The notes under the pieces are model-generated. The model was not told the DNA's origin, did no database searches, and saw only the letters and a program-made list of their open reading frames with translations. A program made the translations under genes and the position numbers. Below, piece after piece: positions 1 to 27,346 of a stretch of DNA of 27,346 bases. Origin of the DNA: a virus. Where the stretch lies: positions 1-27,346 of IMG/VR virus record IMGVR_UViG_3300004095_000010; one strand, given 5' to 3'. Each line of letters begins with the position of its first letter. Positions within the stretch are counted from its first letter, which is position 1.

Positions 1-78
1 TTCAAGGTCACGGATCCAATCTGCTGCCAATTTAATTCCTTCAAACCCTGTTGCACTATAATCAATTTGTGTGTTCAT
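1..78 (-). CDS. Partial CDS, N-terminal 26 codons, unknown
   Basis: An ATG at 76-78 opens a frame that runs uninterrupted to the left edge. It begins MNTQIDYSATGFEG and continues through a short helical stretch (KLAADWIRDLE). Only 26 codons are visible, so no family can be assigned. A CTAAATA motif lies immediately before the ATG. It is too close to be an ordinary promoter for this start unless the mRNA is leaderless or the true start lies further in. The lower confidence reflects the short length. Confidence 0.5.
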   Translation of the reverse strand, partial: MNTQIDYSATGFEGIKLAADWIRDLE

Positions 79-111
79 AATATTTAGTAATCTCGTTGTG
101 TCATAATACAG

Positions 112-414
112 TTATATTTTTAATAATGCCCAAGTAAAAACTTTTTCCAAGGCCTCTGATAATCCTGGATATACGCCATCTACATTATCGTAGCTAATTT
201 CTCGATATCCTGACTGCAATTGTTGATTAATTCGAGTTCGAATCTCCCAGTCGGCACTCTCTACTATTTTATGCTGTAGATTTTTACCGCGCCGACCCCA
301 TACTATAATCCATTTATGATTTAACTGGGTATAGACAGTACCAGAAAGCATGGCAACTGCCCAGATCTTATCACTGTTGCCGTTTGTATTCCATCCGATG
401 AATTCGTAATGCAT
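112..414 (-). CDS. Hypothetical protein, ~100 aa
   Basis: A small soluble protein beginning MHYEFIGWN with no recognisable domain. It is rich in Trp and Arg (for example HKWIIVWGRRGKN) and ends in a helix. I chose the ATG at 412-414. TTG and GTG codons just upstream in frame would add three residues but overlap the stop of the preceding gene. The few bases between this ATG and the previous stop suggest translational coupling with the gene at 417-839. Similar small proteins are common in T4-like phage accessory regions. The function is unknown. Confidence 0.6.
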   Translation of the reverse strand: MHYEFIGWNTNGNSDKIWAVAMLSGTVYTQLNHKWIIVWGRRGKNLQHKIVESADWEIRTRINQQLQSGYREISYDNVDGVYPGLSEALEKVFTWALLKI

Positions 415-416
415 AA

Positions 417-839
417 TCACCAACTTGAGTTGTAAAATACACGAAGTCCAAGAAAAACTTCTGCTTTGGCTTCTCTAATAAATTTTAAATCGGATTCTCG
501 ATAATAATCGTCTGCATTATTTCCAAAAAAGAATCCCTTAGTATCAGGCAATTGCCCGGCTATTACATCAGCTTCTAACCTATCAAGGTCTTCCCATGTA
601 AGTTCTAGTTCAACACCATTAAACATATACCCAGTCTCTTCATCGGCACCTGGGTTTTTTTCTACCCAAAGTCGTTCCATCCAGCCCTGAAGATTCGGAT
701 GCTTGCGCCAGGAGGCCAATTCACGTGGCTCGGCGATCTTAGTTGGATCATCTTCTTCTTTATCATAATTCTCATCTGAATAGTAAGACTCATGCATACC
801 AGCGTTGGTTGCGACATAAGCGTATTGATCTAATCCCAT
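417..839 (-). CDS. Conserved phage protein of the MGLDQYAY type, 140 aa
   Basis: The protein starts MGLDQYAYVA. It carries the features of a family I recognise from many phage genomes: an early Trp-Arg-Lys-His segment (ASWRKHPNLQGWMERLW), a central acidic helix (WEDLDRLEADV) and a GFFFG turn before the C-terminus. The biochemical role is not established, and some database names for such proteins are not trustworthy. Its ATG overlaps the TAA of the preceding gene (TAATG), so the two are probably translationally coupled and transcribed together from the sigma70-type promoter near 1580-1608. Confidence is high that it is a gene and low on function. Confidence 0.75.
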   Translation of the reverse strand: MGLDQYAYVATNAGMHESYYSDENYDKEEDDPTKIAEPRELASWRKHPNLQGWMERLWVEKNPGADEETGYMFNGVELELTWEDLDRLEADVIAGQLPDTKGFFFGNNADDYYRESDLKFIREAKAEVFLGLRVFYNSSW

Positions 840-1549
840 TATAACACCTTTACACGATTAAGTTGAGTACAGTCTGGGTGATGTCCTTTAACTGTGCCTT
901 TGATTGTAATTATAGTTCCAACCACAAACGGTTCACGGTAGGTAAACAGTAATACTTTTTTTGTATCAACCGTAAGTGCGCGAATAAAAACACAGTCATA
1001 TGCCGGGCTGTAAATTGATTTAATAACTTCGATTTCACATTGTACTTTTGCACCAATCTCAGCTAGCGGCGTAGTATCAGTACCCCACATCTTTTCTTCT
1101 TCCACTACACCAAGACGGTAGCTGCGGATCTGACTGGCAATGGTGGCAATTTCTAATTTATGTACTTCCAGCGCAAATTCATCCATACTAGCAGCTTTTG
1201 CTAGGTTAGATTCAAAGCCAGATAGTGGACGTTTAATAGCTGCCATCAATGTACGACCTTTGTGCCAATCACGAGCAAGTCTGCCCATTTCATAATCTGC
1301 TTCTGTAATATCTTTATTAATATAGCTAGGGTCTAGTAGACGATTTATAATCGTGCGATTAGCATCATATTTAACAACTTCGTTTTCGTACTGAGTTTCT
1401 TTAAAGTAAAATCCACCGTTAACGCGGTCAGCATAGGCTGCGGTGGCCCACACTTGGTCAGCTGGAACTAAATTAACTACAATAGGAATTTTTTTGTTCA
1501 CTGATTTACGATATGTGTAAGGTGTACTACGAGCTTGAAAATTATACAT
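839..1549 (-). CDS. Conserved phage protein with OB-like C-terminal domain
   Basis: The start is the ATG of MYNFQARSTPYTYRKS at 1547-1549. A longer frame from a TTG at 1597 can be rejected because that codon lies between the -35 and -10 of a perfect sigma70-type promoter. The 236-aa product has a helical middle, including AADYADRVN-like and MAAIKRPLSG segments. It ends in a beta-rich stretch (GTIITIKGTVKGHHPD then TQLNRVKVL) that resembles the end of OB-fold nucleic-acid-binding domains in phage proteins. The OB reading rests on pattern only. The gene heads a unit with the two downstream genes, suggesting early expression by host RNA polymerase. The product is unknown. Confidence 0.65.
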   Translation of the reverse strand: MYNFQARSTPYTYRKSVNKKIPIVVNLVPADQVWATAAYADRVNGGFYFKETQYENEVVKYDANRTIINRLLDPSYINKDITEADYEMGRLARDWHKGRTLMAAIKRPLSGFESNLAKAASMDEFALEVHKLEIATIASQIRSYRLGVVEEEKMWGTDTTPLAEIGAKVQCEIEVIKSIYSPAYDCVFIRALTVDTKKVLLFTYREPFVVGTIITIKGTVKGHHPDCTQLNRVKVL

Positions 1550-1579
1550 AACACAACCTGATTGATTAATTATATGAAT

Positions 1580-1608
1580 ATTATAACTAACTAACAACTA
1601 ATTGTCAA
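1580..1608 (-). promoter_or_regulatory. sigma70-type promoter, perfect consensus
   Basis: Read on the minus strand, TTGACA (1603-1608) and TATAAT (1580-1585) are separated by exactly 17 bases. Transcription would start near 1573, about 25 bases before the ATG at 1549. A perfect double consensus at optimal spacing in an intergenic position is unlikely by chance. It points to early or middle expression by the unmodified host holoenzyme. Confidence 0.85.
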
Positions 1609-2204
1609 GCTAGTTTTGCACGATTGTAAAAAATATGTCGACCGATGGTAATAACATATTCATTTGCATCGGCCCAATTTGGTACTTTGATATAATTTGC
1701 GTGATAAAATAAACTATCCTTTAACCCGCGTACCCGGGCACCTGACAGAACATCAACTGCAATCTGTTGTGAATCTTCCCACAAATCTTTGTAGGGTTTA
1801 GGCAAATGACTTTTTATCGTCCAACTAAACTGTTTAGGTGCATATACGACCTTGCATAAATCTTTGCCCCATTTACCTGACTTCATACGATTGACAGTAA
1901 CATTGGCCACTGCATACTTACCTGTACGATCTTCAATGCCGGCTTCATAGTAAATATTTTTAGTTAGACATTCTAATTCTTTGGGAGTATATACAATCGA
2001 TTCTTTGATATGGATAATTTCGTCTAATTTTTCTTCAATACGATCCATTTGTCGTTCGATACGATCAAATTGACGTTCGATTTTATCTACGCGAGATTCA
2101 AGTCTTTCTATACGAGCTTCGATTTTATCCATACGTATTTCCGTATGAACTACAAAAACTGCGGCTAGACCAAACACAATATAAGACAATAATTTGTTGT
2201 CCAT
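1605..2204 (-). CDS. Membrane-anchored coiled-coil SleB/CwlJ-type cell-wall hydrolase
   Basis: A 199-aa protein that probably cuts peptidoglycan. Residues ~5-20 form one hydrophobic segment, a signal anchor or SAR-type signal. Residues ~24-65 form a charged coiled coil with repeats of DRIERQ and DKIEAR type. Residues ~75-199 match the SleB/Hydrolase_2 domain, with the catalytic-type Glu in NIYYEAGIE, the VTVNR strand, and the IGRHIFY motif near the end. SleB family enzymes act as lytic transglycosylases. I chose the ATG at 2202-2204 (MDNKLLSY), preceded by GGGA. A TTG four codons upstream lies inside the hairpin at 2213-2247. It is likely the phage endolysin or a virion wall hydrolase. The anchor and coiled coil are unusual for a plain endolysin. 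Confidence 0.8.
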   Translation of the reverse strand: MDNKLLSYIVFGLAAVFVVHTEIRMDKIEARIERLESRVDKIERQFDRIERQMDRIEEKLDEIIHIKESIVYTPKELECLTKNIYYEAGIEDRTGKYAVANVTVNRMKSGKWGKDLCKVVYAPKQFSWTIKSHLPKPYKDLWEDSQQIAVDVLSGARVRGLKDSLFYHANYIKVPNWADANEYVITIGRHIFYNRAKLA

Positions 2205-2212
2205 GTTAAATC

Positions 2213-2247
2213 CCAAATTGTTATAATATCAAATTATAGCAATTTGG
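2213..2247 (-). promoter_or_regulatory. Long hairpin overlapping the RBS leader of the wall-hydrolase gene
   Basis: Fifteen bases at 2213-2227 pair with 2233-2247 with one G-U type mismatch around a 5-base loop. On the minus strand the 3' arm ends beside the GGGA ribosome-binding site of the gene starting at 2204. The -10 box of the promoter at 2233-2261 lies inside the 5' arm. Read-through mRNA would therefore contain the whole hairpin, while mRNA started at the local promoter would lack the 5' arm. The sequence shows the structure. Its role as a translational switch is inference. Confidence 0.6.
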
Positions 2248-2261
2248 TAATTAAGTGTCAA
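2233..2261 (-). promoter_or_regulatory. sigma70-type promoter, perfect consensus, before the wall-hydrolase gene
   Basis: The minus strand has TTGACA (2256-2261), a 17-base spacer, and TATAAT (2233-2238). The predicted start is near 2226, about 22 bases before the ATG at 2204 and inside the hairpin loop or 3' arm. This is the second perfect consensus promoter within 700 bases. Confidence 0.85.
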
Positions 2262-2288
2262 TTGGTAATGTTGTGAGTGTGCAACGAC

Positions 2289-2981
2289 TTAATCGCTGCC
2301 CTCGGCATGTAATTTATATTGTTTCCAATGCTGCATATAATCCTGTGCAAAGGTACCTTCTTGTACAGATTCGACAAATTCTATTAGTGGACGACCCCAT
2401 TCATAACACAGTTGATTTAATTTTTCTAAAATTTCGTGGCTGATGCCTAGTACTTGTGTTAGCCAATCGGATATTGCATCGTAATCACCTGACTTAATTG
2501 ATTGGTTGTACCAGTTAAGTCTTTGTGGTTTATTAAGTATTTGCTTACCTAATTTTTCTAAATGCGCCCATATATGATCACCTAATTGTAAAAATTCATG
2601 ATCAGCAGTTCTAACACGTTCATCTCGAGCATGTGCATCTAATGCATTTGGATTTGTAATATTTTGCATCATTTGATCAAAACTTGCGTCGCCTGTTGCT
2701 TCGGCTACAGGAGCAGTTGGTTGTCGAGACTGCGCACGTTGTTCTCGTCTACGTATAGCACTGGGGCTTTGGCTTAGTTGACCTTTAACTTTTCCGCCAC
2801 CTTGTTGTCTTTCTTTATAGTTTTGTGATATATAAGTGCCTTTATTAAAACTTTGACTAGGTGTTACGGCTTCCTGTCCATTTAATTTGCCCCATTCATA
2901 TCCCGCTCGATGTCCACTACAATCTTTAGTGCATGGACTTCCCATAAATGTCAATTCAGTGATAAATTCTTTTGCTCTCAT
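2289..2981 (-). CDS. Phage protein with T4 capsid-targeting-like N-terminus, 230 aa
   Basis: The product begins MRAKEFITELTF. This resembles the capsid-targeting sequence of T4 internal head proteins, a short leader of the form M..xEFIxE that the prohead protease cuts after (I/L)-x-E. Next is a Cys- and His-containing stretch (GSPCTKDCSGHRAGYEWG). Residues ~50-95 are a basic, Gln/Arg/Ser-rich low-complexity linker, and the remainder is a helical domain with several Trp residues. The CxxxC followed by H could bind a metal. A virion-internal DNA-associated or injected protein is a reasonable inference; no enzyme motif is visible. A CTAAATA motif lies just before the start. Confidence 0.6.
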   Translation of the reverse strand: MRAKEFITELTFMGSPCTKDCSGHRAGYEWGKLNGQEAVTPSQSFNKGTYISQNYKERQQGGGKVKGQLSQSPSAIRRREQRAQSRQPTAPVAEATGDASFDQMMQNITNPNALDAHARDERVRTADHEFLQLGDHIWAHLEKLGKQILNKPQRLNWYNQSIKSGDYDAISDWLTQVLGISHEILEKLNQLCYEWGRPLIEFVESVQEGTFAQDYMQHWKQYKLHAEGSD

Positions 2982-2998
2982 ACAATTATTTAGTTAGA

Positions 2999-3958
2999 TT
3001 AGCTAGCAGGCGGTAGTGGGTATGGATACTGAGATACAGTTAAATTAGCAGTTGGTGCAGGGGGGTTTGGTGCCAATGGTATATTACTAGTAGTAACCAA
3101 TCCTGAAGTACTGATGTTTGACTGTCCTTGGCGCAACGCTGCAATTAGAGTTTGTCCGCCGAGAGTACTTGTATCGGCCACTGATTCGAGATATTGAAAA
3201 GCTCCATTGGCTATGGTGTCTTGTCCATAATATGGTAGGGATAAAACAAAACTATATATTGCAGGATTACTACTGGCAGTCATATTAGCGAATTGGATAC
3301 TAGCACTCTTTTGAATAGTTTTTTCATTATTCAACTGAGTCATCATGTTATTCCAATTTGTATTTAAATTAGCGGTTTGACTTGGATATAATGTAATAAT
3401 GGCGGGAATAACATTTGAATTAACTGATGGGATAAGCCCTTTTCCTCCGGCAGTATTACTTGTTAGATTCGCTGTTTGTCCTGCAAATGCTGCGTCTATA
3501 TTATCATAAGTTCCAATAGCTGGCCCAGTTGTAATAGTAATTGGTCCAGTCGGAGGACCATACGTGCCAGTGGCAGTGGCTGTTATGTCATTGTATATAC
3601 TAACTAGATTAGATAAATTCATCGAATTAAGTATTGTAATTGTATTGGTTAGCGCACCAGTAACTACGACTCCAGCTGCCAACCCCATTGAATCATCTAT
3701 GGTAAGTGTACCATTAGGACCTGAGCCTGTTCCTAATGTATTAATCAGATTTTGTGCCACTGCTGGATCTACCGCGGTAGTTTGCGAATTAACTAGTGGC
3801 AATCCATAATTAGTCTGTACCCCACTAACAGCATTAGCAAATTGTGGCAGGTTTAAAGATGCTATATTTGTTATTTGTTGTAATGCAACTGACAATGCTT
3901 TATTAGCTAGAGCTTGTGCAGGAGGAATAATTTGACTTAAACGATCTAATGCAGTCAT
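2999..3958 (-). CDS. Putative virion structural protein, 319 aa
   Basis: A Thr-, Asn-, Ala- and Pro-rich protein with almost no Cys. An N-terminal helical segment (SQIIPPAQALANKALSVALQ) is followed by repeated Asn/Thr-containing stretches and a Pro-rich C-terminus (PLAPNPPAPTANLT). This composition is typical of phage fibres or baseplate-associated proteins. It overlaps the preceding 331-aa gene by ATGA and lies in one string with the PAAR tip protein, which supports a tail or baseplate role. No enzymatic motif is seen, and confidence in the exact role is low. Confidence 0.65.
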   Translation of the reverse strand: MTALDRLSQIIPPAQALANKALSVALQQITNIASLNLPQFANAVSGVQTNYGLPLVNSQTTAVDPAVAQNLINTLGTGSGPNGTLTIDDSMGLAAGVVVTGALTNTITILNSMNLSNLVSIYNDITATATGTYGPPTGPITITTGPAIGTYDNIDAAFAGQTANLTSNTAGGKGLIPSVNSNVIPAIITLYPSQTANLNTNWNNMMTQLNNEKTIQKSASIQFANMTASSNPAIYSFVLSLPYYGQDTIANGAFQYLESVADTSTLGGQTLIAALRQGQSNISTSGLVTTSNIPLAPNPPAPTANLTVSQYPYPLPPAS

Positions 3959-4950
3959 GATAATGTGCTCACTGCTATTCTTGGCAAATACTGTTGTATA
4001 GTATCATTGACAGTTCCGCTGGCATTCAAGTAAATATTTTGACTAACTCCATTTGTTCCAGTGAATGTTAGCGTCTGGAAACTATTTGGAAATATTTTAT
4101 AAGGATTTAGTAAATCAGCCATTGTGTTAATATTGGCAGTTGTGACATTTAATATTTTTAATATTTGTGTTAATGCTGTTCCAGTAATCTGCGTCATCGC
4201 ATTATACATGGCTTTTTGATCAGCATCAGTTGCAGTAAGATTCAGTGATGATAAATTTACTACCACATCTAAGCTGACTCCTGCGTTTGAAAAATATAAT
4301 GTAAGATCTGGCGTAATACCGCCAACTTTGGCTAATTGTTTAACTAAAGCCAGTGGAGTGCCAAGCTCACTAAGATTGCTGAGGTCAATTAGTCCACCTA
4401 ATTTAGCAAGATCATTACCCCATTGTTCAGTACAAAGATTAACACTAGTAATACCACCACTGACCATATTATCAGCGTTGGTATAAGTTCCGCTTAAATA
4501 TGTTTGGCTGTTAACCGCTGAATTAATAAAATTATTGGTAATACCGTTATAACCGACAAGTGCCCCGAATCCTTGACAGAAAATACTTAAATCTTTATTG
4601 CCTCCAGTGGCACCTTGCCCCATATAAGAATATGCTGTGTCCAGTAACAAATTTGAAAATAAAATATTATTGGGATATACATTATTTCCCGAATGTACAG
4701 GTATGCTATCACCTAAGGTAGAACAATTACCTACCCCTATATTATACAATTGAAGAAAAATGGGCTTAGATAATTCAGGTACAGCACCAGAGGCAGCTAT
4801 AGCTGAATTTAATGCGGTTACATAAGGTAAAGAATTAAAGGTAGCTTCGGCAGTTACAAATGCAGCATTAACTGATATGCCTACGTTATGTAATAAACTA
4901 TCAGTAACAGTTAATTGAAAAGGAGTTAATAAACTAGCAGACTGGGCCAT
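3955..4950 (-). CDS. Putative tail/baseplate structural protein, 331 aa
   Basis: Similar in composition to its downstream neighbour: rich in Asn, Thr, Leu and Ser, with few charged residues. It starts MAQSASLLTPFQLTVTDS directly after the stop of the PAAR gene (TAA then ATG). The middle contains a Gly-rich turn region (YSYMGQGATGGNKDL) and a helix-turn pattern (LAKLGGLIDLSNLSELG). The tight order of LSm-like protein, PAAR tip, this protein and a 319-aa protein suggests one assembly module, probably near the central spike. No family name can be given from sequence alone. Confidence 0.65.
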   Translation of the reverse strand: MAQSASLLTPFQLTVTDSLLHNVGISVNAAFVTAEATFNSLPYVTALNSAIAASGAVPELSKPIFLQLYNIGVGNCSTLGDSIPVHSGNNVYPNNILFSNLLLDTAYSYMGQGATGGNKDLSIFCQGFGALVGYNGITNNFINSAVNSQTYLSGTYTNADNMVSGGITSVNLCTEQWGNDLAKLGGLIDLSNLSELGTPLALVKQLAKVGGITPDLTLYFSNAGVSLDVVVNLSSLNLTATDADQKAMYNAMTQITGTALTQILKILNVTTANINTMADLLNPYKIFPNSFQTLTFTGTNGVSQNIYLNASGTVNDTIQQYLPRIAVSTLS

Positions 4951-5229
4951 TTATGACCCTACTCTAACATTAGGGCTGGCATTAACTCTAGGATGTCCGC
5001 ATGAGTCAAAATCTGAGGCAGTTACTATAGGAATACCACCCGCTCTAACATTAGGACTACCTGATATAGTATGCGCAGATGTGTGAGGGGAATGGTAATT
5101 AACATGCGGAGTGACTAAAGTTCCACTGACTACAATAGGTACTCCGTTAACACGCACAGAAGGAACTCCATTGACTGGAAATCCACCACATGAATTTGGA
5201 TCTGTAACTCTTACCACGCCGCCTGCCAT
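4951..5229 (-). CDS. PAAR-motif spike-tip protein
   Basis: A 92-aa protein made of short repeats of the PAAR type: GVPSVRVNGVPIV near residue 20, SPNVRAGGIPIVTASD near 58, and SPNVRVG at the end. Each is separated by His/Pro turns, with Cys and His residues (SCGG, HTSAHT, SCGH) able to coordinate the metal at the tip. PAAR proteins fold as a small sharp cone capping the gp5/VgrG spike of contractile tails and help puncture the outer membrane. Length and repeat spacing fit the family. It sits between an LSm-like protein and two structural proteins, consistent with a baseplate cluster. Confidence 0.85.
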   Translation of the reverse strand: MAGGVVRVTDPNSCGGFPVNGVPSVRVNGVPIVVSGTLVTPHVNYHSPHTSAHTISGSPNVRAGGIPIVTASDFDSCGHPRVNASPNVRVGS

Positions 5230-5232
5230 ATA

Positions 5233-5535
5233 TTATCCCATTATGATTGAAGGCTTACGAATAGGTTTAATACCTGTTGTAGCTTCAAGGTAATGATCTT
5301 TAACTTCATCTCGTGTAGTGCAGACCATTGCCACTGTAGCTTTATTTATAGTCACATTTTCACGCGGATCGCCTGTGAAAATAGTAAAAATAAGCTGTAC
5401 CCCTTTCTCAGTAGGCACTGCACTCAATGGACTTGATACAATGTATGAATCATCTGTAATCTCAACTACTTTACAAACAATTTCGTCAGCATTGCTTAAC
5501 TTAAATGTATATACTGTGTCTTTTTCTATGTTCAT
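5233..5535 (-). CDS. LSm/Hfq-like small beta protein of T4-like phages
   Basis: A 100-aa protein beginning MNIEKDTVYTFKLSNADEIV, where strand pairs (YTFKLSNADEIVCKVVEI then SYIVSSPLSAVP) look like the Sm-type beta barrel seen in small proteins of marine T4-like phages. A later stretch (TVAMVCTTRDEVKDHYLEATTG) is also typical of that group. RNA binding has not been demonstrated for them as far as I know, so the LSm reading is structural analogy. It lies 3 bases from the PAAR gene and 1 base from glutaredoxin, which suggests cotranscription from the late promoter at 5797-5803. Confidence 0.6.
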   Translation of the reverse strand: MNIEKDTVYTFKLSNADEIVCKVVEITDDSYIVSSPLSAVPTEKGVQLIFTIFTGDPRENVTINKATVAMVCTTRDEVKDHYLEATTGIKPIRKPSIIMG

Positions 5536-5536
5536 A

Positions 5537-5764
5537 TTACCCTTGCAAATGTTTGCGTAATTCTGTAAATCCGCCTATGTAAGCATCATCTAGGAAGATT
5601 TGTGGTACAGTTGTAGCCGTTGGCACAGCTTCTAATAACTGTTCTTTGGTCCAATCTTGAGAAACATTGCGTTCTTCAAATTCAATACCTTTTATTTTTA
5701 ATAATGATTTTGCTTGATCACAAAATGGACATCCATCTTTTGACCATACTATTGCTGTTGACAT
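5537..5764 (-). CDS. grx: Glutaredoxin
   Basis: A 75-aa thioredoxin-fold protein with the redox motif C-P-F-C (DGCPFCDQAK), the conserved TTVPQIFL cis-proline segment, and the GG of IGGFTEL that binds glutathione. Length fits small phage glutaredoxins. The ATG at 5762-5764 (MSTAIVWSKDG) has AGGA six bases upstream and a late promoter motif 33 bases upstream. A longer frame from 5794 would start before this signal and is less likely. Phage glutaredoxins reduce the C-terminal cysteines of class Ia RNR, which this window also encodes (nrdA, nrdB), so it probably supports dNTP synthesis. Confidence 0.9.
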   Translation of the reverse strand: MSTAIVWSKDGCPFCDQAKSLLKIKGIEFEERNVSQDWTKEQLLEAVPTATTVPQIFLDDAYIGGFTELRKHLQG

Positions 5765-5796
5765 ATTATTTCCTATAATTTTGTATTTTAGCATGA

Positions 5797-5803
5797 TATT
5801 TAG
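5797..5803 (-). promoter_or_regulatory. T4-type late promoter motif (CTAAATA) before grx
   Basis: CTAAATA on the minus strand, ~33 bases before the grx ATG, in the short divergent region opposite the plus-strand NTase cassette. It matches the motif repeated before other genes here and resembles the T4 late box TATAAATA. Confidence 0.55.
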
Positions 5804-5831
5804 TGCGTTGCAAATATGCTACACTCAAATA

Positions 5832-5860
5832 TTGACGTAATATTAATTATCATTTATAAT
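5832..5860 (+). promoter_or_regulatory. sigma70-type promoter for the NTase cassette
   Basis: TTGACG (5832-5837), a 17-base spacer and TATAAT (5855-5860) lie on the plus strand, ~27 bases before the first ATG of the cassette. One mismatch in the -35. It implies expression by host RNA polymerase, unlike the flanking minus-strand genes with late motifs. Confidence 0.8.
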
Positions 5861-5886
5861 ATGTATAATACGAATTTTAGGAGTTT

Positions 5887-6831
5887 ATGATGGGCGGCAA
5901 TGTCTTTACTGGTAAAACAACCCCAATTTTAAGAGAAAATATCAAGCCAACATTGTCTGCATATTTTTCTGAATTGTGTGAATTGTTTCCAAATAAAGCA
6001 GATATTTTTAATAATATTCAATTTGAATCACTAGGATCTACTGGCAAGAAGCCCCAGTCAGGTGATATCGATTTGGGGGTTGCCCCTTCAACTATATTAG
6101 ATAAAGATTTGTCAGACAATGCAGTAGCGCAATGGAACATTGATCCATCAGAAGTATCTATTACTTTTAATAAACTTAAACGCAGGGCGATCACTTCTAC
6201 AGACGATCAATTACGTATTAAGGCGTTCCTGATTCATTTGACCAAATATATCAATAAAAATGCTACTAGTATACATTGCAATGAAAAGAAAGTAGACGTA
6301 GGCGGAATGTTTACTCTATTTCCACAAAAAGATGCACAGTTAAATGACATTGATGCAGGCGTGCAAATTGATTGGATGGTGGGAGATTTGGATTGGTTAA
6401 GGTTCTCATACTATTCGGCAGAATATTGTACAGATTCGAATGTCAAAGGATTACATCGTACACAACTAATGTTATCGGCGTTTCGTGTCGCTGGATTATC
6501 ATTCAGTCATGGAGTTGGTGTTAAAGATAGGATCAGTAAAATGATGTTGGCTACTGAACCAGATCAGGCCCTAACAATTCTCAACCAAAGACTTGGGGTT
6601 GATATTACACGTAGTATCGCTGAAGATTATTACAAACTCAATACTCTGTTACAATATCAACTTTCAACAGCTGATTATGACCGAATGATTGATATCTATT
6701 TTGAAATTTTGGATCACACCCGTGCTGATATTCCTGATGACTTACAAGCAGAATGGTTAGATAGACGAGATCGATTGCAATTGACTGGTAAGTTTTTGCC
6801 AGAAGATTCTAAGTTGAGGGCGGCATTATGA
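5887..6831 (+). CDS. Polymerase-beta-superfamily nucleotidyltransferase, first of a pair
   Basis: A 314-aa protein with the NTase signature LGSTGKKPQSGDIDL near residues 49-63. The G-S loop is followed by catalytic-type Asp60 and Asp62, and a third candidate carboxylate is Asp162 in GVQIDWMV. Then comes a conserved segment (DWLRFSYYSAE, then KGLHRTQLML). The pattern fits phage minimal NTases that transfer nucleotides to an unknown acceptor. AGGAG at 5879-5883 is only 3 bases from the first ATG, so the second ATG at 5890 (6-base spacing) may be the true start. ATGA overlap with the next gene. The substrate is unknown; CCA-adding, oligonucleotide-signal or RNA-tailing roles are all possible. 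Confidence 0.75.
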   Translation: MMGGNVFTGKTTPILRENIKPTLSAYFSELCELFPNKADIFNNIQFESLGSTGKKPQSGDIDLGVAPSTILDKDLSDNAVAQWNIDPSEVSITFNKLKRRAITSTDDQLRIKAFLIHLTKYINKNATSIHCNEKKVDVGGMFTLFPQKDAQLNDIDAGVQIDWMVGDLDWLRFSYYSAEYCTDSNVKGLHRTQLMLSAFRVAGLSFSHGVGVKDRISKMMLATEPDQALTILNQRLGVDITRSIAEDYYKLNTLLQYQLSTADYDRMIDIYFEILDHTRADIPDDLQAEWLDRRDRLQLTGKFLPEDSKLRAAL

Positions 6832-7214
6832 CCACAGCTTGGAGTCACCTACCCAATGCCGCACATATAGATCGAATCTTAGCCGATCTAAAACCCAATC
6901 TAGCCAACTTGAGTGCGGCGTGGGATGTGATTAACAAAACTACTTGGGATGCACGTCATGAGGCAGCCAGAAATGCAGTCGAATTTAAATTCATTGTACG
7001 AGAGGCTTTAAACGCGGCTTCTGCGGTATATACGTCGACAGTTTATTCTGTGGCATGTTCTGCCATATTAGCCTTAATTGTCTGGCCCGAATCGGCTGAT
7101 TATCTATCATTACCAATAAATCAAGTTCGCGTGTTGACGGCATTAGGTGATCAACGAGCTATATTGATACTACCAGCGATTATAGCTTTTGAAAAATCTG
7201 AGGAGTTGCTATGA
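6828..7214 (+). CDS. Helical protein between the two NTases, 128 aa
   Basis: Joined on both sides by ATGA overlaps, so it is a fixed member of the cassette. Residues ~38-65 are Ala-rich helices (TWDARHEAARNAVEFKF). The second half (SAILALIVWPESADYLSLP, then LGDQRAILILPAIIAFEKS) matches a phage family I recognise, with Trp-Asp-Ala repeats followed by a LALIxW motif and LLLPA-like end. That family has no known function. The position suggests a partner, regulator or substrate-recruiting subunit for the NTases, but that is inference. Confidence 0.65.
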   Translation: MTTAWSHLPNAAHIDRILADLKPNLANLSAAWDVINKTTWDARHEAARNAVEFKFIVREALNAASAVYTSTVYSVACSAILALIVWPESADYLSLPINQVRVLTALGDQRAILILPAIIAFEKSEELL

Positions 7215-8086
7215 GTGGGGTAGCAGGCGCAGACCGTATTAGAAGTCGAAAAGATTTCCAACAGTTTATGACAAGCTATTTTTATCTTATTAAGCAGTTT
7301 TCTGAGCCGTATTACATGGCACCAACCGGCAGCTATAATTCAGATTTAGATAAAGAAACATTTGGCGATATGGATTTAGTTGTGTGTTTTCGCACCAAAT
7401 TGACCAAAACAACTCTTAAAAAGTCACTGGTTGAGTTTTTTAACAATCAACCAGTAGATGTTATTATACCCTTTAGTAATCCTAAATATCTAGATCGACG
7501 CACATATAATTCAGGTGAAATTGTAACGGTAAGATATTATGATTCCAAATTGGGTTATTCTGCACAAATAGATAATATTATTGCGACTAGTGGCGAGGAG
7601 GCTGATTTTAAAATAAAGTTTTTAAATCTGACGGCACCAATGCAAGGCTTGATACTGGGATTAGTCAAAGTTGCTACATTGGAAAATCCCATCGAAGAGC
7701 TTTTTATAAGATTGCAGCTTCCATTTGGTCCGGATAAGTTAGGTCCAGATGAGGAATATGAATTTAATTTATCCAGTAGTGAACTACAGTTAAGACGAGT
7801 GCGGTATGCAGCAGGCACTTTTAATCAAATTAGTCGGGAAATAATCTGGACATCTACTCATTTCACACATGTGTTGTATCTATTGTCTGGATATCATATA
7901 ACAGATAACTTTGAAAATTTTGTTTCAGAAATTAAAACTAAAATTAAAAATCCCCGTAGTTTTGCCCGTATCAAAGGATTATTTCGTTCCATGATATCAG
8001 TCAAATCAGGCGAAATTGGAACCCCAAAGGGAGCCGACAAAGAACGAGCAATACAACTAATACAAGAACATTTGACTGTAATCTAA
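7211..8086 (+). CDS. Polymerase-beta-superfamily nucleotidyltransferase, second of a pair
   Basis: A 291-aa protein with PTGSYNSDLDKETFGDMDLV (residues ~38-57). The Gly-Ser loop is followed by Asp53-x-Asp55, and a third carboxylate is Asp121 in AQIDNII. It shares with the first NTase the same order of G-S loop, DxD and QID motif, although little else is alike, so they are probably distant paralogues. The C-terminal ~90 residues are helical and basic (NPRSFARIKGLFRSM), perhaps for RNA or DNA binding. It ends the cassette. The catalytic residues look intact. The acceptor is unknown. Confidence 0.75.
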   Translation: MSGVAGADRIRSRKDFQQFMTSYFYLIKQFSEPYYMAPTGSYNSDLDKETFGDMDLVVCFRTKLTKTTLKKSLVEFFNNQPVDVIIPFSNPKYLDRRTYNSGEIVTVRYYDSKLGYSAQIDNIIATSGEEADFKIKFLNLTAPMQGLILGLVKVATLENPIEELFIRLQLPFGPDKLGPDEEYEFNLSSSELQLRRVRYAAGTFNQISREIIWTSTHFTHVLYLLSGYHITDNFENFVSEIKTKIKNPRSFARIKGLFRSMISVKSGEIGTPKGADKERAIQLIQEHLTVI

Positions 8087-8101
8087 TTTTATTTTTATAT
8101 A

Positions 8102-8109
8102 CTAAATAC
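8102..8109 (+). promoter_or_regulatory. T4-type late promoter motif (CTAAATAC) before the 52-aa gene
   Basis: CTAAATAC on the plus strand ends 32 bases before the ATG at 8141. This is the only plus-strand copy seen before a gene, and it supports that short gene being real. Confidence 0.65.
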
Positions 8110-8140
8110 TTTTATTACAATTTTATTACATGGAGAAGAT

Positions 8141-8299
8141 ATGAAACAAAAAAAATTAATTACTAGACTTTACCAAGCCTGTTTAGAACATGATGACAAC
8201 AAAATTGCGGAATTACGTAAAGAAGAATTCCGCAAAATTGTAAAACATAAAGCTAAAGGCAAAAAATTTGATGCTAAATGGACTACTGTAAGAATTTAA
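8141..8299 (+). CDS. Small basic phage protein, 52 aa
   Basis: Begins [20 protein letters not shown] and ends [10 protein letters not shown]. It is strongly basic and mostly helical. Small proteins of the same pattern (Lys-rich start, LYxACLxHD, ending in TVRI) occur in marine T4-like phages. GGAGA sits eight bases before the ATG and a late promoter motif 32 bases before it, so both expression signals are present. It converges on nrdB with a 2-base gap. The function is unknown; nucleic-acid binding is plausible because of charge. Confidence 0.7.
8205..8235 (-). terminator. Candidate terminator of the leftward nrd transcript
   Basis: A 10-bp perfect inverted repeat (8205-8214 with 8226-8235) with an 11-base loop. 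On the minus strand the stem is followed directly by TTTTG. It lies ~70-100 bases beyond the nrdB stop and inside the plus-strand 52-aa gene. The U tract is short and the stem AT-rich at one end, so this could also be a coding coincidence. Confidence 0.45.
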
Positions 8300-8301
8300 T
8301 T

Positions 8302-9405
8302 TTATAAATCAGGCAGTGCAGTATAGTCTAAAGTATCGCCCATAACACCGATTACATAATTTGTTGATTCGGTTTCCTGTAACGCAGATTGTTTATTGCT
8401 TACATTGACATGTTTGTTGAACCATGGGATTGGTGTAGTTTTGGGTGCAGAATTTTGATACTTAATACCAATCTCTTTCAGTGAAATCATTGCAGTATAA
8501 TCAACAAAGTCCTTTAGAATGTTAGCATTGAGTCCAATTACTGGACCTTGATTAAACAAATAGTCAGCCCATCGTTTCTCCTCTTGTATAACATCTAAAT
8601 ACATCTGATAAACTTCTGCTTCACATTCCTGTTTAGCACGAGCAAACCGCGGATCTTCTTTAACAACTTGATTGATAATCCAACCTGTCCATTCTTTGTG
8701 TAGAATTTCGTCTTGTAGAATCAAGCTGATAATATTACCGTTACCAATAAAGATACGATTTTCCACCATGGCTAAACTTGTAGCGAATGATACCATAAAA
8801 CGAAACGCTTCTAATCCATAGCTGGCATTAAGTGCTAACCATATAGCATTAATATGAGTTTGTTCAGTTAACCCACTGATCTCTAGTTCTTTGATACAAT
8901 TGAGACGATGTAATTCATCATAGTATTTTCCGATACTCGATGCCATCTCAATGATTTCTTTTGTTTCATGAATTTTATTAAACTCATCTTTAGGCACATT
9001 GTAAATATTACGAATGATATGGCTATATGATCGACTGTGAATATTTGTTTCGAAAAATCCCCAGTTATACATCAACGCTTCTAGTTCAGGTATACTGCAT
9101 ACTGGTGTAAATACTTGTGTTGGGCCACGACCTTGTAAACTATCCAATGCAGTTTGTCTTAATAAATTACTGGTAAAAATATGTTTTACTGTATTACTTG
9201 CTTCTTTAAAATCACCTGCATCTTTGGTTAAACTAATTTCTTCCGGCACCCAAAAGAATCCACGAGCTTCGGCATCGAATTTTGTTAACTTATTGTATTT
9301 CACTTCTTCGAACCGTTGTACAGTAACTGGGCCGGCGGGATCTAGAAACATCTTACGACTAAGATAGTCAGTTTTATTCTTCAAATTATATTGTTCTTTA
9401 CTCAT
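8302..9405 (-). CDS. nrdB: Class Ia ribonucleotide reductase, beta subunit
   Basis: Provides the tyrosyl radical for ribonucleotide reduction by NrdA. By eye the E. coli R2 landmarks are present: DSLQGRGP (Asp84-type ligand), FFETNIHSRSYSHIIRN (Glu115/His118 ligands and radical Tyr122), AMVENR (Glu204) and LQDEILHKEW (Glu238/His241). There is one extra residue between the Glu115 and His118 equivalents. The C-terminal tail (TLDYTALPDL) should dock to NrdA. Length 367 aa fits. Separated from nrdA by the aldolase and an 80-aa protein in one leftward unit. Product dNDPs feed phage DNA synthesis. Confidence 0.95.
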   Translation of the reverse strand: MSKEQYNLKNKTDYLSRKMFLDPAGPVTVQRFEEVKYNKLTKFDAEARGFFWVPEEISLTKDAGDFKEASNTVKHIFTSNLLRQTALDSLQGRGPTQVFTPVCSIPELEALMYNWGFFETNIHSRSYSHIIRNIYNVPKDEFNKIHETKEIIEMASSIGKYYDELHRLNCIKELEISGLTEQTHINAIWLALNASYGLEAFRFMVSFATSLAMVENRIFIGNGNIISLILQDEILHKEWTGWIINQVVKEDPRFARAKQECEAEVYQMYLDVIQEEKRWADYLFNQGPVIGLNANILKDFVDYTAMISLKEIGIKYQNSAPKTTPIPWFNKHVNVSNKQSALQETESTNYVIGVMGDTLDYTALPDL

Positions 9406-9426
9406 AATTTAACTCTCATATAGTTT

Positions 9427-9669
9427 TCATAAATCTTGTTGTGTTAGTACCGGTTCATTCCAGATATTTCTGTTGTGAACCATTTGTTCTTTTAATAATC
9501 TCCAAGTTTTTTCTTGAAGTGTTTCGGTCCATACAAAATATAAACTATTTATCGGTGGACGTCCGGTTGAGTCATCATATAACTGTTGATGTAATATATA
9601 TTTTGTTAGCCATACACACTTACCACTTGTTACTCGTGTTGGCCACCACGCAAATTTAATATTTTCCAC
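9427..9669 (-). CDS. Hypothetical phage protein, 80 aa (GTG start)
   Basis: Starts with GTG at 9667-9669, overlapping the aldolase gene by 14 bases, with no other start codon nearby. It is Trp-rich: KFAWWPTRVTSGKCVWLTKY, then a TGRPP turn, then a helix (QEKTWRLLKEQMVHNRN). The same general pattern, a short protein with W-x-P and TGRPP, is familiar from phage genomes, always without known function. Its location between aldolase and nrdB suggests cotranscription with the nucleotide genes. Confidence 0.6.
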   Translation of the reverse strand: MENIKFAWWPTRVTSGKCVWLTKYILHQQLYDDSTGRPPINSLYFVWTETLQEKTWRLLKEQMVHNRNIWNEPVLTQQDL

Positions 9670-10276
9670 TGGCTAACACAATCTTACAAATATGTTCCAA
9701 GCGTTCGATATGTTCATATGCTCGCCATGGGTTCGTATCAATTGCAACTACTCCATGCCCTTTAATGCCTACAATGTCATAGTCAATGTTACCATGCTTG
9801 TCTAATTTCAAATTTTTAAAGCATTCATTTGCCAGTTCCTGACTAATTGGTGCCACATCTCCTACATTTGGTGCTACACGAGTATATCGGTTAAGTTCAG
9901 GAAATGCGTCGCAAATAGTACTTAGATCAATTCCAGCGTGCATAGCAGCAATACAGTAAGTAGGATGAACATGCACGACTACACGAACTTCTTCATGATG
10001 TTGTCCCATGTTGCGCTGTAACCCAAAGTGTAAAGGTATTTCTCCACTGGGCTTTAGATTAGAACTGATGTCAGTATAATATTCTTCTTGCCATAGCAGT
10101 CCGTGTATACTGATCTTTTTGAACTGATCAGGTTGTAAGGTCTGCTTACGTACACCACTAGGTGTAATATAAAAATGATCCCGGTCGTGATGACGAATAC
10201 TTACATTGCCATCTCTACTGGTAATCCAATTACGCTTGTATGCGTCTTCTAATACTTCACATATAGTTTCTAACAT
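9656..10276 (-). CDS. Class II aldolase/adducin-family protein
   Basis: A 206-aa protein of the FucA/AraD/UlaF fold. An N-terminal SRDGNVSIR loop (phosphate/substrate region) is followed by FYITPSGVRK, the Glu in SGEIPLHFGL, the zinc-ligand pair in VVVHVHPTYCIA and the third ligand His in IKGHGVV. These are the expected residues for a zinc-dependent aldolase or epimerase acting on phosphorylated sugars such as fuculose, ribulose or rhamnulose phosphates. The exact substrate cannot be read. RBS AAGGATAG precedes the ATG. It is unusual because it sits between nrdA and nrdB. A carbon-supply or capsule-sugar role is possible. Confidence 0.85.
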   Translation of the reverse strand: MLETICEVLEDAYKRNWITSRDGNVSIRHHDRDHFYITPSGVRKQTLQPDQFKKISIHGLLWQEEYYTDISSNLKPSGEIPLHFGLQRNMGQHHEEVRVVVHVHPTYCIAAMHAGIDLSTICDAFPELNRYTRVAPNVGDVAPISQELANECFKNLKLDKHGNIDYDIVGIKGHGVVAIDTNPWRAYEHIERLEHICKIVLASGKY

Positions 10277-10285
10277 TATCTATCC

Positions 10286-12613
10286 TTAAAGTTTACAGGC
10301 GATGCAATCCTCTTCTTCTTCACTAAAATCAATTATTTCAAGTTTAGTTTCTTCGGCATCTTGTCCTTTACTACCCTGTTTGTTTATGAGTGAGTAATAC
10401 AGAGTTTTTCCGCCCCAATACCAGAAATTCATCAAATTCTTAGCAATCAATGTAGTTGGTACTTTACGATCTGCAAAGTGTGCTGGATTATAAAAAGTAT
10501 TAGTTGAAATAGATTGATCCACAAAAGCTGCCAATATTGCAGCAGTTTTTAGATATCCACTACAATCTTTTTGATCCCACATCAATTGATAGTTTTTACG
10601 AACTTTTAAATTGTTATATTCCGGAACAACTTGTACCAGTGACCCTGCTTTTGATTCTTTAACTGTGATCAAACTCATAGGCATTTCAATTCCATTAGTG
10701 CTATTAATCACCACACTGCTTGACTCTACAGGTGCCACTGCCATTAATGTAGCATTACGGACCCCATATTCTTTCATATTAGTGCGCAAGGTTTCCCAGT
10801 CAAGTTCTGGAGTAAAGTCAGCTAGATCATTAACGCCACGGGCACGTAATTCCCAAGGAAATACGCCTTGTCCATATCGAGTACGATCTGAATCTAAGCA
10901 TTTACCACGTTCCTTAGCCAACTCTACAGTAGCTTCTGTAAGATAAAATGCTTGGTGTTCCATCCAAGATTTAACTTCTTGTAATGCATCAGCGTCGCCA
11001 TACTTCAACCCGCGTTTAGCATGCCAGTAGGCTAAATTTGTAATACCAATACCTAATGGTTGGATTTCGTCATTACTTAATTTAGATTGAATACTTAGAA
11101 AATCTTGGTAGTCAAGTATATTGCACAGGCTACGCTGAAGAATACGGCAAGCACGCCGCATGTCCTCTGGGTTACGGAAAGATCCCCAGTTAATACTACC
11201 AAGCGTACACAAAGCAATACGGCCAGCGTCATCATCCAGACGTTTAAAGGATTTAGTAGGAAGGAGAATTTCACAGCAAAGATTACTCTGATAAATGGTG
11301 TGGTATTCAGGATCAAATGGACCTTGATTCTGTACGTTGTCGATAAACACAAGATAAATGCGTCCAGTATCTGTGCGCTCTTTTAATATGCCGCCTTTGA
11401 ATACATCTTCAGCTGCCATTGTTTTAGTACGTAAGTCTTTACGTTTTTCATACTTTACATACAATTTTTCGAATAATTCAGTATCTTTGTAGAATGCTTC
11501 GTATAAGTCAGGCACTTCATTGGGATCAAAGAAAGTAATATTTTCTTTGTTCTTAAATCTACGCCAGAAAAATGCAGATAACACAACTCCATAATCCATA
11601 AATCTTACTCGTGTCTCATCTGTACCTTGATTGTTTTTAAGAACAATAAGATCATCGAATTGGTAATGCCAAATGGGGTAGAAAATCGTAGCCGAAGCAT
11701 TACGAATACCTCCTTGCGAACACGAACGCAGATCGCCAAACCATTTTTTAAGAAATGGTATCATACCAGTGTGCATTACTTCACCGCCACGTATAGGACT
11801 GCCTAATGGACGTAAACGACCAACTTCCAGCCCAATGCCTGCACGTTTGGCGGCATACTTGGCCATCATCTCGCCGGAAGCAAAGATGCTATCGAGATTG
11901 TCGTCACTGCGGATAAGAACACAAGATGAAAACTGTTTAGTAGGAGTCCCAAGGCCTGCAAGCACAGGAGTGGCAAGAGTGAATAAGCCATCACTTGCCG
12001 CATTGTAGTATTCTTTAATGTAGCGCATACGGACTGTATTAGGTTCTTCTCGATGGAAGACTGTGGCCGCGGCCACCATGTATCTAACTTGAGGAGTTTC
12101 ATAGATCTCCTTTGTAGCACGATTACGGACTAGATATTTTTCAATAAGTTGTTCAATGGCCGCATACCCATATTGCTCATCTTTAGAATGATCAATCATA
12201 TCATTCATACGATTCCAATCATCTTCTGTATACCATTCAAGAAGTTCTGGGGTATATAAACCTACTGCAACATTTTTCTTTACAATTTCATAAAGTGCAG
12301 GTGGATCATATGACCCATACACATCTTTTCTTAGCATTGACAATCTTTGTTTACCAGCAACATACTGGTAGTTGGTATGGCCTACATCAGGATTTGTTTC
12401 AGTATCAATAAGATCTACAATAGCCCTAAGTGTAATCCCATCAATTTCCTCAGTAGTAATTCCATCATAAAAATGCAATTGTGCTTTAATTTCCACCATT
12501 GATTGACTTACATCAGCTATGCCTTTACAAACCTTTGCTACTTGAGCTTGCCATTTTTCAATTTGTAGCGGTTCTTTATTTCCGCCTCTTTTTACAACTG
12601 TAATTTGAGTCAT
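10286..12613 (-). CDS. nrdA: Class Ia ribonucleotide reductase, alpha subunit
   Basis: A 775-aa catalytic subunit. An N-terminal ATP-cone is visible (VVKRGGNKEPLQIEKW, ending near residue 90). Active-site residues are in FSSCVLIRSDD (Cys225-type), SNLCCEILLP (Asn437/Cys439/Glu441-type), ALCTLGSIN (Cys462-type) and TLYYSL (radical-transfer Tyr pair). The C-terminal tail ends in DCIACKL, the swinging redox cysteines regenerated by thioredoxin or the local glutaredoxin. Length is close to E. coli NrdA (761 aa). RBS AGAGAAAT. It is the first gene of the aldolase, 80-aa, nrdB run. Confidence 0.96.
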   Translation of the reverse strand: MTQITVVKRGGNKEPLQIEKWQAQVAKVCKGIADVSQSMVEIKAQLHFYDGITTEEIDGITLRAIVDLIDTETNPDVGHTNYQYVAGKQRLSMLRKDVYGSYDPPALYEIVKKNVAVGLYTPELLEWYTEDDWNRMNDMIDHSKDEQYGYAAIEQLIEKYLVRNRATKEIYETPQVRYMVAAATVFHREEPNTVRMRYIKEYYNAASDGLFTLATPVLAGLGTPTKQFSSCVLIRSDDNLDSIFASGEMMAKYAAKRAGIGLEVGRLRPLGSPIRGGEVMHTGMIPFLKKWFGDLRSCSQGGIRNASATIFYPIWHYQFDDLIVLKNNQGTDETRVRFMDYGVVLSAFFWRRFKNKENITFFDPNEVPDLYEAFYKDTELFEKLYVKYEKRKDLRTKTMAAEDVFKGGILKERTDTGRIYLVFIDNVQNQGPFDPEYHTIYQSNLCCEILLPTKSFKRLDDDAGRIALCTLGSINWGSFRNPEDMRRACRILQRSLCNILDYQDFLSIQSKLSNDEIQPLGIGITNLAYWHAKRGLKYGDADALQEVKSWMEHQAFYLTEATVELAKERGKCLDSDRTRYGQGVFPWELRARGVNDLADFTPELDWETLRTNMKEYGVRNATLMAVAPVESSSVVINSTNGIEMPMSLITVKESKAGSLVQVVPEYNNLKVRKNYQLMWDQKDCSGYLKTAAILAAFVDQSISTNTFYNPAHFADRKVPTTLIAKNLMNFWYWGGKTLYYSLINKQGSKGQDAEETKLEIIDFSEEEEDCIACKL

Positions 12614-12654
12614 TTATTTCTCTTTTTTTATTTTGTGTACTACTTATGATACTA

Positions 12655-13065
12655 TTACAACCCAGACTTTATAAAACAATGTCTCACTTTTTTTGATAAT
12701 GGAGTATTTACCATAACTTCTTTGTCCCAATTAAGCGTATATTTTCCTTTGTTAATTAACACTAAATTACGACTATCTTCAGTCAAAACCAACTCTGCAG
12801 AAGTCAACTCTTTATGTTGCGTTAAAGTTACAGTATACAGTATTCCCAGCCCACGAGCAACATCACAATAAATGTTATCGCTCAAAAGTTGCCAAGGGTC
12901 AGGCCATGTTTCCCGGTCATCCCAATGTAGATAATATCCAGTCCATGGTGCTTGATGCCACCAATCGTTAATCATATAGAGAGCTTGCTCTAATGGGATA
13001 GTTTGAATTTCTGTACGTAAGGCCGACCAGGATTTTAGTCGATCATTAAAATCTTTATGCCACAT
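12655..13065 (-). CDS. Conserved phage protein, 136 aa, after the tailspike
   Basis: Overlaps the tailspike gene end by 11 bases (ATGTGGCATAA). It is rich in Trp: YMINDWWHQAPWTGYYLHW, then a WPDPWQLL motif and a GILYTVTL strand. Small proteins with a W-x-DPW-LL box are recurrent in marine T4-like phages with no known function. Being coupled to the tailspike, it may be a chaperone or tail-attached protein, but nothing shows this directly. Confidence 0.6.
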   Translation of the reverse strand: MWHKDFNDRLKSWSALRTEIQTIPLEQALYMINDWWHQAPWTGYYLHWDDRETWPDPWQLLSDNIYCDVARGLGILYTVTLTQHKELTSAELVLTEDSRNLVLINKGKYTLNWDKEVMVNTPLSKKVRHCFIKSGL

Positions 13066-14875
13066 TAAAATAACTAATAGAATAACTCATTTGTCCAGCA
13101 TTCGTTGCTGCTAGTGAAGTATATTGTACTGATACTACAGTTCCTATTTGAGAAACAGTCAATACAATTCCAGTATCACTGTTTTCAACATAGTCATCAC
13201 TATAGTTGAGATTATTTAAACTTACTTGTCCACCGCTAACGTATGCATCAGTCGCAACACTAGCATAACTTACTGTAGATGTAGTACATGATGTAACGGT
13301 AGCGTATGTTTCGTTATAATCAAGTGGATAAATTCCGTCAATTGAAATTACACTGCCTATAGCGAATGGTGCAGTAGGTTGGGTAGTAAATGTTAAAGTC
13401 ACGGTAGTACCGTCGCCTGATGCACCTGTTATGGGCAATATTGTGCCGCCACGTTCTGAACTAGCTACAAATAATACTCCGGTTCTAAATTGACCAGCTC
13501 CTAATATTATTGAATAATCTATTTTGAAACTTACTGCTTGTTGCCAAAATATAGAATTATCAACAGTGAATAATGTTGTTGGGGTAGCATGTCCAGTTTG
13601 TAATTCAACTGCTACACCTGACTCAACTGTTTTATTACCTAATTGTAATTGAGATCCATTAGTTGTTGCGATACTAACTGTATCAGTTAAATATACTCGA
13701 GGATATTGTTCTGCATATAAATCTGAGCGTTGAAACATGTCTCCAACACTGGCATTATTATTGCCCTCGATTAATATTACTGCTTGCTGCGGCGATGTTG
13801 TACCTAGAAAATGATTTGCGACATCATAAAATATATTATATCCGCTTACATTAAGGGATACAGTACCAAATAAAATACCATATTCATAAATATTATCAAA
13901 TATATTATTAGTAATACGTGTTCCTGTTGCTCCATTCGTTACATTAACACCTTGATATAATGTATTAAAATTACTATTTGTAACTGTAACACCTTTTGTA
14001 GAAACATTATCAGAAACCCCATAAACTGTTCCAAAAAATCTACAATTATCAAGTATTATATCTTCTATTTTAAATCCATTCGATATTACAAAAGCTACAC
14101 TAGAGGTATTTAATGTAGCAACAGTTAATGTACTGGTACTACCTGGTCCAAAAAATCCTACATTGTCAAATGTAGTGCTGGTGGCAGAATCAACTAAAAA
14201 TATATTTTTTGTATTGTCTAAACTTTGAAATCCCATAGTACTAATAGTAATATGTTGAGGCGGGATCGCACTACCATTTCCGATATTAGACCCAGTTTGT
14301 TGCAAACTATCTGCGGTTTGTGCCACGCAAGTTCCGGTTCCTCCTGATGCTATCATTCTTATGATGGAACTATTTGATCCTTCGCCGTACAAGGTGGCAT
14401 ACGGGGGAATATTAATTGGACTAGAAACTGCATATACTCCCGCGGGAAAAAATAAATTTCTTCGAATCTGTGGATTAGATTGTTGACAATATAATTGATT
14501 TAATGCACGATTAATAGCAGCGGTATCATCAGTCAACCCATCTCCAACTGCACCAAAATCTAAAACAGATGCAAACTGATCCATCCAATTTTGTAAACTT
14601 AATTTAACCGGAGTGCTAGGAGTTGGTCCAGTTTGTACAGTATAACCAGCTGCGGTGCCTTTATAAGTATAACTAGCAGCTATATTTAAAATGTCAGAAA
14701 ATTCTGTTAAAATCTCAGTATTGCCAATAACAGGTGCACCCTCTGATAAAGTGCCATTGCCGATATAGAGTTGACGGGTGTCAGTGGACCAACCTAGTTC
14801 AGCCCCCGCAAGTTGCGGTAAATCTGCATTTAATCCTAGTCGATTCGTGATTTGTGAAATTTGGACAATGGCCAT
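13055..14875 (-). CDS. Tailspike with pectate-lyase-like beta-helix domain
   Basis: A 606-aa protein. Residues ~1-60 resemble the short N-terminal attachment domain of phage tail fibres (QLYIGNGTLSEGAPVIGNT). The motif DFGAVGDGLTDDTAAI at ~106-121 opens the right-handed parallel beta-helix typical of phage tailspikes and Pectate_lyase_3 proteins. Repeated Asn/Thr/Gly coils (for example GVTVTNSNFNTLYQGVNVT) continue to ~350. The last third is a Thr/Ser-rich beta region, possibly for trimerisation or receptor binding. It probably binds or cuts a host surface polysaccharide. A late promoter motif lies at 14898-14905. Confidence 0.82.
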   Translation of the reverse strand: MAIVQISQITNRLGLNADLPQLAGAELGWSTDTRQLYIGNGTLSEGAPVIGNTEILTEFSDILNIAASYTYKGTAAGYTVQTGPTPSTPVKLSLQNWMDQFASVLDFGAVGDGLTDDTAAINRALNQLYCQQSNPQIRRNLFFPAGVYAVSSPINIPPYATLYGEGSNSSIIRMIASGGTGTCVAQTADSLQQTGSNIGNGSAIPPQHITISTMGFQSLDNTKNIFLVDSATSTTFDNVGFFGPGSTSTLTVATLNTSSVAFVISNGFKIEDIILDNCRFFGTVYGVSDNVSTKGVTVTNSNFNTLYQGVNVTNGATGTRITNNIFDNIYEYGILFGTVSLNVSGYNIFYDVANHFLGTTSPQQAVILIEGNNNASVGDMFQRSDLYAEQYPRVYLTDTVSIATTNGSQLQLGNKTVESGVAVELQTGHATPTTLFTVDNSIFWQQAVSFKIDYSIILGAGQFRTGVLFVASSERGGTILPITGASGDGTTVTLTFTTQPTAPFAIGSVISIDGIYPLDYNETYATVTSCTTSTVSYASVATDAYVSGGQVSLNNLNYSDDYVENSDTGIVLTVSQIGTVVSVQYTSLAATNAGQMSYSISYFNVA

Positions 14876-14897
14876 TTACTTGATTCCTTAATATTAA

Positions 14898-14905
14898 GTA
14901 TTTAG
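14898..14905 (-). promoter_or_regulatory. T4-type late promoter motif (CTAAATAC) before the tailspike
   Basis: CTAAATAC on the minus strand, ~23 bases before the tailspike ATG, overlapping the TAA stop of the nuclease gene upstream. It is expected for a structural gene. Confidence 0.6.
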
Positions 14906-15621
14906 CTATTCGTGTAGTAGAGTTCTAATCGTTTCCACCATTCTTGTTCCCAATGAGAGAAATCTTCAGGTTTCAAGATAAATTCCTGATATTGAGGACG
15001 TTCAGTTGGTTCCATAGTATTAGGATCTACAGGAGGCTTGACACACATCAAAATCACTCCTTTACGTATATTTGTTCCATAAACTTCATTATGCGCTAAA
15101 GCATACGCTACCAACTGTAAGTAGTAATCTTCGATCCACTCTATTTTTTTAGGTTTATTTGTTTGTTTATAATCAAGAATACTTTCGTCTCCCATGTGTA
15201 TACCACATCCGTCAGTAGTACCAGCATATAATTGAGGGAAATATAAGGGTATTTCTACACCCCATATTTCGTTAACATTTTTGAGCCCATCTTCGATTAC
15301 AGTTTGTGCCATTCTATGACTTGCCCAACTATAGGGATTAGATCCACGATCACTTATTACTCCATTGCGAATATAATCTTCGAGATATTTGTGCATCCTA
15401 GTACCTCGATTAGCAGCCTCTGTAGTAATAGCTTGCGCACGGTCAACTCCAACTGATTTACGCCAATTTTGTAATGCTTGTTTTTTTTCTTCTGGTTGTG
15501 TCGCGGAAAGAATTGTAGTGACTGATGGAACTCGTCGTCCGTCGGGAGTGCTATATAATCGCTTTCCTGCTTCATCAGTAGTTCGTGATAGATTTTTATA
15601 GTCAAATTTAGGTGTATACAT
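14902..15621 (-). CDS. PD-(D/E)XK (RecB/Cas4-like) nuclease
   Basis: A 239-aa protein. An N-terminal PSVTTILSAT segment and a helical region with NRGTRMHKYLEDYI (the His-containing motif of RecB-type nucleases) are followed by the catalytic core. LYAGTTDGCG supplies one Asp, ESILDYKQTNK supplies the D-x-K pair, and the helix with YYLQLVAYALA supplies the Gln. This order (E/H, G-T-D, D-Y-K, Q) is the RecB exonuclease motif set. Proteins of this type in T4-like phages are usually called exonucleases, with roles in recombination or host DNA breakdown; the exact task is unknown. A weak TTGTTT-17-TATACT lies just before it. Confidence 0.8.
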   Translation of the reverse strand: MYTPKFDYKNLSRTTDEAGKRLYSTPDGRRVPSVTTILSATQPEEKKQALQNWRKSVGVDRAQAITTEAANRGTRMHKYLEDYIRNGVISDRGSNPYSWASHRMAQTVIEDGLKNVNEIWGVEIPLYFPQLYAGTTDGCGIHMGDESILDYKQTNKPKKIEWIEDYYLQLVAYALAHNEVYGTNIRKGVILMCVKPPVDPNTMEPTERPQYQEFILKPEDFSHWEQEWWKRLELYYTNS

Positions 15622-15660
15622 TAATCAAGTATAGCAAACCAGTTGATATAAAACAACCTT

Positions 15661-15987
15661 TTAGATTGTAAACGATTCACCACATCCGCAGCGAGCCTTT
15701 TCCCGAGGATTCCGGAACTCAAAGCCTTCGTTGAGTCCTCGACGTACATAGTCAATTTCTAATCCATCTAAGTATACGTGATCTCTTCCTGCAATCCAAA
15801 CCGTAGCCCCGGCATTTTCATAACGGAACCAATCTCTAGTAACAGGTGCATGATCCAAGTATTCTAATACATAGGCCAGTCCCGAGCATCCTGTAGTCTT
15901 TACACCAACATGAATTCCAATACCTGCCCCACGCTTGGCTATGTTAGCTACGATTTTTTTTGCTGCTGTTTCAGTTATTGTTATCAT
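15661..15987 (-). CDS. iscA: IscA-type A-type Fe-S carrier
   Basis: A 108-aa HesB/IscA protein. It starts MITITETAAKKIV, has the Cys35-type motif TTGCSGLAYVLEY, and ends EKARCGCGESFTI, giving the three conserved Cys that bind iron or a cluster. It is close to E. coli IscA in length (107 aa) and pattern (also GLNEGFEFRNP). A-type carriers pass Fe-S clusters from the scaffold to apo-proteins. It is in the same operon as the IscU gene and overlaps the zinc-ribbon gene by 17 bases. A phage copy could help mature a phage or host Fe-S enzyme; which one is not visible here. Confidence 0.93.
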   Translation of the reverse strand: MITITETAAKKIVANIAKRGAGIGIHVGVKTTGCSGLAYVLEYLDHAPVTRDWFRYENAGATVWIAGRDHVYLDGLEIDYVRRGLNEGFEFRNPREKARCGCGESFTI

Positions 15988-16198
15988 TGTCTATACCTTT
16001 TACAAAGTTATGAAATCGTTCAAGTCGGCGTCTATTATCTTCCAGCATTTCCCAACGCTCATCATTCAAGCCTGAATAATCTGTTATATCTGTCTCACCA
16101 CAGTATTTACACCAAGTGCGATGAAAGGGTGCGATATCATTGTGCTCGTATTCAGCAATCACCTGGCAATGCTGACAAACCGATGGGCCTAATCCCAT
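15971..16198 (-). CDS. Small zinc-ribbon protein
   Basis: A 75-aa protein with two Cys pairs (VCQHC near residue 8-11, WCKYCG near 30-33) spaced like a zinc ribbon, followed by an acidic and then Arg-rich helix (ERWEMLEDNRRRLERF). TAATG overlap with the deformylase gene and a 17-base overlap with iscA place it firmly in the Fe-S operon. Similar short zinc-binding proteins occur beside deformylase genes in T4-like phages. The role is unknown. Confidence 0.7.
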   Translation of the reverse strand: MGLGPSVCQHCQVIAEYEHNDIAPFHRTWCKYCGETDITDYSGLNDERWEMLEDNRRRLERFHNFVKGIDNDNNN

Positions 16199-16692
16199 TA
16201 TTTCTTCCTCGCTTTTGTTAATGCTCGAGTAAATTTCAGATCACTTACATGTTCTTTGAATACATGCCCATCTAAATGTTCCATTTCATGTAGGAAACAT
16301 CGGGCATCCATTCCCGTAAAGGTTGATGAATGTGATATCCCCGCCTGGTCTTGCCAACTGGCATCAACGGAATTAGGACGAGAGATAGATAACCATACTC
16401 CGGGAAAACTCAAACAACCCTCGCTATGCTCCCATAGATCGGTCGAGACAGAATCAATAACGGGGTTATACATGACTATCTGTTGTCCAGCAAACTCACC
16501 TGCTTGTACATTCATAGCCAATACTCGATAAGGAATGCCCACTTGATTTGCTGCTAGTCCCAATGCACTTTCACCTAACAATGTATCGATGAGATCTTGT
16601 TCTATATTAGGTTCCGTCAACGTGTCAAAGAACCAAGTGTTACATGGTGTCAGTAGTACTGGATCTGGCCATCGAACTATTGGTAGTTTCAT
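16198..16692 (-). CDS. def: Peptide deformylase
   Basis: A 164-aa enzyme that removes the N-formyl group from new proteins. All three family motifs are present: GLAANQVG (G-x-G-x-A-A-x-Q type), EGCLSFPG (E-G-C-L-S with the metal-binding Cys), and HEMEHLDG (H-E-x-x-H with two metal His and catalytic Glu). Phage deformylases of this length are well known in marine T4-like phages, where they may favour processing of phage-encoded or host photosystem proteins. Its ATG lies inside the 3' end of iscU (53-base overlap), so the genes are likely translated together. Confidence 0.95.
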   Translation of the reverse strand: MKLPIVRWPDPVLLTPCNTWFFDTLTEPNIEQDLIDTLLGESALGLAANQVGIPYRVLAMNVQAGEFAGQQIVMYNPVIDSVSTDLWEHSEGCLSFPGVWLSISRPNSVDASWQDQAGISHSSTFTGMDARCFLHEMEHLDGHVFKEHVSDLKFTRALTKARKK

Positions 16693-18082
16693 GTTTGTTT
16701 CTATAATCAGCTATTGCTGCTTTAATTGCATCTTCGGCAAGGATTGAACAGTGGATTTTGACTGGTGGAAGTGCCAGTTCTTGGGCAATGTCGCTATTTC
16801 TAATACATCCAGCAGCTTCGAGAGATTTTCCTTTGACCCATTCAGTGACCAAAGAACTACTTGCGATTGCTGATCCGCAGTTGTGTGAGCCGACTCTATT
16901 TGTAAAAAATACATGGGCACCATCCTCTAATTTTAAATCATATACTACAACATTTTTGTCATCACGCTCACATCCTCGTAGTTGATTATGATGTGTGATT
17001 GGAGAAATATCGATAATTTTCATGCCATTATGTATAAAATTCTGTACCTTAGGCAGTGCCTGTTCAATTTCTTCTACTGACAAAAATAATGAATCGTATC
17101 CTGCTGTTGCAAGTTGTTGACTTCTTTTTTGGACATAATCCGATTCTTCTGATCTATCTTGCATAAACTTTGGCATTTTCTTTGTATAAACTTCTATACA
17201 TTTTTTCTTGCCGGGAACAATAAAATCCGGACTTGCGGGGCCTGATGTGGTTTGAATCCATATTGTTCCAGCACTCCATCTTGCCGCTACATTATTTTCT
17301 TCAAATAAATCAATATATTTTTTTTCAATACTAGTAGGTTTAGACCAATCTCGTTGTGCCATTCCTTGTTGCCACTTTTCAATATAACTAGGATCTTGCC
17401 AGTTTTTAATTGAAGCAGCACTGGAGCGTTGCTTTTTAGCTTCTGGGTTCTTACATACATATCCGGGTTGATTCTGTGGCAATACAGAATGATCAAATTC
17501 GGTGTTCCATTTTTTCATTCTTGCGCTATTTTTCTGTTTAATTTCTGTTCGATGTCTATTGTTGGTAAGAATTCTTAACTCATGTTCGGTTATTTCATAT
17601 AATTCTTGCCCCACCTGTAGTTGTTGTGCTTCTACAGGATTATTATCGGCATTCCAAAATATGTGTTCTTTGGTACAAATCAACGAAAAGGTGCCGGGAT
17701 TGATATTTTTTCTACTTGTTTCTCGTTGGAATGAAACTACCAACAAATCACTGATATCAACTGAATGTTTGATTATATCTCTTATTTTTTGATTAACAAT
17801 GCGATTGCCATCCCAAGCCAGTACCTCATCTCCGATATTTAAATCTTTGATTTTTTTAACGCATGTTGGAGTATTAACAGGGGTATTACTAGTTAAACAT
17901 CCGTAGGTCTTAAACTTTGCATCTGTAATAACGCCATCTGATACCTTTATCTGTAACTTCATTACATCTCCACACGCAGGAGCTCCTACCATGCCTGTGC
18001 CAACATCAGCATCGTCTTTGGCAAATGAACCCACATTGCGAGGATTTTCATAATGATCTAAAACTTTATCTGAATAGGCCAT
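16640..18082 (-). CDS. iscU: IscU Fe-S scaffold interrupted by an intein
   Basis: A 480-codon frame: 61 residues of IscU, a 340-residue intein, then 79 residues of IscU. The spliced product would be 140 aa, versus 128 in E. coli. IscU assembles [2Fe-2S] clusters from IscS sulfur. The cluster ligands are Cys37 in VGAPACGD with Asp39, the TYG-C-GSAIASSS Cys (split site) and Cys in KIHCSILAEDA, while LPPVK is the HscA-binding motif. The N-extein is about 80% like the proteobacterial protein. The extra C-terminal tail (HETTNSSMARSSTTDTM) overlaps def. No IscS, HscB, HscA or ferredoxin gene is in the window, so host partners are assumed. Confidence 0.95.
   Translation of the reverse strand: MAYSDKVLDHYENPRNVGSFAKDDADVGTGMVGAPACGDVMKLQIKVSDGVITDAKFKTYGCLTSNTPVNTPTCVKKIKDLNIGDEVLAWDGNRIVNQKIRDIIKHSVDISDLLVVSFQRETSRKNINPGTFSLICTKEHIFWNADNNPVEAQQLQVGQELYEITEHELRILTNNRHRTEIKQKNSARMKKWNTEFDHSVLPQNQPGYVCKNPEAKKQRSSAASIKNWQDPSYIEKWQQGMAQRDWSKPTSIEKKYIDLFEENNVAARWSAGTIWIQTTSGPASPDFIVPGKKKCIEVYTKKMPKFMQDRSEESDYVQKRSQQLATAGYDSLFLSVEEIEQALPKVQNFIHNGMKIIDISPITHHNQLRGCERDDKNVVVYDLKLEDGAHVFFTNRVGSHNCGSAIASSSLVTEWVKGKSLEAAGCIRNSDIAQELALPPVKIHCSILAEDAIKAAIADYRNKHETTNSSMARSSTTDTM
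16880..17899 (-). other. Intein with Vsr-like homing-nuclease domain, inside iscU
   Basis: Starts at Cys1 (CLTSNTPVNTP) and ends SHN before the extein Cys+1. Splicing blocks are intact: block A through GDEVLAWDG, block B TKEH (His at intein residue 79), and block F YDLKLEDGAHVFFTNRVGSHN. Between blocks B and F, intein residues ~120-285, is a basic region with repeated K-x-S-x-K-W elements of NUMOD3 type. Next is a nuclease-like core with SPDFIVPGKKKCIEVY (Asp225, Glu236), preceded by Glu192 in SIEKKYID and followed by a QKRSQQLATAGYDSLF helix. This fits Vsr-like/EDxHD homing nucleases, but the His-x-Asp part is not obvious. The class 1 splicing chemistry looks complete. Confidence 0.9.
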
Positions 18083-18279
18083 TATTTTTTAGCTACATAT
18101 GAATCTACGATTGCTTTCATTGCCTGATCTCTTGCATCTTCGCGAGCACTTGTTTGATATTCAGTCATTATCATAGATAATGCTTTTTCATCGGCTTTTT
18201 TGTCAATTGCCCATGACATACCATGGTATGTGCCTACTAATACTGCTAGTATAACTAATGATTTTACAAATGTCAACAT
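18082..18279 (-). CDS. Small membrane protein, 65 aa
   Basis: Begins MLTFVKSLVILAVLVGTYHG, a single hydrophobic segment or uncleaved signal, followed by a charged helix (DKKADEKALSMIMTEY, then REDARDQAMKAIVDSY). No family is recognised. Its TAA overlaps the iscU ATG, and 3 bases separate it from the racemase. It lies among lysis and transport genes, so it could be a lysis accessory such as an antiholin or spanin-like protein, but nothing in the sequence decides this. Confidence 0.6.
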   Translation of the reverse strand: MLTFVKSLVILAVLVGTYHGMSWAIDKKADEKALSMIMTEYQTSAREDARDQAMKAIVDSYVAKK

Positions 18280-18282
18280 AAT

Positions 18283-18969
18283 TTATCCTTTGAATTTATT
18301 AATAGTCGATTTAACTAAACTGTCAATGCTATTTATTAAACTAATACTATGATATTGTGTTTCTTTAACAACCAATGGAATTTCAGTGCAGCCTAAAATT
18401 ATTGCTGATGCCCCTCGATTAATTAAAGATTCGATAACTGTAACAAACAATCCATGAGCTATTTCGAATTGATTAGCTTTAATTAAATCTATACCAGGCT
18501 GCACATAGTTTTCTATTTCTTCTACAGTGGGAGTTATACAATCCCATCCCATTGCGGTGAGTCTTTGATCATACAGACCCAACCGCATGGTGGCACGAGT
18601 TCCTAATATACCAATGGTACCTTTTATATTTTGAGACTTTAATTCATCAGCTACACTATCTACAATATGTGTAATCGGTATACCAAATTCCATCATTCGA
18701 TCATACCAAAAATGTGCTGTGTTACAGGGAATTACTATATGATCACATTCGGCCGCTTTTAATCCTAGCATACCCTGACAGAGTTTAGGCCAAGGCTGAT
18801 CATCTTGATTAATCAAACTAGTGCTGCGATCTGGCACAGTTGGATCACTCCATACCACAACAGGAATATGTTCCTGATCACATCCTGCTGGAGTTTGTTC
18901 AGTCAATCTTACAAGAAATTCTGCACTAGCCGCTGGTCCCATCCCACCCAATACGCCTAGCCGTTTCAT
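18283..18969 (-). CDS. Aspartate/glutamate racemase-family enzyme
   Basis: A 228-aa protein with the AspR-type start GVLGGMGPAASAEF. The two catalytic cysteines of cofactor-free racemases are present: Cys82 in IPCNTAH and Cys194 in ILGCTEIPLV. The WSDPTVPDRS segment is also typical. The family interconverts L- and D-aspartate (some members glutamate or hydantoins) by a two-base mechanism in the cytoplasm. Length fits (about 230). It lies 4 bases from the holin gene (ATGA-type overlap) and downstream of a glutamate/aspartate-type symporter, so its substrate is plausibly the transported acid. Both catalytic Cys are kept, so it should be active. Confidence 0.88.
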   Translation of the reverse strand: MKRLGVLGGMGPAASAEFLVRLTEQTPAGCDQEHIPVVVWSDPTVPDRSTSLINQDDQPWPKLCQGMLGLKAAECDHIVIPCNTAHFWYDRMMEFGIPITHIVDSVADELKSQNIKGTIGILGTRATMRLGLYDQRLTAMGWDCITPTVEEIENYVQPGIDLIKANQFEIAHGLFVTVIESLINRGASAIILGCTEIPLVVKETQYHSISLINSIDSLVKSTINKFKG

Positions 18970-19574
18970 TTTTTATACAATATACCGCTGGCGACTGACA
19001 TTACAGTTTGTCCAACTTCAATATCATGTTTACTGGGAATTTCTTTCCAACCTACTGAAATTTGTCCTATGAATGTGCCAGGTTCTGTCGGTACACTGAT
19101 TCTGCACATATACTTTACTCCATGCTCTACATACACGAATCCCATAAAACTTTGCGGACGTTCATAAGTTTGACAAGGAACTTTACCTGACATCATGGAA
19201 ATGACATCATTATTATTGTCATAATCTTTTGTCAGTAGTCCAACATCTGATCCATACCTAGTGGTGTCCTGCCCACCACTACGTGTGGTAAAATATATCA
19301 ACTTGCGTGTGTTTAATAGTGTGTTAACTTCGTAAATAGCAATTAACTCTGCTTGACTATTCTTGATTATAAAATTAGACGCTTCTTCATACTTACCATT
19401 CATGTGCGGCAATGCCTGTTGGGCGCGATAGCTTTCCATGAATTTATCTTTTTCGGTATATCCGACCCACCCAATAAAGGTTAAGAAACACAATAATATT
19501 ACTGTAAATAATCTAAAAGGACTATGTCCTATCCATTCAAGTAGATTGAGTAGGAATTGTTTGATTTCGCTCAT
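18966..19574 (-). CDS. T4-type holin (gpT-like)
   Basis: I chose the ATG at 19572-19574 (MSEIKQFLLNLLEWIG), with AGGA upstream, over a TTG eight codons earlier. The 202-aa product has a short cytoplasmic N-terminus, one membrane segment at ~20-40 (FRLFTVILLCFLTFIGWVG), and a large periplasmic domain. The end (VKYMCRISVP, FIGQISVGW) recalls the closing motif of the T4 holin T (YMYSC..., AGTITMYW). T4 gpT is 218 aa with the same layout and forms the lesion that releases the endolysin. Similarity was judged by eye. Its start overlaps the symporter gene, which is an odd neighbour for a holin. Confidence 0.7.
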   Translation of the reverse strand: MSEIKQFLLNLLEWIGHSPFRLFTVILLCFLTFIGWVGYTEKDKFMESYRAQQALPHMNGKYEEASNFIIKNSQAELIAIYEVNTLLNTRKLIYFTTRSGGQDTTRYGSDVGLLTKDYDNNNDVISMMSGKVPCQTYERPQSFMGFVYVEHGVKYMCRISVPTEPGTFIGQISVGWKEIPSKHDIEVGQTVMSVASGILYKK

Positions 19575-20829
19575 CTTGTTTTTCCTTATCACATACAAAT
19601 GCAGTCACTGCAACATTACCATGTACATGACTTGCAGTACGAATCATATCCATCAATGGGTCAACGGCTATCAATAGTACTAGCACTGCCTCGCTCGGCA
19701 ATTTTAATAAATCGCAAACAACAGCCACAGTAGCCACTGTTAGTATACCAGTAGTACCAGCACTGGCTAATCCAGCTAATATACTGCCAAATAATACCAC
19801 CATTAAGGTTCCAATTGTCATTGGAGTATCATATATATTGGCAATGAAAACAGTCGCAATAGCATAATACAATACACTACCAACTCGATTAACAGTAAAA
19901 CTTAATGGAACCGTAAGTTCAACTCCAGATTTGTCAAATTGTAATCTAGACAGTGCTTCTTGTGCATAAGGAATACATGCCAAACTACTGCGTGAGCTTA
20001 CTGCAACAATCAACGTTTCTTTGGTTTCTCTTATTACATTCATAATACTGCCACCAGCTCTTACCCAAATTACTAGTGTTCCTACAATAACGATTAACAT
20101 GCCGCCAATAAACTGCTGATAGATAAATTCTATCATTGTGCCAAATATACCTACGCCTACTTTGGCTACTTGTGCGCTAATCATAGCCAATAGAGCAAAT
20201 GGTAATCCATAGTTTAAGAATTTGAAAATACTGATACTAGCTAGTTGTACACTTTGGAATATATCCACTATAATACGCTGTCCTGGGGATTTGATACTGC
20301 CTAATGCAATACCAAATATTAAACAAAATATAACAATCTTTAAACTTTCTCCGCGATCCAATGTGGCAAAAATATTTTCAGGAATAAATTTATCGGCTAC
20401 TGCCATTGGATTAACTTTTTCAGTTACAGGCATAGGTTCGTGCAATGTAATATTCATGTCCGAAGATTGATCTTTATTATTAACCAATGCTCCCAATTGT
20501 ATTTTCTTTTCAGTGGTCATTTCGCTTCCTGTAATAACCACTGTACCCACTCCTATCAGCGAGGAAAGAAACATACTTGCTAGGAATCCCAAAATGATAC
20601 GCTTAATCATAGTCTGACTGCCTTCTTTTTGCAGTAGATTAATTACACCTACCATAATAGTAGCAAATAAGAATGGCAATACAACAACTTTTAATAAGCT
20701 AATATAGATACCGCCAACAGGTTCAAAATTTACTGCAAACTCAGGAGTATAAATTCCCGTCAGTACCCCTAATATAATAGAACCTAATATGGTCCATGGA
20801 CTCGTTAAAAAACTTTTTAAATATGACAT
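19537..20829 (-). CDS. Dicarboxylate/amino-acid symporter (DAACS/SLC1 type), divergent
   Basis: A 430-aa membrane protein with the GltPh/GltP layout: N-terminal helices, the serine-rich hairpin VSSRSSLACIP (residues 278-287), the NMDGT-like motif as NRVGS (314-318), hairpin-2 LASAGTTGIL (~354-363), and a D-x-x-x-D-x-x-R-T helix (VDPLMDMIRT, Asp390, Asp394, Arg397). By eye several Na+-site residues of GltPh are changed: Asp312 to Val316, Asn401 to His401, Asp405 to Asn405, while the amino-acid-binding Asp394 and Arg397 are kept. It probably imports glutamate or aspartate with altered coupling. The gene follows the binding-protein gene by 15 bases. Very unusual in a phage. Confidence 0.88.
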   Translation of the reverse strand: MSYLKSFLTSPWTILGSIILGVLTGIYTPEFAVNFEPVGGIYISLLKVVVLPFLFATIMVGVINLLQKEGSQTMIKRIILGFLASMFLSSLIGVGTVVITGSEMTTEKKIQLGALVNNKDQSSDMNITLHEPMPVTEKVNPMAVADKFIPENIFATLDRGESLKIVIFCLIFGIALGSIKSPGQRIIVDIFQSVQLASISIFKFLNYGLPFALLAMISAQVAKVGVGIFGTMIEFIYQQFIGGMLIVIVGTLVIWVRAGGSIMNVIRETKETLIVAVSSRSSLACIPYAQEALSRLQFDKSGVELTVPLSFTVNRVGSVLYYAIATVFIANIYDTPMTIGTLMVVLFGSILAGLASAGTTGILTVATVAVVCDLLKLPSEAVLVLLIAVDPLMDMIRTASHVHGNVAVTAFVCDKEKQDERNQTIPTQST

Positions 20830-20844
20830 TATGATTTATCCCGA

Positions 20845-21672
20845 TTATTTCTTTGAAATTTCTGATTTATAACGATCCATTAATTTTTTAACATTAATGT
20901 TGCTATATTGATTAGTAATAACATAGTCAATTATAGCCAGTAATTGCGGCGATTGGTAATTAACTGCTACTGCAATATCATCGACAGCATCGCTTATAGT
21001 GATTACTTTAGTACTAAGTGCTGCATCTGGTTTTTCGAAACTGATTTTTTTCATTTCAAACTCATCTCGATATGCACCAGCACTACGTCCAGACATTACA
21101 TCTTCTACAATTTTCCCCCAATTTACTTCGGAGTTGTACTCGGCATTGGGAAAATTAATTTTTGCAAATGTTTCATAGCTGCTGTTTTTGATAAAACTCA
21201 AACGACCATTAAAATTTCTTATTGCTTCATAAGGTTCTCTGCCGTCTAAATTTTTGCTTAACCATAAGCGATTAACTATCATAGCCTGTTTAAGACGTAG
21301 ATAAGGAACACTAAATCTTAATGTTTGTAATCTTGGCGGGGTAATAGATAATTTACTGACAGCTATGTCGGCACGACCATCTCGTACTTGTTCAGCAACA
21401 TCGGCAAAACTAGCTGCATCTCGACGAAATTCAACAGGTACATTTAATATATGTGCTATGCTTTTGGCAATATCAACATCTAATCCCTGTAGATGTTCTG
21501 CATCACCGCTGTAAAAGGGAGGGGAATCTTGCTTAGTCATTGCTACAACTAAAACATTTCGTTTTTTAATTGCAGCGATATCTGGCGGAAGAGGCACGGC
21601 AGATGTAGACAGTTGGGCCATAGCCACTGTGTTTGTAAGCAATAATGTCAAAAGTAATAGTATTTTTTTCAT
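20845..21672 (-). CDS. Periplasmic amino-acid-binding protein (SBP_bac_3)
   Basis: A 275-aa protein. Residues 1-19 are a signal peptide (MKKILLLLTLLLTNTVAMA). The SBP_bac_3 pattern follows: LQGLDVDIAKSIA near 61-73, then ADIAVSKLSITPPRL with Arg114, which normally binds the amino-acid carboxylate, then RFSVPYLRLKQ. The second lobe has AYRDEFEM. Such proteins feed ABC importers, but no ATPase or ABC permease is present in the window. The immediate partner is the symporter. A late-type box lies eight bases before the ATG and no clear ribosome-binding site is seen. Scavenging or sensing of acidic amino acids is likely. Confidence 0.87.
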   Translation of the reverse strand: MKKILLLLTLLLTNTVAMAQLSTSAVPLPPDIAAIKKRNVLVVAMTKQDSPPFYSGDAEHLQGLDVDIAKSIAHILNVPVEFRRDAASFADVAEQVRDGRADIAVSKLSITPPRLQTLRFSVPYLRLKQAMIVNRLWLSKNLDGREPYEAIRNFNGRLSFIKNSSYETFAKINFPNAEYNSEVNWGKIVEDVMSGRSAGAYRDEFEMKKISFEKPDAALSTKVITISDAVDDIAVAVNYQSPQLLAIIDYVITNQYSNINVKKLMDRYKSEISKK

Positions 21673-21674
21673 AG

Positions 21675-21692
21675 TATAGTATTTATACTATA
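21675..21692. repeat. Perfect palindrome containing a late-promoter box
   Basis: Eight bases (TATAGTAT, 21675-21682) and their inverted copy (21685-21692) flank two bases just before the binding-protein ATG at 21672. The minus strand of this palindrome contains TATAAATA (21680-21687), the exact T4 late consensus. It could be an operator or only a symmetric promoter. Confidence 0.55.
21680..21687 (-). promoter_or_regulatory. T4-type late promoter (TATAAATA) before the binding-protein/transport cassette
   Basis: A perfect match to the T4 late box on the minus strand, 8 bases before the ATG at 21672. The short distance means the mRNA would be nearly leaderless, or start inside the signal-peptide codons. 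Confidence 0.55.
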
Positions 21693-21719
21693 AAAAAATT
21701 CTACTATCGCTGTATAATA

Positions 21720-22055
21720 TTAATTGGGAACCAACACATTTCGATAACAATTACATGTAGAATCTAACATGGTTTGCCAATGATATCCGTACGGAACATC
21801 TGGGGTTGTATACACTATCGGGGGTGGAGTAACAATAATCGGAGCAGGAGCATAGTAAGGTCGTGATAAGACAGATCCAATAATAGTACCACCTACAATT
21901 GCAGCACCGATACCACAGCCATAGCATCCGCCATGTCCATAATAACGATTAACGACTACTGGACCATGATACGTATGTCCACTGTGATATTGAGCCAATG
22001 ATGAGGTGGCAGTAAATGCTAAAATCAATGATAAAATAAATTTTTTCTTTGCCAT
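21720..22055 (-). CDS. Secreted His/Tyr/Gly-rich small protein
   Basis: A 111-aa protein with a clear signal peptide (FILSLILAFTATSSLAQ, cleavage near residue 22), then YHSGHTYHGPVVVNRYYGHGG, CYGCG, a Gly-rich hydrophobic stretch (IGAAIVGGTIIGSVL), and a Pro-rich region (APAPIIVTPPPIVYTTP). It probably acts in the periplasm or outer membrane. Its promoter is the CTAAATAC at 22088-22095. Bacterial lipoprotein-like or phage-coded envelope proteins can look like this. The function is unknown; it may relate to the transport or lysis genes downstream. Confidence 0.7.
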   Translation of the reverse strand: MAKKKFILSLILAFTATSSLAQYHSGHTYHGPVVVNRYYGHGGCYGCGIGAAIVGGTIIGSVLSRPYYAPAPIIVTPPPIVYTTPDVPYGYHWQTMLDSTCNCYRNVLVPN

Positions 22056-22087
22056 AATAGACCTCTTAGATGAACTGTATATTGATT

Positions 22088-22095
22088 GTATTTAG
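22088..22095 (-). promoter_or_regulatory. T4-type late promoter motif (CTAAATAC)
   Basis: CTAAATAC on the minus strand, ~33 bases before the ATG of the secreted His/Tyr/Gly-rich protein. Confidence 0.6.
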
Positions 22096-22122
22096 TTTAG
22101 TATGAAAAATCAAGATATTTGA

Positions 22123-22479
22123 TTATTTACCAAAATTTTTCATAGCAGACTTGGCATTAGCTGCTACTATTTGTTCGGCTTGATTTACTGGCATTGTTTG
22201 ATCACCTGGATCATTATTGCCCTTAAATTTAATTACATTTGATCCTGGCTCGTATGGTAACAATAAATTACTCAAAGGAGGATTATCGATCAAATTACTG
22301 ATTTCTTCCTCGTTTCCGCTAATATTGATACCTATCTTTTTCGCTGCATTAGCAAATGCAGCTAAAGATATTTGTTTAGTTGAATCGGTATCGTTAGCTC
22401 TGCCAGCCAATAGATTTACCAATGCCATTAATTTGGCAGTATCTACTGGCTCAGAATTTTCTACTTCAAATATTAACAT
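22123..22479 (-). CDS. Phage protein, 118 aa, coupled to the acidic head-type protein
   Basis: TAATG overlap with the 316-aa gene. It begins MLIFEVENSEPVDTAKLMALVN, is mostly helical, and contains SKQISLAAFANAAKKIGIN and an LPYEPGSNVIKFKGN segment. Proteins of this kind sit next to the acidic Gln-rich protein in marine T4-like phages in my recollection, suggesting a shared pathway. No motif gives a function. It lies 28 bases upstream of the late promoter of the next gene. Confidence 0.6.
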   Translation of the reverse strand: MLIFEVENSEPVDTAKLMALVNLLAGRANDTDSTKQISLAAFANAAKKIGINISGNEEEISNLIDNPPLSNLLLPYEPGSNVIKFKGNNDPGDQTMPVNQAEQIVAANAKSAMKNFGK

Positions 22480-23429
22480 TAGCGTTTAGTACGGCCTAGA
22501 CCAGCACCATTCATTTCAGGTTCTTCGGGAGGTAATTCTTCCATTCCTGCATCGGTATCTAAATCAGGTTCATCGCCTGGTAATGGTAATTCATCCATTG
22601 ATTCTTCACCTGGCTCTTCACCTGGCATTACAGGAGAAGCCTGCCCAGTCACTACACCTAATGCTTGATCCATTTGTTGTTTAGCAGTTTGAATGCTTTG
22701 AACCAATGCGCTAATTGCTGCTACCGCATCTGTATTGAATTGCATTGCACGATCAACACCGTATTGGTTTTTCATTTCACTGACTAACCCTGGTAAATCT
22801 TTGAATTGCATCTTTGTAGTTTCTTCTAACATGGTTTGGATTTCATCAACCATAGCTTGTGCGGCAAGAACAACTTGCGCTTGTTGTACTTCAGATTCGC
22901 GTAACAAACGATACAATTGACGACGCATTGATTTACTTTCTGTTTGCAATGCTGCTTGTGCAACCATTTGTTGATCCATTGGATTCAATGTTTGTCCTTG
23001 CGTAGCCTTTTGCATTGCGGCTTTGAGTTTAGGATCGCTAATGCTGTTGACTTGTGCTTGCTGTTGTTGTTTTTTAGCAGCATCGCCAGCGGCTACCGTA
23101 GGATTAACTGGAGGCATACCTGTAGTGGATTGTTGTTGATTATTAGTAGCCCCAGCAGTTGAACCTACAGCTACAGTAGGAGTTTCATTAACTTTAGCTT
23201 TTAGTACACGCTCCATCATCATCAATTTTAGATAAGTTGGATTCTGCTCACTATGATGAAAATCAGGTGTAGCACGATGTTCATTTACTAATTTGGATAC
23301 TTTGTTTAACATCATGCGTGCTTGACGCGGAGAAATCACATCGACATTGATGGTATCACCAAAGTAACTTTCGAATACTTTAGCGGCTTGTTTTGATGGC
23401 GTAGTTGATGCCAGTTCGAACAGTTTCAT
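22479..23429 (-). CDS. Acidic, Gln-rich virion/head-type protein with LFE near the start
   Basis: A 316-aa protein. It starts MKLFELASTTPSKQ, where LFE fits the (I/L)-x-E cut site of the T4 prohead protease. Residues ~85-165 are rich in Gln, Ala and Thr (AAKKQQQQAQVNSISD). A coiled helix spans ~190-255, and the C-terminus is very acidic and Pro-rich (PGEEPGEESMDELPLPG) before a basic end (RTKR). The overall balance, acidic and helical with a basic tail, resembles internal or scaffold proteins of T4-like heads. RBS AGGA and a late promoter motif (23452-23459) are present. The role is inferred. Confidence 0.65.
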   Translation of the reverse strand: MKLFELASTTPSKQAAKVFESYFGDTINVDVISPRQARMMLNKVSKLVNEHRATPDFHHSEQNPTYLKLMMMERVLKAKVNETPTVAVGSTAGATNNQQQSTTGMPPVNPTVAAGDAAKKQQQQAQVNSISDPKLKAAMQKATQGQTLNPMDQQMVAQAALQTESKSMRRQLYRLLRESEVQQAQVVLAAQAMVDEIQTMLEETTKMQFKDLPGLVSEMKNQYGVDRAMQFNTDAVAAISALVQSIQTAKQQMDQALGVVTGQASPVMPGEEPGEESMDELPLPGDEPDLDTDAGMEELPPEEPEMNGAGLGRTKR

Positions 23430-23874
23430 TATTAAATCCTTTTTGTTGATAGTATTTAGCGTAATTGATACATTTATTTAATTGTTGTTCCATTTGCTTT
23501 TTATGGATAATTTTATTTTCTAATTTGATTTCCACAGTTTCTTGGAAATCTAGATTTTTGCTTTGATCTGCAATATTAGCTCTTGCATTTATATCATTGC
23601 TTAGTGATGTTAATTTATTATCTAAATTTAATATATCACGAGCTAAGTTATATTGATAAAATTTAATGGCAATGCACCAACTTAATGCTGATTTTGTACT
23701 GCTAAAAACACCTTTTTCTGTATCTGAACAGTATACTCGACACAGATTTTTTTCTTTTTTGATAATGAAACGACCAAAAACTTCATATTCTCCATTCTCA
23801 TTTTGAAAAATAAGATTGGATGTCATTTCCGGAAATTCCTTACGGAATAATTTGTCAAATAAAATTTCGTTCAT
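23380..23874 (-). CDS. Hypothetical protein, ~164 aa
   Basis: The ATG at 23872-23874 (MNEILFDKLFRKEF) overlaps the stop of the previous gene (TAATG). A longer frame upstream lies inside that gene and is rejected. A beta-rich N-terminal half (YEVFGRFIIKKEKNLCRVY) is followed by an LSWCIAIKFYQYN helix and a long Asn/Lys-rich coiled region. Its 3' end overlaps the 316-aa gene by 50 bases, which is long. The shape is known from cyanophage-like genomes, without function. Confidence 0.6.
   Translation of the reverse strand: MNEILFDKLFRKEFPEMTSNLIFQNENGEYEVFGRFIIKKEKNLCRVYCSDTEKGVFSSTKSALSWCIAIKFYQYNLARDILNLDNKLTSLSNDINARANIADQSKNLDFQETVEIKLENKIIHKKQMEQQLNKCINYAKYYQQKGFNNETVRTGINYAIKTSR
23452..23459 (-). 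promoter_or_regulatory. T4-type late promoter motif (CTAAATAC)
   Basis: CTAAATAC on the minus strand, 23 bases before the ATG of the acidic 316-aa protein, inside the 3' end of the previous gene. Confidence 0.6.
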
Positions 23875-24137
23875 TATTTTACAACGTAGTGCTCTATAAA
23901 AAATCCTATAATCAATGCCATAACTCCGATGATTGAAACTCCCCATGTAATTAAACGATCAGTATTTTTTTCATTTAATTTTGACAGACTAGTTTTAACT
24001 TCTGCAATCTCTGAGCATAAATGACTGATTTTATCATCTAAGGTAACTAATTTGGTATCTACGGCATTATAACGTTCAGCGCATAACTCAACATGCGCTT
24101 CTAGGCTCTTTTTTTCAATATCAGTAGTTTCGATCAT
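23874..24137 (-). CDS. Coiled-coil, C-terminally membrane-anchored protein, 87 aa
   Basis: Begins MIETTDIEKKSLEAHVELC, runs as a coiled coil (DDKISHLCSEIAEVKTSLSK) to about residue 58, and ends in one hydrophobic segment (WGVSIIGVMALIIGFFIE) before HYVVK. The start pattern is one I recognise from small T4-like phage proteins. It is likely a tail-anchored membrane protein with the coiled coil in the cytoplasm. It may relate to lysis control or superinfection exclusion; neither is shown. Confidence 0.65.
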   Translation of the reverse strand: MIETTDIEKKSLEAHVELCAERYNAVDTKLVTLDDKISHLCSEIAEVKTSLSKLNEKNTDRLITWGVSIIGVMALIIGFFIEHYVVK

Positions 24138-24153
24138 AGCGATTCCTTTACAC

Positions 24154-24160
24154 TATTTAG
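24154..24160 (-). promoter_or_regulatory. T4-type late promoter motif (CTAAATA)
   Basis: CTAAATA on the minus strand, 17 bases before the ATG of the coiled-coil membrane protein, overlapping the stop of the 137-aa gene. Confidence 0.5.
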
Positions 24161-24570
24161 TCTAAAGTTCCAAACCATATGTTTTGATCAATACCTTCGA
24201 CTATCAAAAAAGGCAATAAAGTTTTTACATTTTCTAATCCTATTAACATTGGTACACCAATACAATCAGACAAAAGCATTTCAGTGGGATTATTTTCAGG
24301 TCCAAATACGTAAGGAGTATCTACTTCAAAGTCAAAACTCCATGTAATATTGGACTTAACTGGATTACTCATTTTAGCTATTTGAGTTCGCAATCCTATC
24401 AACTGAGTCAATGTTTCCCAATTACGCTGCTGATTTCTCGCATGATTCCAGGATTTTTCATCTTCTATCATTTTTCCTGACAAGTCTTTGAATGGAACCC
24501 GTGCTGATTTATAATGCCCAGTGACACCTGTTGCAGTAATATCGAATAGTGTTTTGCAGGAAAATCTCAT
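24157..24570 (-). CDS. Conserved phage protein, 137 aa
   Basis: Starts MRFSCKTLFDITATGVTGHY and contains ARNQQRNWETLTQLIGLRTQ and WSFDFEVDTPYVFG, then LLSDCIGVPMLIGL. The combination of an early FDITATGVTG box and a WETLxQLIxLRTQ helix is familiar from marine T4-like phages, but the role is unknown. It overlaps the 81-aa gene by 4 bases (ATGA). Confidence 0.65.
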   Translation of the reverse strand: MRFSCKTLFDITATGVTGHYKSARVPFKDLSGKMIEDEKSWNHARNQQRNWETLTQLIGLRTQIAKMSNPVKSNITWSFDFEVDTPYVFGPENNPTEMLLSDCIGVPMLIGLENVKTLLPFLIVEGIDQNIWFGTLD

Positions 24571-24812
24571 TCTGATTTCTTAGATAATTCATATAATATC
24601 TCAGCTTGCTTACAAAGCTCATCTAATGCAGTATTAGTACGTCTAGCATTAAAAACATTAAGCCAACGTTCATATTCAGCTGTTTCTTTCTCTCTAAGCT
24701 CATCTCGAGAAAACATTTCGCGTTGGTTATGCCCAGGTTTACGTGCGTACACTGTGCGTCCGCCGTCTGGGCTTTCAAAAATTGTTAATTCTGTTATTTT
24801 GCTGACCATCAT
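24567..24812 (-). CDS. Hypothetical protein, 81 aa
   Basis: A short soluble protein: an N-terminal beta part (ITELTIFESPDGGRTVYARK), then a charged helical part (ELREKETAEYERWLNVF, ELCKQAEILYELSKKS). ATGA overlap with the 137-aa gene means the two are coexpressed. A TTAAATAC box lies just before it. No family is known to me. Confidence 0.55.
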   Translation of the reverse strand: MMVSKITELTIFESPDGGRTVYARKPGHNQREMFSRDELREKETAEYERWLNVFNARRTNTALDELCKQAEILYELSKKSE

Positions 24813-24848
24813 TATGTGTGTATTTAACTAATTATTATATGATGTCAA

Positions 24849-24871
24849 CAAAAAACCCGCCGAAGCGGGTT
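24849..24871 (-). terminator. Intrinsic terminator after the 149-aa virion-type gene
   Basis: AACCCGC and GCGGGTT flank a TTCG loop on the minus strand and run into TTTTG. A GC-rich 7-bp stem with a stable tetraloop is the clearest terminator in the window. It lies ~25 bases past the stop at 24896 and should insulate this gene from the next. Confidence 0.9.
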
Positions 24872-24895
24872 AGTGTCTTAAAGTTGCCTTTAAAA

Positions 24896-25345
24896 TTAGC
24901 TAGCTGATGTAGCTGTTGAAGCTAAACGGAAACCAACATTGGTAACAGTAGCAGCAGCTACGTTACAATATGTATTAGCTGTTGAGTTATAAATGTTACC
25001 TAAACCCTGGATAGCTGCTTGTAATGTTGAAGCTGTATAAGCTGCTGTTGGGTAAATTGCAACGCTGAAGTCAACAGTGTTATTTGTGTTGTCAACTTGA
25101 TACATTGCTACTGTAGCTGTTTGTTGAATTGTTTGAAGAATCAACTGAACTGCACCGTTAACACCAGCTTGATTAAAAGCTGAGTTACCTAAACCAATAC
25201 CGAAAAAGTCCAGTTTTGGACCTGCCATTTGTACTGGTGTACCAGCTGGGCTATATGTTGTGTTAGCTGATAATTGTGGGCCATTGAGTGTATCAATAGC
25301 GAATACTGGTTGCGAACCGCCGTTTACTAATGGAATCTGTGCCAT
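24896..25345 (-). CDS. Abundant virion-type protein, 149 aa
   Basis: Starts MAQIPLVNGGSQPVFAIDTL; rich in Ala, Thr, Asn, Gln and Val, with almost no Lys or Arg. It has features of small capsid or tail proteins: short beta strands (VDFSVAIYPTAAYT) and no enzyme motifs. The gene has its own late promoter (25387-25394), a strong AGGAG ribosome-binding site and a GC-rich terminator, which points to high expression as a single-gene unit. It is probably a decoration or tail-tube-like protein; no specific family is assigned. Confidence 0.7.
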   Translation of the reverse strand: MAQIPLVNGGSQPVFAIDTLNGPQLSANTTYSPAGTPVQMAGPKLDFFGIGLGNSAFNQAGVNGAVQLILQTIQQTATVAMYQVDNTNNTVDFSVAIYPTAAYTASTLQAAIQGLGNIYNSTANTYCNVAAATVTNVGFRLASTATSAS

Positions 25346-25386
25346 TTTTTAAATCTCCTAAGTTTATGGACTCAAAGGTCCTACTT

Positions 25387-25394
25387 GTATTTAG
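25387..25394 (-). promoter_or_regulatory. T4-type late promoter motif (CTAAATAC)
   Basis: CTAAATAC on the minus strand, 42 bases before the 149-aa virion-type gene, which has an AGGAG ribosome-binding site. Confidence 0.65.
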
Positions 25395-25435
25395 TTAAAT
25401 GATAAAAAAGTGCAGTTTTGGTTTAAATTTGTAGG

Positions 25436-27004
25436 TTATTTTTTTTGATTGTTACGTGTAAATTTGAATCTGTTGACAAGTTTACATAATCCACCAGGTG
25501 TAGCAATTACCCAACCCTCTTGACCGGGGTTTTGTCTATCTAATTGTTGCAATAAATCTAGCTTAATATCATGTAATAATACAAATGCAGTAAATGCCGC
25601 ACTCATGCCTTCTGCATTAGATCGTGGACTTTGTAAATATTCTACAATATTTTTATATTTTCTTCGACTGGTATTATTCATTAGCCAATTTCCAAATTTT
25701 GGTATCAATGTATCTATGTCGAATCCAACTTCAGATTCGTCATTAATTAAACTGTTAATATAGTCTATACATAATTTTGGTAAATCACTAATTTGTAATT
25801 GTCTAAGTTCTGCTGGATTAAACAAGGTATCAAGTGAATCCCCGTATGCAGTTAGTATACTTCTCAATTCTTTAATTAATTTAGCATCTTTAGGTTTGAC
25901 GTTTTCAACTGGACGTATAGGTTTGATTAGTAGCAACCCAGGAACAGTAAGTAATTTTACATCAAAAATTGGCTCTTTATTGCTGTCATGATCTTTATAA
26001 TAAGTATGCACAGCGATGCCTACTTGACTATTGGCAATTTCCTCACCTAATTTGGTATTAACTGGAATGTTATATTCTATGGTATTTGGTTTAAAAACCA
26101 TAGCACCTGATTCTTCTTCTGGGGTATTAGTATACAATAAGTCGCCTTGAATGTATCCTTTAAAATTTGCAGGAACCGCTTGTTCCAACATGGGCCATAA
26201 TATGTCGTATATAGGACCAAGTTGTTCAACACGATGTGCAATACCAGGTGCATTACTATCTCGATGGGTTAAATGTTCTCTAATACGTACTAGACTAGTG
26301 AACAATCCGTCATAATCTTTAGCTTTAAATCCACTGACATCAGTTAATATAAACTCACCATCTTGATTTCTACCAAATATAATTGCTGGTTTACCATCCC
26401 ATTTAATAGTGGCGGAATTTTTAGTATCAGATGCTAAATGTTTAATATGCATTAATGCATCTTTAATTCCAGATGTTCCTTTTCTAAATACTAAATCTTC
26501 GATATGCTCTATACCTTTTGCTTTACCGCCATTAATTTTAACTTCATCCGACTCAATTAATTTTAACATACCTTGATTAACTATACGATCTCTTAATCTA
26601 GATAAAAAGTGTACTTCTGATTCAGTGTGTGTTTCGTTAGATTTCGCAAAACTGAAATTAGTTTGTATATATCCGTTGTTTGGATTTCCGTTGATTGGGG
26701 TCTTAAAATAAATCTTTGAACCTGAATTTTTTACATATTCTCTAGCTTTGAGATCATGACTATTACACCATTGTGTTAGTTCAGCAATCAACTGATCTGG
26801 AGATAACTTATTTGAATCTATACATAATTCTAATTTACTTAAACTGCTATCACCATTATTTTCTATAGTATCTAATAAATCTAAGTCAATCATTTGTTCA
26901 AGCCAATCTACTGTTGTCTTAATGTCAGTTTGATTTATACGCTGTGTGTCCATTTGTCCATCATTATCTTTGAACATACCATCATTTTCTTTTAATAATT
27001 TCAT
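25436..27004 (-). CDS. Phage protein with ligase-like KxDG motif (DUF6267-like), 522 aa
   Basis: The N-terminus MKLLKENDG contains L-K-E, a possible prohead-protease site. The middle has ATIKWDGKPAIIFGRN (Lys201-x-Asp-Gly), matching the motif-I lysine of covalent nucleotidyltransferases such as RNA or DNA ligases. FKGYIQGDLLYT (~281-292) could correspond to motif III, and MVFKPNTIEY (~302-311) to motif IV. Marine T4-like phages carry a family (DUF6267, as I recall) with the same KWDGxPA box and no proven activity. ATGA overlap with the gene at its start. It may be a virion-borne ligase-like enzyme; the activity claim is inference. Confidence 0.72.
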   Translation of the reverse strand: MKLLKENDGMFKDNDGQMDTQRINQTDIKTTVDWLEQMIDLDLLDTIENNGDSSLSKLELCIDSNKLSPDQLIAELTQWCNSHDLKAREYVKNSGSKIYFKTPINGNPNNGYIQTNFSFAKSNETHTESEVHFLSRLRDRIVNQGMLKLIESDEVKINGGKAKGIEHIEDLVFRKGTSGIKDALMHIKHLASDTKNSATIKWDGKPAIIFGRNQDGEFILTDVSGFKAKDYDGLFTSLVRIREHLTHRDSNAPGIAHRVEQLGPIYDILWPMLEQAVPANFKGYIQGDLLYTNTPEEESGAMVFKPNTIEYNIPVNTKLGEEIANSQVGIAVHTYYKDHDSNKEPIFDVKLLTVPGLLLIKPIRPVENVKPKDAKLIKELRSILTAYGDSLDTLFNPAELRQLQISDLPKLCIDYINSLINDESEVGFDIDTLIPKFGNWLMNNTSRRKYKNIVEYLQSPRSNAEGMSAAFTAFVLLHDIKLDLLQQLDRQNPGQEGWVIATPGGLCKLVNRFKFTRNNQKK

Positions 27005-27346
27005 TTTGGTTTCATGGCTTTGATTATGGTATTCATTGTTGGCGATCCAGTGTCTACAGGACGTACCGATTCTTTATTTTGATATATTTTATTCTGTATC
27101 TTTTGCAATGCCGATGGATCTACTCCTAAATTTTTAGCCACAAATGCAAGATTTCTCGATGCATACCCAGGTACATTTGTGCTGCCTAAAGGATTACTAT
27201 TTACATTGCTTGTATCTATTTTAGCAATTGCAGATTTTGCAATTGAAACATATTTTTCAAATGCCGCAGATAATGCTTGTATATTAGATTTTGCAGCAAC
27301 CATGGCCGCTAATTCTTGATCTAATTGTTGCTTTACTTCTGGATTT
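27001..27346 (-). CDS. Partial CDS (5' end off window), helical phage protein
   Basis: The frame is open to the right edge (NPEVKQQLDQELAAM, then VAAKSNIQALSAAF...), so the ATG at 27301-27303 is not necessarily the start. 114 residues are visible: an Ala/Lys/Ser-rich helix (AAFEKYVSIAKSAIAKID), a Pro/Gly turn region (NPLGSTNVPGYASRN), and a final helix (VDPSALQKIQNKIYQNK) ending MKPK. ATGA overlap with the KxDG protein suggests they act together. No known family. Confidence 0.65.
   Translation of the reverse strand, partial: NPEVKQQLDQELAAMVAAKSNIQALSAAFEKYVSIAKSAIAKIDTSNVNSNPLGSTNVPGYASRNLAFVAKNLGVDPSALQKIQNKIYQNKESVRPVDTGSPTMNTIIKAMKPK

Follow-up and report, generated by a model that had tools for sequence, protein, structure and literature searches.

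The iscU gene of the phage studied here very probably encodes a 54-kDa precursor, in which a class-1 homing intein sits directly before a cluster-ligand cysteine and from which splicing would yield an intact Fe-S scaffold. The window, by which we mean the whole virus record of 27,346 bases, carries this gene and its neighbors on the minus strand, and the features used in the following are:

16640..18082, minus strand: iscU precursor gene, a single frame of 480 codons plus stop (TIGR01999 match)
17900..18082, minus strand: N-extein, IscU residues 1-61, ending FKTYG (NifU_N, TIGR01999 and PDB IscU matches)
16880..17899, minus strand: putative intein of 340 residues, from C1 to His339-Asn340 (alignment, predicted model, residue conservation)
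17588..17899, minus strand: predicted N-terminal Hint part, about residues 1-104, with C1 and block B, C75-T76-K-E-H79 (model and alignment)
17348..17587, minus strand: predicted helical linker, about residues 105-184, possibly DNA-binding (model; phrog_655 match of its counterpart in locus L129)
17027..17347, minus strand: nuclease-like domain, about residues 185-291, with E192, D225-F226 and E236-V-Y238 (alignment, profile comparison)
16880..17026, minus strand: predicted C-terminal Hint part, about residues 292-340, with D321, H329, H339 and N340 (model and alignment)
16640..16879, minus strand: C-extein, from the +1 ligand cysteine (CGSAIASSS) through the stop (NifU_N, TIGR01999 and PDB IscU matches)
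16198..16692, minus strand: peptide deformylase gene (ORF list and family match)
15661..15987, minus strand: IscA-like A-type carrier gene (family matches)

The C1 codon lies at 17897-17899, the last intein codon (Asn) at 16880-16882 and the +1 Cys codon at 16877-16879; the calculated masses are 54.0 kDa for the precursor, 39.2 kDa for the intein and 14.8 kDa for spliced IscU. Taken together, the two halves score 202.8 bits against TIGR01999 (cut-off 192.4) and match Pfam NifU_N at 2.1e-47, and PDB IscU chains align with both halves, down to E 1e-55, with the halves meeting at one cysteine. These matches rule out a chance ORF and, along with the open frame, confirm the original prediction, which had placed iscU at 16640-18082 and had read it as interrupted between TYG and CGSAIASSS. 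The frame must be considered real, because the window is matched at 100% identity by two other viral loci, over 9,020 nt by L117 (on a 154-kb contig) and over 7,088 nt by L083, in each case across the entire gene; in addition, one open frame runs across both junctions in another 34 viral loci whose intein is complete. A sequencing or frame error at 17897-17899 or 16877-16882, the weak point named beforehand, is excluded by these loci. Where iscU ends and the peptide deformylase gene starts, the two share 53 nt, read in different frames (window 16640-16692).

The +1 cysteine is residue 62 in window numbering and aligns to residue 63 of the IscU chain 2l4x. The cluster-ligand cysteines of IscU are C37, C63 and C106 in E. 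coli numbering; in the predicted spliced product of the window, the cysteines at the ligand positions are C37, C62 and C105. The +1 residue had originally been called the catalytic cysteine; it is, more precisely, one of three cluster ligands, and the main persulfide acceptor of IscU is C106.

Predicted splicing domain of the insert

Residue conservation was assessed in a 33-row alignment of phage and bacterial homologues of the intein (A3), in which two bacterial rows, L141 and L142, are partial. C1 is kept in 31/31 rows that reach position 1, and T76 and H79 of the block B motif Thr-x-x-His in 32/32 rows that reach them, while D321, H339 and N340 are invariant in all 33 rows; H329 is present in 30 of the 33, the other three having Asn in its place. 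A cysteine at +1 follows the terminal HN in each of the 36 complete viral inteins, and also in the bacterial loci L129, L150, L141 and L142.

The structure model built on A3 has a mean pLDDT of 82 and a pTM of 0.53, and was used instead of an earlier model from seven rows, which was poor (pLDDT 50.7). Searched against the PDB with Foldseek, it returned inteins and intein-like domains as top matches (2lwy, E 4.9e-5). By VIA, it superimposes on 2lwy with a Z-score of 18.7 and an rmsd of 1.6 over 131 residues, and on the Mtu RecA intein with a Z-score of 18.1 and an rmsd of 1.8 over 132 residues; in both cases the model range is 1-340, and the Hint fold of the predicted model takes in both ends of the insert. 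Pfam Hint models also match the insert, yet under their curated cut-offs. Two PDB profile matches that ranked above inteins, one to a designed TIM barrel and one to a solute-binding protein, were regarded as chance hits.

Of 406 viral pairs, 21 have a usable dS, and their median dN/dS of 0.093 indicates purifying selection. We conclude that the insert is a class-1 intein that, judged by its sequence and its predicted model, is built to splice; splicing itself we infer. The earlier proposal of an intein with the ligand cysteine as its +1 nucleophile is thus supported by residue conservation and predicted fold, and also by the empty sites and the intein and flank patterns described below.

Occurrence and spread in phages and bacteria

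When viral contigs were searched with a profile, 38 loci were recovered, representing 32 distinct genes, with 36 complete inteins and two that are cut by contig ends; in all 38 the insert lies in iscU at the identical junction. A wider viral search added six contigs to these 38, and again all of the resulting 44/44 loci are in iscU at the window junction; both searches were keyed on short conserved peptides, so that further relatives may be missed. The form of iscU without the intein is commoner in phages, making up 73 of the best 80 viral loci (from at least 598), and among 50,697 phage records, nine matched IscU, with the insert in none of them. Three loci (L010, L011 and L034) show the precise empty site, their similarity to the window breaking off and restarting at the insert edges; in L010, the neighborhood of iscU, deformylase and iscA is kept and the intein is absent.

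A tree of exteins was built from 100 viral genes, 29 with the intein and 71 without, after four of 104 rows had been dropped as short (L105, L114, L025 and L050). The intein label changes 12 times on this tree, compared to 24.7 times in shuffles, although strongly supported branches force only two changes. In 236 of 406 viral pairs, identity is higher in the intein than in the exteins, in 46 of them by more than 10 points, while in the other 170 it is not; these totals, as well as the tree, still include five loci with spoiled extein strings, namely L085, L086 and L115 (N-extein frameshifts) and L087 and L095 (non-ATG starts).

Some pairs show the contrast clearly. Nucleotide identity is 89% in the intein vs 69% in the exteins for L097/L098, and 92% vs 70% for L108/L113. 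For L084/L085 it is 99.8% in the intein, 98, 88 and 88% along the C-extein and 48% further on; where L084 is compared with L085 and L086, the upstream bins are apparently misaligned and were disregarded. L003 and L087 are 100% identical in the intein and for the next 900 nt downstream, with an N-extein identity of about 65%. Such near-identical inteins in diverged flanks would be expected from homing, or from recombination at the site. These contrasts, together with the sporadic distribution, support horizontal spread of the element into empty sites, with ordinary recombination as a possible contributor, and part of the identity pattern may reflect descent or ordinary recombination.

Several loci show further peculiarities. 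In L114, downstream of position 4077, the C-extein carries a 1-nt frameshift and is followed by a frame that by eye resembles a free-standing Vsr-like homing nuclease, and then by an iscA-like frame. L008 and L105, which are from the same contig, have an in-frame stop in the C-extein soon after the +1 cysteine region, with the intein intact. The intact intein-bearing iscU of L005, and identically that of L006, has immediately upstream of it a truncated iscU start of 29 codons and a frame that by eye looks HNH-like (L005:6001-6760).

The junction pattern HN-CGSAIA was found in 30 stretches of genome contigs; 25 of these are unrelated, and the other five are real IscU/NifU frames. Four of the five carry inteins of the window's family, at 41-44% identity, and all four have isc-like neighbors (named by eye from translations): in Candidatus Achromatium palustre (L129), the gene lies between iscS-like and iscA-like frames; in a Thiotrichaceae bacterium (L150), it follows an iscS-like frame; in an alphaproteobacterium (L141), it precedes iscA-, hscB- and hscA-like frames; and in a Myxococcales bacterium (L142), it precedes iscA-, hscA- and ferredoxin-like frames. 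The fifth, a NifU-like protein of a Sungiibacteriota bacterium (CPR; L138:6425-7999), has a different putative intein at the same C63 position, with Ser1 and a LAGLIDADG domain (8.6e-8), which is an independent insertion unrelated to the window intein.

The element is rare in bacteria. Around L150 it was found in one of 42 genomes of the order and one of 369 of the class, each time L150's own genome, and among the 262 genomes of the order of L141 there were its own genome and two weak matches (E 2.9e-4 and 5.5e-4). A scan of genome contigs with an intein profile gave 82 pattern matches but not one relative, since the exact peptide patterns it used were those of the phage type. On the intein tree, which does not include L141, 29 phage inteins form one group (100/100), and the other group consists of three bacterial inteins and that of phage L158; the bacterial and L158 branches are long, and their joins may be false.

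A second intein site and the nuclease-like core

A second ligand cysteine of IscU, C37, is also preceded by inteins. A pattern search for this site in viral contigs gave eight records, in each of which an iscU frame is interrupted between GAP(A/E) and CGDVM, and L158 is a ninth viral record with a C37 intein. Because their penultimate residue is Lys or Arg and not His, the C37 inteins are different from that of the window. Four of them (L121, L122, L123 and L127) are nuclease-free and about 155 aa long, while another four (L120, L124, L125 and L126) are about 370 aa long, with HNH similarity in both that were tested (L124 and L126). In L158:1768-4203 a complete iscU gene holds two inteins, one of 344 aa at C37 (HNH_3, 1.9e-6) and one of 333 aa at C63; with 812 aa in total, for a scaffold that itself has about 135 aa, the product is an extreme precursor. 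Both inteins are also present in L120 and L124, where the second is cut by the contig end. The C37 pattern was absent from all 369 genomes of one bacterial class, and for the third ligand cysteine, C106, a single degenerate intein pattern had no match in viral contigs. Taken together, the loci show that at least three kinds of intein, classed by their sequence features as Vsr-like, HNH-bearing or nuclease-free, and LAGLIDADG, occupy the codons of two IscU ligand cysteines, C37 and C63, in phages and bacteria and at times both in one gene. IscU is in this sense a repeated target of inteins, and every splicing reaction would employ a cluster-ligand thiol as nucleophile.

Insertions that shift the frame are located exactly at the C37 codon in three loci, with 8 nt in L085 and L086 and 10 nt in L115; they may stem from a badly repaired homing cut, or from programmed shifting. 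The shifts of the N-extein fall before position 3624 in L085, and before position 4001 in both L086 and L115.

In the nuclease-like core of the window intein, E192, D225-F226 and E236-V-Y238 are invariant in 33/33 rows of A3, and the predicted order of helices and strands suits a PD-(D/E)XK fold. Window residues 185-291 match no Pfam family at E 10, and Pfam searches gave no LAGLIDADG match in the window intein. In PHROGs neither the core nor the linker of the window intein has a match, whereas the linker of L129 matches phrog_655, 'homing endonuclease', at E 1.4e-4. When the core profile was compared by hhalign with a profile of eight DUF559 proteins, 96 columns aligned colinearly at E 4.4e-4 with a weak probability of 33.6%; in the control, the Hint half gave 0.4% and E 0.16 against the same DUF559 profile. 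Fold-search matches of the whole model were all taken by the Hint domain. Most likely the core is a homing nuclease of the Vsr/DUF559-like type whose active site has changed, which is meant as a lead and not as family membership. The aligned DUF559 proteins carry E-x-D-G..H where the window core has E-V-Y. Dassa et al. 2009 reportedly described inteins with non-LAGLIDADG, Vsr-like (EDxHD) homing nucleases from phage and metagenome sequence, in which a Hint domain is combined with a PD-(D/E)XK/Vsr-like core. The window intein may resemble these in its combination of domains, but differs in that its core has no Pfam match and is tied to known proteins by the weak profile relation (33.6%) given above. 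This nuclease domain, which lies outside any Pfam family, may represent a new site-specific cutter.

Proposed splicing, its possible regulation and host context

We suggest that, after translation, Cys1 would attack the preceding Gly-Cys bond in an N-S acyl shift, and that the first residue of the C-extein, the ligand cysteine, would then act as the +1 nucleophile in a transesterification. Asn340 would cyclise with the help of His339, and the exteins would be joined by a normal peptide bond to give a 14.8-kDa IscU with three ligand cysteines. The unspliced precursor should be unable to form the cluster site, so that active scaffold would arise only after splicing. At the level of DNA, the nuclease-like domain would cleave iscU genes that lack the intein, at the empty site, and in this way copy the element into other phages; transfer between phages and bacteria would be rare.

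It can be speculated, as the original prediction did for redox control, that splicing moreover responds to the ligand thiol, namely to its Fe-S, persulfide or redox state. In that case oxidation, a persulfide or a metal on the +1 thiol or on Cys75 would hold the precursor unspliced, the scaffold would be released conditionally, and the intein would be retained for this conditional splicing; we consider such a switch unlikely. It would be in line with the conservation of C75 in block B (32/32 rows of A3), with the presence of inteins at the second ligand cysteine, C37, and with accounts of the SufB intein as highly oxidation-sensitive in splicing and of the DnaBi1 intein as inhibited via a disulfide (PMC6195587). 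Conserved sites near active sites are, however, preferred by inteins anyway (PMC3359363), and a parasite would be expected to show sporadic spread and a nuclease domain. Among the residues of the spliced window IscU are 27 Cys/Ser/Thr, including four cysteines. Inteins require Cys, Ser or Thr at +1; as three of the four cysteines are ligands, an intein of the Cys+1 type has few alternatives in IscU and would end up at a ligand even if regulation played no part, which is why we give the redox switch a low probability.

That the intein has decayed, so that it no longer splices and the phage iscU is in effect a pseudogene, is improbable. Frameshifts or a stop damage the exteins in five of 32 distinct viral genes (L085, L086, L115, L105 and L114), which implies that iscU is dispensable to some phages. 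The window gene, in contrast, is intact, its splicing residues are conserved, and dN/dS is low overall (~0.09) and in every part (0.071 in the N-terminal Hint part, 0.118 in the linker, 0.080 in the nuclease-like domain and 0.062 in the C-terminal Hint part). Furthermore, in four of the five bacterial assemblies, whose completeness is not stated, no NifU_N gene was found besides the one with the intein; in the Thiotrichaceae assembly there is another, a 306-aa frame. Some other in-frame insert, or an RNA intron, is hardly credible: introns and odd in-frame inserts do occur in phage genes (PMC11855218), but here the predicted splicing fold spans both insert ends, the class-1 residue set is complete and 340 open codons are under purifying selection.

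A spliced homing intein thus remains our preferred reading, and as a kind of element it is known. The closest parallel, the Mtb SufB intein, is likewise a Cys1/Asn/Cys+1 intein in an Fe-S assembly protein (PMC8891592); it differs in belonging to the SUF pathway and to an unrelated host protein, whereas the window intein lies in a phage ISC scaffold, IscU, with a cluster ligand as +1 residue. Neighboring intein sites within one gene are known from MCM and DnaB (PMC10643990, PMC6195587), but the IscU host has only ~130 residues, and its two sites are both ligand cysteines, 25 residues apart in window numbering. Genes for iscU and an A-type carrier are known Fe-S assembly genes of marine phages (PMC5332604), although the main text of that paper does not mention inteins (0 occurrences). 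A non-exhaustive search of the open-access literature found no IscU or NifU intein in print, in agreement with the original prediction, whose author knew of no described IscU intein. The host gene, the double occupancy and the unclassified nuclease look new. Inteins are here placed in the ISC scaffold itself, at two cluster-ligand cysteines, and one family is common to phages and bacterial isc loci; its presence in many other phages and in bacterial isc loci, the C37 site and the unusual nuclease domain all go beyond what had been predicted. As the +1 nucleophile must later hold the cluster, the question of whether inteins are only parasites or regulators as well becomes testable in one small protein.

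Family searches were run on 13 viral records, of which 11 carry an intein at C63 or C37 and two carry none. An IscA-family gene is present in 11 of the 13; in the records of L111 and L108, an intein is present and no IscA-family gene was found. None of the 13 records, which may all be fragments, has an IscS-family gene above the cut-off, and there is one weaker match. Because no phage IscS was found, spliced phage IscU would probably be used with the cysteine desulfurase of the host, and the phage scaffold would depend on the host's sulfur supply.

One further entry, CAKLQF020000009.1, is named Acinetobacter phage MD-2021a and carries iscR-iscS-iscU-iscA-hscB-hscA-fdx with ppiD, hupB and mfd around them; it looks like a piece of bacterial chromosome filed as phage, and CAKLQH020000011.1 has the same organism name. 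In the window itself, a cysteate racemase-like gene above the NCBIfam cut-off (18283-18969, minus strand) stands in a row with genes for a sodium:dicarboxylate symporter (19537-20829, minus strand) and a family-3 solute-binding protein (20845-21672, minus strand). This row is unusual cargo for a phage and may serve acidic amino acids or sulfonates.

Follow-up and report, generated by a model that had tools for sequence, protein, structure and literature searches.

We found that a binding protein of the SBP_bac_3 family (SBP) and a carrier of the SDF/DAACS family are encoded side by side in viral DNA, within a four-gene cassette that also includes a T4-type holin and a racemase. The partnership, first proposed in a preliminary description of a single virus record, proved real and recurrent, being present in 76 of 76 viral contigs with enough sequence and 13 of 13 testable chromosomal loci, against 0 of 41 ordinary SDF loci. 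We think it fairly probable that the two proteins form one binding-protein-dependent secondary transporter for acidic amino acids, which phages carry together with the racemase in a late operon.

The cassette in viral contigs and on chromosomes

The stretch analysed here, referred to as the window, is an IMG/VR virus record of 27,346 b, and the same stretch was found, identical, inside a viral contig of 154,059 b (L003). On its minus strand (21672 to 18283) the genes run in the order SBP, SDF, holin and racemase with almost no gaps (Table 1). Fifteen bases separate the SBP and SDF genes, the end of SDF overlaps the start of the holin gene by 38 b, and the holin and racemase genes overlap by 4 b (ATGA). 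All four genes were thus confirmed at the positions, in the order and with the family names originally given, the holin by profile and fold and the others by Pfam matches. A holin start at the TTG of the longest open reading frame was considered and replaced by the ATG at 19574.

Table 1. Features of the cassette region in the window.
Feature	Position	Strand	Length	Basis or remark
SBP_bac_3 periplasmic amino-acid-type binding protein	20845..21672	-	275 aa	PF00497, E 8.5e-21
SDF/DAACS-family elevator-type carrier, SBP-linked clade	19537..20829	-	430 aa	PF00375, E 2.3e-66
T4-type (class III) holin-like protein	18966..19574	-	202 aa	Profile comparison and AlphaFold model
Asp/Glu-family racemase	18283..18969	-		PF01177, E 5.2e-40; NCBIfam CuyB and asp_race models over cut-off
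Small membrane or exported protein (predicted), downstream of racemase	18082..18279	-	65 aa	Outside the conserved core
TATAAATA, T4-type late-promoter motif	21680..21687	-		Predicted promoter; SBP start codon follows after 7 nt

Profile-guided scanning of viral contigs for SDF, the holin and SBP recovered the cassette in about 98 IMG/VR contigs or places besides the window, representing 58 distinct SDF sequences and 14 clusters below 86% identity; since these contigs are related, the locus counts are not independent events. In every viral contig of the 76, the gene immediately upstream of SDF, on its strand, encoded the SBP, with a gap of 3-64 b (253 b in three contigs). The holin gene was directly downstream of SDF in 71 of 71 testable contigs and the racemase nearby in 47 of 58, usually as the next gene. 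No other neighbouring gene was common to the viral cassette loci so widely, and phage relatives with the genes scattered, an arrangement that the preliminary description had held to count against its reading, were not seen among these contigs. Median dN/dS values, from pairs of which many had dS near 1, were 0.05 for SDF, 0.08 for SBP, 0.07 for the holin and 0.10 for the racemase. That dozens of other contigs keep this gene order, with purifying selection on the genes, argues that the cassette is not a chance arrangement.

One contig of 524,565 b carried two cassettes (L128 and L129), and the T4-type major capsid protein Gp23 was encoded in nine of 14 large viral records. We read the carriers as freshwater-type T4-like and jumbo phages, the freshwater origin being taken from the kind of IMG samples and from a Burkholderiales relative. 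In an annotated phage collection, no isolated phage was found to carry the cassette. Matches there to SDF, SBP and the racemase were 20-38% identical, mostly bacterial-looking sequence in phage records, and were set aside.

SBP-SDF pairs of this class also occur outside phages. Sampled Pseudomonadota genomes were searched with the SDF profile alone for members of the clade, and each of the 13 testable chromosomal SDFs had an adjacent SBP gene (the locus of G883, cut by a contig end, lies outside the 13). Ordinary SDF loci used as controls had no SBP gene within about 1.5 kb (0/30 and 0/11). The arrangements observed were SBP-SDF-racemase-SDF2 (G061, G1015), SBP-SDF-racemase (G968, G770), racemase-SBP-SDF (G478), SBP-SDF-SDF2 (G059, and a second cluster of the G001 genome), SBP-SDF (G371, G755, G737, and G578 within the atp operon) and SDF-SBP (G768), with families confirmed by Pfam in those loci that were checked. 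Several of these pairs overlapped by ATGA or sat 1-7 b apart. One more such locus, on a Burkholderiales contig (L158), came from a genome scan; its SBP-SDF pair lies next to dehydrogenase and T6SS genes, and a holin is absent there as from all the chromosomal SBP-SDF loci. An earlier genome scan with a two-row SDF alignment gave no match. The converse search of the same 300 Burkholderiales genomes with an SBP profile, built on an alignment already containing those Burkholderiales sequences, led to an identical set of three genomes and four loci. Bacterial genomes had been proposed as the place to look for adjacent or fused genes: adjacency was found throughout the testable loci, and fusion in none of the loci read. 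Apparent fusions in G059 and G1015 (open frames of 726 and 1227 aa) were out-of-frame read-through in high-GC DNA, the genes being separate.

The five chromosomal loci with a racemase, together with the viral loci, support the racemase as a recurrent third partner of SBP-SDF in phages and bacteria. Among 90 Pseudomonadota genomes, a racemase of the phage subfamily (E<=1e-30) turned up just once, as the copy in the G770 operon.

SBP_bac_3 proteins normally serve ABC importers, and the PDB chains closest to the window SBP are ABC binding proteins. Both points favour an alternative in which the SBP serves an ABC permease supplied by the host during infection and SDF works alone, the two being co-expressed as parallel routes for the same amino acid. 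The G770 locus fits this alternative as well, with an amino-acid ABC ATPase (GltL-like) and permease (GltK-like) downstream of its racemase, so that the SBP may have a double function there. No GltJ/K/L-like gene was found in the other chromosomal loci read, and 14 cassette-bearing viral records of 95-525 kb gave no match to the ABC permease family PF00528, which was matched in 14 of 14 control genomes; the claim that the cassette comes without an ABC permease therefore held well beyond the window. A strict one-to-one linkage confined to one aberrant SDF clade would also be unexpected for the binding protein of another transporter, and we consider parallel routes unlikely.

Substrate and ion coupling

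The SBP has a signal-peptide-like N-terminus without a lipobox. Its R114 is invariant and its D203 conserved, and from knowledge of the family we take these to be the alpha-carboxylate and alpha-amino sites, respectively. The catalytic Cys82 and Cys194 of the racemase are invariant. The window racemase scored 217.8 bits against NF052483 (cysteate racemase CuyB; cut-off 190), a model also passed by Salmonella STM4510 (227), the 'aspartate racemase' beside iadA. Genes of the CuyA type (PALP family, PF00291), expected for a cysteate pathway, were not found near the chromosomal operons. Because the CuyB model also matches the Salmonella enzyme and no CuyA-type gene lies nearby, Asp, Glu and cysteate all remain candidates; the Asp and Glu of the preliminary description are thus joined by cysteate. 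Taken together, R114 and D203 of the SBP, R397 of SDF and a racemase with both catalytic Cys point to an acidic amino acid.

The SBP-linked SDFs formed one clade (support 100/100) on a branch of 1.74 away from all ordinary SDFs. The SDF of the G001 pair next to dehydrogenases fell within the phage clade, suggesting transfer from phage to host. In the window SDF, NRVGS replaces NMDGT and N405 replaces D405. Where Na+-coupled carriers have the loop NMDGT, phage members have NR[IVL]GS and chromosomal ones usually xRxG[SP], with Arg at the position of GltPh M311 throughout the SBP-linked SDFs except for one Gln (G578). The clade has also lost D312 and D405, and N401 is His in phage forms, so that in place of the Na+-coupled set N310, M311, D312, N401 and D405 the phage forms have R311, I/V/L312, H401 and N405. 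The loss of these Na+-site residues makes Na+ coupling like that of GltPh unlikely and the name 'Na+ symporter' doubtful; of the DAACS-type symporter originally described, the family assignment stands (PF00375 over cut-off). The signature of H+-coupled SDFs (GltP, DctA) given in the available text of PMC12668577 is a hydrophobic residue at 92, L311 and N405, of which phage SDFs have N405, but R rather than L at 311. From these residues, H+ coupling and uncoupled transport are both open candidates. An AlphaFold model of SDF (pLDDT 67) was too weak for use.

The phage SDFs whose residues were tabulated kept the acidic-substrate residues R397, D394 and T398 (GltPh numbering), which according to the available text of PMC12668577 read the acidic side chain and amino group, along with the substrate residues of HP1, HP2 and TM8. 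R397 or D394 was missing in some chromosomal members (G968, G770, G768, G371, G578), and the substrate may therefore differ across the clade.

The altered Na+ site, with its Arg at the tip of the NMD loop, is also what one might expect if the SDF protein had given up transport and instead served, as a receptor or channel in the membrane, to sense ligand through the SBP and so set the state of the membrane or holin. Its strict adjacency to the holin in phages, and the second G001 cluster, which adjoins an MscS-like protein with a cNMP-binding domain, would agree with such a role. The retained HP1, HP2 and TM8 substrate residues and the strong purifying selection on phage SDFs argue against it, and linkage to a racemase suits metabolism better. 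We regard a sensor as improbable.

Under the transporter reading, the periplasmic SBP would capture an acidic amino acid (Asp, Glu or cysteate, an analogue of aspartate, in L or D form), dock on its dedicated elevator-type SDF carrier and hand over the ligand, in the way that TRAP and TAXI-GltS are thought to work. The racemase would interconvert the imported enantiomers and may help to hold a gradient into the cell should ion coupling of the carrier be weak or absent. In this scheme we infer the physical docking, the substrate, the direction and energetics of transport and the benefit to the phage.

Probable late expression and the holin

Of 62 distinct loci, 35 had the motif TATAAATA, which we take to be the T4 late-promoter consensus, in the 150 b preceding the SBP gene, where 0.77 would be expected. 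Counted by SBP cluster it was present in 12 of 22, compared with a mean of 0.9 for composition-matched 8-mers. It was found upstream of neither SDF (0/60) nor the racemase (0/41), and upstream of the holin in 3 of 64 cases, all three of them stand-alone holins. Such a distribution, before SBP and never before SDF or the racemase, makes it most likely that the cassette is transcribed late as one unit, probably a single operon. In many loci the motif ends only 5-7 nt from the SBP start codon, a spacing that suggests a very short or leaderless mRNA. With the holin gene placed between carrier and racemase in a late operon, uptake of the amino acid by the infected cell would go on while virions are assembled, up to lysis.

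The holin-like protein has an N-terminal transmembrane helix and a GAF-like periplasmic domain with two invariant Cys. No Pfam model matched it convincingly, and comparison of the T4 holin sequence alone with the holin profile gave no match (prob 1.5%). A profile-profile comparison of the window holin family with seven T4/T5-type holins gave a probability of 90.6% (E 1.3e-6). Foldseek matches of its AlphaFold model (pLDDT 90) included T4 holin T (6psk, 6px4, 6pxe; E 1.6e-5 to 2.5e-4) and annotated phage holins; GAF domains were also among the matches, so the fold alone is not specific for a holin. By profile, fold and topology, the third gene is a T4-type (class III) holin, as first described, with putative lethal-pore activity. 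T4 holin T, which works with the periplasmic antiholin RI (PMC11413866, PMC8385771), shares topology, profile and periplasmic fold with the cassette holin. The sequence similarity between them is remote, and the gene neighbour of the cassette holin is a soluble SBP and no known antiholin.

Nine contigs had the holin-like gene without SBP-SDF. It adjoined a GH19-like endolysin gene in L067 and a DNA polymerase gene in L051, L053 and L072, and L004 had the full SBP-SDF-holin trio in this same DNA-polymerase neighbourhood. The correspondence of sites, together with the chromosomal versions that have no holin, suggests that a host-derived metabolic operon may have landed once by the holin and since been inherited and exchanged in one piece, with no functional connection. 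This account concerns the holin link only and leaves the SBP-SDF pair as it is; we give it about an even chance. Against it stand the constant order and strand of the block across phages of different backgrounds, the purifying selection on all four genes, and the position of the late motif, which in cassette-bearing loci stands ahead of SBP and not of the holin.

Only the shared late-type operon and the strict adjacency to a T4-type holin hint at a role in lysis timing. One conceivable form of it is that the SBP, loaded or empty, binds the periplasmic domain of the holin like antiholin RI, or that SDF flux alters membrane energisation, so that the extracellular acidic amino acid would set the burst time. 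We consider such a coupling of nutrient and lysis improbable.

Relation to known transport systems

Our best reading of the gene and residue patterns is that the system would work like the known SBP-dependent secondary transporters and take a place beside TRAP, TT and TAXI-GltS, with both parts drawn from different families. Neither an SBP_bac_3-SDF pair nor this phage cassette was found described in the mostly open-access literature searched. An SBP is linked here to one secondary carrier without ABC parts (G770 being the exception). TRAP and TT (tripartite tricarboxylate) systems, likewise SBP-dependent secondary transporters of carboxylates, differ in their membrane parts, since DctQ/DctM or TctA/TctB are absent here and one SDF protein stands instead. 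The membrane part matches PF00375 and the SBP PF00497, rather than the DctP/TAXI, DctQ and DctM of TRAP.

TRAP and TT were the only SBP-dependent secondary families before the 2025 TAXI-GltS paper (PMC12344293). In that system (Bordetella pertussis BP0403/BP0402), as here, an SBP gene accompanies a one-component secondary glutamate carrier of the elevator type, with translational coupling and without TRAP or ABC membrane parts. The families are unrelated, TAXI SBP and GltS/ESS carrier there and SBP_bac_3 and SDF/DAACS here, and fusions are known there, whereas none were found among the loci read here. Unlike TAXI-GltS, the present pair also occurs in phages and with a racemase.

GltPh, GltP and DctA match the same Pfam family SDF over cut-off and share R397, D394 and T398 with the phage forms. 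In contrast to them, the SDFs described here always sit next to an SBP, form a separate clade, have NR[IVL] or xRx in place of NMD, and have lost D312 and D405. The Na+-uncoupled Ext-Int glutamate transporter clade has similarly lost the Na+ signature and is encoded near amino-acid-metabolising enzymes, as uncoupled SDFs often are, which fits the racemase partner here; that clade has been reported in Bacillota, the available text mentions no SBP partner, and the residue changes here go further (PMC12668577).

In the SBP-linked SDF clade we see a natural experiment on how Na+ coupling is lost. No elevator family has a richer structural record than SDF, the archetype among them (GltPh, EAATs). 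According to the authors of the TAXI-GltS study, additional classes would put to the test whether SBP docking is compatible with the elevator mechanism (PMC12344293), and the structural record of SDF combined with an SBP-linked clade makes this question directly testable. For phage biology, the cassette would, if our reading is true, represent a phage-coded amino-acid importer made in the late phase together with a holin.

Gene neighbourhood of the cassette in the window

Immediately downstream of the cassette lies an Fe-S assembly group in which a peptide deformylase gene separates IscA from IscU, and the IscU/NifU gene is itself interrupted by an intein-like insert at its conserved cysteine (YGC|...|HNCGSAIASSS). 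The large and small subunit genes of ribonucleotide reductase are separated by a class II aldolase-like gene. In the plus-strand block a 128-aa protein is flanked by larger proteins of 314 and 291 aa, which by eye look like nucleotidyltransferases; neither had a Pfam match.

Coordinates of features in the window and at other loci
Feature	Location	Strand	Remark
Three-gene block	window 5887-8086	+	opposite to cassette
Ribonucleotide reductase genes and class II aldolase-like gene	window 8302-12613	-	
Class II aldolase-like gene	window 9656-10276	-	
IscA	window 15661-15987	-	
Peptide deformylase	window 16198-16692	-	
IscU/NifU with intein-like insert	window 16640-18082	-	Hint domain matches, PF01079 E 1.6e-4
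Second holin-like paralogue	L007 10734-11345		viral locus
SBP-SDF pair	L158 7164-9260		Burkholderiales contig
SBP-SDF-SDF2 cluster, then MscS-like protein	L170 12883-18015		genome G001

Second copies in viral contigs

At two viral loci (L007 and L010) the racemase is followed by a divergent second holin-like paralogue (27% identical). The 524.6-kb viral contig IMGVR_UViG_3300027749_002876 carries two divergent cassette copies (L128, L129), with ~197 kb between them.

Chromosomal SBP-SDF pairs

On contig 66 of G578 (L183) the pair is flanked by atpA and atpG and thereby lies inside an operon for ATP synthase. At L170 SDF2 is a degenerate second SDF, and the MscS-like protein after the cluster contains a cNMP-binding domain; SDF2 also comes after SDF in G059, G061 and G1015. 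The L158 pair, from a Burkholderiales contig, nests within the phage SDF clade, which suggests gene transfer from phage to host.
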